Shown in pieces: positions 1-64,000 of a stretch of DNA of 64,000 nucleotides. The DNA comes from Flavobacterium anhuiense (GTDB lineage: Bacteria > Bacteroidota > Bacteroidia > Flavobacteriales > Flavobacteriaceae), in assembly GCF_004151235.1 (NCBI RefSeq), contig NZ_JUIV01000008.1, positions 62,001-126,000 of the forward strand, written 5' to 3'. The notes beneath the pieces were generated by a model. The model ran no database searches, was not told where the DNA came from, and was given only the letters and a program-made list of their open reading frames with translations. A program made the position numbers and the translations under genes. How positions within the stretch are numbered: position 1 is the first letter of the stretch; each line of letters starts with the position of its first letter.

Positions 1-1
1 C

Positions 2-1057
2 AATCGTGACTTACGTTTCGAGAAAAACGGGGCAAGACCTATCGCTGAGGTTATGACAAGCCAAAACTTAGTTACGGTTTCTGAAGGAACTTCACTAGAG
101 CAGGCAGAAGTAGTTTTACAAGGTCACAAAATCGAAAAATTACCAGTTGTAAACGATAAAAACGAATTAGTTGGTTTAATCACTTTCAGAGATATTACAA
201 AACTGACTCAAAAGCCAATCGCAAACAAAGATTCTTTTGGACGTTTAAGAGTTGCTGCTGCAATTGGAGTTACTGGAGATGCTGTTCAAAGAGCAGAAGC
301 TTTAGTTGCCGCTGGTGTAGACGCCATCATTATCGATACAGCTCACGGACACACAGAAGGTGTTGTAAATGTATTAAAAGAAGTAAAAGCAAAATTCCCT
401 CAAATAGACGTAGTAGTTGGAAACATCGCTACTCCAGAAGCTGCTAAATATTTAGTAGAAAATGGAGCAGATGGAGTAAAAGTTGGAATCGGTCCTGGTT
501 CTATCTGTACAACTCGTATCGTTGCAGGTGTTGGTTTCCCCCAATTCTCAGCAGTTTTAGAAGTTGCTGCGGCAATCAAAGGAACTGGAGTTCCTGTAAT
601 TGCAGATGGTGGAATTCGTTATACAGGAGATATTCCTAAAGCAATCGCTGCAGGTGCTGACTGTGTAATGTTAGGTTCATTATTGGCTGGTACAAAAGAA
701 TCTCCAGGAGAAACTATTATTTTTGAAGGAAGAAAATTCAAATCTTACCGCGGAATGGGATCTGTTGAAGCAATGCAAACTGGTTCTAAAGATCGTTATT
801 TCCAAGATGTTGAAGACGACGTTAAAAAACTAGTTCCAGAAGGAATCGTTGGACGTGTGCCTTACAAAGGAGAATTGAACGAAAGTATGCTTCAATTTAT
901 CGGAGGTCTTCGTGCAGGTATGGGATACTGTGGTTCAAAAGATATTCCTACTCTACAGGAAACAGGACGTTTCGTGAGAATCACTTCAAGTGGAATCACT
1001 GAAAGCCATCCGCATAACGTAACAATTACAAAAGAAGCTCCAAATTATTCTAGATAA
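2..1057 (+). CDS. guaB: IMP dehydrogenase, 3' part (5' end outside window)
   Basis: Oxidises IMP to XMP with NAD+, the committed step of guanine nucleotide synthesis, in the cytoplasm. The frame is open from base 2 and enters in the CBS regulatory insert (a CBS motif with KLPVVND and GLITFRDI), then returns to the TIM barrel. The catalytic loop GSICTTR is present, with its cysteine codon at 506-508, followed by the [10 protein letters not shown] phosphate-binding stretch and the mobile flap region with RGMGSVEAM. About 351 residues are visible of the usual roughly 490, so only the N-terminal third is missing. An internal ATG at 53 lies inside the CBS domain and is not the start. A small unknown gene follows after 5 bases. 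Very sure of the assignment. Confidence 0.98.
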
Positions 1058-1062
1058 TCATA

Positions 1063-1455
1063 ATGAATTTGCAATTCAAGTTAAAAGATGTTCTTGAAGT
1101 TGATTTGTATTATGGGTTTTATGATATCTACGTTTTAGGAGGTTTTGATGTTCAGGTTAATGATGATTTTTTTGTTGAAATACTTGATTTAAAAAGAAAT
1201 GAATCGATATTACTGAGAGAGGAAAGTCTTAAAGTTAGAGATTATAAAAACGGAAATAGAGCTGTGAAATTTTTTAGTTTTCAGATAACTGAAAAATCGA
1301 AATATAAAATTTCAGTTCATAATTATGAAGATATGGCTGTGTTTTATTCAATGATAGGAAGTAATCCATTTAGTATTTTGAATTTATTGAAAAGGCTTTA
1401 TGGAATAAAAAGAAAACAGCTTTTTTTAGATGAAATTGAAATATTAATCAATTAA
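1063..1455 (+). CDS. Hypothetical protein, 130 aa
   Basis: I do not recognise this protein. It starts with ATG 5 bases after the guaB stop and ends just before a strong terminator, so it is probably co-transcribed with guaB. The sequence is rich in aromatic, acidic and lysine residues, with no signal peptide, membrane segment or cysteine motif. Alternating hydrophobic residues in the first 100 positions (YYGFYDIYVLGGFDVQV) suggest a mostly beta fold, followed by a short basic helix (LLKRLYGIKRKQ). Its base composition is clearly more AT-rich than that of guaB, which fits a lineage-specific gene rather than a conserved purine enzyme. Function unknown. Confidence 0.75.
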   Translation: MNLQFKLKDVLEVDLYYGFYDIYVLGGFDVQVNDDFFVEILDLKRNESILLREESLKVRDYKNGNRAVKFFSFQITEKSKYKISVHNYEDMAVFYSMIGSNPFSILNLLKRLYGIKRKQLFLDEIEILIN

Positions 1456-1462
1456 CCTATAG

Positions 1463-1497
1463 AAAAAGGCGTAAGATTTAATTCTTACGCCTTTTTT
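1463..1497 (+). terminator. Rho-independent terminator after guaB and the 130-aa gene
   Basis: A 13-bp inverted repeat (arms AAAGGCGTAAGA and TCTTACGCCTTT around a short TTTAAT loop) is followed by a T run. It is A-flanked on the other side, so it can also serve the convergent monooxygenase gene ending at 1519. Confidence 0.85.
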
Positions 1498-1518
1498 AAT
1501 TTTATTATCTCATTTTAA

Positions 1519-2658
1519 TTAGAATCTACTATTTAAAATATCTTCAGTCACAATATCAGAATGTAGTAAATCTTCCATTTTCTTTGTCATGCGCTGTGCT
1601 TCTAAAGCATAACCAAACATTTTTTTCTCGTAATCGGCGATTGCTTCATCAATAGTTTCAAATTTTCCGTTGGTTAAATTTTCCGTTAGATGAAAAGCAT
1701 CAAACAATCCCATATTTACGCCTTCGCCAGCAAATGGAGGCATTAAGTGAGCTGCGTCGCCAACAAGCGTAATGTTTGAATGTTCTTTCCAAGGTTCTTC
1801 CAAAGAAAATAAACGCAATGGCAAACCAGAAAATTCAGTCGAAGCAGCAAAGAATTTTTTGTAATCATCGTTCCAATTTTTAAAAGTTTCTTTTAAAAAA
1901 GTAATCACTGCTTTATCATCTTCAAAGTTGATTCCGTGATTAGAAATCCAATCTTCGTCAGCTTTAAAAGAAACACCAAAATGTACAGAACCATCGCGCA
2001 TCGTATGCGTATAAAACATTTTGTGTTCGCCCATTGCCATTACATTTCCATTTCCGTATTTCGGCTTAAACTCAGGATAATCTTGATCAGGATTTACAAT
2101 TTCACCCTGAATAATATAAGTTCCAGAAAGCTGAGGTTCTTGATCGCTGACAAATTTTCTAGCGTTTGATCTTCCTCCATTGGCAACAATAACAAAATCA
2201 GCAGTTGTTTTTGTGCCGTTTTTAAATTCTAAAACATATTGATTTTCTGTTTTTTCGATATTAACTAGTTGGCTATCCCAAATAACTGTACCTTCTTTGA
2301 GGTTATCCAGCATAATTTTTCTAAGATCATTTCGGTCAATTTCTGGACGTGAGAAAGCGTTGGTTTCATCTGGCATTTCGTCAGAAGTAATGTTTCCGTC
2401 CATATCGGCCATTTTTTCTCCAGTTGGTCGAGCATATTTGTAGAATTCATCCATTAAACCTGCCTTCTGAATGGCAAACTGGCCAGAATCTGAGTGAATG
2501 TCAAGAGTTCCACCCGAAGTTCTAGCTTGAGCATTTATATCTCTTTCGTAAACTGTGACATCAGCACCATTAATTTGTAAAATTCTAGCTGTAGTAAGTC
2601 CAACTGGACCGCCGCCAATAATGGCAATTTTTTTATTTTCTATAATTGAAGTTTTCAT
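1519..2658 (-). CDS. FAD-dependent monooxygenase, TetX-like
   Basis: A 379-residue class A flavoprotein monooxygenase. The N-terminal dinucleotide site IGGGPVGLTTA is followed by the VYERD acidic strand end, and the second FAD motif is VGDAAHLMPPFAGEGVN near residue 300. Length and motif order match the tetracycline-inactivating TetX family. From memory of TetX, the GGTLD stretch, the EI(D/N)RNDLR stretch, a glutamine at the IIQGEI position, the VHFG histidine and the PPFAG loop are shared, while the arginine region of the substrate pocket (TetX R213) is not obviously conserved. It acts in the cytoplasm using NADPH and O2, with an unknown substrate. The TetR-type gene at 2832-3422 lies upstream in the same direction and is the obvious regulator. 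It could equally be a housekeeping aromatic hydroxylase of the same fold. Confidence 0.88.
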   Translation of the reverse strand: MKTSIIENKKIAIIGGGPVGLTTARILQINGADVTVYERDINAQARTSGGTLDIHSDSGQFAIQKAGLMDEFYKYARPTGEKMADMDGNITSDEMPDETNAFSRPEIDRNDLRKIMLDNLKEGTVIWDSQLVNIEKTENQYVLEFKNGTKTTADFVIVANGGRSNARKFVSDQEPQLSGTYIIQGEIVNPDQDYPEFKPKYGNGNVMAMGEHKMFYTHTMRDGSVHFGVSFKADEDWISNHGINFEDDKAVITFLKETFKNWNDDYKKFFAASTEFSGLPLRLFSLEEPWKEHSNITLVGDAAHLMPPFAGEGVNMGLFDAFHLTENLTNGKFETIDEAIADYEKKMFGYALEAQRMTKKMEDLLHSDIVTEDILNSRF

Positions 2659-2773
2659 TTTATTTAAATTAATATTATTGAAATTGCTCTACGACTTTGC
2701 ACAGAGTGATAAAGTATTGAGAATTTAGTTTTTGGAATTTAGTTTTTGGAGTTTGCCTTTAGGTTCCAAGATT

Positions 2774-2829
2774 GGAATTTAGAATTTGGAATTTAGAATT
2801 TGGAATTTAGAATTTGGAATTTGAGATTT
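2774..2829. repeat. Tandem repeat, four 14-bp units
   Basis: Three exact copies and one variant of GGAATTTAGAATTT lie head to tail between the monooxygenase start and the TetR stop. Related but irregular units (TTTTTGGAATTTAG) precede it from about 2720. It lies entirely within the intergenic spacer. Confidence 0.9.
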
Positions 2830-2831
2830 AT

Positions 2832-3422
2832 TTATGGAGTCAACGCTTTTAAAACCAGATTAAAAGCTTCATTTTTAATTTCTTCTTTAAGAACAAAAGA
2901 TTTTCCAGACATTGATTTTCCGTCTCTGTGAAATTCTAAAAGAGAATAAAGCGAACCGTAAGCAATGCTCCAAAAGACTTCGTAAGCAACAGAGATAAGT
3001 TCTTTTCTTTCAATTGCCGAAAGCATAAACTCAGTCATCATTTGCTTGTATTCTCCTGTCACTTCTTGTATGATTGCATCGCCGTAAGTAGAATGTCTTA
3101 AAAGTTCAAAACACGTGGCTTGGAGCGCAAAATTTTGAGTAAAATAAATACGATTTTCCCATTGATTTCGTAATCCGTCTCTGAAAGACATATCTGTAGA
3201 AAAACCGTCAAACATTTTTTCAAAGAAGTTTTGACCAATTTCGATTCCAATTTTGCGAATCAAATCTTCCTTGTCTGAATAATAGATATAAAGTGTTGCA
3301 ACAGAAATGCCGCATTCTTTTGCCAAACGGTTCATTCCAAAGCCTTCTATGCCTTGGTTAACGATCATTTCTATTGCTTTTTGTTTTACAATTTCTTCTT
3401 TATTAATATCTCTTGTTCTCAT
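2832..3422 (-). CDS. TetR/AcrR-family transcriptional regulator
   Basis: A 196-residue repressor-type protein. The N-terminal helix-turn-helix occupies about residues 8-52, with the family signature GFGMNRLAKECGISVATLY and the following YYSDKEDLIRKI helix. The rest is the all-helical ligand-binding and dimerisation domain. It precedes the TetX-like monooxygenase in the same direction, separated by 173 bases of repeat-filled spacer. It therefore probably controls that gene and itself, with an unknown inducer. ATG start at 3422. I could not see a convincing palindromic operator. Confidence 0.9.
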   Translation of the reverse strand: MRTRDINKEEIVKQKAIEMIVNQGIEGFGMNRLAKECGISVATLYIYYSDKEDLIRKIGIEIGQNFFEKMFDGFSTDMSFRDGLRNQWENRIYFTQNFALQATCFELLRHSTYGDAIIQEVTGEYKQMMTEFMLSAIERKELISVAYEVFWSIAYGSLYSLLEFHRDGKSMSGKSFVLKEEIKNEAFNLVLKALTP

Positions 3423-3739
3423 AATTCTAATTAATTATGGTACAAAGATATAAATAATAAATGAACGATCGCTTATTTATAATTGTTTTTTTTAAATTGC
3501 TAAGATTCTAAGGTTCTGAGATTCTAAGTTTTTTTCTTTTTTTAGGTGCAAAGGAGCAAAGAGGCAAAGGTTCAAAGTTCAGAGGTTTGAACTTTATAAA
3601 TTGCCTCCCGCTTTAGCTGGAGGTTCATAATGGTTAAGTGTTGGGCTTTAGCCAAATATTTACATTTGGTATTGACAAGAATAAAAAAAATCAGCTGAAA
3701 TAAAGTATATTTCAGCTGATTTTTATATCGAGAGTATAT
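3423..3739. other. Intergenic region with stacked dispersed repeats
   Basis: No gene seen. The stretch holds an 11-bp-period array (CTAAGATTCTAAGGTTCTGAG, 3498-3528), an array of GCAAAGG-like units (3545-3590), a GC-richer repeat containing CCTCCCGCTTTAGCTGGAGG (3603-3622) followed by GGGCTTTAGCC, and a terminator near 3685-3725. The TetR promoter should lie in the first 80 bases but no clear -7 box is visible. Confidence 0.7.
3685..3725 (-). terminator. Rho-independent terminator of the L,D-transpeptidase gene
   Basis: Inverted repeat AAAATCAGCTGAAATA / TATTTCAGCTGATTTT with a 5-base loop. It is A-rich on the left, so on the minus strand it ends in a U run 15 bases past the stop at 3740. 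Confidence 0.85.
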
Positions 3740-4624
3740 TTATATTGTTTTTGTAGGCTCGGCTTCTCTTAGATTTTGATTTTCTAAAATCTCTTTTAAA
3801 AACGGTTTTACCTGATTTTCAATTTCAGATTCAGGAATATTTAAAACTTCAGGATCTGATGCTAATTTTAGCCAAGGTTTTGGTCCGTCAAAATCATAAC
3901 TTCCAAAAACTACAACAGGGGTTCCTTTTACTTTTACATTTTCCTTGTCTTTTAGGATCCATTCGTCAGCAAACTTGTAAAGGTATTTAGCGTCTTTTTC
4001 TAATAATCGCAAACAAGAATGTGACGCGGGATAACCAGGCAACGCGTATTCATGAAAACCAACTCCCAGTTTATTTTCGATATTAAAATTCCATTTCAAA
4101 TCCCACTCGTCGTTAAATGTACTGGTTGTTTTTTCTGCTTTCCAATTGGTGAAAAATAATCCGGAAGGAGTAGGATCTTTTTTTCTTCCCATATTGGTTG
4201 GACCTGTACGAACCAATTCACCGTTTTCGTAAGCGGCAAAGCTCTGCGTTGGATATGAAAAAAGGATAATTTTTGAAACTTCTTCTAAAGCCGAAACATG
4301 TAACGGAAACGGAAGATAATAAACCAAATCTCCGCTAAAATCTGCTGGAATTACAACAGAATCCAGTTTTTTAAAATTGGCTTTATCTGTTCTGTTTAAA
4401 GCGTAAACAATATCCATTTTAGAACTGTCAGCTTCATTAAGTTTCAGCCATTCTTTTGTATTTGTGATTTGATAAGAAACTGTTTCTGGCTTTTTATATT
4501 CAATTACTTTCTTTTTCTCTTTTTTATTTTCAGTCAATGTGATCGTATCGGTTTTTTTGCAAGAACCTAATAAGACTAACATTAAAATCAGTAGGGCGTT
4601 TGCTGTGTAATATAACTTTTTCAT
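3740..4624 (-). CDS. L,D-transpeptidase (YkuD) lipoprotein
   Basis: A 294-residue predicted lipoprotein. The N-terminal hydrophobic segment ends in the lipobox LLGSC with cysteine at about residue 22, then a charged spacer of about 90 residues leads into a YkuD catalytic domain. The YkuD core is visible as GRKKDPTPSGLFFTN, the histidine of GFHEYALPG, and ASHSCLRL about a dozen residues later with the catalytic cysteine (the usual family form is S/T-H-G-C). It probably cross-links peptidoglycan or links proteins to it in the periplasm. The Ser-for-Gly in SHSC is tolerated in some relatives. Monocistronic, with its own terminator. Confidence 0.88.
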   Translation of the reverse strand: MKKLYYTANALLILMLVLLGSCKKTDTITLTENKKEKKKVIEYKKPETVSYQITNTKEWLKLNEADSSKMDIVYALNRTDKANFKKLDSVVIPADFSGDLVYYLPFPLHVSALEEVSKIILFSYPTQSFAAYENGELVRTGPTNMGRKKDPTPSGLFFTNWKAEKTTSTFNDEWDLKWNFNIENKLGVGFHEYALPGYPASHSCLRLLEKDAKYLYKFADEWILKDKENVKVKGTPVVVFGSYDFDGPKPWLKLASDPEVLNIPESEIENQVKPFLKEILENQNLREAEPTKTI

Positions 4625-4872
4625 AGGTCGGTATTTTTATGAATATAAAGTTATACATCTGATAGCTGAAAAGGGTTACATAATTTTTTGAATTGGTTTC
4701 GGGATTTACATTAAAAATTTCAAATAGCTCATTTTTCTTCTGACGTGTTGATAATATAGCTATTATTTTTAGAAAAATTAAAAAGTTAAGTGATTTATAA
4801 TCAGAATTTTGTTTGAGTATTCAGGAATTTTAAATTGTGTTCTGATGAAGAAAATTTCCAAAAATATTCAAT

Positions 4873-6363
4873 TTATTCCTCAATCAATTTCAAAGTATAT
4901 TCCAATTGCGTATCTCTGTTTTTCATAAAATCTTCAAAAGTCTGCTTCACTTCATAATCTGGAATTATGCCCCTTCCAAAAATCTGATTGGGCTTTTTAG
5001 GAACATCTTGTTCTAGATTTACAATCGAAAATTGTGTTTTAATTTTGGTATTGGGCAATTCGTATTCAATAGGAGTGTGGCCATTATGACCGAAATAACC
5101 GCCCATAGTTTCTTCGCCAACAACAATTGCATTTGTGTTTCCTGCAACCAAAGAAGCAAATAAGGAGCCTGCAGAAGCAATTCTTGGACTTATTAATAAA
5201 TAAATCTGACCTTTAAAACTGTTTTTCTCAGCCTGTAATAATGGGTTGAATTTTTCGTCTTGAATGTATTTCCCGTTTTCCGACTTTGGAAATTCTTCTT
5301 TCAATTCATCTTCAAAATCCTTTTTTTCTTCCTGTTTTTTCTGCGGTTCAGTTTCTTCATAAACTAAATATTCAGAAAAAGGAACTTCTTGAAAATTGAC
5401 ATAAGCAGATGCATTTTCACGAAACGGTTTTTCTGCTAAATAAGAAAAGGTAACAATGTCGTTAGGATCAGTTCCACCGCCATTATTTCTTACATCAACA
5501 ATTAAATTCTTTATCTGATTGTTTTTTGAAAGATAATTAAAACAACTGTCTAGGTATTTTTTATAAGCCAAATGTTCTTTATGTTTTGCATTTCGGCCAA
5601 TTACAAAAGTATGGACAGAAAGTAAAGCGGTATTATTAGAAATGACTTTAAAAGAATATTTATCCTTTGCGCGATTGTATTGTAAACTATCAATGGGAAG
5701 TGAATGGCGGTTTTTGAAATTCTCTTTTCGAATTTCGTTTGAAACAGCTGAAATAGTTTTTTTTAATCTTTTGGTTTGATTTGGAAGCGAATATTCTACT
5801 GTAAATCTCTTTTGCGGACCATATTCCATTTCAAAATATTTGGCAAAAGAACTCCCGATTCCGATTGATTTTCCTGTGATATTATAACCGTCGGTAGTGT
5901 AATATTTGTAGAAAGACGAAAGCAGTTTTGAAGTTTTGATTCCGTTAATGCTATAAATTTGAGAACCCAGCGGAATTTGAGTATTTTCAAAATTAAGAAT
6001 AAGCTGACCATTAATAAGTTTTACAGGAAAAGGAAAGAAAACATTTCCCGATGAATATTTCTTTTCAAAATCTTCAGGAAGTGTAGTGTCGTTATGCAGA
6101 CTTCCTTCAAAATCGGTAATCTGCAAAACTATTTTATAAAATTCTATAAGGCTTTTGGGCGTATTGATCTGCGAAAAAGCCCAAGAATAAATACTGTCAA
6201 TCTGCTGTTTTGTTCTGTATTTATAAAGTCCAGAATTGGCTTTTTCTCTTATTTCTTTAAAAATGGTTAAATCTTGCTTGAGTTTTTCTGCTGGCCATTT
6301 TTCGTTTTGAGAAAAAGCGAAAAGCGGTAAAAAGAAAATAAGAGCTATTTTGAATTTGAGCAT
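4873..6363 (-). CDS. S41-family peptidase, secreted
   Basis: A 496-residue protein starting at the ATG at 6363, which gives a clean signal peptide (MLKFKIALIFFLPLFAFSQ). A TTG six codons upstream would put charged residues before the signal and is less likely. The C-terminal half carries S41 hallmarks: NLIVDVRNNGGG followed by SPRIASAGSLFASL, where the serine of ASAGS is the expected nucleophile. A lysine-rich insertion (about residues 330-370) separates the two. I see no clear PDZ domain, which places it with the Tsp/CtpA-like but PDZ-poor Bacteroidota S41 proteins. It is likely periplasmic or exported. Physiological substrate unknown. Confidence 0.88.
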   Translation of the reverse strand: MLKFKIALIFFLPLFAFSQNEKWPAEKLKQDLTIFKEIREKANSGLYKYRTKQQIDSIYSWAFSQINTPKSLIEFYKIVLQITDFEGSLHNDTTLPEDFEKKYSSGNVFFPFPVKLINGQLILNFENTQIPLGSQIYSINGIKTSKLLSSFYKYYTTDGYNITGKSIGIGSSFAKYFEMEYGPQKRFTVEYSLPNQTKRLKKTISAVSNEIRKENFKNRHSLPIDSLQYNRAKDKYSFKVISNNTALLSVHTFVIGRNAKHKEHLAYKKYLDSCFNYLSKNNQIKNLIVDVRNNGGGTDPNDIVTFSYLAEKPFRENASAYVNFQEVPFSEYLVYEETEPQKKQEEKKDFEDELKEEFPKSENGKYIQDEKFNPLLQAEKNSFKGQIYLLISPRIASAGSLFASLVAGNTNAIVVGEETMGGYFGHNGHTPIEYELPNTKIKTQFSIVNLEQDVPKKPNQIFGRGIIPDYEVKQTFEDFMKNRDTQLEYTLKLIEE

Positions 6364-6402
6364 TTTAGATTTTTTAATCAATCTAAAATACTCAAAAAAC
6401 TT

Positions 6403-6987
6403 TTAAATCAAGCCTTTAATTTTTGCATGCTGCAGTAACATAATGGTTTTGGCATCTGTAATTTCTCCAGATTCAATCATAGCGTAAGCTTCATCAAAAG
6501 TATATTCTAAAACTTCGATGTTTTCTTGTTCTGCGTCAAGTCCGCCGCCAGAACTTACTTTCATGCTTTCGTCATATTCGCCAACAAATAAATACAAAAT
6601 CTCTGTTACAGAACCTGGTGACATATACGTTTCAATAACTTTTTGAACTTTAGAAATTCGATATCCTGTTTCTTCTTCTGTTTCGCGAATAATAGCTTGC
6701 TCTGCATTGTCTTTGTCCAAAAGACCAGCGCAAACTTCGATCATCATTCCTGTTTTATTTCCGTTAAGGAAAGTTGGAAGACGAAACTGACGCGTCAGTA
6801 TAACCGTTTTTTTGGTTGAATTGTATAATAAAATTCCAGCACCATTTCCGCGGTCATAAACTTCACGAATATGCGATTCTACTTTTTCGTTTTCTTTTTT
6901 ATAGTTAAAAGTAACTTTGTTTAAGACATACCAATTGTCTGATAATAACTTGGTTTCTGTGATCTCAATTTCTGGATTTTTTCTCAT
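6403..6987 (-). CDS. nudK: GDP-mannose pyrophosphatase, Nudix
   Basis: A 194-residue Nudix hydrolase that closely follows E. coli NudK in layout: SHIREVYDRGNGAGILLYN near the N-terminus, then RQFR, a GLLDKD stretch and the Nudix box ending IIRETEEETGY, then YMSPGSVTE. NudK cleaves GDP-mannose to mannose 1-phosphate and GMP in the cytoplasm. I chose the ATG at 6987. A TTG at 7002 would run into the purA terminator hairpin and adds only five residues. It follows purA on the same strand but is separated from it by that hairpin. Confidence 0.93.
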   Translation of the reverse strand: MRKNPEIEITETKLLSDNWYVLNKVTFNYKKENEKVESHIREVYDRGNGAGILLYNSTKKTVILTRQFRLPTFLNGNKTGMMIEVCAGLLDKDNAEQAIIRETEEETGYRISKVQKVIETYMSPGSVTEILYLFVGEYDESMKVSSGGGLDAEQENIEVLEYTFDEAYAMIESGEITDAKTIMLLQHAKIKGLI

Positions 6988-7000
6988 GTCAGTAAGAGTC

Positions 7001-7030
7001 AAAAAAAACGCTCTGATAATCAGAGCGTTT
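7001..7030 (-). terminator. Rho-independent terminator of purA
   Basis: AAAACGCTCTGAT / ATCAGAGCGTTT hairpin with the U run on the minus strand, 8 bases after the purA stop. It sits between purA and nudK. Confidence 0.85.
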
Positions 7031-7037
7031 AAATGTA

Positions 7038-8309
7038 TTATTTTGTTATTGTTTGTTTTCTATCTGGTCCAACCGATACGATTTTGATTGGCACTTCGAT
7101 TTCTTTTTCAATAAACTCAATATATTCTTTTAGCTCAATTGGCAATTGATCGTAAGTTGTCAATCCTGTTAAATCTTGCTTCCATCCTTTAAACTCTTTG
7201 TAAACCGGAGTAACATTTTCTGGTTCAATGTTATAAGGGAAGTGAGAAATGTTTTGTCCTTTGTAGTTGTATTCAGTACAAACTTTTAAAGTTTCGAAAC
7301 CAGAAAGAACATCACCTTTCATCATCATTAACTGAGTAACTCCGTTAACTTGAACTGCATATTTTAAAGCAACAAGGTCTAACCATCCGCAACGTCTTTG
7401 TCTTCCTGTTACAGAACCAAATTCGTTACCTACTTTTGCCATTGTAGCACCAACTTCGTCAAAAAGTTCAGTAGGGAAAGGTCCGCTACCTACACGTGTA
7501 ACGTAAGCTTTGAAAATTCCGTAAACCTCTTTGATTTTGTTAGGCGCAATTCCTAAACCTGTACAAGCTCCAGCAGCAGTAGTGTTTGATGAAGTTACGA
7601 AAGGATAAGTTCCGAAATCAACATCTAGTAAAGATCCTTGAGCTCCTTCGCAAAGAATAGATTTACCCGCTTTTTGAGCTTGGTGCATGTATTCTTCGCT
7701 GTCAATGAAATCTAATTTTTTCAATTCTTCGATAGCTTCAAAGAATTCTTTTTCTAATTCAGCTAAGTTGTATTGAATGTTAACATCATAGAAAGCAATC
7801 ATGGCTTCGTGTTTGTCAGCTAAAGCTCTGTAACGCTCTTTAAAATCTTCTAATTCAATATCTCCAACACGTAAGCCGTTTCTACCAGTTTTGTCCATGT
7901 AAGTTGGCCCAATTCCTTTAAGAGTAGAACCAATTTTCGCTTTTCCTTTAGAAGCCTCAGAAGCAGCATCTAATAAACGGTGAGTTGGTAAAATTAAATG
8001 TGCTTTTCTCGAAATGATTAATTTGCTTTTGATATCAAGGTTGAATTTCTCTAAACCTTCAATTTCTTTTTGAAAAACTACAGGATCAATTACAACACCA
8101 TTTCCGATAACATTTACTGAGTTTTTATGAAAAATTCCAGAAGGGATTGTTCTAAGTACGTGTTTAATTCCGTCAAATTCTAATGTATGTCCTGCATTTG
8201 GTCCTCCTTGAAAACGTGCAATAATATCATAATTTGAGGTAAGTACGTCAACAATTTTTCCTTTACCTTCATCTCCCCATTGTAATCCTAGTAATAAATC
8301 TACGGTCAT
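7038..8309 (-). CDS. purA: Adenylosuccinate synthetase
   Basis: Joins IMP and aspartate with GTP hydrolysis to make adenylosuccinate, the first committed step to AMP, in the cytoplasm. All family motifs are visible: QWGDEGKGK at the N-terminus (GTP/IMP), GGPNAGHT, the GIGPTYMDKTGRNGLRV segment, FGTYPFVTSSNTTA and the GRQRRCGWLDLV loop. At 423 residues it has the normal family length. It lies 98 bases downstream of a Fur-family gene on the same strand, separated by that gene's terminator. With guaB in the window, both IMP branches are represented, though not in one operon. Confidence 0.98.
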   Translation of the reverse strand: MTVDLLLGLQWGDEGKGKIVDVLTSNYDIIARFQGGPNAGHTLEFDGIKHVLRTIPSGIFHKNSVNVIGNGVVIDPVVFQKEIEGLEKFNLDIKSKLIISRKAHLILPTHRLLDAASEASKGKAKIGSTLKGIGPTYMDKTGRNGLRVGDIELEDFKERYRALADKHEAMIAFYDVNIQYNLAELEKEFFEAIEELKKLDFIDSEEYMHQAQKAGKSILCEGAQGSLLDVDFGTYPFVTSSNTTAAGACTGLGIAPNKIKEVYGIFKAYVTRVGSGPFPTELFDEVGATMAKVGNEFGSVTGRQRRCGWLDLVALKYAVQVNGVTQLMMMKGDVLSGFETLKVCTEYNYKGQNISHFPYNIEPENVTPVYKEFKGWKQDLTGLTTYDQLPIELKEYIEFIEKEIEVPIKIVSVGPDRKQTITK

Positions 8310-8386
8310 TCTGTTTTAATTTGCGTTGGGACAATCTAAGTCGTCCTACTGATTATGTAGTTAATTTTCTTTTTTTTATTTTTTTT

Positions 8387-8410
8387 GAAAAAGTCTAGTT
8401 GAATAGACTA
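8387..8410 (-). terminator. Terminator overlapping the Fur-family stop codon
   Basis: On the minus strand the stop codon TAG begins the hairpin AGTCTA-TTCAAC-TAGACT, which is followed by TTTTTC. The stem is only 6 bp but in the expected position. Confidence 0.55.
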
Positions 8411-8872
8411 TGAATTTGAATTTTGCTTTTTGTTTCCGTAGAAATAAAGCGAATGATTAGTGATTTCAATATCAAAAATTTCTTCAATCGTCTTTTTGAT
8501 GGTTTGAATTCTTGGATCGCAAAATTCAATTACTTCTCCCGAATCTGTCATAATGATGTGATCATGCTGTTTATCAAAATATGATTTTTCGTAGTAAGCC
8601 TGATTTTGTCCAAATTGATGTTTTCTAACCAAAGCGCAGTCCAACAATAACTCGATCGTGTTGTACAAAGTAGCTCTACTCACACGATAGTTCTTGTTTT
8701 TCATCTTGATATAAAGGTTTTCGATATCAAAATGTTCCTCGCTGTCGTAAATTTCCTGAAGTATAGCATAACGCTCAGGAGTTTTGCGATGCCCTTTTTG
8801 TTCAAGATATAGTGTAAAAACATTTTTTACAATTTCTTGATTCTTAGTGTTGTCAGTTGAAATAAGTGTCAT
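8408..8872 (-). CDS. Fur-family transcriptional regulator
   Basis: A 154-residue metal-dependent regulator. The winged helix is in the first 85 residues ([28 protein letters not shown], then [15 protein letters not shown]). The dimerisation domain starts with the metal-binding HDH of QHDHIIM and VIEFCDPRI. The structural-zinc CxxC usually found right after HDH is replaced (IIMTDSGEV instead of C..C), and no second cysteine pair follows at the C-terminus. The ATG at 8872 is chosen. A TTG three codons upstream is possible. It could be an iron (Fur), peroxide (PerR) or other sensor. No target boxes were recognised. Confidence 0.92.
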
Positions 8873-8960
8873 ATCCGGCAAAGATAATTTTTTATTTTTA
8901 ATGAATAAAAGTTTCGGGTTTAAAGTTTCGTTACAAAATTCTTATAGTTTCCCTAAAAAG

Positions 8961-11180
8961 TTAGGTTCTGTACTCTCTGGTAACCTTATCGACCCCGTCA
9001 ATTTTCTTAATGGCATTGATCATTTTCTTTAAAATGGTATTGTTTTTTACAATTACCGCAATCTGACCGTGGAAAATTCCGGCGTCTGTACTCAAGGAAA
9101 TACTTTGAATATTGACGCTCATATTGTTCGAAATTACTCGTGTCAGTTGGTTGGTAAGTCCTAAAACGTCCATTCCGGTGATATTGATAATGGCTTTGAA
9201 TTCCTCTTGTGAAGAATCAATCCATTTGGCACTCATGATTCTGTAAGCATAATTCGACTGCATTCCAATTGCGTTCGGACAATCTTTCTTATGCACTTTT
9301 ATTCCTTCATTAATCGTAACAAAACCAAAAACATCATCACCAGGAATAGGGTTACAGCATTGCGATAATTTATAATCTAACTTGTCATGTTCAGTTCCAA
9401 AAACCAGCATGTCATAATTGCTGCTGATGACTGGCTTATGAATATCTTCGGCTGCAGTATCTTTATTTCGTTTAATTTTATTTTTGAAGAAATTGATGAA
9501 CGAATTGCTTTTTTGTGCCGCATAATCTTTCAACTGCTGATTTTCGATCGCACCAATTCCAACTCTATAAAATAAATCTAAACTTGTTTTTAGTTTGAAA
9601 AAGTTTACAAGTTCATTAGTTACCTGTTCGTTAAAAGTAACTTTTAAATGTTTTAATTTTCTAACCAGTAATTCTTTTCCTTCTTCTGCAATCTTTTTAG
9701 TGTTCTCGTTAAGAACGTTTTTGATTTTATTTTTTGCTCTCGAAGTCGTTACATATTCTAACCAGTTTACTGTTGGTTTCTGGTTTGGAGAAGTAATTAC
9801 TTCGACCTGATCGCCACTTTTTAATTCATGATTTAATGGAACTAATCTTCCGTTTACACGAGTTCCTCGGGTTTTAATTCCAATTTCTGAGTGAATGCTG
9901 AAAGCGAAATCAAGAGAAGTGGCGCCTTTTGGCAATGATTTAATTTCTCCTTTTGGCGTAAAGACAAAGATTTCTTTAGAATACAAATTCATTTTAAAAT
10001 CTTCCACAAAATCAACCGCATTGGTTTCTTGATTTTCCAAGGCTTCGCGAAGCAAGTTTAACCAAGTATCTAAACCGCTTTCTTCTGTTGCGCCGTTTTT
10101 ATATTTGTAATGAGCTGCATAACCTTTTTCTGCAATTTCATCCATACGTTCGCTTCGCACCTGAACTTCAACCCAGCGTCCTTTTGGTCCCATAACGGTA
10201 ATGTGAAGTGCTTCATAACCAGTTGATTTTGGTGATGAAATCCAATCACGAAGACGGCTCGGACTCGGTCTGTAGTGGTCTGTTACGATAGAGTATATTT
10301 TCCAAGCTAAGAACTTTTCTTCATGTGGATCTGCTTTATAGACAATTCTAAGCGCAAATTTGTCATAAACTTCATCGAAGGTTACGTTTTGAGCACGCAT
10401 TTTTCGGCGAATAGAATAAATCGATTTTGGTCGGCCTTTGATAATGTAATCGATGCCTTCGTTGTCTAAAGATTTCTTCAAAACCTCCGAAATATCTTTG
10501 ATATAAGCGTCTTGCTCTTCCTTAGTCTCACGAATTTTGCTTACAATGTCATCATAAACTGCTGGTTCGGTATATTTTAATCCTAAATCTTCAAGTTTGG
10601 TTTTAATGTTGTAAAGTCCCAAACGGTGGGCTAGAGGAGCATAAATGTATAAAGTTTCAGATGCGATTTTGGTCTGTTTGTATTCCGCCATCGAATCCAT
10701 TGTCTGCATATTGTGCAAACGGTCTGCCAGTTTAATTAAAATTACGCGAACATCATCATTTAAAGTCAGAATCATTTTTCTGAAATTCTCAGCCTGCATC
10801 GAGGCATTTAAATCTTTTTGAACCAATGAGATTTTAGTAAGGCCTTCAACTAGCTGGGCTACTTTCGGATTAAATAAACGCTCAATGTCTTCAACAGTCA
10901 TTGGTGTATCTTCTACAACATCGTGCATTAAAGCCGCAGCAATAGCGGTCGCGCCCAGACCAATTTCTGAGGCAACAATTTTTGCAACTGCAATAGGATG
11001 AAAGATATAGGCTTCTCCTGATTTACGTCTCTGATCTTTGTGAGCATCAACGGCAACATCAAAAGCTTTTCTAATTAATTTCTTGTCAGTAGGGCTTAAA
11101 GTTTGGTAACTTATTCGAAGTAATTCCTTGTATTCCTGCGCAATAGCTTTATTTTCTTTTTCTATATCTATTTCTGTCAT
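8961..11180 (-). CDS. Bifunctional (p)ppGpp synthetase/hydrolase Rel/SpoT
   Basis: A 739-residue RelA/SpoT homologue that sets the stringent-response alarmone level. The domains are in the standard order: an HD hydrolase with HDVVEDTPM and an intact HD pair (about residues 45-190), a synthetase with GRPKSIYSIRRKM and YEALHITVMGPKGRWVEVQ (about 235-350), TGS around FTPKGEIKSLPKGAT (about 395-455), a helical region, a zinc-finger-like QCCNPIPGDDV motif and a C-terminal ACT domain. With both catalytic halves intact, it is probably the only long RSH enzyme of the cell. The ATG at 11180 is used because the TTG five codons upstream only adds NYAV. The Fur gene is 88 bases downstream on the same strand. 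Confidence 0.96.
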   Translation of the reverse strand: MTEIDIEKENKAIAQEYKELLRISYQTLSPTDKKLIRKAFDVAVDAHKDQRRKSGEAYIFHPIAVAKIVASEIGLGATAIAAALMHDVVEDTPMTVEDIERLFNPKVAQLVEGLTKISLVQKDLNASMQAENFRKMILTLNDDVRVILIKLADRLHNMQTMDSMAEYKQTKIASETLYIYAPLAHRLGLYNIKTKLEDLGLKYTEPAVYDDIVSKIRETKEEQDAYIKDISEVLKKSLDNEGIDYIIKGRPKSIYSIRRKMRAQNVTFDEVYDKFALRIVYKADPHEEKFLAWKIYSIVTDHYRPSPSRLRDWISSPKSTGYEALHITVMGPKGRWVEVQVRSERMDEIAEKGYAAHYKYKNGATEESGLDTWLNLLREALENQETNAVDFVEDFKMNLYSKEIFVFTPKGEIKSLPKGATSLDFAFSIHSEIGIKTRGTRVNGRLVPLNHELKSGDQVEVITSPNQKPTVNWLEYVTTSRAKNKIKNVLNENTKKIAEEGKELLVRKLKHLKVTFNEQVTNELVNFFKLKTSLDLFYRVGIGAIENQQLKDYAAQKSNSFINFFKNKIKRNKDTAAEDIHKPVISSNYDMLVFGTEHDKLDYKLSQCCNPIPGDDVFGFVTINEGIKVHKKDCPNAIGMQSNYAYRIMSAKWIDSSQEEFKAIINITGMDVLGLTNQLTRVISNNMSVNIQSISLSTDAGIFHGQIAVIVKNNTILKKMINAIKKIDGVDKVTREYRT

Positions 11181-11421
11181 AACGGCATAGTTCAAGTACT
11201 AAAAATAAGAATTAGTTTGAACATACACAAGATTTTAGATTGTTGATTTTAGAGTGCAGATTTTAGATTTTCCATGTAGGAATAAGGCTTCGACTCTGCT
11301 CAGCTAGACATTTAAGCAGTCGTTTTTTTAAATTAAAAATTAAAGATTAAAAATTAAAAGTTGAAGACTTTTAATTTGAACCTCAGAACCTTTATCCCTT
11401 TGTCCCTTTGCACCTTTCAAA
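11181..11421. repeat. Intergenic spacer filled with dispersed repeats
   Basis: No gene seen. It contains AGATTTTAGATT-type units (11232-11272), a degenerate copy of the GGCTTCGACTCTGCTCAG palindromic repeat (11287-11305) whose reverse complement recurs near 16605-16630, an A-rich AATTAAAAATTAAAGATT array (11331-11358) and CCCTTTGCACCTTT units at the edge of the methyltransferase gene. Confidence 0.6.
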
Positions 11422-12210
11422 TTAGAATCCTCTTTGTCTTTTTGCTTCAAAAATTAAAATAGCAGCAGCAACAGAAACGTTCATACTGTCTATTTCTCCC
11501 TGCATTGGAATAATGATGTTTTGAGTTGCTTCGTCACGCCATTCTTGCGTTAAACCAGTTGCTTCTGTGCCTACAACTAAAGCAGTTGGAGTTGTGAAAT
11601 TCTGAGTATGATATGAAGTAGAATTCTGTAAAGTGGCGCTGTAGAAATTGATCTTTTTTTCTTTCAAAAATGCAATAATTTCTGCTGATGTTCCAGTTGC
11701 AATCTGATTCGTAAAAAGGCATCCTACGCTAGAACGCACAATGTTCGGATTGTATAAATCGCTTTTTGGATTGGCAATTAAAACTGCGTCCAAATTGGCT
11801 GCATCTGCAGTTCGCAAAACGGCACCAATATTTCCTGGTTTTTCCAATGATTCAACCACAAGAATTAATGGATTATCGGATAGTTTTAAATCAGATAATT
11901 TTAAGGATTTAGTTTTCGCTACAGCTAAAATTCCTTCCGTTGTATCGCGATACGCCAGTTTTTGGTAAACTTCTTTGTTGATTTCGATAATCTGAAATGG
12001 ATTCTGAATCAGTTTGTTGATTTCTGATTCTGAAACTAATTCTGGTAAAAATAAAACCGTTTCGATTTCGTAACCGCCTTTTATAGCTAATGAAATTTCG
12101 CGTTGTCCTTCGATCAAAAATGTTCCGGTTTGTTTTCTGGCTTTGGCTTTTTCTTGAAGTAAAACCAAAGATTTTATAAACGGATTTTGAACTGAAGTAA
12201 TTTGTTTCAT
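11422..12210 (-). CDS. TrmH/SpoU-family RNA 2'-O-methyltransferase
   Basis: A 262-residue SPOUT methyltransferase. The N-terminal substrate-binding domain (GTFLIEGQREISLAI) leads into the SpoU knot with motif 1 KPGNIGAVLRTADA, motif 2 VVGTEATGL and motif 3 IPMQGEIDSMNVSVAAAI. It transfers a methyl group from S-adenosylmethionine to a ribose in rRNA or tRNA. The exact nucleotide cannot be read from the sequence. It stands alone between repeat-rich spacers. Confidence 0.93.
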   Translation of the reverse strand: MKQITSVQNPFIKSLVLLQEKAKARKQTGTFLIEGQREISLAIKGGYEIETVLFLPELVSESEINKLIQNPFQIIEINKEVYQKLAYRDTTEGILAVAKTKSLKLSDLKLSDNPLILVVESLEKPGNIGAVLRTADAANLDAVLIANPKSDLYNPNIVRSSVGCLFTNQIATGTSAEIIAFLKEKKINFYSATLQNSTSYHTQNFTTPTALVVGTEATGLTQEWRDEATQNIIIPMQGEIDSMNVSVAAAILIFEAKRQRGF

Positions 12211-12280
12211 TTTTTTTAAGGCTCAAAGTTGCAGAGGGGCAAAGGTACAGAGTTTTTTTCTTCTCGCAATAATTTAAAAT

Positions 12281-12343
12281 AGCCACGAATTCACGAATTA
12301 ATTCTTTACAATGAAAAAAACTAAAATTCGGGAATTCGTGACT
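12281..12343. repeat. Inverted repeat of the AGCCACGAATTCACGAATT family
   Basis: Left arm AGCCACGAATTCACGAATT at 12281-12299 and right arm AATTCGGGAATTCGTGACT at 12325-12343. The same arm sequence recurs in inverted order at 38441-38490, so this is a dispersed element and not a gene-specific terminator, although it could fold at the 3' side of the DUF2167 gene. Confidence 0.7.
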
Positions 12344-12352
12344 AAAAAAGGT

Positions 12353-13282
12353 TTACTCTTCAGTAGAATTATTTTCTTCTAAAAGAGCAGTTTCTTCAGC
12401 AGGTTTTGTGACTATTTGATCTTTGTCTCCAAAAAGAAATTTCTTTATTGCAGCAAAAGCAGCAATAATTCCGATTACAATAAATTTTCCGAATTTTGCT
12501 AAAATAGCAAAGAATCCAACTTTTGCTAATACTTTTCCAGCCACCAAACCTCCGATTGTCCAAGCTGCGACAGTGTCTGTGTCTGCATCAAAATCAAGGT
12601 ATTTATGTCCGTCATTGAACTCAACACTTTTGATGATTCCTGGAATACTTGCTTTAACTTCTGCTAACTGATTTACACCAGCAACAGCAGAAATATTATA
12701 CATTCCTTTTCTTCCTAAAACTCTTAAGTCATAATTTAAAGTGTGTTCTTTATCCTGTCCAAACTGTAGTTCTTTTGCCCAGTGCAATACTTTTAAATTA
12801 TTGTCATAAAATGGTTTAGATGCCCAACCAATTAATTGAACTTCGGGATAACCTGCATTCTTTCTTTCCACATTGGCAGTAGCCACATCTTCTTTCATCG
12901 TTTTAAGAAGATCGTCATAATCAATATCATCAGCATCATCATCTTTTACATAACCGTCCCCTTGATAGCTAATTACAAACATCCAGCTGTCAGAATGTGT
13001 AACGCCTTTTCCATCTGGAACGAGCGAACCTAAAATTGATTTGTCTTCAGGATTTCCCCATAAATTGGTGAGAACATTTTGGGTTTGTTCTGCATTTAAA
13101 AATTTGAATCCTTTTGGAACATTTAAGATTCCGTTTCCTTCAGTTAAAGTAATTTTTCCAGATTCATAGTGAAAGGATTTATCAATTTTATCATAATATG
13201 TTCTAAGTGTATCAGGCTCACTGGCAGATAATTTAGCAATCGAAATCGTCCATAACAAAACAAATAGTAGTGTTTTTTTCAT
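12353..13282 (-). CDS. DUF2167 domain membrane protein
   Basis: A 309-residue exported protein: signal peptide (MKKTLLFVLLWTISIAKLSAS), then a DUF2167 body with the acidic GYVKDDDADDIDYDDLL stretch and LIGWASKPFYD, then one or two hydrophobic segments at about residues 238-285 and an acidic C-terminal tail. The family is widespread in Gram-negatives but of unknown function. It is predicted to be inner-membrane anchored with most of the chain in the periplasm. No operon partner is evident, as the phosphodiesterase upstream is 43 bases away on the same strand and could be co-transcribed. Confidence 0.88.
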   Translation of the reverse strand: MKKTLLFVLLWTISIAKLSASEPDTLRTYYDKIDKSFHYESGKITLTEGNGILNVPKGFKFLNAEQTQNVLTNLWGNPEDKSILGSLVPDGKGVTHSDSWMFVISYQGDGYVKDDDADDIDYDDLLKTMKEDVATANVERKNAGYPEVQLIGWASKPFYDNNLKVLHWAKELQFGQDKEHTLNYDLRVLGRKGMYNISAVAGVNQLAEVKASIPGIIKSVEFNDGHKYLDFDADTDTVAAWTIGGLVAGKVLAKVGFFAILAKFGKFIVIGIIAAFAAIKKFLFGDKDQIVTKPAEETALLEENNSTEE

Positions 13283-13324
13283 TAGAGTGGTTTAAAAGGT
13301 TAATTATTTAGGTTTTTTGGTTAT

Positions 13325-14404
13325 TTAAAATAGTTCTGAAATTTCTTTCTCAACAGGATGTGACGTTTTAAAATCATATCCCATTATTTTTGCTAATGTT
13401 TGAGCAAATTGTTTTTGATAGAATTGAGATTGTGTTTTTATTTCACCTTTTGGCGCAATTTCTGGTCCCATTGCGGCAAACCAAATTTCAGATGCTCCTG
13501 GAACATCAGAACCGTGATCTGTCCATTGCGATTTTACTTTGTCGCCGCGTCCGTGATCTACGGTTATGAATAAAGTAGTTTTGTTCTTGTATTGTGGATC
13601 ATTTTGAACAAAATTCCAGATTTCCTGAATCCATTTGTCTACTTGATTGGCTGCGTCCAAATACGAACGATATTGTGCGTGATGCGCCCATTCATCGGTT
13701 TCTCCGTATGCAATGTAAAGCACTTTTGGCTTTTTATTTTTTAGTTCATCTAAAGCTTGATAATGCGTAAAAACATCTAGGCATTCATCCATATGAAAAG
13801 GTTTATATGAGTTGTCACGCATTTCATTTAATAAGTGCTGAGCTGCGGTTGGTTTATTTCCGCCTACTTTGTCAAAGGCTGAAATTACAGGAAATCCGCT
13901 TCTTTCTTCATTTAAAATTCGATCAAAAGCATCCCATGCGCCAAAAGCGGCAACTTTACCTTTTAATTTAGATTGCTGATTTAAAAATTCCAAAACATTT
14001 ACGTTTGGATTGGCTTTGTATCCGTTTGAGTTGACTTTTAAATCGACATTTCCAGTCATGATTTCGCTATAACCAGGATAACTAAACCAATACGGATTGG
14101 CAACATCTACTTTATTTCCTAAATCTCGATTTCCATAAATCTGACCTTTAGAAGCAATTTCAGACCAGAAAAAAGGCATTAGTTTTTTACGCGCTTCTTT
14201 GACATTAGCATCGCTATATTTTTTATAAATGTAGGCACTGTCTCCTTGATTGAATTTTTTGTCATTGGCAATTGTGGGATCAATGCCTTTAAAAACTTCC
14301 TGCCATCTAAAACCATCTGTAGTGATAATAATAATGTTTTCTGTTTTTTGGGCTAAAGATTTACAGCTCAATAAAATTAGCAGAATTAAAATTGCTTTTT
14401 TCAT
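13325..14404 (-). CDS. Alkaline-phosphatase-superfamily phosphodiesterase, secreted
   Basis: A 359-residue protein with a signal peptide and a possible lipobox (LILLSCKS). The metal site of the type I phosphodiesterase/nucleotide pyrophosphatase superfamily is visible: IIITTDGFRWQEVF at the mature N-terminus, ETDEWAHHAQY in the middle, FITVDHGRGD and WTDHGSDVPG later. These supply the Asp/His ligands for two metal ions. It probably hydrolyses a phosphodiester or phosphate in the periplasm or at the cell surface. The substrate cannot be inferred. Confidence 0.87.
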   Translation of the reverse strand: MKKAILILLILLSCKSLAQKTENIIIITTDGFRWQEVFKGIDPTIANDKKFNQGDSAYIYKKYSDANVKEARKKLMPFFWSEIASKGQIYGNRDLGNKVDVANPYWFSYPGYSEIMTGNVDLKVNSNGYKANPNVNVLEFLNQQSKLKGKVAAFGAWDAFDRILNEERSGFPVISAFDKVGGNKPTAAQHLLNEMRDNSYKPFHMDECLDVFTHYQALDELKNKKPKVLYIAYGETDEWAHHAQYRSYLDAANQVDKWIQEIWNFVQNDPQYKNKTTLFITVDHGRGDKVKSQWTDHGSDVPGASEIWFAAMGPEIAPKGEIKTQSQFYQKQFAQTLAKIMGYDFKTSHPVEKEISELF

Positions 14405-14555
14405 TACTTATTAATTTGAAATACAATTCAAAACTAAGTAATTTAATAAAGCAATTTTTACGGTATGACGTAATGTAACTATAATTTAATAGAAGTTGAA
14501 AATATATGAACTCAAAAATTCTAAATGGGCATTGGTCGCTTTACATTTAGAACTT

Positions 14556-15887
14556 TTACAAAATCCCTCTAGACTTAATTTCTAAATATTTATTAATGGC
14601 GTCAAGCGTAAGATTTTCAGGTTGTGTTAAGACAGAATGGATTCCGTATTTCTTCAATTCGTTTACGATTAATCGTTTTTCGAACATGAATTTTTCGGCA
14701 ATTACTTTGTCATAAACTTCCTGAATTGTAGTTGTTTTTTTATTGATGATACCGTTTAATTCTGTATTGCTAAAGAAAATCACAACCAATAAATGGCTTT
14801 TGGCAATTCCTTTTAAATATGGCAATTGACGATTTAAGCCGTCCATGGTTTCAAAATTGGTGTACAGAATTATTAAACTTCTCTGATTGATGTTTTTCTT
14901 GATATCAACATACAATCGGCTGTAATCACTTTCGAAGAAATCGGTTTTTACATTGTACAAAGTTTCGAGGATTTTCTGCATTTGCGAGCCTCTTCTTTCC
15001 GCAAAAACTCTGTTTTCTACTTTTTTAGAAAAAGAAAAAAGCCCTGCTTTATCTTGTTTTTTCAGAATAACATTGGATAAAACCAAAGCCGAATTAATCG
15101 CATAATCCAATAAACTTAATCCATCAAAAGGCATTTGCATAACGCGCCCTTTGTCAATTGCCATATAAACCGATTGTGATTTTTCGTCCTGAAACTGATT
15201 GACCATTAGCGAATTTCTTTTGGCTGTCGCTTTCCAGTTTAAAGTTCGCAAATCGTCGCCTTGAACATATTCTTTAATTTGCTCAAACTCCATGGTATGT
15301 CCAATTCGGCGTATTTTTTTGATTCCGTATTGAAATAAATTATTCGAAAAAGCAATCAAATCGTATTTTCTTAACTGAATATAAGAAGGGTAGGTCGGAA
15401 CCATTTGATCTTTGTCAAAAGTAAATCTTCTTGAAATGAGCCTTAATGGCGAAGAAACATAAATGTTCAGAGAACCGAAATGATATTCTCCGCGTTCTGT
15501 TGGGCGAAGATCATAACCAATTTCTTTTTGTGTTGCCGCTTTTATTGTTTTTCCAATTTTGAAATCTCGAACCTGAAATTGAAACGGAATCTCATCAATA
15601 ATTTTAACCGAAACAGGAAAAGTATAATGGTTTTTTAAATTAATTTTTATCGGATTTAAATCCCCGTTTGATAGTTTTTCGGGCGTAATTCTTTCAGCTT
15701 CAAGTCCTGTTCGTACCAAGTACAAAAGCAAAATATCAAGTCCTAAAAAAGTAATTAAACCTAAAACGAGTAGCCAAACAGCATTATACATATTCGGAAA
15801 AATAAAAGCGCAGACAAACAATCCTATAATGCCAATGAGCACATAGAAAAAGAAATTGTTCAGATATAGACTTTTTATGAATTTCAA
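14556..15887 (-). CDS. DUF58 domain protein of a MoxR cluster
   Basis: A 443-residue protein with two N-terminal membrane helices (about residues 10-60), a beta domain and a DUF58/von Willebrand-like domain (EYVQGDDLRTLNWKATAKR is the DUF58 signature). Such proteins work with MoxR AAA+ ATPases, here 16674-17687. The start is probably TTG at 15887: an in-frame stop lies 12 bases upstream of it on the minus strand, and the first internal ATG would remove both membrane helices. It is the last gene of the minus-strand cluster. Confidence 0.9.
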   Translation of the reverse strand: MKFIKSLYLNNFFFYVLIGIIGLFVCAFIFPNMYNAVWLLVLGLITFLGLDILLLYLVRTGLEAERITPEKLSNGDLNPIKINLKNHYTFPVSVKIIDEIPFQFQVRDFKIGKTIKAATQKEIGYDLRPTERGEYHFGSLNIYVSSPLRLISRRFTFDKDQMVPTYPSYIQLRKYDLIAFSNNLFQYGIKKIRRIGHTMEFEQIKEYVQGDDLRTLNWKATAKRNSLMVNQFQDEKSQSVYMAIDKGRVMQMPFDGLSLLDYAINSALVLSNVILKKQDKAGLFSFSKKVENRVFAERRGSQMQKILETLYNVKTDFFESDYSRLYVDIKKNINQRSLIILYTNFETMDGLNRQLPYLKGIAKSHLLVVIFFSNTELNGIINKKTTTIQEVYDKVIAEKFMFEKRLIVNELKKYGIHSVLTQPENLTLDAINKYLEIKSRGIL

Positions 15888-15909
15888 GTTTTCTCGGTTT
15901 TATGTTTTT

Positions 15910-16521
15910 CTAATAAATTTTAGTGAAGTCATCAAAATTAAAGCCTTCTAGATAAGCTATTTTCCAAACTCCGTTTTCTTTAATGGTTTTCACTTTGTAT
16001 TTAAAATCGCCTTTCCACGACCAATTCCAATCAAAAGACGCTTTATCGTTTTCAATCTTCAAATGATTAATAGTCATAGTTTTCCAATAATTATCGGGAT
16101 AATCTTGACAATTACACCACGGATTGGCATCATTTCCAAAAGGAGGCAAATCTCCCTCAAGCCATTCTATTTTTTTAGTTTTAAGATTAGAATCGATTCG
16201 TAAAGCGATTTTATTGTAATTGTCTAAAAACTGCTGCGAAAAGAAATTAGTTTTCTTAAGTTCCTCCAATCTTTTTTTATGGGAGTTTAAATCTAAGCCA
16301 ATGTATTTATCTCCTTTTTTGTTTGCAATAGGATTGAAATCATTGTTGCTCTTTTTAGTTTCTACCCATTCGTACAATTTCTTAACTAAAGTCTCAATTT
16401 CCTGCTTGTCATTTTTGAAATAAAAAGAATCTTTTTTGTCTTTTAAAAAAGCAGCATTTGATGGCTGAAAAACAGTTAACAATAGTAGAGAGAATAATAT
16501 AAGAAGTTTAGACGGTTTCAA
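15910..16521 (-). CDS. Secreted hypothetical protein within the MoxR cluster
   Basis: A 203-residue protein with a clear signal peptide (KLLILFSLLLLTVFQPSNA). The only start compatible with it is TTG at 16521. The mature part ends in a tryptophan-rich stretch (FDWNWSWKGDF) and VKTIKENGVWKIAYLEGF, which resembles the last strands of an NTF2/DUF3828-like fold. It is inserted between the MoxR and DUF58 genes on the same strand, 22 bases before DUF58, so it is probably co-expressed. No catalytic motif recognised. Confidence 0.75.
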   Translation of the reverse strand: MKPSKLLILFSLLLLTVFQPSNAAFLKDKKDSFYFKNDKQEIETLVKKLYEWVETKKSNNDFNPIANKKGDKYIGLDLNSHKKRLEELKKTNFFSQQFLDNYNKIALRIDSNLKTKKIEWLEGDLPPFGNDANPWCNCQDYPDNYWKTMTINHLKIENDKASFDWNWSWKGDFKYKVKTIKENGVWKIAYLEGFNFDDFTKIY

Positions 16522-16673
16522 TTTTTTTTAGTTTTTATTGTTTGCTTCGCCAATTCGGCTAAAGCCTTGTGTCAAGTTTCAGGTTTCAAGTTTTGCTCTT
16601 CTTTGTCAGGCTGAGCGGAGTCGAAGCCCTTTACATTTTCCACCATTCACCATTTACCATTCACAATTAATAA
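16522..16673. repeat. Spacer with a REP-like repeat (GTCAGGCTGAGCGGAGTCGAAGCC)
   Basis: No gene. From 16605 it holds GTCAGGCTGAGCGGAGTCGAAGCC, whose reverse complement appears degenerately near 11287. It is followed by CCATTCACCATTTACCATTCACAA, a short 8-10-bp-period array next to the moxR stop codon. Confidence 0.6.
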
Positions 16674-17687
16674 TTACCTAGGAATTTCGACTGTTTCAAT
16701 AATCTGTTTGATAATTTCTGAACTTGTAATGCCTTCCATTTCACGTTCTGGTGCTACAATAACACGGTGCTGTAAAACTGGAATTGCAGCTTCTTTTATA
16801 TCTTCTGGCGTTACAAAATCACGTCCGCGGATTGCGGCAAAACCTTTTGCGGCATTCAAAATCGCGATAGAAGCACGAGGAGAAGCTCCTAAATATAAAA
16901 AGGCATTTTCTCGAGTATTTACTACAATTCGAGCAATGTATTCCAACAAGTTTTGTTCGACTCTAATTTGTTTTACTAAACCTTGATATTCTTTAATTTC
17001 TTCGGCAGAAAGTATAGTTTGAATTGCATCTAATTTTCCGTGATCTTGCAACGAATGTTCTCTCTGGATAATTAAAATCTCTTCATTCAATTTCGGATAA
17101 TCAATTGTAATTTTAAAAAGAAAACGGTCCAACTGCGCTTCAGGTAAACGATAAGTTCCTTCTTGCTCTATAGGATTCTGAGTTGCGATAACCAAAAATG
17201 GCGCTTCCAATTGATAAGCAGAACCATCAATTGTAATCTGGCGTTCTTCCATTACTTCAAAAAGCGCGGCTTGTGTTTTTGCAGGAGCACGGTTAATCTC
17301 ATCAATTAAAATCAAATTAGAAAAAATTGGTCCTTTTTTGAATTCAAATTCTGAGTTTTTCAGATTGAAAATAGAAGTTCCTAAAATATCTGAAGGCATT
17401 AAATCGGGAGTAAACTGAATTCTGCTGAAACCGATATTTAAAGTTTTAGCCAATAATTTAGCCGTGATTGTTTTGGCAACTCCAGGAACGCCTTCTAAAA
17501 GTACGTGACCGTTTGACAAAATAGCAACCAAAAGCTGATCTACCATTTTGTGCTGTCCTACGATTACCGTTTCAATCTCTTTTTTAATCGTATTTACGTG
17601 ATCTAAAAGTGGTCCTAAATTAATCCTTGTTTCAAAATTCACATTTTCATTTGTGATTTCGTTTGATGTTGTATTGATATCGTCCAT
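16674..17687 (-). CDS. MoxR-family AAA+ ATPase
   Basis: A 337-residue AAA+ protein: Walker A GVPGVAKT, Walker B ILIDEINRAP, sensor 1 IATQNPIEQEG, arginine-finger region LDRFLF and sensor 2 GASPRAS. MoxR ATPases act as chaperones or metal-insertion factors for partner proteins with VWA/DUF58 domains. The partner here is the downstream DUF58 protein (14556-15887). The neighbours DUF4350, DUF4129 and SpoIIM form the usual Bacteroidota version of the cluster. ATG start at 17687. Confidence 0.96.
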   Translation of the reverse strand: MDDINTTSNEITNENVNFETRINLGPLLDHVNTIKKEIETVIVGQHKMVDQLLVAILSNGHVLLEGVPGVAKTITAKLLAKTLNIGFSRIQFTPDLMPSDILGTSIFNLKNSEFEFKKGPIFSNLILIDEINRAPAKTQAALFEVMEERQITIDGSAYQLEAPFLVIATQNPIEQEGTYRLPEAQLDRFLFKITIDYPKLNEEILIIQREHSLQDHGKLDAIQTILSAEEIKEYQGLVKQIRVEQNLLEYIARIVVNTRENAFLYLGASPRASIAILNAAKGFAAIRGRDFVTPEDIKEAAIPVLQHRVIVAPEREMEGITSSEIIKQIIETVEIPR

Positions 17688-17774
17688 AAATTGCTATGTT
17701 TTTTTATTTTTTTGCCACAGATTAGAAAGATTAAAATGATTTTATAAAAAAATAATCTGTGCTAATCCTTTTAT

Positions 17775-17790
17775 CCCGATAGCTATCGGG
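17775..17790. repeat. 16-bp perfect palindrome CCCGATAGCTATCGGG
   Basis: A perfect palindrome in the moxR-DUF4350 spacer, next to ATTAGAAAG / TAATCTGTGC repeat sequence. It is identical to the outermost 8 bp of each end of the 157-bp element at 59469 and 61211 joined together. Confidence 0.85.
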
Positions 17791-17809
17791 AGTGGCTAAA
17801 TATTTCTGG

Positions 17810-19012
17810 TTAATGTAAAATCTTTTCTATTGCTGTATTTATTTTAATCAAATCTTCTTCTAGACTTCCGTGATAACTATTTCTGTGATCGTTGATTAAC
17901 TGAACCACATCGCGAATATCTTTTTCGTCTTTTCCTGTTTTATAATGCAATTTCATTATGAAATCGTCATCAAGTTTGCTGGTGTCAAGCAGATAATCGG
18001 TTCTGATTTTTTCTAAAAAGTAAATAATCTTTTTATCAATAATATTGGTATGATCGCCTTCCTGATAATATAAATTTCCAATTGTTTTTGTAAAATCAAC
18101 AGTTAGGTTCTGCAATGGTTTTATAATCGGAACAATTCGCTGTTTGCGTTTCGCATTAAAAATCATAAAAATAAGAATTCCAATTAAACCTAAATACCAA
18201 GCCGATTTTAAAGCGGGCTGACTCCAGATATAACGCATCGGAGAGCTTGAAATTCTTTTATCGTTTAAAGTTTTATTATACCAAAACACATTTCCTTTCG
18301 GAATATAAGACAGAACGTTTTCTGCATATTGATAATAATCTTTTTTCAGCAGATTGTAATTGGTAAAGGCCACTGGTTGCGTATGCAGATACAAATAGCC
18401 ATTTTTATAAGGAACTTCAATAAAGTTGATTTGCTTTTCCTTTTTACGGTTCATTTGGTATCCCAAAACCTTTGTGTTTAAAGTGTCTATTTTAGAAAAA
18501 TAATCGCTTAATCCAGTATTAAAAGTATATTTTTTTGCGCTTACTTTTTTGTTAGCCATCCAAACTGAAATGCTGTCATTGGGCATAAAATCGGTTTTCA
18601 GTTCTATTTTCAAAGAATCTAGCAATACTTTCGGAAACACTTTCATACTCAAAAAAGCATTATTTCCGTGAGAAACAAAATTTAGGATTTCTCGCATTGA
18701 CCCTTCATCTATGTTATTGACTTCAGAAATATTCATAAAGGATCCTTTGATTTTATAGGATTCTGCATTCTCGCTAGAATTATATTGAGAATCCAAATAT
18801 TCATAAGGCGTCTGCGTCGAAATTCTTTCTACTTTCTGTTTAAAAAGACCATCCGCTTCTTGGTCGAAAACGTACAATCCAAACGGAATTTTATCTTCAA
18901 CAGAATACGTTGGAGTCCAATCAATAGGTTTTGGCTGTCCTTTGTCTACGAGCAATGTTATTCCGAAAATTAGAACCAGAATAGCAATGTATATTTTAAC
19001 TTTATTATCCAT
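17810..19012 (-). CDS. DUF4350 domain membrane protein
   Basis: A 400-residue protein with an N-terminal membrane helix (KIYIAILVLIFGITLLV), a large extracytoplasmic domain carrying DUF4350 features, a second helix near residue 270 (LGLIGILIFMIF) and a basic cytoplasmic C-terminus. Function unknown. The family is fixed in MoxR/DUF58/DUF4129 clusters. I chose the ATG at 19012, which overlaps the end of the upstream DUF4129 gene by 8 bases (translational coupling). The TTG two codons upstream is unnecessary. Confidence 0.88.
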   Translation of the reverse strand: MDNKVKIYIAILVLIFGITLLVDKGQPKPIDWTPTYSVEDKIPFGLYVFDQEADGLFKQKVERISTQTPYEYLDSQYNSSENAESYKIKGSFMNISEVNNIDEGSMREILNFVSHGNNAFLSMKVFPKVLLDSLKIELKTDFMPNDSISVWMANKKVSAKKYTFNTGLSDYFSKIDTLNTKVLGYQMNRKKEKQINFIEVPYKNGYLYLHTQPVAFTNYNLLKKDYYQYAENVLSYIPKGNVFWYNKTLNDKRISSSPMRYIWSQPALKSAWYLGLIGILIFMIFNAKRKQRIVPIIKPLQNLTVDFTKTIGNLYYQEGDHTNIIDKKIIYFLEKIRTDYLLDTSKLDDDFIMKLHYKTGKDEKDIRDVVQLINDHRNSYHGSLEEDLIKINTAIEKILH

Positions 19013-19778
19013 TGCCAAAGGTTTTTAGTGCTTTTTTAAATCTGTTTTCTGTCTTTCTGAATGTTGCATCATCAATTTCAAATTCACCATACCAAATATA
19101 ATTGTACAGATAAGAAAGATAAGTAAACTCTTCTTTATGAGCAGGATTCTGCAATTCGTACAAATAATCGGAATTGGTTTTTTCGATATCCCATTCAATA
19201 TAATGATGCTGCGCCATTACTTTTAAAAGCCATAAATAATAATATCGCACGGCAATTCTTTTTTCGCCAGCTTCGATGCTTTCTTTAATAAGTTTTTCAA
19301 AATCCAAAAGATGGATATTTTTTTCGGCATCAGAATAAAACAAAGCTCTTTTGTCAGCATTCTTTCCAAAAATCCACATTCCTTCTCGTTTGATTAATGC
19401 CTTGACAATAAAGTATATTAAAAGTATAACAACTAGAACGGCAATTATTCTAAACAAAATTGAAATAAAGTTTAGAGATGATTTTACACTTCCGAAATTA
19501 AACAAATTGGCAATTTGTCTAGCGAGCCAATGCTTAAAATGATCCCACCAGCTTTTTTCAGGTTCTTTATATTCGTAAACAAAGTCCTTATCGGTATATT
19601 TTTTCTTGAAATCCTTTTCAAAATGTCTGGCTTCTACAGCTTCAGAATCTACCTTGATATCTTTTTCGGTATACTTAATTCCAACAATTTTTGGAGGATC
19701 TTCTTCAACCAGAGTATCTTGAGCATAGGACGGGCTCAGAGAGAAAAGAAAATATAAAATAATAACAAACCTATTCAT
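19005..19778 (-). CDS. DUF4129 domain protein
   Basis: A 257-residue protein: signal or anchor segment at the N-terminus (ATG at 19778; MNRFVIILYFLFSLSPSYAQ), a linker, one membrane helix (about residues 108-131) and a cytoplasmic C-terminal domain typical of DUF4129 (YYLWLLKVMAQHHYIEWDIEKTNSDYLYEL). It overlaps the upstream membrane-protein gene by 8 bases and the DUF4350 gene by 8 bases, so the three are translationally coupled. Role unknown beyond its conserved association with MoxR. Confidence 0.88.
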   Translation of the reverse strand: MNRFVIILYFLFSLSPSYAQDTLVEEDPPKIVGIKYTEKDIKVDSEAVEARHFEKDFKKKYTDKDFVYEYKEPEKSWWDHFKHWLARQIANLFNFGSVKSSLNFISILFRIIAVLVVILLIYFIVKALIKREGMWIFGKNADKRALFYSDAEKNIHLLDFEKLIKESIEAGEKRIAVRYYYLWLLKVMAQHHYIEWDIEKTNSDYLYELQNPAHKEEFTYLSYLYNYIWYGEFEIDDATFRKTENRFKKALKTFGNG

Positions 19779-20727
19779 TTGTAGTATCTCCAATTAAATC
19801 AATTGATTTCGATTCTTGTTTGTCTCCTGACTCTAAACTATAATAAATCATTCCCTGATTCACGATAATAATGTTGTTAAAAATGTTACCAAGAACAATT
19901 AGCACAATTACGACAATCGTTATAAAGCCTATCAATAAAGGCGAAGATTCTATAGAATTTGTATGGTTTGAAGCAGAATTGCCAATTAAATAGGCTAAAG
20001 CGATAAACATACCCACAAAGTATAAACACATTGTTATGGCAAACTGAACAAACTGCATTATCATCATTATAATAAAAGTTGTTCCAATTGTATTCCAAAA
20101 ATCTAATTTTACTAAATCGTAAGCGTGTTTTAGAGATTCAAAAAAGCGTTTTTCTTCTGTCAGATAACTGTAAAAATGCAGGTTTAAAAAGGTGAACAAC
20201 GCTGGTAGCGCAATCATTATCAGTGGAATTCCGATAATAATAAAGCACAGAAAAAATAAGATGATTAAGGCAATTATTAAAACCGGAAAAACTAAAAACA
20301 AATAGCCAATACTGAATTTTATTAATTTAAAAAGAACTTTAAAAAAACTCGCCGAGAGATCATTCGTTTCAAGATCTTCTTTGCCAGTAGCGATCAATTT
20401 TAAATATAAAACCGGATAAGCATAATTAAACAATGACATGATAAAGAATAAAAAAACGCAGATAAATATCAATGCAACGACTAATCCTTCATTATGATTA
20501 AAGTATTCAAGAAGATCGCTTTTTAATTGATTGTTTTCAAGACCAGATTCTTGAATATGTTCAAAATTGACTTTAAGGAGCGTATAAATTACTATTGCAA
20601 AAAGAAGTAAAAATGCTCCATTTGCAATAAAAAATATCTTGAAAAAGTTCTTTCCGTAATTTTTGAAAAAAGTAAAAGTATCGCCTAGATTATCACCTAA
20701 TTGTCTTTTTCTGTAAAGCTCGAACAT
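19771..20727 (-). CDS. Polytopic membrane protein of the MoxR cluster
   Basis: A 318-residue integral membrane protein with about six strongly hydrophobic segments, among them the middle part with IALIILFFLCFIIIGIPLIM. The start is ATG at 20727 (MFELYRKRQLGDN), which shares one base with the stop of the SpoIIM-like gene (TAATG). A longer reading from 20838 would lie inside that gene. It resembles the membrane region of glycerophosphoryl-diester phosphodiesterase-associated proteins but has no catalytic domain. Function unknown. Confidence 0.85.
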   Translation of the reverse strand: MFELYRKRQLGDNLGDTFTFFKNYGKNFFKIFFIANGAFLLLFAIVIYTLLKVNFEHIQESGLENNQLKSDLLEYFNHNEGLVVALIFICVFLFFIMSLFNYAYPVLYLKLIATGKEDLETNDLSASFFKVLFKLIKFSIGYLFLVFPVLIIALIILFFLCFIIIGIPLIMIALPALFTFLNLHFYSYLTEEKRFFESLKHAYDLVKLDFWNTIGTTFIIMMIMQFVQFAITMCLYFVGMFIALAYLIGNSASNHTNSIESSPLLIGFITIVVIVLIVLGNIFNNIIIVNQGMIYYSLESGDKQESKSIDLIGDTTNE

Positions 20728-21704
20728 TATAAATGAATTGGTTTTGAAGTTATTTTTTTGTGTACAATAAATGGGTATATCAAGTAGTAAAATGAAATTA
20801 TTGCCAATGTCAATAAGATAATAAAACTGCTTAGCCAATTGGGCATGTCGATTGAATATCGTGTAATAAAACCTTCTAAAAATCCAGCGCTTATGGTAAA
20901 AGGAAAAGTGCTTAAAAATATTTTAAAGCTGTTTTTGAAACCGATTTTAAAAGAATTTAATCTAGAAAAAGTTTTAGGAAATAGGATAGAAGCCCCTAAA
21001 ATAAATCCAGCTGTAGTTTCGATTACAATGGCAAAAATCTCCATAGAACCGTGAATCCAGATGCCTCGAACGCTTTTCCAAAAAACGCCTTGTTCGTAGA
21101 AAAAATATTGAAAAGAACCGAGCATGATACAGTTTTGAAGAAAAACATTAAAAGTTCCGATTCCTGCAAAAATTCCGTAGAAATAACATCTCGCACCGAC
21201 AAAAAGATTATTGACCGTAATGCCAATAAAACTTCCCCAATTGCTGCCTGAACCATACACGGCCATCGGATTGCCTTTTTTGATGTTTTCTAAAGTCATA
21301 TTTACATAATCGTCACCTAAAATGAGACGCACAAAATCACGATCATAACGAGCAGAAAGAACTCCGATAGAAACGGTGACAAAAAACAAAGCAAATGCAT
21401 AAACCAAATATCTTCTGTACTCGTAAACCAATAAAGGAACTTCGATTTTAAAGAAATCTACAAGCCGATTCTGATCGGTGCGTTTGGTTTTGTAAATTTT
21501 TTGATAAATCTGAGAGGCAAGATGATTGAGATACACAACCGTTTTACTTTTAGGATAATACGTTTGAGCATACGACAAATCATTCATCATTTGAATGTAC
21601 AAATTAGCTAATTCATCAGGATTTTTTTTAGCTTTACCAAAAATTGCCAGCTCAAACTCGAGCCATTTTTCTCTGTTTTGTTTTATAAAGGCGATTTCTC
21701 TCAT
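20727..21704 (-). CDS. SpoIIM-like membrane protein
   Basis: A 325-residue protein with an N-terminal soluble helical region (REIAFIKQNREKWLEFE) and a C-terminal membrane domain of about five helices of the stage II sporulation protein M family, including GSNWGSFIGITVNNLFVGARCYFYG and IWIHGSMEIFAIVIETTAGFILG. In non-sporulating Bacteroidota this family sits in MoxR/DUF58 clusters. It is the first gene of the minus-strand cluster, and the RDD gene at 21725 is divergent with only 20 bases between start codons. Confidence 0.9.
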   Translation of the reverse strand: MREIAFIKQNREKWLEFELAIFGKAKKNPDELANLYIQMMNDLSYAQTYYPKSKTVVYLNHLASQIYQKIYKTKRTDQNRLVDFFKIEVPLLVYEYRRYLVYAFALFFVTVSIGVLSARYDRDFVRLILGDDYVNMTLENIKKGNPMAVYGSGSNWGSFIGITVNNLFVGARCYFYGIFAGIGTFNVFLQNCIMLGSFQYFFYEQGVFWKSVRGIWIHGSMEIFAIVIETTAGFILGASILFPKTFSRLNSFKIGFKNSFKIFLSTFPFTISAGFLEGFITRYSIDMPNWLSSFIILLTLAIISFYYLIYPFIVHKKITSKPIHL

Positions 21705-21724
21705 TGTAGGCTAAAATATGAAAT

Positions 21725-22468
21725 ATGTCAGAATTATCTATTAACACGACACAAAATGTCAAAATAAATTTTATCGCTGCTTCTGTAGGCGAAAGGCTAG
21801 GTGCTTTTTTTATCGATTTGTTCATTGTAATTTGTTATATAACAGCGCTTTCGATAGTACTTTTTGACTGGTTGCAGCTCGATAGATTGATGGTTAATTT
21901 GGACGGTTGGTCGCGCGGTGCGATTTTTTTATTATTGTATTCTCCCGTTATAGTTTATTCGTTGGTTCTAGAAAGCGTTTTTGAAGGACAGTCACTTGGC
22001 AAAAAATTACTGAAAATTAAAGTAGTTAAAATTGACGGTTATCAGGCAGGTTTTGGAGATTATTTAATTCGCTGGTTTTTTAGAGTAATTGACTTTTTTA
22101 CTTTTTTCGGACTTCCAGGACTTATCTCAGTTATTACGAGCCAGAAATCACAACGATTGGGAGATATGGCAGCTGGAACAGCTGTGATTACTTTGAAGAA
22201 TAAAATTAATATCAGTCATACTATTCTCGAAGATATTGGCGAATCTTACGTGCCAACGTATCCTTTGGTGATAAAGCTTTCAGATAATGATATGCGTATC
22301 ATTAAAGAAACCTATCAAAAAGCGGTTGCTAAAAACGATCATGAGATTATTTACAAGCTCGTTGCTAAGATCGAAAGTGTTACAGGAATTAAAAATCAAT
22401 CTGGAAACAACAGTGATTTTATAAGAGTGATTCTAAAAGATTATAATTTTTACACACAAAATATGTAA
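21725..22468 (+). CDS. RDD-family membrane protein
   Basis: A 247-residue protein. The RDD domain (about residues 20-155) has the opening GERLGAFFIDLFIV with its Arg-Asp pair changed to ERLGAFFID, three to four membrane helices, and GQSLGKKLLKIKVV and QRLGDMAAGTAVI near its end. About 90 soluble residues follow. It is transcribed divergently from the SpoIIM-like gene, the standard partner arrangement of this cluster. Proposed transport roles for RDD proteins are not demonstrable here. Confidence 0.9.
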   Translation: MSELSINTTQNVKINFIAASVGERLGAFFIDLFIVICYITALSIVLFDWLQLDRLMVNLDGWSRGAIFLLLYSPVIVYSLVLESVFEGQSLGKKLLKIKVVKIDGYQAGFGDYLIRWFFRVIDFFTFFGLPGLISVITSQKSQRLGDMAAGTAVITLKNKINISHTILEDIGESYVPTYPLVIKLSDNDMRIIKETYQKAVAKNDHEIIYKLVAKIESVTGIKNQSGNNSDFIRVILKDYNFYTQNM

Positions 22469-22576
22469 TTTTTTTTCTTTGAAAAATTGTTTATTTTTTC
22501 TGTTTTTTATTGATAATTTTTTAAAATTTCTTCGTAAATTTATATATAGATAATTAATTCATAAATTTCCAAACAA

Positions 22577-23431
22577 ATGAAAATTACTAAGCCTTTTCTC
22601 GTATTACTAGTGCTATTGTCTGCTTTTGTGAGTTTTGCCCAAAGCGGAAAAAAATTAGATAAAATTATAAAAAGAGATTATCAGATAATTGAATGTACGG
22701 TTTTAAAAATGTCTGATAAAACAGTAGAATATTCACTTCCAGGTGAGACCGTTCAGATTTCGCTAGATGTTTCTCAGATTGCCAAAATCGATTTTGCAAG
22801 CGGAAGATCGCAAACCTTTGATGTTTCTTCAAATTCAAACAGTACGACTCAAAGTTCGCCATCTCAAAATATAGTAAGTGCAGATAAACAGCATAATACA
22901 ATTGCAGTATTGCCAATACCGTATGTCAATGCAGATAATCAGCAAGGTTCTGAAGATATGGCAAAATTTGCTCAAAATGATTTGTATAACAAATTGTTAG
23001 ATAAATCTTCGAACATTTTTCCGTTGACGGTTCAAGATTTAAGAACAACAAATAGTTTGTTGCGCAAAGCTGGAATTGACCATAATAACATTGACGAAAC
23101 GCCAATAGAAGATCTTGAAAAAATATTAGGAGTTGATAACATTGTGGCCGCAAAAGTTTCTTATACAATTGGAACTGGAACTACAGCTACCACATATAAC
23201 AGCGGAAATGCAAAAGTAAGCAATAACAACAAAAAAGTAACAACAAACGATATTTCTACAACAACAGCAAACGATCAGAAGTATTATTACTATACCGTTT
23301 ATTTTGACATGTATAGAAATACAGATAAAATCTACTCGCAAACCCGTAAACCTTTGCTGGCAGTAAAAGACGGCTGGATGGATTCTATTTCTTATTTATT
23401 AAAAAGAAGCCCGATTTACGTGAAAAAATAA
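22577..23431 (+). CDS. Secreted CsgG-like protein
   Basis: A 284-residue protein with a signal peptide (MKITKPFLVLLVLLSAFVSFAQ), a short beta domain (VLKMSDKTVEYSLPGETVQIS), a Ser/Asn-rich linker and then a domain beginning IAVLPIPY followed by LYNKLLDKS and DNIVAAKVSYTIG. That order is reminiscent of the CsgG/LpoB-like fold, but an Asn/Thr-rich insertion (about residues 205-235) interrupts it and no lipobox is seen. Periplasmic or outer-membrane role unknown. Monocistronic, in a repeat-flanked position. Confidence 0.75.
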   Translation: MKITKPFLVLLVLLSAFVSFAQSGKKLDKIIKRDYQIIECTVLKMSDKTVEYSLPGETVQISLDVSQIAKIDFASGRSQTFDVSSNSNSTTQSSPSQNIVSADKQHNTIAVLPIPYVNADNQQGSEDMAKFAQNDLYNKLLDKSSNIFPLTVQDLRTTNSLLRKAGIDHNNIDETPIEDLEKILGVDNIVAAKVSYTIGTGTTATTYNSGNAKVSNNNKKVTTNDISTTTANDQKYYYYTVYFDMYRNTDKIYSQTRKPLLAVKDGWMDSISYLLKRSPIYVKK

Positions 23432-23515
23432 GAAACGTTTATGAGTAAGAGTTGTTAAGATTATTCGGTACAACTTTGTAACTTTGACCCTTTGCATCTT
23501 TGTAACTCAAAAAAA

Positions 23516-24118
23516 ATGTTTCACTTACTTGATATTATTGGGACAATGGCGTTTGCAATGTCAGGCGCCTTGACCGCAATGCACAAAAAACTAGATCCGT
23601 TTGGGGTTTTTATCATTGCATTTGTAACTGCCGTTGGTGGCGGGACACTCCGCGATGTCTTAATCGGAAGAACTCCTGTGGGCTGGATGCGCGACATGCA
23701 ATACGTGTATGTGATCATTTTAGGATTTTTTCTAGCAATTCTTTTTAGAAAAAGCTTTGATAAGCTTCGAACTTCATTGTTTCTTTTTGATACAATTGGG
23801 CTCGGAGTTTTTACTTTAATTGGTTTGGAAAGAGGACTTATAACTGGACTTCATCCGGCAATTTGTATTGCGCTTGGAACGATGACAGCTTGTTTTGGAG
23901 GCGTAATTCGTGATATTTTGTGTAATGAAATTCCAAACGTTTTTAGAGAAGAAATCTATGCCACCATCTGTATTTTTGGCGGAATGGTGTTTTTTGGACT
24001 GCGAAAACTAAATTTAAACGACGACATTTTGTATTTAGTTACTTCGCTTGTAATTATTGTGATTAGATTAATGGCAGTTAAGTATAAATGGCATTTAAAA
24101 GCGTTTGATCATAAATAG
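23516..24118 (+). CDS. TRIC/UPF0126 (YicG-like) membrane protein
   Basis: A 200-residue inner-membrane protein with two repeats of a three-helix unit, each carrying the family GG..RD signature: VGGGTLRDVLIG in the first half and CFGGVIRDILCNEIP in the second. The family is related to trimeric intracellular cation channels. I use the ATG at 23516 because the TTG at 23492 reads through a low-complexity CTTTGCATCTTTG repeat. The next gene begins 3 bases downstream. Confidence 0.92.
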   Translation: MFHLLDIIGTMAFAMSGALTAMHKKLDPFGVFIIAFVTAVGGGTLRDVLIGRTPVGWMRDMQYVYVIILGFFLAILFRKSFDKLRTSLFLFDTIGLGVFTLIGLERGLITGLHPAICIALGTMTACFGGVIRDILCNEIPNVFREEIYATICIFGGMVFFGLRKLNLNDDILYLVTSLVIIVIRLMAVKYKWHLKAFDHK

Positions 24119-24120
24119 AC

Positions 24121-25068
24121 ATGAAATACACTATAAAAAAGTATTCTCAAGAAGATTATTCAATCTGGAATGATTTTGTCGACCAATCCAAAAATGCCAC
24201 GTTTTTGTTTCATCGCGATTTTATGGAATATCATAAAGATCGTTTTGAAGATTTTTCGCTTTTAGTTTTCGAAAACCAGAAACTTCGCGCTGTTCTTCCT
24301 GCCAATAAAAAGGGAAATGCGGTTTATTCGCATCAAGGTCTTACATACGGAGGATTGGTTTATTTGCCGAAATTGAAAGCAGAAAAGGTTGAATCCATTT
24401 TAGATGAAATTTTACTTTTTTTGAAAGAAAACCAAGTCGATACCTTTTATTATAAGCCAGTTCCGAATTTTTATTTTTCTGAAGGAAACGCAACAATGGA
24501 TTTTTTTCTCTTGAAAAGAGGAGCAGTTTTAGAACGAAAAGAAATGAATCTGGCAGTTAATCTGCAAGCTCCTTTAAAGATTTCTAAAAGCAAAATGAAG
24601 CATTTTAGAAGAATTGAAAATTTAGATTTGGATATTTTTGAAGAAGAAGATTTTGATCCATTTTGGAAAAAAATTCTTGAGCCAAGATTAGCAGAAAAAT
24701 TTAATGTAAAGCCAGTGCATTCCAAAGAAGAAATGGCACTTTTGAAATCTAAATTTCAGAAAAACATCAGACAATATTCTGCTTACAGAAATGATGAAAT
24801 TATAGCTGGAATAACCATTTTTGAAACCAAAAATGTTGTAAAATCGCAATATGGCGCCACATCAAAAATGGGAGAAGAATTTAGAGCACTAGATTTTTTA
24901 TTCATTAATCTGATTCATAAATACAAACGAAAAGGAAAGCATTTCTTTGATATGGGAATTGTGGGTGAAGAAAATGAATTGGGCTATAATCAGGGGCTTT
25001 TAGCACAGAAAGAAGAATTAGGCTGTACTGTTTATAATCAAGACTTTTATAAAATACAAATAAAGTGA
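24121..25068 (+). CDS. FemAB/GNAT-like acyltransferase of polysaccharide locus
   Basis: A 315-residue protein of the FemAB-like GNAT type: N-terminal YSIWNDFVDQSKNATFLFHRDFMEYH and a C-terminal acetyl/aminoacyl-transferase-like half ending in FDMGIVGEENELGYNQGLL. Related proteins sit in Bacteroidota surface-polysaccharide operons next to a DegT aminotransferase and may acylate an amino sugar. Its TGA stop overlaps the GTG start of the aminotransferase (GTGA), giving tight coupling. Confidence 0.82.
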   Translation: MKYTIKKYSQEDYSIWNDFVDQSKNATFLFHRDFMEYHKDRFEDFSLLVFENQKLRAVLPANKKGNAVYSHQGLTYGGLVYLPKLKAEKVESILDEILLFLKENQVDTFYYKPVPNFYFSEGNATMDFFLLKRGAVLERKEMNLAVNLQAPLKISKSKMKHFRRIENLDLDIFEEEDFDPFWKKILEPRLAEKFNVKPVHSKEEMALLKSKFQKNIRQYSAYRNDEIIAGITIFETKNVVKSQYGATSKMGEEFRALDFLFINLIHKYKRKGKHFFDMGIVGEENELGYNQGLLAQKEELGCTVYNQDFYKIQIK

Positions 25069-26165
25069 TATCATTCTTAGACCTAAAAAAAGTAAACGAA
25101 CCGTATGAAACTGCCTTTCAAGAAAAATTGAAATCGGTTTTAGAAAACGGCTGGTATATTTTAGAAAAAGAAGTGGAGACATTTGAAAAAGCTTTTGCCG
25201 AATATTGCCAATCAAAATATTGTATTGGAGTCGGAAATGGTTTTGATGCATTGGTCCTTATTTTTAAAGGCTATATCGAACTCGGAAAACTTAAAAAAGG
25301 CGATGAGGTTATTGTTCCTGCCAATACTTATATTGCAAGTATTCTAGCCATTTTACAAGCTGATTTAGTTCCTGTTTTAATTGAGCCGAGATTGGAAACC
25401 TACAATATAAATCCAGATTTAATTCCCGAAAAAATTACTTCAAAGACAAAAGCCATTTTAGCTGTTCATTTATACGGACAATTGGCTGAAATGGAAAAAA
25501 TCATTGAAATTGCAAATAAAAACAATCTTTTAATAATTGAAGATGCTGCACAATCTCACGGTGCAGAAAAAAATATAAAATCTAAAATCTCCAATCTAAA
25601 ATCTGCAGTCGCTTACAGTTTCTACCCAGGAAAAAATTTGGGTTGTTTAGGAGACGGCGGAGCAATTACAACAAATGACGAAGCATTAGCAAAAGTCCTT
25701 TTTTCGCTTCGTAATTATGGTTCAGAGAAAAAATATCATAATGAATTTGTTGGTGTAAACTCAAGACTAGACGAATTGCAGGCTGGATTTTTAAATCTAA
25801 AATTACCAAATTTAGATTCGGATAATCAAAAGCGAAGAGCTATTGCAAAACGATATTTATCAGAAATTAAAAATGATAAGATAGTACTTCCGTTTTGGGA
25901 TTTTTCAAAGAATCATGTTTTTCATTTGTTTGTCATTCGAACAGAAAACAGAGCGCATTTACAAGAATATTTAGCTCAAAACAATATTCAAACGGTAATT
26001 CATTATCCGATTCCTCCGCATCAGCAAAAGGCTTTTTCGCAATGGAATAATTTGTCGTTTCCGATAACTGAAAAGATTCATAAGGAGGTTTTAAGTCTGC
26101 CTATAAGCCCTGTTTTGACAGAGTCTGAAGTGGATTATATTATTGAAATTTTAAATCAATATTAG
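25065..26165 (+). CDS. DegT/DnrJ/EryC1/StrS aminotransferase (FdtB/QdtB type)
   Basis: A 366-residue PLP enzyme of sugar aminotransferase class. Visible are GVGNGFDALVLIFKGY, DEVIVPANTYIAS, the aspartate-containing IIEDAAQSHGA, and the Schiff-base lysine in SFYPGKNLGCLGDGGA. With the FdtA-type isomerase at 29258 it would make a dTDP-3-amino-3,6-dideoxyhexose (Fuc3N or Qui3N) for the surface glycan. GTG start at 25065, overlapping the upstream stop. The flippase starts one base after its stop. Confidence 0.92.
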   Translation: MISFLDLKKVNEPYETAFQEKLKSVLENGWYILEKEVETFEKAFAEYCQSKYCIGVGNGFDALVLIFKGYIELGKLKKGDEVIVPANTYIASILAILQADLVPVLIEPRLETYNINPDLIPEKITSKTKAILAVHLYGQLAEMEKIIEIANKNNLLIIEDAAQSHGAEKNIKSKISNLKSAVAYSFYPGKNLGCLGDGGAITTNDEALAKVLFSLRNYGSEKKYHNEFVGVNSRLDELQAGFLNLKLPNLDSDNQKRRAIAKRYLSEIKNDKIVLPFWDFSKNHVFHLFVIRTENRAHLQEYLAQNNIQTVIHYPIPPHQQKAFSQWNNLSFPITEKIHKEVLSLPISPVLTESEVDYIIEILNQY

Positions 26166-26166
26166 T

Positions 26167-27441
26167 TTGAGTTTTTATAGAAAAATAATTCAAACGAATT
26201 TGTTTAAGATTACTTCTTTAAACAGTTTAAGTGTTGCTTTAAAAATCGGAATCGGTTTGGTTACCTCAAAAATATTAGCAGTTTTTGTTGGGCCAAGCGG
26301 AATGGCTCTAGTTGGAAATCTTCGCAATTTTTTGACTTCATTGGAAAATATCTCCACTTTAGGTTTTCAAAATGGAATTGTAAAATACACTGCTGAAAGC
26401 GAAAAAAGTAGAATTGAACTTCAAAAAATAATTTCGACCGTTTTTATTGCTTTAATAGGAGTTGCGATTCTCTTAAGTATCATTTTGTTTTGTTCAGCTT
26501 CTTATTGGAATGAAAAAATCTTTGGAGATAATACAGAATATTTAATTGTTTTTAAAGTCTTATCGTTTGTTTTGCCAACTTACGGACTTTCTATTTTTTT
26601 TGTTGCTGTAGTCAATGGTTTAGGCAAGTTTAAAAAAGTAATCAGTATTAATATTATTGGAAACATTTTGGGGCTGTTAACTTCTGTTTTTCTGATAATT
26701 CAATTCAAAACCATTGGAGCTTTAATGGCAATTATAATTGCCCCAGCATTGCTGTTTTTTATCACGCTTTATTTAGTTCAAAAAGAGATTCAGATTTTTC
26801 AATTTATAAAATTAGATGTCTTCGATTTCAAAGTTTTGAAAAATCTTTCGGCTTATTCTTTAATGACGTTGGTTTCATCTGTTTTTGGTCCTTTCGTATT
26901 TTTGGCTATCCGAAACCATATTATTCAGGATTTAGGAATAGAACAAGCTGGATATTGGGAAACCATGACGCGAATTTCAAGCTATTATTTGATGTTTATC
27001 AGTGCAATTTTGAGCGTTTATTTTCTGCCAAAATTATCCAAAGCCCAAAATAATCAGGAAACCAAAAGTGTTTTTTTACAATACTATAAATATATTTTAC
27101 CAGTTTTTGTACTTGCTTTGGTAATACTTTATTTCACCCGCTTTTTTGTTATTCAATTGCTTTTTACAAAAGAATTTTTACCTGTAACCGATTTGTTTTT
27201 TTGGCAGCTTTTGGGTGATGTTTTTAAAGTTTGCGCTTTAATTTTGGGGTATCAGTTTTTCGCAAAAAGAAAGACTTTGATGTTTATTTTAACCGAATTA
27301 TTTTCTTTATCAGTTCTTTATTTCTCTAGTTTGTATTTTATAAAAGAATTTCAAATTGAAGGTGTTGTTATGGCTTATGCCTTTGAAAATTTAATCTATC
27401 TACTTATATTAGTTTTTTACTTTAGAAAGAAATTATTTTAA
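26167..27441 (+). CDS. O-antigen/polysaccharide flippase (Wzx-like)
   Basis: A 424-residue MATE/MOP-superfamily membrane protein with about 12 helices over the full length, opening KITSLNSLSVALKIGIGLVTSK and containing FVGPSGMALVGNLRN. It should flip lipid-linked sugar units across the inner membrane. TTG start at 26167, one base after the aminotransferase stop. No Met occurs before the first helix, so TTG is the likely start. The convergent glycosyltransferase gene overlaps its 3' end by 4 bases. Confidence 0.88.
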   Translation: MSFYRKIIQTNLFKITSLNSLSVALKIGIGLVTSKILAVFVGPSGMALVGNLRNFLTSLENISTLGFQNGIVKYTAESEKSRIELQKIISTVFIALIGVAILLSIILFCSASYWNEKIFGDNTEYLIVFKVLSFVLPTYGLSIFFVAVVNGLGKFKKVISINIIGNILGLLTSVFLIIQFKTIGALMAIIIAPALLFFITLYLVQKEIQIFQFIKLDVFDFKVLKNLSAYSLMTLVSSVFGPFVFLAIRNHIIQDLGIEQAGYWETMTRISSYYLMFISAILSVYFLPKLSKAQNNQETKSVFLQYYKYILPVFVLALVILYFTRFFVIQLLFTKEFLPVTDLFFWQLLGDVFKVCALILGYQFFAKRKTLMFILTELFSLSVLYFSSLYFIKEFQIEGVVMAYAFENLIYLLILVFYFRKKLF

Positions 27442-28322
27442 AAGCGCAGTTTTATTTCAAGAGGGATATATTTTATAAATAACCAAAAATCTAAGGTTCT
27501 GTAGGCTTTTTCCATTTCAAAATGCAGTCTTTTCATCAGCGCCTTATTCTCTTCTTGTGTTTTATTTAATGCAATTGCCTTTTTTATAACCACATAGGAG
27601 GAATGGTTTATTTTTCTGGTTCGCGAATTAAATTTTTTATAAAATTGATTGCCCAAAGAAGAACCAACTTCTCTTTTTTGAACTAAAATGGAATCAATGA
27701 ATTCAAAATTATAATTTCTGGAAGCTCTAATCCAAAAGTCCAAATCTTCATAAGCAAGATTTTCGTCGTAACCATTAAGCTGTTCCAAAACGTCTCGTTT
27801 CATCATTGAGGAGACAGAACAAATCATGCTGCTTTGGTTTAACATTGCTAAATAAATATCTCCTGAAGCGGGTTTTTTTATCGTTTTTTTTTCGGTGTCA
27901 ACTTCATAATAATAACGAATATGATCGTTGTTTTCTGAAATTACTTCGGCATTTCCGTAAACTACTGCAAGATTTTTTTTATTGGAACTTAAGAAAGTAT
28001 TCACTTGTTTTTCAATACAGTCCTTCAATAAAATATCATCAGCAGCTAAATCTATTATATATTCTCCTTTTGCAAATTGAAATGCTTTATTAAATGTTTT
28101 AGTATTTCCTAAGTTAATTTTGCTTGAAATAAACTGAACTGTTGGATAATCTTTAAGCCAATCTACGATAACTTTTTTAGAATCATCATTGCTGCAGTCG
28201 TCTGCAACAATAAGTTCAATGTTTTGATAGCTTTGGTTTAGTACCGAATTTAATGCTTCAACTACAAACTTTTCATGATTGTAACATAAACAGATAACAG
28301 AAACTAAAGGTAGGTTTTGCAT
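27438..28322 (-). CDS. Glycosyltransferase family 2
   Basis: A 294-residue GT-A fold enzyme: LVSVICLCYNHEKFV at the N-terminus, IELIVADDCSNDDS, then the catalytic metal site IDLAADDILL and the acceptor-side ENLAYEDLDFWIRASR (ED). I use the ATG at 28322, directly before the family start. An ATG eight codons upstream is possible. It is on the minus strand inside an otherwise plus-strand polysaccharide locus. Donor and acceptor sugars unknown. Confidence 0.9.
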   Translation of the reverse strand: MQNLPLVSVICLCYNHEKFVVEALNSVLNQSYQNIELIVADDCSNDDSKKVIVDWLKDYPTVQFISSKINLGNTKTFNKAFQFAKGEYIIDLAADDILLKDCIEKQVNTFLSSNKKNLAVVYGNAEVISENNDHIRYYYEVDTEKKTIKKPASGDIYLAMLNQSSMICSVSSMMKRDVLEQLNGYDENLAYEDLDFWIRASRNYNFEFIDSILVQKREVGSSLGNQFYKKFNSRTRKINHSSYVVIKKAIALNKTQEENKALMKRLHFEMEKAYRTLDFWLFIKYIPLEIKLRF

Positions 28323-28425
28323 AAAAAGAATTGCGGTTTGAAACATCCAAAATTAATGAATATTGTAAAGGTTTTATAAAAATTAAATGACAAACTATAT
28401 TTAGTATTTCTATATTTGTTTTACT

Positions 28426-29271
28426 ATGAAAAATGAGGCAAATAGCTTTTTTGAAGAAGATGACATCGAAATTTTAATTTCTACAATGAATCGAGATTCA
28501 TTAGATTTTTTGATTCCTATGTTTCCTTATTCGCATTTTTCTAATTTTTCAATTTTAATTGTAAATCAAACCCAAAAAGAGAAAATTTTAACTTCAGATT
28601 TTTCTAATATAAGAGTTATAAATTCCTTCGAAAAAGGTCTGGCAAAAAGCCGAAATTTAGCTTTTGAAAATGCTATCGGAAAAATTCTAGTCGTTGCTGA
28701 TGATGATGTTGTATATCAAGAAGGATTTACCGCCAAAATAGTCGATGCTTATAATAGATTTCCTAAAGCTGCAGTAATAAATTTTTCAATGATAAATTCT
28801 AACGGAGATGTAATTAAAAAATATCCTTCTTGCACTAAAACTAATTTGAGTATTTTCGATATACTGAATACAAGTTCAATAGAAATGACTTTAAATAAAA
28901 AGCGTATTGACGAAACTAAAATACGATTTGATGAAAACTTTGGTTTAGGCGCAGTTTTCGAAATGGGTGAAGAAGCCATTTTTTTATCAGATTTGAAAGC
29001 AAACCAGAAACAGCTTGTATTTGAACCTCAGTTAATTGTGATTCATGAAAATCAGACTTCTTCAGAAAAGAAAAGTCTGGTTGATAAATATTACATACAA
29101 GGCGCTCTGTTTTCGAGAATGTTTAAGACGAAATATATTTTCTGGCTGTATCTCAAACTGTTTTTTGATTTAAAACAGAAAAAAATAAAATTTGAAAACA
29201 TAAAGACTGTTTTAGAAAGTGCAAAAAAAGGACATATAAAATTTGAACAAATTCAAAATGGAAATAAATAA
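28426..29271 (+). CDS. Glycosyltransferase, GT2-like
   Basis: A 281-residue protein. After an acidic N-terminus comes IEILISTMNRDSLDFL, then KGLAKSRNLAFENAIGKILVVADDDVVYQ, the DDD being the expected metal-binding motif, and GEEAIFLSDLKA as the likely catalytic base region. No membrane segment. A TATATTTG -7-like box lies only 8 bases before the ATG (28411-28418), which would give a nearly leaderless transcript. Its end overlaps the next gene by 14 bases. Confidence 0.85.
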   Translation: MKNEANSFFEEDDIEILISTMNRDSLDFLIPMFPYSHFSNFSILIVNQTQKEKILTSDFSNIRVINSFEKGLAKSRNLAFENAIGKILVVADDDVVYQEGFTAKIVDAYNRFPKAAVINFSMINSNGDVIKKYPSCTKTNLSIFDILNTSSIEMTLNKKRIDETKIRFDENFGLGAVFEMGEEAIFLSDLKANQKQLVFEPQLIVIHENQTSSEKKSLVDKYYIQGALFSRMFKTKYIFWLYLKLFFDLKQKKIKFENIKTVLESAKKGHIKFEQIQNGNK

Positions 29272-29671
29272 TAATGGAATTCAAATTATCCCAATCCCTA
29301 AAATTGAGGAGCGAAGAGGAAATTTATCTGTAATTGAAAATGATACTATTCCTTTTGATATAAAGAGGGTTTATTATTTATATGATGTTCCAACGGGATC
29401 GGAGCGAGGAGGACATGCGCATAAAGATTTGCAACAGTTTCTAGTAGCTTTAAGCGGTAGTTTTGATGTGGTTATAAATGATGGAAAAGAGGAAACAATT
29501 ATTACCTTAAATAAACCATACGAAGGTCTCTTGATTAAATCTGGAATTTGGCGGGAATTGAGAAACTTTTCTTCAGGTTCTATTTGTCTGGTTGTGGCTT
29601 CAGAAGTCTATATCGAAGAAGATTATATTCGGGATTTTGATGAATTTGTAAAATATGCTAATCATAGATAG
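29258..29671 (+). CDS. dTDP-hexose 3,4-ketoisomerase (FdtA/QdtA-like)
   Basis: A 137-residue cupin of the WxcM/FdtA family: EERRGNLSVIEN, then the signature RGGHAHKDLQQFL with its histidines, and a C-terminal IEEDYIRDFDEF. It converts dTDP-4-keto-6-deoxyglucose to its 3-keto isomer, the substrate of the aminotransferase at 25065. I use the ATG at 29258, which overlaps the previous gene by 14 bases. A TTG five codons earlier is less likely. Its 3' end overlaps the convergent glycosyltransferase by 14 bases. Confidence 0.93.
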   Translation: MEINNNGIQIIPIPKIEERRGNLSVIENDTIPFDIKRVYYLYDVPTGSERGGHAHKDLQQFLVALSGSFDVVINDGKEETIITLNKPYEGLLIKSGIWRELRNFSSGSICLVVASEVYIEEDYIRDFDEFVKYANHR

Positions 29672-30593
29672 AAAAATCAAACCCAATTCTTTTTAGAGTG
29701 TTTTTTGATTTTAAAAATATGCGCAGAAAAACAGAAGGCATTTTTAATAAAAGCTGAATTTTTAAACTAATATTTTGTGGGGCAACATCTTTTAGATAAA
29801 AGTTCGCTTTTTCCTTATTTCCAAAAATATAATACCGCAGACCGTATTCGATTCTGTATAAATCTAGAAAATTTTTGAGTGACGAATTTTCTTTTTCAGA
29901 TTGTTTGAACTGTTCAAAATCCATCAGCTTCATTGAGTTTACGTGATTTTTAGTAATACTATTTGGAATGTTGAAATTGTAAATAGCTGTTGTTTTATTT
30001 GTGAGAGCAACAGTATGTTCTATGCCAATTTTAGTCCATAACTCTAAATCTTGGCCATTTGTAACTCCTGGCGTAAATCCTTCAAATTTTTGTAATATTT
30101 CTTTTGGAATTGCCAGAGATGAAGTCCATGTGATTCTAAAAGGTTTGTTCGAGAAAAAATAATCAGGAACAATTCCTCTAAATAATTGATCAATTCCATT
30201 ATAAACAGGAATTTGAAAGTGTTTTTTTGAAATTCTGATTTTGTGGCGTGAACAATAAATGCCACACTCAGGAAAATCATAATATAAATTGGCTAATTCC
30301 TGTAAATGATCCGGAAACCAAAAATCGTCTGCATCCATAAATGCAATCAATTTCCCTTTTGATTTTTTTATCCCGAGATTTCGTGCAACTGAAACGCCTT
30401 GATTTTCTTGATTGTAAACTTGTATTCTGTCATCATTAAAACCGCGTACTAAAGCTTCGCCATTGTCAGTCGATCCATCATTTATCACAATGATTTCATA
30501 ATCAATAAAAGTCTGACTTAGAATACTTTTAATTGTGTTTTCGACATGATTTGCCTTATTGAATAAAGGAATGACAACGGAAAAAAAAGCCAT
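29658..30593 (-). CDS. Glycosyltransferase family 2
   Basis: A 311-residue GT2: FSVVIPLFNKANHVENTI, YEIIVINDGSTDNG, GVSVARNLGIKKSKGKLIAFMDADDFW with the DAD metal site, and GQDLELWTKIG as the acceptor-binding/catalytic base region. It adds one sugar to the surface glycan at the cytoplasmic face. It is followed by no co-directional gene. The glycosyltransferase upstream (30600) ends 6 bases before it, so the two form an operon. Confidence 0.93.
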   Translation of the reverse strand: MAFFSVVIPLFNKANHVENTIKSILSQTFIDYEIIVINDGSTDNGEALVRGFNDDRIQVYNQENQGVSVARNLGIKKSKGKLIAFMDADDFWFPDHLQELANLYYDFPECGIYCSRHKIRISKKHFQIPVYNGIDQLFRGIVPDYFFSNKPFRITWTSSLAIPKEILQKFEGFTPGVTNGQDLELWTKIGIEHTVALTNKTTAIYNFNIPNSITKNHVNSMKLMDFEQFKQSEKENSSLKNFLDLYRIEYGLRYYIFGNKEKANFYLKDVAPQNISLKIQLLLKMPSVFLRIFLKSKNTLKRIGFDFSIYD

Positions 30594-30599
30594 AACTAT

Positions 30600-31484
30600 T
30601 TATTGTTTTAAATCACAATAATAACCCAGTTTATAAAAATCTAATACATATAAATTAGGATTTTTTGAAGTTAAATTATGAAGTATCTGTTTTTTACTTC
30701 TATTATAAATTGATTTTAAAACTCCAGTTAAATGAAGTTTTTTTAAAATTACATAAACCTTAGTTAGCTTAGCGTCTTCTGAATCAATTTTTCCAGAGGA
30801 AATTAAGTTGTAAAGATTTCTAACGGCCTTTTCGGTTTTATTTATAAAGTCTACACTATTTTCATGATTGAAATGAATTAGTGAATTTTCAATGTGAATA
30901 ACAGGAACTGAATTTAACTGCAGCTTCTTTATAAAAACAAGGTCTTCATAACCATATTCATTTATGAATTCAGGAAAAGGATATTGCAGAAGAATTTCCC
31001 TTTTTAAAAGTAAATTCCAAGTAAAAACAAAATCATACTTGTTTTTAAGTCTTTGACTCAAAGATTTAATTTCTCTTTTTCTGCCATATTTCCATCGAAG
31101 TATTTTTTCTTTAGGAGGAATATTGTCAGGGTATTTAACGCCTCCAAAAATTACATCTGGCGTTTTTGATAACAAATCAATATAATTGTTGAGATATGAT
31201 TTACTTTCTGGAAAGGCATCAGCCTCCATAATCAAAACATAATTATATTTTGATTTAGAGCATAATGAGTTGATGTTTCTGCCTCTTCCTAAATTTTCTT
31301 TATTAATGGAAAAAAAGCAGTTTTCTAAAGAATTTATTTGATTGTTTTCGTCAATAAATTTATTGCTAGCATCATCCTGAACAATGATTTCAAAAATAAT
31401 TCCGCAAGAATTGCATTGCTTTACTAATTCGCTTACAAGCGGTAAAACATCATAATTGTAAACCGGAATTAAAATGGAAAGCAT
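30600..31484 (-). CDS. Glycosyltransferase family 2
   Basis: A 294-residue GT2-type enzyme: LSILIPVYNYDVLPLV, FEIIVQDDASNKF, ENLGRGRNINSLCSKSKYNYVLIMEADAFPE with the EAD metal motif, and NEYGYEDLVFIKKL near residue 195. The start codon at 31484 overlaps the stop of ftsE by one to three bases, so the order ftsE - this gene - 29658 forms a minus-strand transcription unit. Donor unknown. Confidence 0.9.
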   Translation of the reverse strand: MLSILIPVYNYDVLPLVSELVKQCNSCGIIFEIIVQDDASNKFIDENNQINSLENCFFSINKENLGRGRNINSLCSKSKYNYVLIMEADAFPESKSYLNNYIDLLSKTPDVIFGGVKYPDNIPPKEKILRWKYGRKREIKSLSQRLKNKYDFVFTWNLLLKREILLQYPFPEFINEYGYEDLVFIKKLQLNSVPVIHIENSLIHFNHENSVDFINKTEKAVRNLYNLISSGKIDSEDAKLTKVYVILKKLHLTGVLKSIYNRSKKQILHNLTSKNPNLYVLDFYKLGYYCDLKQ

Positions 31485-32167
31485 TACACGCTTCTTTGCA
31501 CTACTTCGAAGATTCTTTCATCTTCACATTTTAATGTTTTAGATGGGAATTTCATCAATAAAGCATAATCGTGAGTTGCCATGATAACGGTTTTACCTGC
31601 GGCGTTGATTGCTTTTAGGACTTCCAATACTTCAGAACTCGTTTGCGGATCAAGGTTTCCTGTTGGTTCGTCTGCCAAAATAAACTCTGGGTCGTTAAGC
31701 AATGCTCTTGCAATTGCAACACGCTGCTGTTCTCCTCCAGAAAGCTGATGAGGCATTTTGTTTACAAAATCTTTCATGCCTACTTTATCCAACACTTCAT
31801 CAATTTTGTGCTGCATGGCTTCTTTTTCAACCCATCCTGTAGCTCTCAAAACAAAAAGCATATTGTCTTTTATAGAACGGTCTGGAAGCAGTTTGAAATC
31901 CTGAAATACAATTCCGATTTTACGTCTCAAGTACGGAATATCGTTTTCTTTTAAAGTTGCCAAATCAAATTCAACAATATGTCCTTCACCTTCAATTAGC
32001 GGTAAATCAGCATATAAAGTTTTTAGGAAACTACTTTTCCCAGAACCTGTTTTCCCGATAATGTAGATAAACTCACCATGCTTAACATCTAAATTAATGT
32101 GAGATATAATTTTCCTTCCTTCTTGATATATAGTGACTTCTTTAAGAGACAGTACGGTTTGTGACAT
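31484..32167 (-). CDS. ftsE: Cell division ABC-transporter ATPase FtsE
   Basis: A 227-residue ABC ATPase with Walker A IGKTGSGKSSFLK, Q-loop FQDFKLL, signature LSGGEQQRVAIARAL, Walker B EFILADEPTGNLD and H-loop ATHDYALL. The VFQDFKLLPDRSIKDNM stretch and DEPTGNLDP are characteristic of FtsE, which pairs with the membrane protein FtsX to activate peptidoglycan hydrolases at the septum. No ftsX is adjacent, as is common in Bacteroidota. Two glycosyltransferase genes are coupled downstream. Confidence 0.92.
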   Translation of the reverse strand: MSQTVLSLKEVTIYQEGRKIISHINLDVKHGEFIYIIGKTGSGKSSFLKTLYADLPLIEGEGHIVEFDLATLKENDIPYLRRKIGIVFQDFKLLPDRSIKDNMLFVLRATGWVEKEAMQHKIDEVLDKVGMKDFVNKMPHQLSGGEQQRVAIARALLNDPEFILADEPTGNLDPQTSSEVLEVLKAINAAGKTVIMATHDYALLMKFPSKTLKCEDERIFEVVQRSV

Positions 32168-32501
32168 AATAAAATTGGTTTGAATGGTAAAAGTAATAAG
32201 ATAACGCTTGTATTCAAAATAAATTTGACTGATTTCTGAATAAAATTGCTAAAAAAGGCAAGAAGCAAAATAACCATATAAGCAATGTAAGAGCGATTTA
32301 GTGTCGCATATGTAAAGGTTCTTGCTTATAATAACTTAAATGGCTTAAAATTATTTGTTTTGGAAAGTTTGAGAACCAATAATTTGAACTTTCAGAAAGC
32401 GTAAAACAGCATCGGTTTGATAATTTGTTCATAATAAAACCTCAAAACGTTTCGTTATAACCCTTATAAAATGATACATTTGAATACTAAATATTATTAA
32501 A
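32168..32501. promoter_or_regulatory. Divergent intergenic region upstream of ftsE and the TPR gene
   Basis: No gene in these 334 bases. A -7-type box TACATTTG lies at 32475-32482, 20 bases before the TPR start codon, with only a poor -33 match (TTTCG near 32450). Nothing else recognisable; no repeat arrays. Confidence 0.5.
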
Positions 32502-35500
32502 ATGCGTAAACTTTCCAGGTTCTTTTTATTCCAAATGATCCTTGCTTCGACTATAGCTACGGCACAAAAATCGGCTATTTATACTTACGAATTAAAGGAT
32601 TTTGACAAAGCACTGGCTTTATATAACGATAAACAATACGCTTCGGCTCAATTGATTTTTGAAAAAGTAAAATATAATGCGACTAACGAAGAAGTTCAAT
32701 CAGATTGTGCTTTTTATATTGCTAATTGTGCGATAAGAACCAATAAAGCAAATGCTGATGCTTTGGTAGAAAATTTTGTTAACGACTATCCAACAAGTAC
32801 TAAACAAAATCAAGCTTATATTGAAGCTGCACAGTTTTTCTTTGAGCAAGGAAATTATCCAAAAGCTTTACAGTGGTTTGACAAAGTTGATGAAAGTTAC
32901 ATGAGCAAAGCTGAGTCTGACAAGTTTAACTTCATGAAAGGCTACAGTTATTTTAATGCTAAAAAGAAAAAAGAAGCCACCAATTATTTTAATAAAGTTG
33001 TCAATTCTAAAGAATATGGTTCTCAGGCCAAATATTATTTAGGTTTTATGGCTTATGAAGGCGACGATTACAAAGAGGCGACTAAATATTTTGATGAGGT
33101 TTCTGGCGAAGAAAAATACAAAGAAAAGTTATCGTATTATCAAGCCGATATGAATTTCAAATTAGGAAATTTCCAAAAAGCGATTGATTTAGGATTGGTA
33201 GCCATGAATAAATCTAACGATATTGAAAAATCGGAACTGAATAAAATTATTGGAGAAAGTTATTTCAACCTAAAACAATATGGAAAAGCAATTCCGTATT
33301 TGGAAAAATATGCTGGTAAAAAAGGAAAATGGAATAATACCGATTTTTATCAGTTAGGATATGCGTATTATGAGCAGAAAGACTACGAAAAAGCAATTTC
33401 GCAATTCAATAAAATTATTGAAGGAAAAGATTTCGTTGCTCAGAATGCTTATTACCATTTAGGTTTAAGCTATTTAAATACAGGTAAAAAGCAGGAAGCT
33501 TTAAATGCTTTTAAGAATGCTTCTGAAATGGATTTCAATGCACAAATTCAAGAAGATGCTGCTTTAAATTATGCTAAATTAAGTTACGATATTGGAAATG
33601 CTTATCAAGCCGTTCCAGGTATTTTATTAGATTTCCTTAAAAAATATCCAAATAATTCAAGCCGTGCAGAAGTAGAAAAACTTTTGGTTGATTCTTATAT
33701 TTCTTCTAAAAATTACAAAGAAGCTTTAGTTTTATTAGAAAAAAATAGATCTGCTGAAAACAAAGCTGCGTATCAAAAAGTGCTTTTCTATCGTGGATTG
33801 GAATTGTACAACGAAAATAATTACCAAGAAGCGGGTAAAATGTTCAAAAGTGCGATCAGCGAACAAAAAACACCTGAGTTTACAGCACGTGCCACTTTCT
33901 GGAAAGCAGAAACAGAATATCTGAATGATGATATGCAAAATGCTTTACTGACTTACAAACAGTTTGCTGGAATGGCTGCTGCAAAATCTACAGACGAATA
34001 TAAAAATATCAATTACAATATTGGTTACACGTATTTTAAGCTGAAAGAATATGATCAGGCGGCGAATTCTTTTCAGGCTCAAATCGATAATTCGCCTTCA
34101 GACAAAGTTCGTTTAAACGATTCTTATCTGCGTTTAGGAGATTGTCGTTTCGTGACTTCAAAATATAGTGCTGCTAACGAGGCATACGCAAAAGCAATCG
34201 CTGCAAAAGGTGTAGATGCTGATTATGCGCAATTCCAAAAAGCACTTTCTTACGGATTTATGTCAAATAATACGAAGAAAGTGGATGAATTGAATAACTT
34301 CCTTCAGATGTACAAAAAATCGTCTTACAGAGATGATGCTTTGTTTGAATTAGGAAATACTTACGTTGCCGAAAAGAAAAACGATCAGGCTTTGAAAACG
34401 TATGATCAATTGATTTCAGAATTCCAAAACGGATCTTTTACTTCAAAAGCAATTTTAAAACAAGGTTTGATTTATTACAACTCCGATCGCGATCAGCAGG
34501 CTTTAACGAAATTTAAAAAAGTTGCTGCAGAATTTCCGAAAACTCCAGAGGCTTTAGAGGCAGTAGCAACCGCAAGATTAATTTATGTTGATTCTGGAAA
34601 AGTAGACGAATATGCAACTTGGGTTCGTACTTTAGATTTTGTTGAGGTTTCAGATGCTGAATTAGACAATGATACTTACGATGCTGCTTTCAAACAATAT
34701 AGTCAAAATAATAGCAAAGCGGCAATTACAGGTTTTGGCAGCTATGTGAGCAAATTCCCAGCTGGATTACACGCTTTAGAGGCTAACTTCTATTTAGCAC
34801 AACTGTATTATGCTGATGGTTCTGAAACAAAATCAGCATCAAATTATCAATATGTAATAGATCAGCCTAGAAATGAATTTACAGAGCAGGCTTTAAATAG
34901 ATTGGCTCAGATTTACTTAAAAGCAAAAGATTGTGATAAAGCGATTCCAGTTTTAAAACGTCTAGAAAGCGAAGCAGACTATCCGCAGAACAAAACTTTT
35001 GCGCAAGCAAACCTAATGAAATGTTATTATGACAAAAAAGATTATGACAATTCGGTTACTGCTGCAGAGAAAGTTTTAGAAAACCCAAAATCAGATGCTG
35101 GAGTAAAAGCCAATGCTCAAATCATTGTAGCAAGAGCGGCGATTCAAACAGGAAATGAAGATAAAGCTAAAACAGCGTACGCTAAATTAATGACAACTTC
35201 AAAAGGAGAATTAGCTGCAGAAGCTTTGTATTATGATGCATACTTTAAAACGAAGGAAGGAAAATATGATGCTTCTAATACTGCGGTTCAAAAACTGGCA
35301 AAAAGCTATTCGGCTTATAAATATTATGGAGCAAAAGGCTTAGTGTTAATGGCGAAAAACTTCTACGGATTAAAAGACAGTTATCAGGCGACATATATTT
35401 TGGATAACGTAATCAATAATTTTACAGATTATCCAGATGTTGTCGAAGAAGCGAAAAAAGAATTAGGAGCTATTAAAGCGGAAGAGTCAAAAACAAATTC

Positions 35501-35516
35501 GTCGATTAATAGATAG
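32502..35516 (+). CDS. Large exported tetratricopeptide-repeat protein
   Basis: A 1004-residue protein with a signal peptide (FFLFQMILASTIATAQ) followed almost entirely by TPR units, for example YLGFMAYEGDDYKEATKYFDEV and YHLGLSYLNTGKKQEALNAF. I estimate more than 20 repeats. It is periplasmic or anchored to the outer membrane from inside and should act as a protein-binding scaffold. The PhzF gene and an outer-membrane barrel gene (36622) lie downstream on the same strand. A functional pair with the barrel is my inference. The start follows a -7-like box. Confidence 0.9.
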   Translation: MRKLSRFFLFQMILASTIATAQKSAIYTYELKDFDKALALYNDKQYASAQLIFEKVKYNATNEEVQSDCAFYIANCAIRTNKANADALVENFVNDYPTSTKQNQAYIEAAQFFFEQGNYPKALQWFDKVDESYMSKAESDKFNFMKGYSYFNAKKKKEATNYFNKVVNSKEYGSQAKYYLGFMAYEGDDYKEATKYFDEVSGEEKYKEKLSYYQADMNFKLGNFQKAIDLGLVAMNKSNDIEKSELNKIIGESYFNLKQYGKAIPYLEKYAGKKGKWNNTDFYQLGYAYYEQKDYEKAISQFNKIIEGKDFVAQNAYYHLGLSYLNTGKKQEALNAFKNASEMDFNAQIQEDAALNYAKLSYDIGNAYQAVPGILLDFLKKYPNNSSRAEVEKLLVDSYISSKNYKEALVLLEKNRSAENKAAYQKVLFYRGLELYNENNYQEAGKMFKSAISEQKTPEFTARATFWKAETEYLNDDMQNALLTYKQFAGMAAAKSTDEYKNINYNIGYTYFKLKEYDQAANSFQAQIDNSPSDKVRLNDSYLRLGDCRFVTSKYSAANEAYAKAIAAKGVDADYAQFQKALSYGFMSNNTKKVDELNNFLQMYKKSSYRDDALFELGNTYVAEKKNDQALKTYDQLISEFQNGSFTSKAILKQGLIYYNSDRDQQALTKFKKVAAEFPKTPEALEAVATARLIYVDSGKVDEYATWVRTLDFVEVSDAELDNDTYDAAFKQYSQNNSKAAITGFGSYVSKFPAGLHALEANFYLAQLYYADGSETKSASNYQYVIDQPRNEFTEQALNRLAQIYLKAKDCDKAIPVLKRLESEADYPQNKTFAQANLMKCYYDKKDYDNSVTAAEKVLENPKSDAGVKANAQIIVARAAIQTGNEDKAKTAYAKLMTTSKGELAAEALYYDAYFKTKEGKYDASNTAVQKLAKSYSAYKYYGAKGLVLMAKNFYGLKDSYQATYILDNVINNFTDYPDVVEEAKKELGAIKAEESKTNSSINR

Positions 35517-35606
35517 AAAAATAGAAGAAAGAGCAAAGAAGCAAGATTTCAATGAAAAGTCTTTTCTCTTGCTTCTTGTCTCTATTCTTTAAAAAAAAAG
35601 AAAGAA

Positions 35607-36470
35607 ATGAGTTTACCTTTTTACATAGTTGATGTTTTTGCTGATAAGAAATATGCTGGAAATCAGTTGGCGGTTTTTTTAGATGCTGAGAATTTAAGTT
35701 CGAAAGAAATGCAGCAGATTGCGCGTGAGATTAATTTTGCGGAAAGTACATTTGTAACGAAACTGGACAAAGAAAACAATAAAGCAGAAATAAGAATTTT
35801 TACTCCTGCGCATGAAATGCAATTTGCAGGTCATCCTATCATTGGGACTTCTTGGGTCTTGATGAATAAGATTTTTGAAAACTCGCCTAACGAAATAAAA
35901 TTAGAAGTTCCGATTGGGCCAATTGCAATCAATAAAACCGAAGATTTGATTTGGTTGAAAGCGGCTCAGCCAAAGTTTTGGGATGTTTTTGCAAAAGAAG
36001 ATTTTCCGTCTTTCAGCAACTTGACAATTGATGATTTTGATAATCAATATCTAATACAAGAAGTGACTACGGGAAGTGCATTTGTAATTGTTCCGTTAAA
36101 CAGCAAGAGAGCTTTGGAGAATTTGGTTTTAGATAAAGATAAAACCGATAAATGGTTAAAACAGCATTGTAAAACAGATCACAGAGGGCTGTATTTTTAT
36201 AGTTTTGAAGATTCGAAGCTGGCAACTAGAATGTTATGTGTAGAAAATAATCAATTGGTTGAAGATGCAGCAACAGGAAGCGCAAGTACTTGTCTGCAGG
36301 CCTATCTTTTAAAATATCATTCCCCACAAATTGAAGTGACAAACCATCAGGGAGATTATATTGGTCGTCCATCTGAAATTTATTTTAATGGAAAACTTAG
36401 CGGAGATCTGTTTGATATTAGAATAGGAGGAAAAGCTCAATTTGTTGCCAAAGGCGAGTGGGAAGCGTAA
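35607..36470 (+). CDS. PhzF-family isomerase/epimerase
   Basis: A 287-residue protein with the diaminopimelate-epimerase-like fold of the PhzF family: FYIVDVFADKKYAGNQLAVF at the N-terminus, then REINFAESTFV with the catalytic glutamate, HEMQFAGHPIIGTSW, and EDAATGSASTCLQAYL in the second half. Cytoplasmic. Substrate unknown, as for most bacterial PhzF-like proteins outside phenazine clusters. ATG start at 35607. Confidence 0.93.
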   Translation: MSLPFYIVDVFADKKYAGNQLAVFLDAENLSSKEMQQIAREINFAESTFVTKLDKENNKAEIRIFTPAHEMQFAGHPIIGTSWVLMNKIFENSPNEIKLEVPIGPIAINKTEDLIWLKAAQPKFWDVFAKEDFPSFSNLTIDDFDNQYLIQEVTTGSAFVIVPLNSKRALENLVLDKDKTDKWLKQHCKTDHRGLYFYSFEDSKLATRMLCVENNQLVEDAATGSASTCLQAYLLKYHSPQIEVTNHQGDYIGRPSEIYFNGKLSGDLFDIRIGGKAQFVAKGEWEA

Positions 36471-36621
36471 TTGATTTTAGATTTTAGAATGTAGATTTTA
36501 GATTTACGAAAAAAGAAAATAGAATATAGAAAATAGAACAAAGAGTTTGAGTAAAAGAATTGAGATATAGCAAAGGTCTATATTCTATCATCTTTTCTCT
36601 ATACTCTCAAATAAAAGAAAC

Positions 36622-38376
36622 ATGAAATTAAACTGCCGACATAAAATCATCATTTTGTTAGTATTATTTGCTGCTCAGTTTTCGTTTGCACAGGTAAAGA
36701 AAAACGAAAGCATCGGAACCGAGACAGTAAATGTTGTAAAACCATATTCGCCGACTATTTCAGATGCTTTTAAGGTAAAAGAGACTCCTTCGCTTGACGA
36801 TAGTGGAAATCAGCCAAAAGAAGTGATTAAATATAGTATTTTGTCTGTTCCTGTTGCTTCAACTTTTACGCCTTCTAAGGGAAAAGCAGAAGGTGTCGAA
36901 AAAGCTAAAAGAGAAAAACTGTTTAATAATTACGCAACTATAGGGCTTGGAAATTACAGTACTTTAAACGGTGAATTATTCGTAAACCAAGATTTAGGCA
37001 ATAATGATTATGTGGCAGGAATGTTTCGCCATCACTCTTCTCAAGGCGGAATTAAAGATGTAGAATTGAATGATGAATTTTACGATACATCTATAAATGT
37101 AGGTTACGGACAAAACAATAGAGACAATACTTGGGGAGTAGATTTAGGATATCAAAACCAAATTTACAACTGGTACGGACTTCCATCAGATTTTGGTTCG
37201 ACAATTCCAGACCAGCGTTATGATTTGGTAAACAGCATTAATCCGGATCATTCTTATAATACCATGTGGGTTGGCGGAAATGCCGAATTTGCAGAAAGTA
37301 TTTTCAGTAAGCTTTCGGCAAAATTCACTCATTTTTCAGACAGTTATTCTTCGTCAGAAAACAGATTTTATGTAAAGCCTACTTTTACAGTTGATGTAAT
37401 GGATCAGGCAATTAAAACCAATGTAATTGTAGATCATGTAAGCGGTTCTTTCAAAAACAATTATTTCCAAGATAATACAGAAGCTTTAAAATATAGTTTT
37501 ACAAATGTTGGAATCGAACCAAGTTTTGTAATCAATGAAAATGAATGGACATTAGAACTAGGAGCTGGAATTTATTATAGTGCAGATTCTGAAAACAGTG
37601 GCAATAAATTTTACTTTTATCCAAAAGTAAATGCGTCTTATAGACTGGTTGGCGATTTGATGATTTTCTATACTGGAGTAAATGGAGCTTTAAATCAGAA
37701 TTCTTATGCTGATTTTGTGACCGAAAATCCGTTTTTGTCTCCGACTTTAAACATGCGTCCATCAAGCACACAATATAATGTGTTTGCAGGTTTGAAAGGA
37801 AAATTGGCAAACAATGTAAATTATAATTTGACAGCTTCTTATTTAAATGAAAAAGACAAAGCTTTGTTTAAAGCAAATGATTATACAGAAGTAATCACAA
37901 ATGAAGATTATGCTTTCGGAAACTCATTTGGAGTAGTGTATGAAGATATTAGAACATTCCGTTTCTACGGAGAATTAAAAGCCGATTTCTCTCAAAATGT
38001 AACTTTCGGAATCAACGGAACTTTTAATAGTTATAATACAGACAATGCAGTTGAAGCTTGGAATTTACCAACAATGAAATTAAGTTCGACTTTAGACGTT
38101 AATATTACTAAGCAATGGTACGCAGGATTGAATGTGTTTTATGTGGGAGAAAGAAAAGATATGCAGACAAACACTTCTTTAGGAATTGATGCTACGCCAA
38201 TTACTTTAAAAAGCTATTTTGATGCTAATGCTCATGTTGGATATAAATTTAGCGAACGTTTGACGTTTTTCTTGAAATTGAATAATATTGGAAATCAAGC
38301 TTACGAAAAATGGTTGAATTATCCTGTACAAGGATTCCAAGTTTTAGGAGGCGCAAATTATAAATTTGATTTTTAA
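36622..38376 (+). CDS. Outer-membrane beta-barrel protein, TonB-dependent-receptor-like without plug
   Basis: A 584-residue exported protein (signal IIILLVLFAAQFSFAQ). The mature N-terminus has a TonB-box-like stretch TETVNVVKPYSP but there is too little sequence before the first barrel strands for a plug domain. The rest alternates aromatic strands (YKFSERLTFFLKLNNIGNQAYEKWLNYPVQGF) and ends in a terminal-phenylalanine strand (GGANYKFDF), as in TonB-dependent receptors. Preceded by a short repeat array (36474-36506). It may cooperate with the upstream TPR protein. Ligand unknown. Confidence 0.85.
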   Translation: MKLNCRHKIIILLVLFAAQFSFAQVKKNESIGTETVNVVKPYSPTISDAFKVKETPSLDDSGNQPKEVIKYSILSVPVASTFTPSKGKAEGVEKAKREKLFNNYATIGLGNYSTLNGELFVNQDLGNNDYVAGMFRHHSSQGGIKDVELNDEFYDTSINVGYGQNNRDNTWGVDLGYQNQIYNWYGLPSDFGSTIPDQRYDLVNSINPDHSYNTMWVGGNAEFAESIFSKLSAKFTHFSDSYSSSENRFYVKPTFTVDVMDQAIKTNVIVDHVSGSFKNNYFQDNTEALKYSFTNVGIEPSFVINENEWTLELGAGIYYSADSENSGNKFYFYPKVNASYRLVGDLMIFYTGVNGALNQNSYADFVTENPFLSPTLNMRPSSTQYNVFAGLKGKLANNVNYNLTASYLNEKDKALFKANDYTEVITNEDYAFGNSFGVVYEDIRTFRFYGELKADFSQNVTFGINGTFNSYNTDNAVEAWNLPTMKLSSTLDVNITKQWYAGLNVFYVGERKDMQTNTSLGIDATPITLKSYFDANAHVGYKFSERLTFFLKLNNIGNQAYEKWLNYPVQGFQVLGGANYKFDF

Positions 38377-38401
38377 GACATCTTTGCCATAAAGATACCA
38401 G

Positions 38402-38440
38402 GGCACTAAAACATTTTAAATGAATGTGCCTTTTTTTTTT
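38402..38440 (+). terminator. Probable terminator after the barrel gene
   Basis: GGCAC / GTGCC outer stem with an inner CATTT / AAATG stem and a following run of ten T, 25 bases after the stop. The stem is imperfect. Confidence 0.5.
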
Positions 38441-38490
38441 CAGCCATGAGCTCATGAATTTTTTGGAGTAGATTCGTGAATTCGTGGCTG
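38441..38490. repeat. Inverted repeat of the CACGAATT family
   Basis: Left arm CAGCCATGAGCTCATGAAT and right arm ATTCGTGAATTCGTGGCTG. The right arm matches the left arm of the element at 12281 in reverse complement, so both are copies of one dispersed inverted-repeat family. Confidence 0.65.
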
Positions 38491-38509
38491 TTTTTTTTAA
38501 TTTTATAAA

Positions 38510-39040
38510 ATGGAAATTACATTACGTCAAGAAAATAAAAATGATTTTGAAAGTGTTTTTCAATTAATAGAAAAAGCTTTTGAAAAGGAAGAATATAGCG
38601 ATCATAAAGAACAGTTTTTGGTGGAAAGACTGAGAAATTCTGATGCTTTTATTCCAGAATTGTCTATTGTTGCAGAAATTGATAATGAAATTGTTGGCCA
38701 TATTTTATTTACCAAACTGCAGATAAAAAATGAATCTCAAATCTTTCCGTCATTAGCGCTCGCTCCAGTTTCGGTTTTACCAGAATTTCAAGGAAAAGGA
38801 ATCCGCTCTAAACTTATTTTACAAGGACATGAAATGGCAAAAAGTCTAGGTTATAAATCTGTTATTTTATTAGGACATCAAGATTATTATCCAAGGTTTG
38901 GATATGAACTTTGTGAAAAATTCAATATCAAAATGCCGTTTGATGTTCCAGCTGAAAACTGTATGGTGATAGCGTTAACAGAAGATGGTTTAAAAGATGT
39001 AAATGGAGAAGTGGTTTATCCAAAAGCTTTTTTCGAATAA
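38510..39040 (+). CDS. GNAT N-acetyltransferase
   Basis: A 176-residue single GNAT domain: N-terminal EITLRQENKNDFESVFQLIEKAF, beta-strand HILFTKL, the acetyl-CoA-binding loop SVLPEFQGKGIRSKLILQG (Q/R-x-x-G-x-G/A pattern) and FGYELCEKFNI with the usual C-terminal strand. Length and the RFGYE element fit the YhbS/Eis-like branch. Cytoplasmic; acceptor unknown. Confidence 0.92.
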   Translation: MEITLRQENKNDFESVFQLIEKAFEKEEYSDHKEQFLVERLRNSDAFIPELSIVAEIDNEIVGHILFTKLQIKNESQIFPSLALAPVSVLPEFQGKGIRSKLILQGHEMAKSLGYKSVILLGHQDYYPRFGYELCEKFNIKMPFDVPAENCMVIALTEDGLKDVNGEVVYPKAFFE

Positions 39041-39138
39041 AATTTGAAAAATCATTCTTAGTGCCTTCGTGCCTTTGTGGCAAAACAAAAAAAACTTTGC
39101 ACCTTTGCACCTCAGAACCTCAGTACCTTTAAAAAAAA
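39041..39138. repeat. CTTTG(C)ACCT-type intergenic array
   Basis: GTGCCTTCGTGCCTTTGTGG and TTTGCACCTTTGCACCTCAGAACCTCAG, an approximately 9-10-bp-period repeat upstream of the GreA-like gene. Similar units occur near 3545, 11383, 12222 and 23472. Confidence 0.7.
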
Positions 39139-39588
39139 ATGACTTTCAAAGAAAAAATATATTCTCACTATACTCAAATGGTTCAAGACAGAATTGATGT
39201 TTTTAAAGACATGATTTCAGGCTTGACCGAAGATTCGAAAAACGATGCAAAAGGTTCAGCTGGTGATAAACACGAAACGGCTTTGTCGATGATGCATATT
39301 GAACAAGAAAAACTAACGAATAAATTAAAGGAAGCCCTTGAGCAAAAAGCAATTTTAGATAAAATAGATCCGCTTAAAACGACAGAAAATATTGTTTTAG
39401 GAAGTCTGGTAAAAGCAAACGGAATCTATTTGTATGTAAGTGTTGCACTTCCAAAAATAGCAATTGACGGAATCAATGTCATTGCGCTTTCTCCGCAATC
39501 TCCTTTGGGAAATCATTTAATGGGAAATAAAGCAGGATTTCAATTTGAAATAAATAAGACGCATTATACTATTCAAAGTGTTGAATAA
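39139..39588 (+). CDS. GreA/GreB C-terminal-domain-like protein
   Basis: A 149-residue cytoplasmic protein. The N-terminal 75 residues are helical with GSAGDKHETALSMMHIEQEKL, resembling the GreA coiled coil. The C-terminus reads GSLVKANGIYLYVSVALPKI, then ALSPQSPLGNHLMGNKAGFQFEIN and YTIQSVE, which follows the GreA/GreB C-terminal FKBP-like domain (SPLG..L.GK..GD). It should bind RNA polymerase near the secondary channel. Such genes are often mislabelled as 3-oxoacyl-ACP synthases in Bacteroidota. I see no ketosynthase motif. The acidic tip residues of true Gre factors are not obvious. Confidence 0.75.
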   Translation: MTFKEKIYSHYTQMVQDRIDVFKDMISGLTEDSKNDAKGSAGDKHETALSMMHIEQEKLTNKLKEALEQKAILDKIDPLKTTENIVLGSLVKANGIYLYVSVALPKIAIDGINVIALSPQSPLGNHLMGNKAGFQFEINKTHYTIQSVE

Positions 39589-39991
39589 GTCTTTTTTCAC
39601 TATCAACTTTGACAAAGTTCAATACGTAACCATCTTATCCAATCTTGTCATTCTTCGTTCCTCAGAATGACAAACACTGTGTTCTTGCTTAAAATACAAT
39701 TCCAGCACAACTTTTCTTCTCATCTTTACGAATCTTTCATTTGTAACAGAATAACTCAAAAATTAATTCAAAAAACCGATTTAAAGTTTCAATTTTTAAC
39801 CAGTTTTATAGTCAAAATTAAAATTTTTAAGTTTTGAGCTTATTTTCACTTCTAAATTTTACATTTTATATGTAAAAATCAAATTATGGTTTTAAATTGT
39901 AATTGAAATCGATGTTTGTGTTTTGCAATTGTAACTAATACTCCATCTTTGCCTTGTCAAATTAAAATTTACAAAATAAAAATATAAAATT
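39589..39991. promoter_or_regulatory. Intergenic region upstream of asnB with REP-like palindrome and promoter
   Basis: No gene in 403 bases. It holds the odd palindrome AACTTTGACAAAGTT (39605-39619), a 29-base REP-like inverted repeat TTGTCATTCT/AGAATGACAA (39645-39673), then AT-rich sequence. A promoter is possible: TTG at 39923-39925, 18 bases, then CATCTTTG at 39944-39951 (one mismatch to TAnnTTTG), 40 bases before the asnB start. Confidence 0.5.
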
Positions 39992-41668
39992 ATGTGCGGA
40001 ATTGTATGTGCCTTTGATCTTAAACAAAAAGCCGAAGCTTTAAGACCTCAAGTATTAGAAATGTCAAAAATCATTCGTCATCGTGGACCAGACTGGAGCG
40101 GAATTTTCAGTAATGATAAAGCAATTCTTTCTCACGAGCGTTTGGCAATTGTAGATCCAGCGTCAGGAAAACAACCTTTATTTACAGAAGATAAAAAATT
40201 GGTTTTGGCTGCAAATGGTGAAATCTACAACCACAGAGATCTTCGTAAACAATTTGCTGGTAAATATAACTTTCAAACTGAAAGTGACTGTGAAGTTATT
40301 TTGGCTTTATATAAAGAAAAAGGAGTAAACTTCGTTGATGAATTAAACGGAATCTTCGGATTTGCAATCTACGATGTAGATAAAGACGAGTATTTCGTTG
40401 CTCGTGACCATATGGGAATTATTCCATTGTATATTGGTTGGGATCAGCACGGAACTTTTTATGTGGCTTCTGAATTAAAAGCATTAGAAGGATATTGTAC
40501 AAAAATCGAATTATTTCCTCCAGGACATTATTTGTCAAGTAAAGACGGTGAATTTGTACAATGGTACAAAAGAGACTGGACAGAATATGATGCTGTAAAA
40601 GACAACGAAACAAGTATTCCAGAAATCAGAAAAGCATTGGAAGCTGCAGTTCACAGACAATTAATGAGTGATGTTCCTTACGGAGTTTTACTTTCTGGAG
40701 GTTTAGATTCTTCTATTACTTCGGCTGTGGCTAAGAAATTTGCTCAAAAAAGAATTGAGTCAGATGATACTACAGATGCTTGGTATCCACAATTGCACTC
40801 TTTCTCTGTTGGTTTAGAAGGTTCTCCAGATTTAGCAGCAGCAAGAAAAGTGGCAGATCATATTGGAACTATTCACCACGAAATCAAATTTACGATCCAA
40901 GAAGGATTAGATGCGGTTCGTGATGTAATTTACAACCTTGAAACATATGACGTAACTACAGTTAGAGCTTCGACTCCAATGTGGTTAATGGCGAGAGTGA
41001 TCAAATCTATGGGAATCAAAATGGTTCTTTCAGGTGAAGGTGCAGATGAGCTTTTCGGAGGATATTTATATTTCCACAAAGCACCAAACGCTAAAGAATT
41101 CCACGAGGAAAACGTTCGTAAATTAGGAAAACTTCATATGTACGACTGTTTACGTGCAAACAAAAGTTTAGCAGCTTGGGGAATTGAAGGTCGAGTGCCA
41201 TTTTTAGATAAAGAATTTATGGATGTTGCAATGCGCATTAACCCACAAGATAAAATGATCAACAAAGAACACCCAATGGAAAAATGGGTTGTTCGTAAAG
41301 CCTTCGAAGATATGCTTCCAGAAAGCGTAGCTTGGAGACAAAAAGAACAATTCTCTGATGGAGTAGGATACAGCTGGATTGATACTTTAAAAGAAGTGGT
41401 AGCTAGAGAAGTTTCAGATGAGCAATTGGCAAACGCGAGATTTAAATTCCCATTGCAAACACCAACTTCAAAAGAAGAATACTACTACCGTTCAATTTTT
41501 ACAGAACATTTCCCAAGTGATGCAGCGGCATTATGTGTGCCTCAGGAAGCAAGTGTGGCTTGTAGTACAAAAATTGCTTTGGAGTGGGATGAAGCTTTCA
41601 AAAACTTAAACGATCCATCAGGAAGAGCAGTAGCAAATGTTCATGATGATGCTTACGTTAAAGCGTAA
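39992..41668 (+). CDS. asnB: Asparagine synthetase B, glutamine-hydrolysing
   Basis: A 558-residue enzyme converting aspartate to asparagine with ATP and glutamine amide nitrogen. The N-terminal class II glutaminase domain is complete: Cys2 nucleophile (MCGI), RHRGP with Arg31, Arg50 (HERLAI), the oxyanion Asn75 in NGEIYN and ESDCE. The C-terminal synthetase has the PP-loop LLSGGLDSSI and LSGEGADELFGGY. The C-terminal WRQKEQFSDGVGYSWID stretch is shared with the second copy downstream. Its own terminator separates the two genes, so they need not be co-expressed. Confidence 0.96.
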   Translation: MCGIVCAFDLKQKAEALRPQVLEMSKIIRHRGPDWSGIFSNDKAILSHERLAIVDPASGKQPLFTEDKKLVLAANGEIYNHRDLRKQFAGKYNFQTESDCEVILALYKEKGVNFVDELNGIFGFAIYDVDKDEYFVARDHMGIIPLYIGWDQHGTFYVASELKALEGYCTKIELFPPGHYLSSKDGEFVQWYKRDWTEYDAVKDNETSIPEIRKALEAAVHRQLMSDVPYGVLLSGGLDSSITSAVAKKFAQKRIESDDTTDAWYPQLHSFSVGLEGSPDLAAARKVADHIGTIHHEIKFTIQEGLDAVRDVIYNLETYDVTTVRASTPMWLMARVIKSMGIKMVLSGEGADELFGGYLYFHKAPNAKEFHEENVRKLGKLHMYDCLRANKSLAAWGIEGRVPFLDKEFMDVAMRINPQDKMINKEHPMEKWVVRKAFEDMLPESVAWRQKEQFSDGVGYSWIDTLKEVVAREVSDEQLANARFKFPLQTPTSKEEYYYRSIFTEHFPSDAAALCVPQEASVACSTKIALEWDEAFKNLNDPSGRAVANVHDDAYVKA

Positions 41669-41980
41669 TTAAGAGTTTAATTTTTAGAATTAGTATATAT
41701 ATTGCGGAAAAACGTTCTCTTGTGAGAGCGTTTTTTTGTCTTAACTGTTAAATTAAATAATTAAGACCTCTCTAAAATCTGTTATTTGTAATTATTTAAC
41801 TTTCTTTTAATATATTTGAAACCCCATAAAAAAAACGTTAAATGCTATTGTGTTTTAAGAATTTAATAGCAGAAAGCAAAAATTAATATTTAGTTTTGCT
41901 TTGTATGAAAAATTTTAATGATTTTTTAATGTTCAGTTAGCCTAAAAACTGAATATAAAATAAATAAAAATAGAAGTATT
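41669..41980. promoter_or_regulatory. Spacer between the two asparagine synthetases, with promoter
   Basis: 312 bases without a gene: the asnB terminator, then TTG at 41786-41788 and TATATTTG at 41811-41818 (22-base gap), a plausible flavobacterial promoter. That would leave a 5' leader of about 155 bases before the second gene. No riboswitch-like structure recognised in it. Confidence 0.55.
41705..41738 (+). terminator. Rho-independent terminator of asnB
   Basis: AAAAACGTTCTC-TTGT-GAGAGCGTTTTTTT hairpin with a T run, 37 bases after the stop. Confidence 0.85.
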
Positions 41981-43594
41981 ATGTCTGGATTATTGGCCGT
42001 AATTGGAAAAGGAAAAGACCCGAAACTTGTAAAAGAACTTTCAGAAAGAATGTCTCATCGTGGTCCTGATGAAAGTGATGTTCATATTATGGAAAATGGC
42101 AGTGTTCTTTGTCATGAAAGTTTATCAATTATTGATCTTAATTCGGGAAGACAGCCAATCCAAGGAACTAATAAAGCTTGGATGGTGCATGATGGAGAGA
42201 TCTATAATTATCAAGAACTTAAAAATACAGTTTTAAAGGATCATACTTTTAGAACAGAATCAGATTCGGAAGTAATTGTACATCTGTATGAAGAGTTTGG
42301 ATATGATTTTTGCAATAAACTAGATGGAGATTTTGCTTTTGTGGTTATTGACGGAGATAAATATATTGCTGGCCGTGATCCGATTGGGGTAAAACCTTTG
42401 TATTATGGTTTGGATGAAAGAGGACGAATTTATTTTGCGTCAGAAATGAAATCTATTGCAGACCAATGCAAATCGTTTTCTACTTTTCCTCCAGGACATT
42501 ATTATACAGCAAAAACAGGTTTTGTAAAATACTATCGTCCAGAATACGAAGACCATAAAAATGCAACTCAGCCACTAGATTTAGAGTTAATTCGCGAAAG
42601 CTTAATTCAGGCAACGCGCAAACGTTTATTGGCAGAAGTGCCATTAGGAGTTGTGTTGTCGGGAGGTTTGGATACTTCTCTGATTTCAGCAATTACGTCA
42701 AGATTATTAAAAGGAAAAGGCGAAAAACTGCATTCTTTTTCTATCGGATTGGATGCAGATGCTCCAGATAATGTTGCAGCAAGAAAAGCAGCTGAGTTTT
42801 TAGGAACTGAACATCACGAAATTCATTTTTCTGTAGAAGAAGGAGTTAAGGTGTTGGAGAAAGTGATTTATCATATTGAAACTTATGATATTATTTCGGT
42901 TAGATCTGGTGTGCCAATGTATTTGCTTTCTAAAGCTATCGCTGATCAAGGTATAAAAGTAATCTTGTCTGGCGAGGGAGCTGATGAGGTTTTTGGAGGA
43001 CATTTGTATTTTAGAAATGCGCCTTCAGAAGAAGAATTTCAGGATGAAACGATAGAACGAGTACAGAAGCTTTTTACAGCCGATTTGCTACGTGCAGATA
43101 AAACGACAATGGCAAATGGTCTAGAAGTGCGAATTCCGTTTTTGGATACCGAATTTTTAGATGTTGCGATTCGAATTAAAACAGAAGAAAAACAGCCTAA
43201 AACCTATGATGGCGTTGAAAAATATATTTTAAGAAAAGCTTTTGATACAGAAGATCCTTATTTGCCTTCAGAAGTTTTATGGCGTCAGAAAGAGCAATTT
43301 TCTGATGGTGTAGGATATAGTTGGGTTGACGAATTAATCGAATATTGCGCTTCGCAGGTCACAGATGAGCAATTGGCGGGAGCAAGTGTTGAGTTTCCGT
43401 ACAATTCGCCAACGACTAAAGAAGCGTATTTATACAGATCGATTTTCCATAAATTCTATCCGCAGGTCAGTGCAGCGCAAACTGTTCGAAAATGGATACC
43501 AAAATGGCAGGAAAATCTCGATCCAAGCGGAAGGGCAAATGCTGCACACTTAAATGGTAATTTTGAAACTGTAAAAACTACTGTTATTGCCTAA
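41981..43594 (+). CDS. Asparagine-synthetase paralogue lacking the glutaminase nucleophile
   Basis: A 537-residue paralogue of the upstream AsnB with the same two-domain layout. Position 2 is Ser (TCT) instead of Cys. The arginine that holds the glutamine carboxylate is Ser47 (HESLSI) and the oxyanion asparagine is Asp71 (HDGEIYN). RHRGP-type Arg27 and ESDSE remain. The synthetase half looks intact: LSGGLDTSLI (Thr for the second Ser of the PP-loop), LSGEGADEVFGGH and WRQKEQFSDGVGYSW. It should therefore use free ammonia, or act with AsnB or on another substrate. The frame is clean throughout, so it is not decaying. Confidence 0.93.
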   Translation: MSGLLAVIGKGKDPKLVKELSERMSHRGPDESDVHIMENGSVLCHESLSIIDLNSGRQPIQGTNKAWMVHDGEIYNYQELKNTVLKDHTFRTESDSEVIVHLYEEFGYDFCNKLDGDFAFVVIDGDKYIAGRDPIGVKPLYYGLDERGRIYFASEMKSIADQCKSFSTFPPGHYYTAKTGFVKYYRPEYEDHKNATQPLDLELIRESLIQATRKRLLAEVPLGVVLSGGLDTSLISAITSRLLKGKGEKLHSFSIGLDADAPDNVAARKAAEFLGTEHHEIHFSVEEGVKVLEKVIYHIETYDIISVRSGVPMYLLSKAIADQGIKVILSGEGADEVFGGHLYFRNAPSEEEFQDETIERVQKLFTADLLRADKTTMANGLEVRIPFLDTEFLDVAIRIKTEEKQPKTYDGVEKYILRKAFDTEDPYLPSEVLWRQKEQFSDGVGYSWVDELIEYCASQVTDEQLAGASVEFPYNSPTTKEAYLYRSIFHKFYPQVSAAQTVRKWIPKWQENLDPSGRANAAHLNGNFETVKTTVIA

Positions 43595-45877
<2,283 letters not shown>

Positions 45878-45897
45878 AATGAAAAATTAATAATTTC

Positions 45898-45950
45898 AAT
45901 TCGTTTAATTGTTTAAATTTACTAGACAATTAAACGAATTGTCTTTTTAG
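45898..45950 (+). terminator. Rho-independent terminator of gyrB
   Basis: Perfect 15-bp arms AATTCGTTTAATTGT and ACAATTAAACGAATT with a 14-base loop, followed by GTCTTTTT. Confidence 0.8.
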
Positions 45951-45987
45951 AGAATAGACATAATTAATAACCGATAAAGTAAAAAAT

Positions 45988-46923
45988 ATGAAAGTTACCA
46001 TTGTAGGAGCAGGAAATGTTGGAGCTACCTGTGCAGATGTCATTTCTTATAGAGGAATTGCAAGCGAAGTAGTATTGTTGGATATTAAAGAAGGTTTTGC
46101 AGAGGGGAAGGCGCTGGATATTACACAATGTGCCACAAACACAGGTTTTAATACCAGAGTTTCGGGAGTTACCAACGATTATTCTAAAACCGCGGGAAGC
46201 GATGTAGTAGTAATTACATCAGGAATTCCGAGAAAACCAGGAATGACAAGAGAAGAATTAATAGGTATTAATGCAGGGATTGTAAAAACAGTTGCTGAAA
46301 ATGTCCTGAAATATTCTCCTAATACTATAATTGTCGTAGTTTCCAATCCGATGGATACGATGACGTATTTAGCTTTAAAAGCTACAGGTCTTCCAAAAAA
46401 CAGAATAATAGGAATGGGTGGTGCTTTAGATAGTTCTCGTTTTAGAACTTACCTTTCATTAGCTCTAGATAAACCGGCAAACGATATTTCGGCAATGGTA
46501 ATTGGAGGTCATGGAGATACCACTATGATTCCGTTAACGCGTTTAGCTTCTTATAATGGAATTCCAGTATCGCAGTTCCTTCCAGAAGAAGTATTGCAGA
46601 AAGTTGCAGCAGATACAATGGTAGGAGGTGCAACTCTTACAGGACTTCTAGGGACTTCAGCTTGGTATGCACCAGGGGCTTCTGTGGCTTACTTAGTAGA
46701 TAGTATTTTGAACGATCAGAAAAAAATGATTGCATGTTCTGTTTTTGTAGAAGGAGAATATGGGCAGAATGATATTTGTATAGGCGTGCCATGTATAATT
46801 GGTAAAAATGGTGTAGAAGAAATTCTGGATATAAACTTAAACGATCAGGAAAAGGCGTTATTTGCTAAAAGTGCAGATGCAGTTCGTAGTATGAATGATG
46901 CTCTAAAAACGATTTTAGTATAA
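45988..46923 (+). CDS. mdh: Malate dehydrogenase (LDH-like type)
   Basis: A 311-residue NAD-dependent malate dehydrogenase of the TCA cycle. Nucleotide-binding GAGNVGATCA at the N-terminus, Asp ending the second strand (LLDIKEG), the substrate loop SGIPRKPGMTREEL with arginines, VSNPMDTMTYL, the third substrate arginine in DSSRFRTYL, and the catalytic histidine in IGGHGDTTM. Starts 110 bases after gyrB with its own upstream terminator in between. Confidence 0.97.
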   Translation: MKVTIVGAGNVGATCADVISYRGIASEVVLLDIKEGFAEGKALDITQCATNTGFNTRVSGVTNDYSKTAGSDVVVITSGIPRKPGMTREELIGINAGIVKTVAENVLKYSPNTIIVVVSNPMDTMTYLALKATGLPKNRIIGMGGALDSSRFRTYLSLALDKPANDISAMVIGGHGDTTMIPLTRLASYNGIPVSQFLPEEVLQKVAADTMVGGATLTGLLGTSAWYAPGASVAYLVDSILNDQKKMIACSVFVEGEYGQNDICIGVPCIIGKNGVEEILDINLNDQEKALFAKSADAVRSMNDALKTILV

Positions 46924-46944
46924 TAAAAACGGCAAAAAAGAAAA

Positions 46945-46973
46945 GAAGCTGCACTTTTGCAGCTTTTTTTTTG
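46945..46973 (+). terminator. Rho-independent terminator of mdh
   Basis: GAAGCTGCA-CTTT-TGCAGCTT followed by a T run, 22 bases past the stop. Confidence 0.9.
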
Positions 46974-46992
46974 AGATTAATTAATAAATAAA

Positions 46993-47023
46993 TTGGTTAA
47001 TATTTTCGTTAATTATATATTTG
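46993..47023 (+). promoter_or_regulatory. Probable secDF promoter
   Basis: TTG at 46993-46995 and TATATTTG at 47016-47023 with a 20-base gap, matching the Bacteroidota -33/-7 consensus (TTG, TAnnTTTG). The start codon is 126 bases further on. Confidence 0.65.
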
Positions 47024-47148
47024 CTCGGTTTAAAAAAAAATTGGTAATTCGTGATCTCGTTTTTTTGTTTTAAAAAATCATGTCAGGGCTTATTTTATGG
47101 GACTTTAAAACAAAAACAAAAATAAAACATAATTAATTTTTAGTAATA

Positions 47149-50139
47149 ATGCAGAATAAAGGACTTATTAAATTTTTCGCAATTCTATTTGCATTGGTAA
47201 GTATTTACCAACTATCCTTCACTTTTGTGGCAAATAGTGTCAAAAGTGAAGCTAAAGCTTTTGCAGGAGATAATCCTGATAAAGAGCTGAAATATTTAGA
47301 TTCTATTGGTAAAGAAAAAGTATTAAATCTTGGTTTTACTGATTTCACTTATAACGAAGTGAAAAACAAACAGCTTAATAAAGGTCTTGACTTAGAAGGA
47401 GGAATCAACGTTATTCTTCAAATTTCTATTAAAGATGTATTAAAAGGTTTGGCTAATAATTCTAAAAATCCAGTTTTTAATAAATCATTAGCTGATGCAT
47501 CTGCAAACTTAGAAGGAAATAAAACATATTTAAATAAGTTTTTTGAAGCTTTTGAAGCAAATTCAAAAGGAACTGTAAAACTAGCATCTCCAGATATTTT
47601 CGCTAACAGAAGTCTTCAAGGAGAAGGTGGAGTTGACTTTCAAATGTCTGATGCGCAAGTTCAAAAAGTTATCAAAAGAAAAGTTGATGAGTCTGTAGAA
47701 AGTGCTTTTAAAGTATTAAGAGAGCGTATCGACAAATTTGGTGTTACACAGCCAAACATCCAAAAATTAGGAGAAACAGGAAGAATCTTAGTTGAGCTTC
47801 CAGGTGCTAAGGATGTTGATAGAATTAAAAAATTATTAGGTGGAAAAGCTCAATTAGAGTTTTGGGAAACTTTCAAAATTGAAGAAATTGGAAATTTCTT
47901 AGTATCAGCAAACGAAGCTTTAAAGAAAACTGAAGTTAAAAAGACTGAAACTAAAACGGTTGCTAAAGATTCATTAAATGCATTATTAACAGATGCTAAA
48001 GATTCTTCAGATGTTAAAAAAGGAAATAATCCTTTATTTGATAAAATGATCGTTCAAGGTGGTGGACCAGTTTTAGGTTACTTTGCTCCTAAAGATACTG
48101 CTGCTATCAATGATTATTTCAAAAGACCAGAAATTAGAGTATTATTGGCTGCTGACCAGCACTATGCTAAATTTGTATGGAGCAAGCCAACAACTATAAA
48201 AGATCCTAAAGCTAAAGACATTAAAAGTGCTGCTGATATCGAAGCAGTTGAATTGTATGCTTTAAAAGGAAACAGAGACAATAACCCAGCAATGAGCGGT
48301 GGTGTTGTAACTGATGCAAAAGATACTTTTGACCAAATGGGTAAACCAGCTGTTTCCATGCAAATGAACAGCCAAGGTGCTAAAGTTTGGGAAGAATTGA
48401 CAGGAAGAGCATTCGCTCAAAAAAGCTACATTGCTATTGTATTAGATGATATCGTATATTCTGCTCCAGGTGTAACAAGCGGTCCTATTGCTGGAGGAAG
48501 ATCTGAGATTACAGGTTCATTTGATGTAGCTGAAACTAAAGATTTAGCTAACGTATTAAATGCAGGTAAATTACCAGCTTCTGCAGATATTATCCAATCA
48601 ACTGTTGTAGGTCCATCTTTAGGACAAGCAGCTATTGATGCAGGTACAATTTCTTCTGTATTAGGTTTCTTATTAGTTTGCGTTTGGATGGTATTCTATT
48701 ATGGTAAAGCGGGTTGGTATGCAAACCTTGCTTTATTATTAAACTTACTATTCTTATTCGGAATTATGGCAAGTTTTGGTTTTGTATTGACATTGCCAGG
48801 TATTGCAGGTATCGTACTTACATTAGGTACTGCGGTAGATGCGAACATTATTATATACGAAAGAGCAAAAGAGGAATTGCGTGAAGGAAAATCTCTTTCT
48901 GAAGCAGTTACAGCTTCTTACGGATGGCATGGTGCAATGCGTTCTATTATTGATGCTAACGTTACTCACGTTTTAACTGGAGCGATCTTATTTATTTTCG
49001 GAACAGGTCCTATTAAAGGTTTCGCGTTAACATTATTAATTGGTATCGTAACTTCATTGTTTACTTCTATCTTTATTGCTAGAATTTTCATTGACAGAAA
49101 TATTGCTGGAAAAGGTGATTTAACTTTCTCTACAAACATTACTAAAAACTGGTTTACAAACTTCCACTTTGATTTCATCAAAATCAAAAAATTCACTTAT
49201 ATCTTCTCTTCTATTGTAACGGTAGTAAGTTTAGTATCTATCTTCTTCGTTAACGGATTAGATGAAGGTGTTGATTTTGTTGGAGGTAGAACTTTCCAAG
49301 TTAAATTCGAAAAGCCAGTTGATGCAACTGTAGTTTCTGATGAATTATCTGCTGCTTTCGGTACTCCGGTTGAAGCTAAAATTTTAGGTGATGATGATCA
49401 ATTGAAAATCACTACTAAATATAAAATTAAAGAAGACGGTGTTGCTATCGATGAGGAAGTAAACCAAAAATTATATGCTGCTTTACAGAAGTATTTCCCA
49501 AATACAACTTACGATAAATTCATCAACTCATTTGATGGTAAAAGAGTAGGTGTATTGCAAGCTTCTAAAGTAGGTGCTTCTATCTCTGAAGATATTAAAA
49601 CTAACTCTTACTGGGCAGTTCTTGGTGCAATGGCAGTTATTTTCTTATACTTAATGGTATCTTTCCGTAAATGGCAATATTCATTAGGTGCGATTGCAGC
49701 TGTTGCTCACGACGTAATTTTCGTATTAGGAGTTTATTCATTATGCTACAAATTCATGCCATTCCACATGGAAATGGATCAGCACTTTATCGCTGCGATC
49801 TTGACTGTAATTGGTTACTCTATGAACGATACGGTAATTGTATTTGACAGGGTAAGAGAGTTTATCATCGGAAACCGTAAAGGAAGTTTCGAAGATATCG
49901 TAAACGCTTCTATTAATACTACATTATCTAGAACATTGAATACTTCATTAATGATGATTATCGTATTATTAACGATGTTTATCTTCGGTGGAGAGTCTAT
50001 CAGAGGATTTATCTTCGCGATGTTAATTGGTATTATCGTGGGTACTTACTCTTCATTATTTATCGCTACACCAGTATTGGTTGACACGATTTCAAGTGAT
50101 GAGAAACACACAATCGAAGACAAACACAATAAGGCATAA
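47149..50139 (+). CDS. secDF: Fused protein translocase subunit SecDF
   Basis: A 996-residue inner-membrane protein that uses the proton-motive force to complete protein export through SecYEG. The SecD half has the KGLDLEGGINVILQ motif after helix 1, a long periplasmic P1 domain with a charged linker (about residues 258-300), and the GPSLGQAAIDAG entry to the five-helix block, including GTAVDANIIIYERAKEELREG. The SecF half follows with GVDFVGGRTFQVKF and GYSMNDTVIVFDRVREF. Twelve helices in all, as in other fused SecDF. Codon use (GCT, GTT, TTA, few rare codons) suggests strong expression. Confidence 0.97.
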   Translation: MQNKGLIKFFAILFALVSIYQLSFTFVANSVKSEAKAFAGDNPDKELKYLDSIGKEKVLNLGFTDFTYNEVKNKQLNKGLDLEGGINVILQISIKDVLKGLANNSKNPVFNKSLADASANLEGNKTYLNKFFEAFEANSKGTVKLASPDIFANRSLQGEGGVDFQMSDAQVQKVIKRKVDESVESAFKVLRERIDKFGVTQPNIQKLGETGRILVELPGAKDVDRIKKLLGGKAQLEFWETFKIEEIGNFLVSANEALKKTEVKKTETKTVAKDSLNALLTDAKDSSDVKKGNNPLFDKMIVQGGGPVLGYFAPKDTAAINDYFKRPEIRVLLAADQHYAKFVWSKPTTIKDPKAKDIKSAADIEAVELYALKGNRDNNPAMSGGVVTDAKDTFDQMGKPAVSMQMNSQGAKVWEELTGRAFAQKSYIAIVLDDIVYSAPGVTSGPIAGGRSEITGSFDVAETKDLANVLNAGKLPASADIIQSTVVGPSLGQAAIDAGTISSVLGFLLVCVWMVFYYGKAGWYANLALLLNLLFLFGIMASFGFVLTLPGIAGIVLTLGTAVDANIIIYERAKEELREGKSLSEAVTASYGWHGAMRSIIDANVTHVLTGAILFIFGTGPIKGFALTLLIGIVTSLFTSIFIARIFIDRNIAGKGDLTFSTNITKNWFTNFHFDFIKIKKFTYIFSSIVTVVSLVSIFFVNGLDEGVDFVGGRTFQVKFEKPVDATVVSDELSAAFGTPVEAKILGDDDQLKITTKYKIKEDGVAIDEEVNQKLYAALQKYFPNTTYDKFINSFDGKRVGVLQASKVGASISEDIKTNSYWAVLGAMAVIFLYLMVSFRKWQYSLGAIAAVAHDVIFVLGVYSLCYKFMPFHMEMDQHFIAAILTVIGYSMNDTVIVFDRVREFIIGNRKGSFEDIVNASINTTLSRTLNTSLMMIIVLLTMFIFGGESIRGFIFAMLIGIIVGTYSSLFIATPVLVDTISSDEKHTIEDKHNKA

Positions 50140-50165
50140 TTAAAAACCTTATTTTAAATAAATAG

Positions 50166-50196
50166 AAAGATCCAGTGAAAACTGGATCTTTTTTTT
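50166..50196 (+). terminator. Rho-independent terminator of secDF
   Basis: AAAGATCCAGT-GAAA-ACTGGATCTTTTTTT, a GNRA-type loop hairpin, 26 bases past the stop. Confidence 0.92.
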
Positions 50197-50226
50197 ATGT
50201 TTGCATTTGCCAATCTAAAACGAATT

Positions 50227-50841
50227 ATGATCCAAAAACAAATATTCTTTATTGCTGTTTTATTAGCGGTATTTCAGCTTCAAGCGCAAGAGAAAAATAG
50301 TAATTACGGAATAGGTTTGAGTTATGGATTCGGAAGTGAATTTAGTAATACTGATTATACTTTTGAAAATCATTTTTATAAGGCGCAACTCTATTACAAG
50401 ATAAAAGAGACTAAAAATTTTGAATACGAAGTTTTAGTTCAGCCCGAAATCAATTTTGGAAAACACCAATTATTGAATTTCTATTTTGTTAAGCCTGAAA
50501 CGCCAAATTATCAGCAAAAAAGAGATGAATATACGCGTCTAAAGGATGTTCGCGAATATGTGCTTAATTGCGGTTTTTTAGTTCGTAAGCCTGTTGGTAA
50601 AGTGTGTTCGTTTTATGTTTTAGGAAGTATTGGACCAATGATTACAGATACTGAAACAGAAAGAATGTCAAAAGGATTTGCTTTTGCCGATGTTTTAGCG
50701 CTTGGTTTTACGGTTGTTTTTAATAAAATCCAGTTTGATATTCGTCCAAGCTTAAGGCACGTTTCAAATGCAGGTTTAGGAAGCAGTAATGCTGGATATA
50801 ATACGAAGAATATAGAATTTGGCATCTCGTATCAATTGTAA
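50227..50841 (+). CDS. PagL-like outer-membrane acyl hydrolase (tentative)
   Basis: A 204-residue exported protein. The ATG at 50227 gives the signal peptide (QIFFIAVLLAVFQLQAQ). A TTG/ATG further upstream would overlap the secDF terminator. The mature chain has short amphipathic strands and ends RPSLRHVSNAGLGSSNAGYN and a terminal barrel strand, resembling the His-x-Ser-Asn motif near the C-terminus of PagL-type lipid A deacylases (annotated acyloxyacyl hydrolases). The expected glutamate about 14 residues after the His is not at the exact position, so activity is uncertain. Confidence 0.7.
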   Translation: MIQKQIFFIAVLLAVFQLQAQEKNSNYGIGLSYGFGSEFSNTDYTFENHFYKAQLYYKIKETKNFEYEVLVQPEINFGKHQLLNFYFVKPETPNYQQKRDEYTRLKDVREYVLNCGFLVRKPVGKVCSFYVLGSIGPMITDTETERMSKGFAFADVLALGFTVVFNKIQFDIRPSLRHVSNAGLGSSNAGYNTKNIEFGISYQL

Positions 50842-50909
50842 AGGATTTGGTTTAAAATTATATATTTTGTAATGATTTTATGAAATAATAATTAATTGTA
50901 AAAAATACT

Positions 50910-50932
50910 CAAGGACATAGTCCTTTTTTTTA
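50910..50932 (+). terminator. Short terminator before the accessory region
   Basis: AAGGACATAGTCCTT followed by eight T, about 70 bases after the PagL-like gene and 90 before the TssN-like gene. Confidence 0.65.
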
Positions 50933-51022
50933 TAAATGAAGAATCTTAAATGAAAGAAAAATAATATATTTTTTATTTAAAATGAAATAAAAAGATTACA
51001 TTAGTGCTTAAATATTACTGAA

Positions 51023-52021
51023 ATGATTAAAAAGTACTTAGTAAATCTTATTGATGTCAATATCATAATATATTTAATTGTGATAATTGCGCTTAGTAGT
51101 ATCCTTACCTTACTTATTATCGATAAAATAAAAGACTTTGCAAAAGAGTATAAAAAGAAATTCTATGCCTATGCTTTGATATTGGCATTGATTTATGCGC
51201 TTATTGCATTTTTAGGTCATAATAAGCGATTTACAAACCTTAGTCAAGAACTTCTTTTTTATCAGATAGTATCTTTAGTGTTTGGGGTTTTTCATGTTTG
51301 GATTTATCGTAATTATTTTCAGGAATTCAAGCAAAAGAGTTTTGTTGTAGAACTCCTTTTCGCATCTGTTGCCCCATTATACTCAAGCCTGCTGTTTGCT
51401 ATTATTTATACAGCCTTAAACGGCATAAATTTTACTTTTATAATGTGTGGCCATTTTATACTATTCGTAGTTCCCACTGCGATTGATAAAGCGTTTTGTT
51501 TTATGATGCTTATACCCCCAAAAAAAATAACTACATGGACACCTGATAAGTTTTATAAAACAATTAAGAGCAATGAAATGAATGGCATTTTATTGATTAC
51601 ACTCTTAATAAAAAAAGAACACAGTGATGAAAAATATATTTCTATACGAGCAAAAGCACCTGTAGGCGTCAAATTTGGGCGTTTGTTTTTTCTTGCAGTA
51701 AATGGATATAACCAAAGTAATCCAGAAAATCAGATTGGATTAATGATGCCGAACAAACAAAACTATAATTGGGTTTTTTATCCTCAATCCAAATGGTACG
51801 AAAAAACAAAATACATAGATGCTTTATACGATATGGAATCCAATTTAATCAAGGAAAACTCAGTAATAGTATGTGAGCGTAAAACGGAGAAAAATGCTCC
51901 TCCAGAAATAAAGAAAATACCCGATGCTAAAATATACAACACTGATTCGCACAATGAAGATTCAGAACAGAAAAAGATTAATGAATTAAAAGAGCCTGAT
52001 GAAGAAGGACCTATAAAATAA
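51023..52021 (+). CDS. TssN-like membrane protein (T6SS subtype iii)
   Basis: A 332-residue protein with five membrane helices (about residues 13-33, 47-64, 79-97, 108-129, 134-155) and a cytoplasmic C-terminal domain (FYKTIKSNEMNGILLITLLIKK ... FGRLFFLAVNGYNQSNPENQIG) ending in an acidic, charged tail. The topology, the domain order and the neighbouring DUF4280/PAAR-like gene match TssN, the Bacteroidota-specific transmembrane component of T6SS subtype iii. I infer this from family memory and context. The rest of the secretion apparatus is not in the window. It begins a plus-strand run that extends to the right edge. AT-richer than the genes to its left. Confidence 0.72.
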   Translation: MIKKYLVNLIDVNIIIYLIVIIALSSILTLLIIDKIKDFAKEYKKKFYAYALILALIYALIAFLGHNKRFTNLSQELLFYQIVSLVFGVFHVWIYRNYFQEFKQKSFVVELLFASVAPLYSSLLFAIIYTALNGINFTFIMCGHFILFVVPTAIDKAFCFMMLIPPKKITTWTPDKFYKTIKSNEMNGILLITLLIKKEHSDEKYISIRAKAPVGVKFGRLFFLAVNGYNQSNPENQIGLMMPNKQNYNWVFYPQSKWYEKTKYIDALYDMESNLIKENSVIVCERKTEKNAPPEIKKIPDAKIYNTDSHNEDSEQKKINELKEPDEEGPIK

Positions 52022-52032
52022 ATGGATAGCAT

Positions 52033-52899
52033 ATGAAAAAAGAAGATGATAAAGAAAAGAAGAAAGAACCCGTTTTATTTGTAAGTCAAGATAATGTCCT
52101 TCCTTTTAACCCTTTTGAACTCAATCGTAACTATTCGGTTTTGTACACAATTGAAAAGGAAGGGAAAAAACAGACTCTTGAACAAAATTTCAGTCTATTA
52201 AGATTGAAACCCGATACCCAACAAGACAATTATCATTTTATTGAAATAAGTAAAACTTCAGAATTATTAATAGACGGAGAACCAATTGATACAAGAGTAT
52301 ATACGGTCGCAGAAAAGACTGCAGAACTTCTGTTTCCTTTACGAATAGTTGTAAATAAATACGGCAAATGGATAGATTTAAATAGTTATGACAAACTAAA
52401 AGAACGCTGGGAAAAACAAAAAGACAGCATTAGGGAATTGTTTGATGGGAAAACTTTTGCGCAGCTCACTAAAAATATTGAAAGTGCAATTGAAGATAAC
52501 AGCTTATTGGTAAAACTTCTATCTGGAAACTGGTTCTTGAGGGCTTATTTTAACGGAATACACAGAGCCTACACTCAAAGTTTTGAAACGGAACGAAAAT
52601 TATATTTTCCTGCAATTGCCCAAACCGAAGATTTGGAGTTTTTAATTTCTGAAAAAGTGAATCCGTATCTCAACGATCTAAACCAGATTGAAATAACCCA
52701 AAGCGGAAAATCTGAAGACGAAAATGCTGAAGAATATTACCGCGCCCAATATTTTTTGAATCCTAATAATTATCTCATAGAAGAACTGTATTTGGAATGT
52801 GATTTAATTGATATGAAGCGAAAAATTACAGTTAAAGTTAAAAACTTAGACGAGAGCAAAATTACTGTAGATAGTAGGATGTCACTTTTAGTAGAATAA
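52033..52899 (+). CDS. Hypothetical cytoplasmic protein between TssN-like and PAAR-like genes
   Basis: I do not recognise this 288-residue protein. It has no signal peptide or membrane helix. A highly charged N-terminus (KKEDDKEKKKEP) precedes a beta-rich region (NRNYSVLYTIEKEGKKQTLEQNFSLLRL), a tryptophan-containing helical centre (LKERWEKQKDSIRELFDG, LSGNWFLRAYFNGIHRAYTQ) and a C-terminal beta stretch (KRKITVKVKNLDESKITVDS). Tight spacing (11 bases after the TssN-like gene, 15 before the PAAR-like gene) puts it in the same operon. A loading adaptor or structural component of the T6SS is a reasonable guess, not shown by sequence. Confidence 0.8.
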   Translation: MKKEDDKEKKKEPVLFVSQDNVLPFNPFELNRNYSVLYTIEKEGKKQTLEQNFSLLRLKPDTQQDNYHFIEISKTSELLIDGEPIDTRVYTVAEKTAELLFPLRIVVNKYGKWIDLNSYDKLKERWEKQKDSIRELFDGKTFAQLTKNIESAIEDNSLLVKLLSGNWFLRAYFNGIHRAYTQSFETERKLYFPAIAQTEDLEFLISEKVNPYLNDLNQIEITQSGKSEDENAEEYYRAQYFLNPNNYLIEELYLECDLIDMKRKITVKVKNLDESKITVDSRMSLLVE

Positions 52900-52914
52900 T
52901 AAAAAATCAAGATT

Positions 52915-53394
52915 ATGGAGAAATATGTTGTTGTAGATGGCGCAACCTGCAAATGCAAGTTTAGTGAAGACTCAAGTGCCACGGATATTTTAGTGGTAAA
53001 ATCTCAAAAAAAACATTTTGCCAATGACAAAGGAGCTAATAAAAAACTCATAGCCACAACCAAAGATATCAATCAAACCTTAAAGAGTGGCACTTTTGGC
53101 AAATGCACTTTACAGCCTACTTCAAGTGGCAATAAACCCTGCATGGCGACCATAACCTTGTGGGACGATCCTTACGAGAAAGTAACATTGAGCAATCAAG
53201 GCAAAATTTTGATAGAAGACAGTAAAGCGGGATGTCCTATAGGCGGACCAAAATGCATAGAAATTTTTAAACATGGACAGATAGCCGAGCTAGGAAGCCA
53301 GCAGATGCAAAAAGCAGATCGTGATGTTTTAAAGCAGATTAATCCTTTGTTAAATCCTGATGAGTCAGAAGACCAGCTTCCTGATTGTTATTAA
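52915..53394 (+). CDS. DUF4280 PAAR-like spike protein
   Basis: A 159-residue DUF4280 protein: an opening VVVDGATCKCKFSED, the central TFGKCTLQPTSSGNKPCMA, then WDDPYEKVTL and ILIEDSKAGCPIGGPKCI, with paired cysteines spread over the first 125 residues. DUF4280 proteins are regarded as PAAR-like tips that cap the VgrG spike and carry effectors. A 35-residue acidic tail (QMQKADRDVLKQINPLLNPD) could contact the effector encoded 14 bases downstream. ATG at 52915. Confidence 0.82.
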   Translation: MEKYVVVDGATCKCKFSEDSSATDILVVKSQKKHFANDKGANKKLIATTKDINQTLKSGTFGKCTLQPTSSGNKPCMATITLWDDPYEKVTLSNQGKILIEDSKAGCPIGGPKCIEIFKHGQIAELGSQQMQKADRDVLKQINPLLNPDESEDQLPDCY

Positions 53395-53408
53395 AATAGT
53401 ACAAAATT

Positions 53409-55562
53409 ATGAGCAAAGTAAAAATATATGGCAATCCCAATCCTGTGATAGGGATAAAAGAATATTACTCTATACATGATTTTTTTGGCAGTTCTGCTCC
53501 ATCAAAATTCATTGATCCAATAGAAAATATACCTGACGAAAATATCAAATGGAGTGTCTGGATATTATTGGGAAAGGAATGGGTAAAAATGACCAAAAAC
53601 AATAAGACAGGTGCCACCGTTGAGTATACATTTACCCAAACCAGCCTTACCCGCAAAGGAATCAGGATGCTTGTTGATGCCAACGGCGAAAAAGCAGTTT
53701 TGGATATTAAAACCAAAAATAATGCAGAAAGCAAGATTCTATATGTAGAAATTTTGGACAACCTTGGAAAAAAGCCTACTAAACTATTTAGCTATGGCGA
53801 AACCATTACAGCTCGCGTGCATTGCCTGAATATGGAAAAATTTCGCATAAACGTTACTTTATGGGAAAATGACGGAGGCAAAAAAGACCTTTCTGACATT
53901 AGTATTGAAACAAAAGAAGCCAATGTATTAAATGGAATAGCCGATGTCAAATTTACTTTTGACCCCAGCAAAGTTTGGCTTGCCAATGCAAAAACGTCAC
54001 CCAATGAGTCTAACGAAGGCGCATTTCATGAATATTATGTGACAGCAGAGTTTTACAAAAAAGTTTCGAAACCTACCCAAGATATTAATGTAATTAATCC
54101 AGATTATAAAGTAGATATACTTTCTAAAACTTCTGCTTCTAAACCATCTGAAAACGAAACTAAAAAAACATCTCCCGCACAACAAAAAGGACCTTCTAAA
54201 AAAGAAACCAGAGGAATAGCAAAAGCAGATAGAAAAGCGCATGATTATCAGGAACAGAAAGTTGATGTAAAAAAAGAAATCTGGAAAGATCCGTTTGTTG
54301 AAAAGATTAATAGTTACTTGACCGTTAATATTGGCGGGTATTGGGCAGATAAAAATAAAGGAAAGTGTGTTTGTAAAGATTATGATCTTATTTGGGGAAA
54401 TAAAGTAAGTTGCGAGTTTAGAAAGAAAGTTATAGAAATAGCACAGAGATTAAATAAAGATCCTAATTTATTAATGGCAGCTATGGCTTTAGAAACAGGA
54501 AGAACATTTTCACCTACAGCAGGAAAAGGATCTAGTTATGTGGGGCTAATCCAATTTGGAGATGATGCTGCTGAATCAGTTGGTACAACAAGAGATGCTC
54601 TTTTAAAAATGACCGCATTACAGCAGTTAGATTATGTTGAAAAATATTTAACTAAAAATAAGTCAAAATTAACAACATTGGCAGATTTTTATTTGTCAAT
54701 TCTAATGCCTGTAGATATTGGAAAAGGAAGTACTCCTAATCATATTGTATTTGATAATCAATATCATTTAGAATATAAGAAAGATGGCAAAACTTTAACA
54801 GATCTAAGTAAATCCAGACATTATGGTTACAGACAAAATCCTGTTTTTTTTTATGAAGTAGGAGAAAAAGAAAAAGTTAAAAAAGGAGGTGAAAAGTACG
54901 ATGGAGAAGGTAAAACATATATATGGGAAATAGAAAAGTATGTTTCTGCTATATATGATGAAGGAAAAGGGCAAAAAACTAAAAATCTCTCATGCAATAA
55001 AGATGATGTTGTTAAACCAGATGTGGAATCAGGAACTTGGAATGTTATTATAACTGAAAAATATACAGGTAAAAAATGTGAACATGAGAAACCTAGAAAT
55101 AATTGTAGGAGAGGTAAAATTGAAGTATTTGATCATAATGAGAAGATTGCTTTTACAATTTCTGATTGTTTGTTGGAAGGTGTAGCTGGAGAAGATAGGT
55201 TAATTACGAATTCTGATACCCCATATGGTACATACAAAATTTCGGCTTCTCCTTTTATAATTGGCTCTAGTTCAGGAGGGAAAAGAGTTTCGTATGGACC
55301 TAATCCAAGATTGTCATTTGAACCTATAAAAGATAGTGAGGATGAGGCTGATAAAAGTGGAAGATCTGCTATTAGAATACACGGTGGACGACAAGAGGAT
55401 AAAATAACATTTAAGCCTATACCAGATCCTATTTTAAAAAGAACACATGGTTGTATTAGAATATTTGATTCCGATGCTAAATCATTTTATGAATGGTGGG
55501 TTGATTTTTATAAAAACAATCCAAATATTAAACCTGGAAAATTAAAAATAATAAAATCTTAA
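53409..55562 (+). CDS. T6SS effector: Ig-like head, linker, lysozyme-like and L,D-transpeptidase-like domains
   Basis: A 717-residue multidomain protein and the only complete one of its family here. Residues 1 to about 235 look like two Ig-like beta domains (SVWILLGKEWVKM; KLFSYGETITARVHC), the presumed delivery part. Residues 242-277 are a Lys/Ser/Pro-rich linker. About residues 285-430 form a lysozyme-like domain with the expected catalytic Glu362 in ALETGR and GLIQFGDDAAESVGT. The C-terminus is YkuD-like: PYGTYKISASP, H658 in RIHGG and THGCIRIF with Cys682. No signal peptide, consistent with T6SS export. It should cut glycan strands and act on peptide stems of a rival. A lipoprotein gene follows after 2 bases. 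Confidence 0.85.
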   Translation: MSKVKIYGNPNPVIGIKEYYSIHDFFGSSAPSKFIDPIENIPDENIKWSVWILLGKEWVKMTKNNKTGATVEYTFTQTSLTRKGIRMLVDANGEKAVLDIKTKNNAESKILYVEILDNLGKKPTKLFSYGETITARVHCLNMEKFRINVTLWENDGGKKDLSDISIETKEANVLNGIADVKFTFDPSKVWLANAKTSPNESNEGAFHEYYVTAEFYKKVSKPTQDINVINPDYKVDILSKTSASKPSENETKKTSPAQQKGPSKKETRGIAKADRKAHDYQEQKVDVKKEIWKDPFVEKINSYLTVNIGGYWADKNKGKCVCKDYDLIWGNKVSCEFRKKVIEIAQRLNKDPNLLMAAMALETGRTFSPTAGKGSSYVGLIQFGDDAAESVGTTRDALLKMTALQQLDYVEKYLTKNKSKLTTLADFYLSILMPVDIGKGSTPNHIVFDNQYHLEYKKDGKTLTDLSKSRHYGYRQNPVFFYEVGEKEKVKKGGEKYDGEGKTYIWEIEKYVSAIYDEGKGQKTKNLSCNKDDVVKPDVESGTWNVIITEKYTGKKCEHEKPRNNCRRGKIEVFDHNEKIAFTISDCLLEGVAGEDRLITNSDTPYGTYKISASPFIIGSSSGGKRVSYGPNPRLSFEPIKDSEDEADKSGRSAIRIHGGRQEDKITFKPIPDPILKRTHGCIRIFDSDAKSFYEWWVDFYKNNPNIKPGKLKIIKS
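54132..54239 (+). repeat. 108-bp linker repeat, copy A (in the active effector)
   Basis: Identical by eye, over all 108 bases, to 56562-56669. It encodes the SASKPSENETKK to IAKADRKA part of the linker. The identity stops sharply at both ends. Confidence 0.93.
54255..54379 (+). repeat. Conserved start of the lysozyme-like domain, copy A
   Basis: About 125 bases (CAGAAAGTTGATGTAAAAAA onward) strongly similar to 61368-61492 in the last cassette, differing mainly at third codon positions. The two genes diverge after the CVCK codons. Confidence 0.85.
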
Positions 55563-55564
55563 TT

Positions 55565-56443
55565 ATGAGAAACATCATTTTAGCAATATCAATTGCTCTA
55601 TTTGTATCCTGTAAACAGCAAAATAATGAAGAATTAAAAAATGTCAATAAAAAAATAAAGGAAAAAAATATAGAAATGAAAAACACTGATGAAATTTTAA
55701 TAAGTGGACTTAACCTTGATAAAATGTCCTTTTTTGGTGAAAAATTAGAAATGAAAAAATATAGATATAATGATACTTATATAGAAAATATTAAAATTGT
55801 CGATTTGTTGAATAAAGAGTATCGAGAAAGTTTTTTTAAATATTTAGCGAATTCTGTTGTTGATAGCGATGATGAATTTAAAGCTACTTATTTTTCAAAA
55901 TTACTTTTAGGAAGAATTATTCAATTAAAGGATACTAATAGTTTTTATTTATTAACGGAATCGTCTAAAAATCCTTCTATATCATATAATGGGATTGAGA
56001 TGATTAGTGAATATGTTTTCGATGACTTATTAGAAAATGGAATATTTTATATAAAAGAATCTTCAAAATATAATGACATTACTATTATAGAATATATTTT
56101 AAAGGATATAACTCCAAGATATATTAAAAATGAAGCTGAAATAAAAGACCCTACACGGATGTGTGCTTGTGATGATTTAGAAAAAGGTGTTATTTTATTA
56201 AGTAAAGATACTTTAGATTCAGAACCAACTTTAAAAAAGTTCAAAGATAAATTTAAGTCTGAAAAAATAATTGAAATTAATTGTTCTCCAAGTTTTGAAA
56301 ATGGATGGAAGAATACTACTAATGAATATTATGATGTAAAACTATTTATCGACAAAAAAATCGAAAGTAAATTAGATCTTAAAGAAAAAATATTTTACAA
56401 AGTAAAAATTTTACCTATTCTTAAAGATTATCTTATAAAATAG
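55565..56443 (+). CDS. Lipoprotein, likely immunity protein for the effector
   Basis: A 292-residue predicted lipoprotein (MRNIILAISIALFVSCKQ, lipobox FVSC with Cys16). No known domain recognised. The mature part is helical and strongly charged, with one CAC motif (RMCACDDLEKG). It begins 2 bases after the effector stop, the classical effector-immunity arrangement, and the periplasmic lipoprotein location is where protection against a wall hydrolase is needed. The function is inferred from position only. Confidence 0.75.
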   Translation: MRNIILAISIALFVSCKQQNNEELKNVNKKIKEKNIEMKNTDEILISGLNLDKMSFFGEKLEMKKYRYNDTYIENIKIVDLLNKEYRESFFKYLANSVVDSDDEFKATYFSKLLLGRIIQLKDTNSFYLLTESSKNPSISYNGIEMISEYVFDDLLENGIFYIKESSKYNDITIIEYILKDITPRYIKNEAEIKDPTRMCACDDLEKGVILLSKDTLDSEPTLKKFKDKFKSEKIIEINCSPSFENGWKNTTNEYYDVKLFIDKKIESKLDLKEKIFYKVKILPILKDYLIK

Positions 56444-56501
56444 TGATTGTAAACTAGAAAAATAAATCTTCAACAATTTAAAGTTAAAACAGATATTCCT
56501 G

Positions 56502-57566
56502 TTGTTACCTCCCCTCCGTTCCCGCACGAATCCTTTCGTGTGGGGATATGTTTGTCCAAACTCTGCTTCTAAACCATCTGAAAACGAAACTAAAAAAACA
56601 TCTCCCGCACAACAAAAAGGACCTTCTAAAAAAGAAACCAGAGGAATAGCAAAAGCAGATAGAAAAGCGAATGATTATCTGGAGCAGAAAATAGATGTAA
56701 AACCTACCGTTAATTACGACCCGCAACAGGAATTTATAAATAGTCTGTTAATGGTTGATGTTGGGGATTCAATTTGGCATCAGAAAAAAAGTGATTGCCC
56801 AAATTGTGATAAAGATATTACACTTGATGAAATTAAAAAGATTTGTGTAGACAAAAGAAACAATTGTCTAGTTGAGGATGAAACCATGATAAGAGCCGCT
56901 CTTCCTTATTTAAATATATATCGTAAAAAAGTTGGCATAAATACTTGTATACGAAAGGCTCACTTTTTAGCTCAAATTTCTCAAGAAAGTAAATTTTACA
57001 GTTTGCAGGAAAACTTTAATTGGTATTGGGAGAAGCTTATAGGTAAATTCTCATCATATTTTAATCAATTTAGAACACGTCTTGAAAAAGAAACCGAGGC
57101 GAAAAGGTTAGGAAGAATTAATCGATTACCTACGCCTGGGCTAACTTTAAATCAACAAATTGAATTGGCTAATGCAATATATGGACACACACACCCGCTA
57201 GGCAGATTACACATAAACACAGGAGATGGATGGTTGTATAGTGGGAAAGGCTTTAAACAGATTACGTGGAAGGAGAATTATCAAAATCTAGAAAGATATT
57301 TCAATACTCATATGAAGGATGATAATGAACCTGATGTAGATTGGACAGATGGAGACAACCCATACAAATTGAAAAATAATCCAAAAGATGCTATAACTAG
57401 TGCATTGGCTTATTGGGGCAAGAATAATATAAATTCTCTTGCAAATGAAAATAATGCAAAAGCTGTTGAAAAAGTTTCTTTAAAAATTAATGCGATCGCT
57501 GATGGTTTGAAAGAGAGGCAAAGATTTTTCAAAAAAGCTAATGATATATTAAAGCTTAGTGAGTAA
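56502..57566 (+). CDS. Orphan effector cassette: linker plus GH19 chitinase/lysozyme-like domain
   Basis: An open frame of 354 codons without a convincing start: it begins with TTG and its first 20 codons run through a palindromic repeat. From 56562 it carries the same linker as the effector, then a GH19-type domain: AHFLAQISQESKFYSLQENFNW holds the likely catalytic glutamates (codons 56985-56987 and 57009-57011), and WLYSGKGFKQITWKENY and the C-terminal KEN/ALAYWGKNN fit endolysin-like GH19. The Ig-like delivery head is absent, so it is probably silent unless recombined behind the head at 53409. It overlaps the next gene by 8 bases. Confidence 0.78.
   Translation: MLPPLRSRTNPFVWGYVCPNSASKPSENETKKTSPAQQKGPSKKETRGIAKADRKANDYLEQKIDVKPTVNYDPQQEFINSLLMVDVGDSIWHQKKSDCPNCDKDITLDEIKKICVDKRNNCLVEDETMIRAALPYLNIYRKKVGINTCIRKAHFLAQISQESKFYSLQENFNWYWEKLIGKFSSYFNQFRTRLEKETEAKRLGRINRLPTPGLTLNQQIELANAIYGHTHPLGRLHINTGDGWLYSGKGFKQITWKENYQNLERYFNTHMKDDNEPDVDWTDGDNPYKLKNNPKDAITSALAYWGKNNINSLANENNAKAVEKVSLKINAIADGLKERQRFFKKANDILKLSE
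56519..56545. repeat. REP-like palindrome at the 5' edge of an orphan cassette
   Basis: CCCGCACGAATCCTTTCGTGTGGGG, an imperfect palindrome whose arms CCCGCACGA and TCGTGTGGGG pair around ATCCT. Nothing homologous to the effector head lies upstream, and 17 bases downstream the 108-bp linker repeat begins. Confidence 0.7.
56562..56669 (+). repeat. 108-bp linker repeat, copy B (in the orphan GH19 cassette)
   Basis: Identical to 54132-54239. Similarity continues imperfectly for about 30 bases further (ATGATTATCTGGAGCAGAAAATAGATGTAAAA) and then ends. Confidence 0.93.
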
Positions 57567-58155
57567 AGCAGGTACTTTTTCAAATCTAGATATAGGAACT
57601 GTTGTAGTTGTTTCTGGTGAGGGTTCAAAAAAAATCCAAGATTGGGTTGTTTATAAAACTAATATTTATTTTAATATGTCGCTAGAGACATACGAGAAAC
57701 AAAAAACTGAAAATAAATTACCTGTTGAAGATTATTCTATTTTTCTATCAAGAGATGCACATGGTGATAAAACCAAATATGGGAAGCATTCTAATATGAG
57801 ATACGGAAAAAATAATGAAACTCCACCTGGAGAATATTATTTAATCCCTAAATCTGATGGTCAAAAATACAAAATATATCTGAGTGATGATGGTAAATCT
57901 GCATCCATTAATGGACCACATGGAATAAGAGCAGGTATTGCTATTCATCAATATAGTCCAAAATATTCTATTGGTTGTTTGACTACGGTAACTGGTCAAG
58001 ATACAAAATTAGTAGAAGAATTGCTTTCGAAATTAGAAGACTTACCACTAAATGATGAGCGACCTGTAAGGATTATTGTAGAACAGAGGTCTGTAAAAGA
58101 AGAAAAATGGGATAATACAGAAATAGGAGATACGAAATGGACTGGAATATTATAA
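57559..58155 (+). CDS. YkuD/DUF5675-like enzyme of the GH19 cassette
   Basis: A 198-residue protein with no signal peptide, GTG start at 57559 inside the end of the GH19 frame (8-base overlap). The core TPPGEYYLIPKSDGQ, IRAGIAIHQYSPKYSIGCLTT resembles the L,D-transpeptidase-like fold, with the cysteine codon at 57976-57978 and SIGC in place of the usual SHGC. The equivalent domain is fused to the lysozyme-like domain in the full effector, but here it is a separate coupled gene. An in-frame stop just upstream argues against a recent frameshift. Confidence 0.75.
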   Translation: MSKAGTFSNLDIGTVVVVSGEGSKKIQDWVVYKTNIYFNMSLETYEKQKTENKLPVEDYSIFLSRDAHGDKTKYGKHSNMRYGKNNETPPGEYYLIPKSDGQKYKIYLSDDGKSASINGPHGIRAGIAIHQYSPKYSIGCLTTVTGQDTKLVEELLSKLEDLPLNDERPVRIIVEQRSVKEEKWDNTEIGDTKWTGIL

Positions 58156-58163
58156 AAAACAAA

Positions 58164-59291
58164 ATGAAATATATTAGTATTTCACTAATTATTTTATCTG
58201 CTTCTTGCAATGGACAACATGAAAAAAATAAAAAAATGAATAGGCAAACAAACGAAAAAATTTCATCATTCAATATTTTTAATGATGGAGGTATGAATAT
58301 AAATTTTGAAAAATTTATTACTGACAATAAGGAAAGAATAAGATCTGAAGTAAATAAGTATGGTTATAAGGTACCAGATACAAATACATTCTACGATAAG
58401 ATTAAATTCTATTATAATTGGGATATCAAAGATTATACAAATATTATTGTTTTAGAAAATGATATGTTTCCTGTTGTTATTAAGGATTATAATTTAATCT
58501 ATGTGGAAAATTCTGACGGGGAAGAAATAGATGGTCAATTAATTAGTAATTACAATAAATTTATATTTTATGATGACAACCCAGCTTTAGCTTGGTTGAA
58601 ATTAAGACATCCATATCTATTGGATGATTTGGTAAGTGTTTATGGATTTACTGAAAACAATGACATATTAAAATTTGTTTTTAGCCGTACTAATTTTGAA
58701 AGTAAATCAGTACTTATTGAACTTCTGTTTCAAGATCATGAAACCAAATTGAAATTACGTGAAAAGATGGTTAAGAAATTAAGGGAAATAAAATTTAATA
58801 ATGAAATTTCAACAGACTATGGTGTTGTTGTTGGAGCTGATGTTTATTCTAATTTTTCAGACTTAATCCAAGAAATCAGAAAAAAGCCAAATGACTTTCA
58901 AAAAAGTGATTATCAAATTGCTTTCTTATTAAATGAAATTATTTTGTCAGGGATAAGAGGGATTGTAGATGAGGATTTGGATGAAAACCCAGATTATATA
59001 AAAGTTTTACAGAATAATAATTATTATGGTTTTGAAAGGTTAAAAAATTATCTTGAACATGAATATTCAAATTCTTTAAGTTATAACTCTAAATATAAAA
59101 TAAACGATTCAGACGGCTATACAAATCTGAGAAAAGAGAAAAATACATCTTCTGAAATTCTTCAAAAAATAAGCACTGGTTCTGAAGTTCAAGTATTGGA
59201 TAATTCAGGAGATTGGTGGTTGGTACAAACCAAGGAAGGCAAAAAAGGATATGTTTATAAAACTAAGATAAAAGCGGAGTCTTTTCAATAG
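58164..59291 (+). CDS. Lipoprotein with C-terminal SH3b domain, likely immunity protein
   Basis: A 375-residue lipoprotein (MKYISISLIILSASCNGQ, lipobox SASC). I use the ATG at 58164. An ATG at 58137 would lie inside the previous gene and in front of the signal peptide. A helical middle (ALAWLKLRHPYLLDDLVSVYGF) is followed by an SH3b domain of about 55 residues (YTNLRKEKNTSSEILQKI, DNSGDWWLVQT, GKKGYVYKTKI). SH3b domains often bind cell-wall peptide cross-bridges, so the protein may shield the wall from the GH19/YkuD pair encoded directly upstream. The middle region resembles the lipoprotein at 62818. Confidence 0.8.
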   Translation: MKYISISLIILSASCNGQHEKNKKMNRQTNEKISSFNIFNDGGMNINFEKFITDNKERIRSEVNKYGYKVPDTNTFYDKIKFYYNWDIKDYTNIIVLENDMFPVVIKDYNLIYVENSDGEEIDGQLISNYNKFIFYDDNPALAWLKLRHPYLLDDLVSVYGFTENNDILKFVFSRTNFESKSVLIELLFQDHETKLKLREKMVKKLREIKFNNEISTDYGVVVGADVYSNFSDLIQEIRKKPNDFQKSDYQIAFLLNEIILSGIRGIVDEDLDENPDYIKVLQNNNYYGFERLKNYLEHEYSNSLSYNSKYKINDSDGYTNLRKEKNTSSEILQKISTGSEVQVLDNSGDWWLVQTKEGKKGYVYKTKIKAESFQ

Positions 59292-59373
59292 AAGTTTTAC
59301 AACATAGAGAAAAGCAATCACATTTGAATGTCATTTTAGATAATTTATGTGTCCCAAATATCAAATTTACACC

Positions 59374-59468
59374 GCTTCAAAACCATCTGAAACTCAAAAA
59401 CCATCTCCCGCAGAACAAAAGGTCCTTCTAAAAAAGAAACCAGAGGAATAGCAAAAGCTGATAGAAAA
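59374..59468 (+). pseudogene. Linker remnant with frameshift, third copy
   Basis: GCTTCAAAACCATCTGAAACTCAAAAACC and onward encodes a diverged linker (ASKPSETQKPSPAEQK, then GPSKKETRGIAKADRK in the next frame). One A is missing from the CAAAAAGG run seen in the other copies, so the frame breaks at about 59419. It ends exactly at the 157-bp element. A CPKYQIYT reading just upstream suggests cassette sequence extends slightly further 5'. Confidence 0.75.
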
Positions 59469-59625
59469 CCCGATAGCGCGGATTTGCAATCCGTGCCCGC
59501 AAAGATTGGTTTGGTGATTGCCTGGTTATATTTGGAAATAATAAAAAAACACATTAATTTTTGTTTTACTGATTTGTTTTGTGTCTTGCTGTTGCGGGCA
59601 CGGATTGCAAATCCGCGCTATCGGG
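59469..59625. mobile_element. 157-bp palindromic MITE-like element, copy 1
   Basis: Perfect 34-bp terminal inverted repeats (CCCGATAGCGCGGATTTGCA at the outer end) flank an 89-bp AT-rich core. No transposase encoded. It directly follows the linker remnant. No clear target duplication (AAAA on the left, TTTT on the right, which may be an inverted match). Identical over its full length to 61211-61367. Confidence 0.9.
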
Positions 59626-59731
59626 TTTTATGTGCATTTTAAAGGAGCATCCGAACAATCTATTGAAGAAAAGAATTTACAAAAGGAAATAGCTGAAAAA
59701 GGAAAAATAAATGAAATTAATGGAAAAGACT
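59626..59731 (+). pseudogene. C-terminal tail of a lost effector cassette
   Basis: An open frame from the edge of the 157-bp element reads FYVHFKGASEQSIEEKN and ends KINEINGKD-stop at 59731, overlapping the start of the lipoprotein gene at 59711, as an effector-immunity pair would. The catalytic body of this cassette is absent. The fragment is too short to identify the enzyme. Confidence 0.5.
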
Positions 59732-60910
59732 AGATTATTCAAGTTCATAATGGTATTTGTTATATCAATTACCTTGTTAAGTTGTAAAAACGATGATAAA
59801 AAAGAGAACTTAAAAACCGAAATAATAAATTCACAAGATTATAAAGAGGTTATTTTTACAAAAAGTTATAAAACAACTGGCGATATAAGAGAATTAAATA
59901 TTCAATACAACAATTTTCTACTTAAGTTTCGATTTATAGAAGATATAACGTTATTACAATTTGTTGTTGATGGTGAAAATGTTTCTGATTGGAAACAAAT
60001 TTTATTCAATTTTGAATATTTACCTGATAATTACGATGGAATTCGATTATTATTTGATGAAAAAAAATCGAAAGGAATATTATTGTTACCTGGTTACACA
60101 GAACAATATCCAAATTTAATTGCGTATGAATTTGATGAAGATCATTTTTCATATTTAAACAATTTTAATATAAAAGATGAGGATTTAAATAAAATTTCTT
60201 TTGAAAATTTAAATAAAGAATGGAAAAAAGGCTCTTTTAAGTTAACTAAAAAATCAGACAAATATATTTTAACTTTTTGTGATGTTTCAAAAAAGAATAT
60301 TTTAAATTTTGAAAGTTCTGTATTCAATGATCTTTTGCCAGAAACAGAGATAAAAAAATATATTGATAAAGTTACAAAATCAGAAAAGGCTAAATCCAAT
60401 CGTAATTATAGTTTGTCTGAATTTTTAGAAGATATAAAGAAGAAAGGTCTTGAACGTTTTTTCGAAAAAAAATGTGATCTTAATCAAGATAATCGCGAAG
60501 ATGAAATTTATGTTTTTTGGGATAGTAAAGAGGAAAAATTTCTTGTTTATATTGTTCTTTTGAATGAAGATTCATCTGTTCAAAAAACGTTTGAGAATGA
60601 AAATATACTTACTCCACCTGCGCCAAACTCTACAGGTACAGGACTTAATGGTATAAAATGGAATAATTATGATTTTACTTTCGTTGATAATATTTCTGAA
60701 GGACCTACACAAACCAGATTCATAACATTTCAATATGATAAAATAAATAAACAGATAAAACTTCAAAAATATAGTATAGTAACAACATATGCAGATGAAT
60801 CAAAAAATTGGGAGAATACATTTACAACAAATAATTTTGGAGAAGTACAATTCATAGATTACGATAGTAAGACTATTGATGATTTATGTAATAATAAAAA
60901 TAGTAGATAA
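59711..60910 (+). CDS. Lipoprotein, likely orphan immunity protein
   Basis: A 399-residue lipoprotein (lipobox TLLSC, Cys25 from the ATG at 59711; an ATG at 59720 is also possible). The middle reads PDNYDGIRLLFDEKKSKGILLLPGYTE, and the C-terminal half, with CDLNQDNREDEIYVFWDSKE, resembles the FG-GAP/calcium-loop style of secreted proteins, with further aromatic beta strands. It follows the tail of a destroyed effector cassette and would be a retained, orphan immunity gene. No domain recognised with confidence. Confidence 0.72.
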   Translation: MKLMEKTRLFKFIMVFVISITLLSCKNDDKKENLKTEIINSQDYKEVIFTKSYKTTGDIRELNIQYNNFLLKFRFIEDITLLQFVVDGENVSDWKQILFNFEYLPDNYDGIRLLFDEKKSKGILLLPGYTEQYPNLIAYEFDEDHFSYLNNFNIKDEDLNKISFENLNKEWKKGSFKLTKKSDKYILTFCDVSKKNILNFESSVFNDLLPETEIKKYIDKVTKSEKAKSNRNYSLSEFLEDIKKKGLERFFEKKCDLNQDNREDEIYVFWDSKEEKFLVYIVLLNEDSSVQKTFENENILTPPAPNSTGTGLNGIKWNNYDFTFVDNISEGPTQTRFITFQYDKINKQIKLQKYSIVTTYADESKNWENTFTTNNFGEVQFIDYDSKTIDDLCNNKNSR

Positions 60911-60983
60911 TACTAACAGGGGAGTATTTGAATCCAATATCATTTGCATGTTCAATCTTTTAACTCCACTTTAAAAATATAAA

Positions 60984-61210
60984 ATGAGACACCTAAAATT
61001 TATTAGTATTATTTGTTTTACTTTTTTGATGTCTTTTTGTAAAAAAGAAACTAAAATAAAAAGTGTTCATTCAATTGAAAACTCACTAAAATTAAATGTT
61101 ATAGATACTTTAATAGAATCAATAGATTCTTCTAAAATATGTAACATTCAAGACAACAAACAAAAAATCATAGAATTATTCTTTAAAAGTTTCCAAAAAG
61201 ACTACAATAA
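60984..61210 (+). pseudogene. Lipoprotein gene truncated by the 157-bp element
   Basis: Codes for 75 residues with an N-terminal lipoprotein signal (MRHLKFISIICFTFLMSFCKK, lipobox MSFC) up to FKSFQKDYN, then runs into the element and ends within it after about 15 more codons. The normal remainder is not found on the other side, where effector linker sequence begins. Probably the start of a fourth immunity lipoprotein. Confidence 0.7.
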
Positions 61211-61367
61211 CCCGATAGCGCGGATTTGCAATCCGTGCCCGCAAAGATTGGTTTGGTGATTGCCTGGTTATATTTGGAAATAATAAAAAAACACATTAAT
61301 TTTTGTTTTACTGATTTGTTTTGTGTCTTGCTGTTGCGGGCACGGATTGCAAATCCGCGCTATCGGG
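61211..61367. mobile_element. 157-bp palindromic MITE-like element, copy 2
   Basis: Identical over 157 bases to the copy at 59469-59625, including both 34-bp ends. Left neighbour is a truncated lipoprotein gene, right neighbour is effector linker (CAGAAAATAGATGTAAAA). Confidence 0.9.
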
Positions 61368-62825
61368 CAGAAAATAGATGTAAAAAAAGAAATTTGGAAA
61401 GATCCATTTATTGAAAAGATTAATAGTTACTTAACCGTTAATATTGGTGGATATTGGGCAGACAAAAATAAAGGAAAGTGTGTTTGCAAAGAAAATAATT
61501 TCTATTGGAGCAATAAATTAACCTGCGACGAACGCAAAAAAGTTCTTGAAGTATGCGCAAAACTTTGGGGAGAGGATAAAAAGAAAGACAAAGCAAGTGA
61601 ACTAATGGCTATTATGCATCTTGAAACGGGTGAGAAAAACATGTTTAAGCCTTACGCTGACAATGGAGCTGACTATTCTGGTTTAATACAATTTAGCGAC
61701 GTTTCAGCCAAAAAATTAGGCACTACAAGAGCTGAGCTAAAGAAGATGACCTTTATCAAGCAAATGGATTATGTTCATGATTATTTTGCTTCAAAGAAAG
61801 AAATATCAAACATGGTAGACTTGTATTTGTATGTTTTAAAGCCCAATGCTGTAGGAAATGGAAATAATCCTGATTATGTTCTCTTTGACGAAAGTATTTC
61901 AGTGCCGGATGGCGATGGAAGCCAAACAAGTGCTAAGCAAAGGGGTATTAATATTGGTATTGAGCCTTGGGTAACGAAATACGGCTATTCCTCAAATCCT
62001 TCATTTATGAAAGGCGAGGAACATACCCAACGAAAAAAGTGGGTTTACACCAGACAGCGTTTTGAAGACCGTTGGGGATTTATAAACGGAAAAACCACAG
62101 TGGCTGATGTTATTTTAGAATTAAAGGAAAAGCATTATGATCCTGGAGCAAAAGAGCTTTTTAAAGGTATCTGTGAAAATGCTGAAGAAGGAAGTGTTGA
62201 TATCAGTGACAGAGCACCATGGATGGAAGTAGCTGTTAATGAAGCTAAAATTTATGGTGGCAAAAAACAAAATTTAATACAAGATAGAGTAACAATGTAC
62301 CATAAAGAAGGAGCTAGCTATCTAGGTAAAAAAGATGCCTGGTGTTCATCATTTGCATGCTGGTGTCTTGAAAATAGTAATCCTGATTATCCTTCACCCC
62401 ATTCACCAGGATCTAGATCATTTATTAATAATAAAACGGTTGAAAAATGTGAAGTATTTTACGGTGCAATAGCTACATTTTCTGATTGTAATAAAAATGG
62501 TATTGTTGAAAGCTCAGGACATGTAACTTTTGTTTATGGAAAAATAAATGGCACAGATAATTATGCCGTGTTAGGAGGAAACCAAAATAATATGATTAAA
62601 GTTTCATCGTATGACTGTAGTGGAAACGTTTTCCACAGTCATTATAGTGCCAAGAAAAAAAGAGACGTATATAAAAAATTTATGGGTTTTTTCAAGCCTA
62701 AGGGGTATCAAATAAAAACAACTGAAAAATTAACGGCATCAGATGTGTATTCAAATCCTGACGAAGCAAATAAATCAATAGGATTAAGTTCAATTAAAAC
62801 TGTTAAAGGGGAGAAAGATGATTAA
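61323..62825 (+). CDS. Orphan effector cassette: lysozyme-like plus CHAP/TIGR02594 amidase-like domains
   Basis: An open frame of 500 codons whose first 15 (GTG start) come from the 157-bp element. Effector homology starts at 61368 (QKIDVKKEIWKDPF) and follows the first effector through NIGGYWADKNKGKCVC. The lysozyme-like domain has LETGEK (Glu codon 61623-61625) and YSGLIQFSDVSAKKLGT. From about 62215 comes a CHAP-type domain of the TIGR02594 kind: PWMEVAVNEAKIYGGKK, WCSSFACWCLEN (Cys codon 62343-62345), SGHVTFVYG (His codon 62520-62522) and VLGGNQNNMIKVSSYDC. Expected to cut peptidoglycan glycan and peptide bonds. It lacks head and linker start, so it is probably silent. A lipoprotein gene overlaps its last 8 bases. 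Confidence 0.8.
   Translation: MSCCCGHGLQIRAIGQKIDVKKEIWKDPFIEKINSYLTVNIGGYWADKNKGKCVCKENNFYWSNKLTCDERKKVLEVCAKLWGEDKKKDKASELMAIMHLETGEKNMFKPYADNGADYSGLIQFSDVSAKKLGTTRAELKKMTFIKQMDYVHDYFASKKEISNMVDLYLYVLKPNAVGNGNNPDYVLFDESISVPDGDGSQTSAKQRGINIGIEPWVTKYGYSSNPSFMKGEEHTQRKKWVYTRQRFEDRWGFINGKTTVADVILELKEKHYDPGAKELFKGICENAEEGSVDISDRAPWMEVAVNEAKIYGGKKQNLIQDRVTMYHKEGASYLGKKDAWCSSFACWCLENSNPDYPSPHSPGSRSFINNKTVEKCEVFYGAIATFSDCNKNGIVESSGHVTFVYGKINGTDNYAVLGGNQNNMIKVSSYDCSGNVFHSHYSAKKKRDVYKKFMGFFKPKGYQIKTTEKLTASDVYSNPDEANKSIGLSSIKTVKGEKDD
61368..61492 (+). repeat. Conserved start of the lysozyme-like domain, copy B
   Basis: Counterpart of 54255-54379. It begins exactly at the edge of the 157-bp element. 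Confidence 0.85.
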
Positions 62826-64000
62826 AAATGAAAAAAGTAAATTAACCAAACTAGGAATATTAATTTTTGTTTTGATTTATGGCTGTGCTAAAAAAAAAGA
62901 AGAAAATATTCAAAATGAAAATAAAATTAATAAAGAGACTATGTTATATAATGATAATAACGATAAGATAAAATCAATTTTAATAAAGCAGGTTGATTCT
63001 GGAAGTGATGAAGTCTATGGTAGTTTTCAAGATTACAATAAAGATGATCTAGACGCTCTTGTTATAGTTGCGCAATCCATTTTGAAATCAAGTGGATACA
63101 AAATAGTAGATAACAAGAATTTTAATGATATTGTAAAAAAAGTATTTGGAAGAATAATTGATGATCATTCCATAAATGAATATTTAAAAATTGAAACATT
63201 TGCTGAAAATAAATGCGATAAAAGTTTGCAATACTACCCTTATGCTGCTGATGCACAATACTTATATGTCGTAAAAGGTAAATTCATTACAAACTTTTAC
63301 CCTCTTCCAACAATAATTGATTATTTAAAACTGTTTCCTGATGTTTCAAAATTTGAAAAAGAGGACATCATTATTGAAGATAAGATAGAGAATGTAAAAA
63401 CAAAAGCTTCTCAATGGAAAGATGATTTACAATATTTAGCTCAAACAAGAGAAAAAAATATCCAGATACTTATAAATCGCAACAAATATCTATTCAATGA
63501 TAACAAAGCAAGTTTGGTATGGCTAAAGTTTAACGATCAAGTTTTTCTGGAATCATTAGTTAAAATCTTTGGTTATGTTCAAGATAAAGATTTACTAAAA
63601 TGGGTTTTAGACCGAAACCTAAATGATGACGAATTCGATAAATTACTTTTTACCAAAACCTGCGATAACAAATACATTTTCCATAAAGAGATTTTTGAAG
63701 TAATGACTAAAGCAGACACTAAAAGCAAAGAAAAATATCTTCTTTATCTACGAGGAAAAACAGAACTTCCAAAAGTTGAAGATACAAGTTTCAGTGATAC
63801 GGCAAGAATTTATGGGCTCTATTGTTATTATGCGACAAAATTTACTCAAAGTATTGACAAAGGTTATGTTTATACCTTTTTCCCAAAATTAAATGATGAG
63901 AAATTTGAAGAAGAATTCAAAAGAAGTAACTACTACAACATTCCTGATTTTAAAAAATTATTCGATGATACTAAAAATGGTGGTATTGGTTTGCCTATGT
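62818..64000 (+). CDS. Lipoprotein, likely immunity protein for the CHAP cassette (3' end outside window)
   Basis: Open from ATG 62818 to the window end, 394 codons. A lipoprotein signal (LTKLGILIFVLIYGCAKK, lipobox IYGC) is followed by a Lys/Asp-rich helical chain. The region ASLVWLKFNDQVFLESLVKIFGYVQDKDLLKWVL aligns with ALAWLKLRHPYLLDDLVSVYGF of the lipoprotein at 58164, so the two share a domain although their partner enzymes differ. The 8-base overlap with the CHAP cassette indicates coupled expression. Whether it also ends in an SH3b domain cannot be seen. No initiating promoter is visible if the upstream cassette is silent. Confidence 0.75.
   Translation, partial: MIKNEKSKLTKLGILIFVLIYGCAKKKEENIQNENKINKETMLYNDNNDKIKSILIKQVDSGSDEVYGSFQDYNKDDLDALVIVAQSILKSSGYKIVDNKNFNDIVKKVFGRIIDDHSINEYLKIETFAENKCDKSLQYYPYAADAQYLYVVKGKFITNFYPLPTIIDYLKLFPDVSKFEKEDIIIEDKIENVKTKASQWKDDLQYLAQTREKNIQILINRNKYLFNDNKASLVWLKFNDQVFLESLVKIFGYVQDKDLLKWVLDRNLNDDEFDKLLFTKTCDNKYIFHKEIFEVMTKADTKSKEKYLLYLRGKTELPKVEDTSFSDTARIYGLYCYYATKFTQSIDKGYVYTFFPKLNDEKFEEEFKRSNYYNIPDFKKLFDDTKNGGIGLPM

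Follow-up and report, generated by a model that had tools for sequence, protein, structure and literature searches.

The window, a stretch of 64,000 nucleotides from one contig of Flavobacterium anhuiense, contains two neighbouring genes of the asparagine synthetase B (AsnB) type. The product of the second, AsnB2, has serine in place of the nucleophilic cysteine of the glutaminase domain. The genes and the elements between them are as follows.

39992-41668, forward strand: AsnB1, a glutamine-dependent asparagine synthetase of 558 amino acids with complete glutaminase residues (NF006949, 947.8 bits against a cut-off of 499)
41708-41737, forward strand: terminator-like hairpin and U tract after AsnB1 (fold of 41700-41742 at -20.4 kcal/mol and z -6.58, with none of 200 shuffles folding as well)
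41811-41818, forward strand: TATATTTG, matching the -7 promoter element TAnnTTTG (68 of the 75 clade members for which 330 bp or more of upstream sequence was available)
41981-43594, forward strand: AsnB2, a Cys-less AsnB paralogue of 537 amino acids with an ATG start and an uninterrupted frame

AsnB2 begins 312 bp downstream of the end of AsnB1 and is followed by genes that, read by eye, are gyrB, mdh and secDF; the neighbours read include no natural-product cluster. It matches NF006949 along the length of the protein (688.1 bits, cut-off 499) and TIGR01536 (435.4 bits, cut-off 267.1), aligns with E. coli AsnB (1ct9) at an E value of 1.4e-141, and among Pfam families matches only PF00733, GATase_7, GATase_6 and DUF3700, with no match to PF03590 (AsnA). 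That a protein without the glutaminase cysteine passes curated cut-offs for glutamine-hydrolysing asparagine synthase is a warning for annotation. The genome (5.3 Mb, 43 contigs) has these two AsnB genes and, on another contig, a third, weak match to PF00733 (22.3 bits, cut-off 21). Profile searches found neither AsnA (PF03590) nor GatB (PF02934) in it, so that AsnB1 would be the remaining route to asparagine, among those tested, if AsnB2 makes none. An AlphaFold2 model of AsnB2, built from 36 window and locus sequences, had a mean pLDDT of 60.9, with residues 1-139 below 50, and supports no claim made here.

The hairpin and the -7-like element between the genes suggest that AsnB1 and AsnB2 are likely to be transcribed separately. 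By eye, a similar hairpin is present in 18 aligned intergenic sequences. The element TATATTTG, which fits what we take to be the Bacteroidota -7 consensus (TAnnTTTG), lies 61-174 bp upstream of the AsnB2 start in 68 of 75 clade loci and is missing in seven; it occurs in none of four loci with an intact AsnB2 and in 5.6% of 1580 mononucleotide shuffles. Only 9 of the 75 match a two-part promoter pattern in which the -7-like sequence is combined with an upstream element. The gap between the genes measures 161-325 bp in 76 of 77 two-gene loci (76 named loci and the window) and 1995 bp in the other. An inverted repeat, TTCAGTT...AACTGAA, lies at about 41929-41956, just ahead of the start of AsnB2 (z -2.62 for the fold of 41920-41985); by eye it is not general among the 18 aligned intergenic sequences. 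An Rfam search of 38500-46500 returned a single match, to mir-290, in AT-rich DNA upstream of AsnB1 (39872-39926); at 26.3 bits against a threshold of 51, it was judged to be chance.

Cysteine-less AsnB2 in Flavobacterium

In a survey of 398 Flavobacterium genomes, 287 gave a match at E <= 1e-120, and 111 gave none at that threshold. We examined 122 AsnB2 proteins, three duplicate loci having been excluded: 78, counting the window's own, at about 80% identity or more, and 44 of lower identity, of which 43 come from the genus, where more exist, and one (L023) from another family. Cys2 is missing from all 78 close proteins, with Ser in 72 and Gly in 6, and retained in all 44 others. In the protein tree (FastTree) the 78 group together as a single clade with local support 0.971, and the genomes that carry them represent as many species. 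Eighty named genome loci divide into 69 that begin MSG, 6 MGG and 5 MCG; four of the last are of the intact type, and one, from F. ajazii (L216), has the changed synthetase pocket of the clade described below. Members reading MSG include F. anhuiense, F. hibernum, F. saccharophilum, F. pectinovorum and F. tructae, which we take to be relatives of F. johnsoniae.

Among 397 genomes of the family, AsnB2 was found at E <= 1e-200 in 13, from nine other genera, and all were of the intact type. These proteins and those of other Flavobacterium are orthologues by sequence, at about 61-79% identity, and unlike the window's AsnB2 they have Cys2, HER and HNGE[IV]YN in 44 of 44 and 13 of 13; Thr305 is present in 43 of 44 and 13 of 13 and Tyr341 in all, where the window's protein has Ile305 and His341. 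Plasmid homologues are all less than 60% identical. Orthologues that keep the cysteine, which the earlier note had named as grounds for refuting its reading, are the rule outside the clade (44 of 44 examined) and are represented inside it by F. ajazii, but they do not occur among the 78 close AsnB2.

Substitutions in the two active sites

Residue equivalences were taken from alignment to 1ct9 (E. coli AsnB) and 6gq3 (human asparagine synthetase, ASNS), with human numbers counted from Cys-1. The features of the N-terminal half are the following.

41981-42550, forward strand: glutaminase-like (GAT, Ntn) domain, residues 1-190, without the catalytic residues yet conserved (GATase_7 125.5 bits, GATase_6 102.1 bits; omega 0.031)
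41984-41986, forward strand: Ser2 codon, nucleophile Cys in active AsnB (all 72 Ser-type members use TCT, the other 6 a Gly codon)
42119-42121, forward strand: Ser47 codon, Arg49 in E. coli AsnB and Arg-48, a glutamine-site residue, in the human enzyme (Ser in 71, Gly in 1 and Arg in 6 of 78)
42191-42193, forward strand: Asp71 codon, Asn74 in E. coli AsnB (Asp in 72 and Asn in 6 of 78)

AsnB2 reads MSG, CHESLSI and HDGEIYN where AsnB1 reads MCG, SHERLAI and ANGEIYN, and all 55 aligned AsnB1 keep Cys2 together with the Arg and Asn. Comparison with AsnB1, 1ct9 and 6gq3 bears out the earlier note in its report of Ser2, Ser47 and Asp71 in place of Cys, Arg and Asn within a clean frame, and the three are conserved among the close orthologues (72, 71 and 72 of 78). 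Nucleophile Cys, Arg49 and Asn74, which mark the glutamine-dependent AsnB proteins, are all absent from the window's AsnB2; the accessible text of PMC6748925 counts human Arg-48 and Asn-74 among the residues of the glutamine site. His77, invariant in the intact sets, is Tyr in 71 of 78. The six Gly-type proteins retain Arg47 and Asn71 but have altered Pro29 and His45.

The C-terminal half has four features of interest.

42551-43594, forward strand: synthetase (ATP-pyrophosphatase) domain, residues 191-537 (Pfam Asn_synthase; SGGLD, SGEGAD, D368 and R371 in 78 of 78)
42893-42895, forward strand: Ile305 codon, where active enzymes have Thr (human Thr-336); Ile in 78 of 78 Cys-less AsnB2
42905-42913, forward strand: Ser309-Gly310-Val311, Ala-Ser-Thr in AsnB1 and E. 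coli AsnB and Ala-Ser-Val in the human enzyme
43001-43003, forward strand: His341 codon, where active enzymes have an invariant Tyr (human Tyr-373); His in 78 of 78 Cys-less AsnB2

All but one of the 44 intact AsnB2 have Thr at position 305 (L139 has Ile), as do 55 of 55 AsnB1, and position 341 is Tyr in all 44 and all 55. The claim that the synthetase domain stays intact has to be abandoned, as Thr305 to Ile and Tyr341 to His are fixed in all 78 and are accompanied by A309S (55 of 78), S310G (61 of 78) and T311V (78 of 78); Val311 is also found in 3 of the 44 intact AsnB2 and in human ASNS. The related idea of three residues lost and the rest kept is right about the three and wrong about the rest, since Tyr341His, Val270Ala, His77Tyr and Thr305Ile have changed too, Val270 being invariant in the intact sets and Ala in 77 of 78. 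What is kept is the machinery for ATP. AsnB2 has the ATP-pyrophosphatase loop and catalytic residues of the AsnB family (SGGLD, SGEG.DE, Asp384, Arg387, Lys449) and lacks the synthetase-site Thr (human 336) and Tyr (human 373). Glu332 is retained in all 78, all 36 rows aligned for the purpose have Glu336 and Lys437, and at position 232 there is Ser in 47 proteins and Thr in 31.

The Thr305 to Ile substitution is the identical change, at the aligned position, to the asparagine synthetase deficiency variant T336I of human ASNS, presumably the T337I of Met numbering. In the accessible text of PMC6748925, Thr-336 is located at the surface of the synthetase active site and T336I nearly abolishes glutamine-dependent activity, the only activity reported, as measured in human ASNS only. 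The same text states that no ASNS disease residue seems to be adjacent to Asp or ATP, so that the effect of T336I may be indirect. The human variant sits in an otherwise active enzyme, whereas Ile305 is fixed in 78 genomes together with the Tyr to His change and the other changes of the pocket; a human disease substitution is the norm in these genomes, which amount to a natural experiment on that position. Tyr373, Ala340 and Ser262 are among the ATP contacts that docking alone gives in the available part of PMC11296641. Three human ammonia-tunnel positions named in the accessible text of PMC11615228, Leu-255, Met-344 and Ala-404, align to positions 225, 313 and 372 of AsnB2. The intact sets and the E. 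coli and human proteins show no variation at any of the three, but the 78 Cys-less AsnB2 do (225: Leu 39, Val 25, Ile 14; 313: Met 72, Leu 3, Thr 3; 372: Ala 65, Val 13); the tunnel positions Ser-362 and Glu-364 are retained.

The F. ajazii protein (L216, 5001-6608) has Ile305 and His341 with Cys2, Arg47 and Asn71, as well as Pro29Gly and His45Asn, and may be either an intermediate or a revertant. In L139 (genome G044), an AsnB2 with intact Cys has undergone an apparently independent Thr305 to Ile change, and this genome has AsnB1. Cysteine together with a changed pocket in F. ajazii, and together with T305I in L139, gives a hint that the pocket may have changed before the cysteine was lost. 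The Gly type is nested within the Ser type in the AsnB2 protein tree and lies outside it in the DNA tree, and an AU test on AsnB2 DNA made no decision between these placements (p 0.33). Combined gyrB and AsnB1 data reject a single Ser clade (p 0.002) and place the Gly/Cys group inside the Ser species; these tests used 34 of the 66 Ser rows of the DNA tree and 10 others. The group may have arisen by reversion, by recombination or through two losses.

Constraint and co-occurrence with AsnB1

Both domains of AsnB2 are under purifying selection. A GY codon model was fitted to sets of 18 sequences each, sampled from 66 Ser-type and 37 intact AsnB2 and, for AsnB1, taken from the same 18 loci; omega for the GAT and synthetase domains was 0.031 and 0.043 in Ser-type AsnB2, 0.039 and 0.038 in intact AsnB2, and 0.015 and 0.013 in AsnB1. 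Mean pairwise protein difference in the two domains was 0.1035 and 0.1706 among the 72 Ser-type proteins, against 0.1543 and 0.1575 among the 44 with Cys, and mean column entropy was 0.278 and 0.423 (72 Ser) against 0.315 and 0.296 (37 Cys). All three measures make the disabled glutaminase domain the more constrained half of AsnB2, and the extra variation of the synthetase domain peaks at residues 201-240, near the PP loop. AsnB2 does not look like a pseudogene, with full-length frames in 78 of 78 and omega at 0.031 and 0.043 rather than near 1. The view that its changes reflect selection and not decay, put forward from the sequence at the outset, is upheld by this constraint and by the conservation of the substitutions in close orthologues.

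A second AsnB-type match, AsnB1, is present in 77 of the 78 genomes with Cys-less AsnB2, the sole exception, G406, being 81% complete and in 1050 contigs; in 75 of 78 an AsnB1-like open reading frame lies within the fetched locus. No Cys-less AsnB2 without a second AsnB was found in any of the 78 genomes that is more than 81% complete. AsnB1 accompanies intact AsnB2 in 24 of 44 and is missing in 20, several of these genomes being only 82-93% complete, so that the intact form can apparently stand alone. The difference between 77 of 78 and 24 of 44 has a Fisher p of 6.8e-10 with species treated as independent and several genomes incomplete. More departures at conserved sites might be expected in intact-Cys AsnB2 when the same genome also has AsnB1, but they were not found: the means were 0.96 with AsnB1 and 2.65 alone, of 210 sites (p 0.052), the opposite direction, in a comparison that includes the most distant row, L023, from another family. 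One AsnB2 with Cys2 beside AsnB1 (L142, genome G017) has Asp231 of the PP loop changed to Gly (SGGLGSS) and possibly combines a dead synthetase with a live glutaminase.

Possible functions of AsnB2

Loss of the glutaminase centre in descendants of AsnB is a known kind of event, and most of the glutaminase-dead relatives known come from antibiotic and peptide clusters. In the present case the setting is a housekeeping one, and a protein that shares up to 79% identity with intact AsnB2 has lost that centre in many close species. We favour new chemistry over either a regulatory pseudoenzyme or an ammonia-dependent synthetase, and tentatively read AsnB2 as a repurposed, ATP-using enzyme derived from AsnB that would no longer carry out glutamine-dependent asparagine synthesis, a reading whose probability falls somewhat short of even. 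It draws on the loss of Cys and the presence of Ile305 and His341 in 78 of 78, the retained ATP-pyrophosphatase residues and the constraint on both domains; on the second AsnB in 77 of 78, the variability at the human tunnel positions and the lack of AsnA and GatB in the F. anhuiense genome; and on the effect of human T336I and the hairpin and -7-like element between the genes. The change in a second active site makes it likely that the function of AsnB2 has been altered.

Such an enzyme would still bind ATP and would probably adenylate a carboxylate, acting with a reshaped pocket and without channelled ammonia. It might join an acid other than aspartate, a nucleophile from solution, or both, as beta-lactam synthetase does, and the dead glutaminase domain would persist as a structural, dimerising or ligand-sensing half, with AsnB1 next door supplying the asparagine of the cell. 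The fuller version, a new ATP-dependent ligase in which a non-aspartate acid is adenylated, the nucleophile is something other than channelled ammonia, and the glutaminase domain now senses a ligand or dimerises, is a serious possibility but clearly the less probable claim; if true, an ATP-dependent ligase activity would have arisen from asparagine synthetase at a Flavobacterium housekeeping locus. With intact relatives at hand, the route from amidotransferase to another enzyme can be tested through a handful of residues.

Against E. coli AsnB and PRK09431 (NF006949, TIGR01536), of class II, AsnB2 has full-length homology, both domains and the ATP-pyrophosphatase motifs in common, but is without the nucleophile Cys, Arg49 and Asn74 and has Ile and His for the synthetase-site Thr and Tyr. 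Beta-lactam and carbapenam synthetases are AsnB descendants with a non-working glutaminase centre and ATP-dependent acid activation, in which Tyr replaces the SGEG glutamate. AsnB2 matches both by sequence (1jgt, E 2.1e-14; 1q15, E 2.5e-13) but is not one of them, having Glu332 rather than Tyr in 78 of 78. Nor does it belong to the lasso peptide isopeptide cyclases (NF033535, 135.6 bits against a cut-off of 525).

Several observations weigh against a repurposed enzyme. No substrate, partner gene or pathway indicates a new reaction, the neighbours read by eye being gyrB, mdh and secDF, and the kept ATP residues would also suit an ammonia-dependent synthetase or an ATP-sensing regulator. F. ajazii has the same pocket changes with Cys, and the six Gly-type members retain Arg47 and Asn71. 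The effect of T336I is known for human ASNS, and for its glutamine-dependent activity only, at a residue that, in the accessible text cited above, is seemingly not adjacent to Asp or ATP.

AsnB2 could instead be a regulatory pseudoenzyme without turnover, which pairs with AsnB1 through its GAT domain, or binds glutamine or ATP, and so tunes asparagine synthesis. We consider this unlikely, though it would accommodate the second AsnB-type match in 77 of 78 genomes and the lower divergence of the GAT domain than of the synthetase domain in the 72 Ser-type proteins, the two being about equal in the 44 intact ones. In the available part of PMC11615228, human ASNS dimerises through its N-terminal domains, and bacterial AS-B pairs head-to-tail. 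A pure scaffold, however, would have no need of the ATP-site residues, which are strictly conserved, and the hairpin and -7-like element suggest that the two genes are separately transcribed.

AsnB enzymes without the glutaminase Cys keep ammonia-dependent activity, and AsnB2, with its ATP and adenylation residues in place, might likewise make asparagine from free NH3 when ammonia is plentiful. The fixed changes of the synthetase site and the effect of human T336I, which almost abolishes glutamine-dependent activity (accessible text of PMC6748925), make a simple ammonia-dependent asparagine synthetase less likely, and the Cys-less form occurs alone in 1 of 78 genomes (81% complete), against 20 of 44 intact AsnB2 without AsnB1. 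We regard this explanation as less probable still than the pseudoenzyme.

Serine nucleophiles occur in Ntn hydrolases, and the presence of Ser2 in 72 of 72 main-type proteins and a GAT omega of 0.031 could suit an altered hydrolase that attacks another amide, but six members have Gly2 and so no nucleophile, and the 72 Ser-type proteins have Asp in place of the conserved glutamine-site Asn, which leaves this very improbable. Slow decay of a redundant copy without selected function, an equally slim prospect, might appeal to the many genomes of the genus with an AsnB1-type match only, among the matches listed, and to the PP-loop and T305I changes in the intact-Cys AsnB2 of L142 and L139, but it is largely refuted by full-length open frames in 78 of 78, omega values of 0.031 and 0.043 and the conservation of the replacement residues themselves.

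Literature searches found no earlier report of a Cys-less Flavobacterium AsnB2, and the accessible part of PMC7662799 treats another genus only. An 'asnB' of F. johnsoniae, its copy left unspecified in the available text of PMC9239112, is induced by koreenceine.
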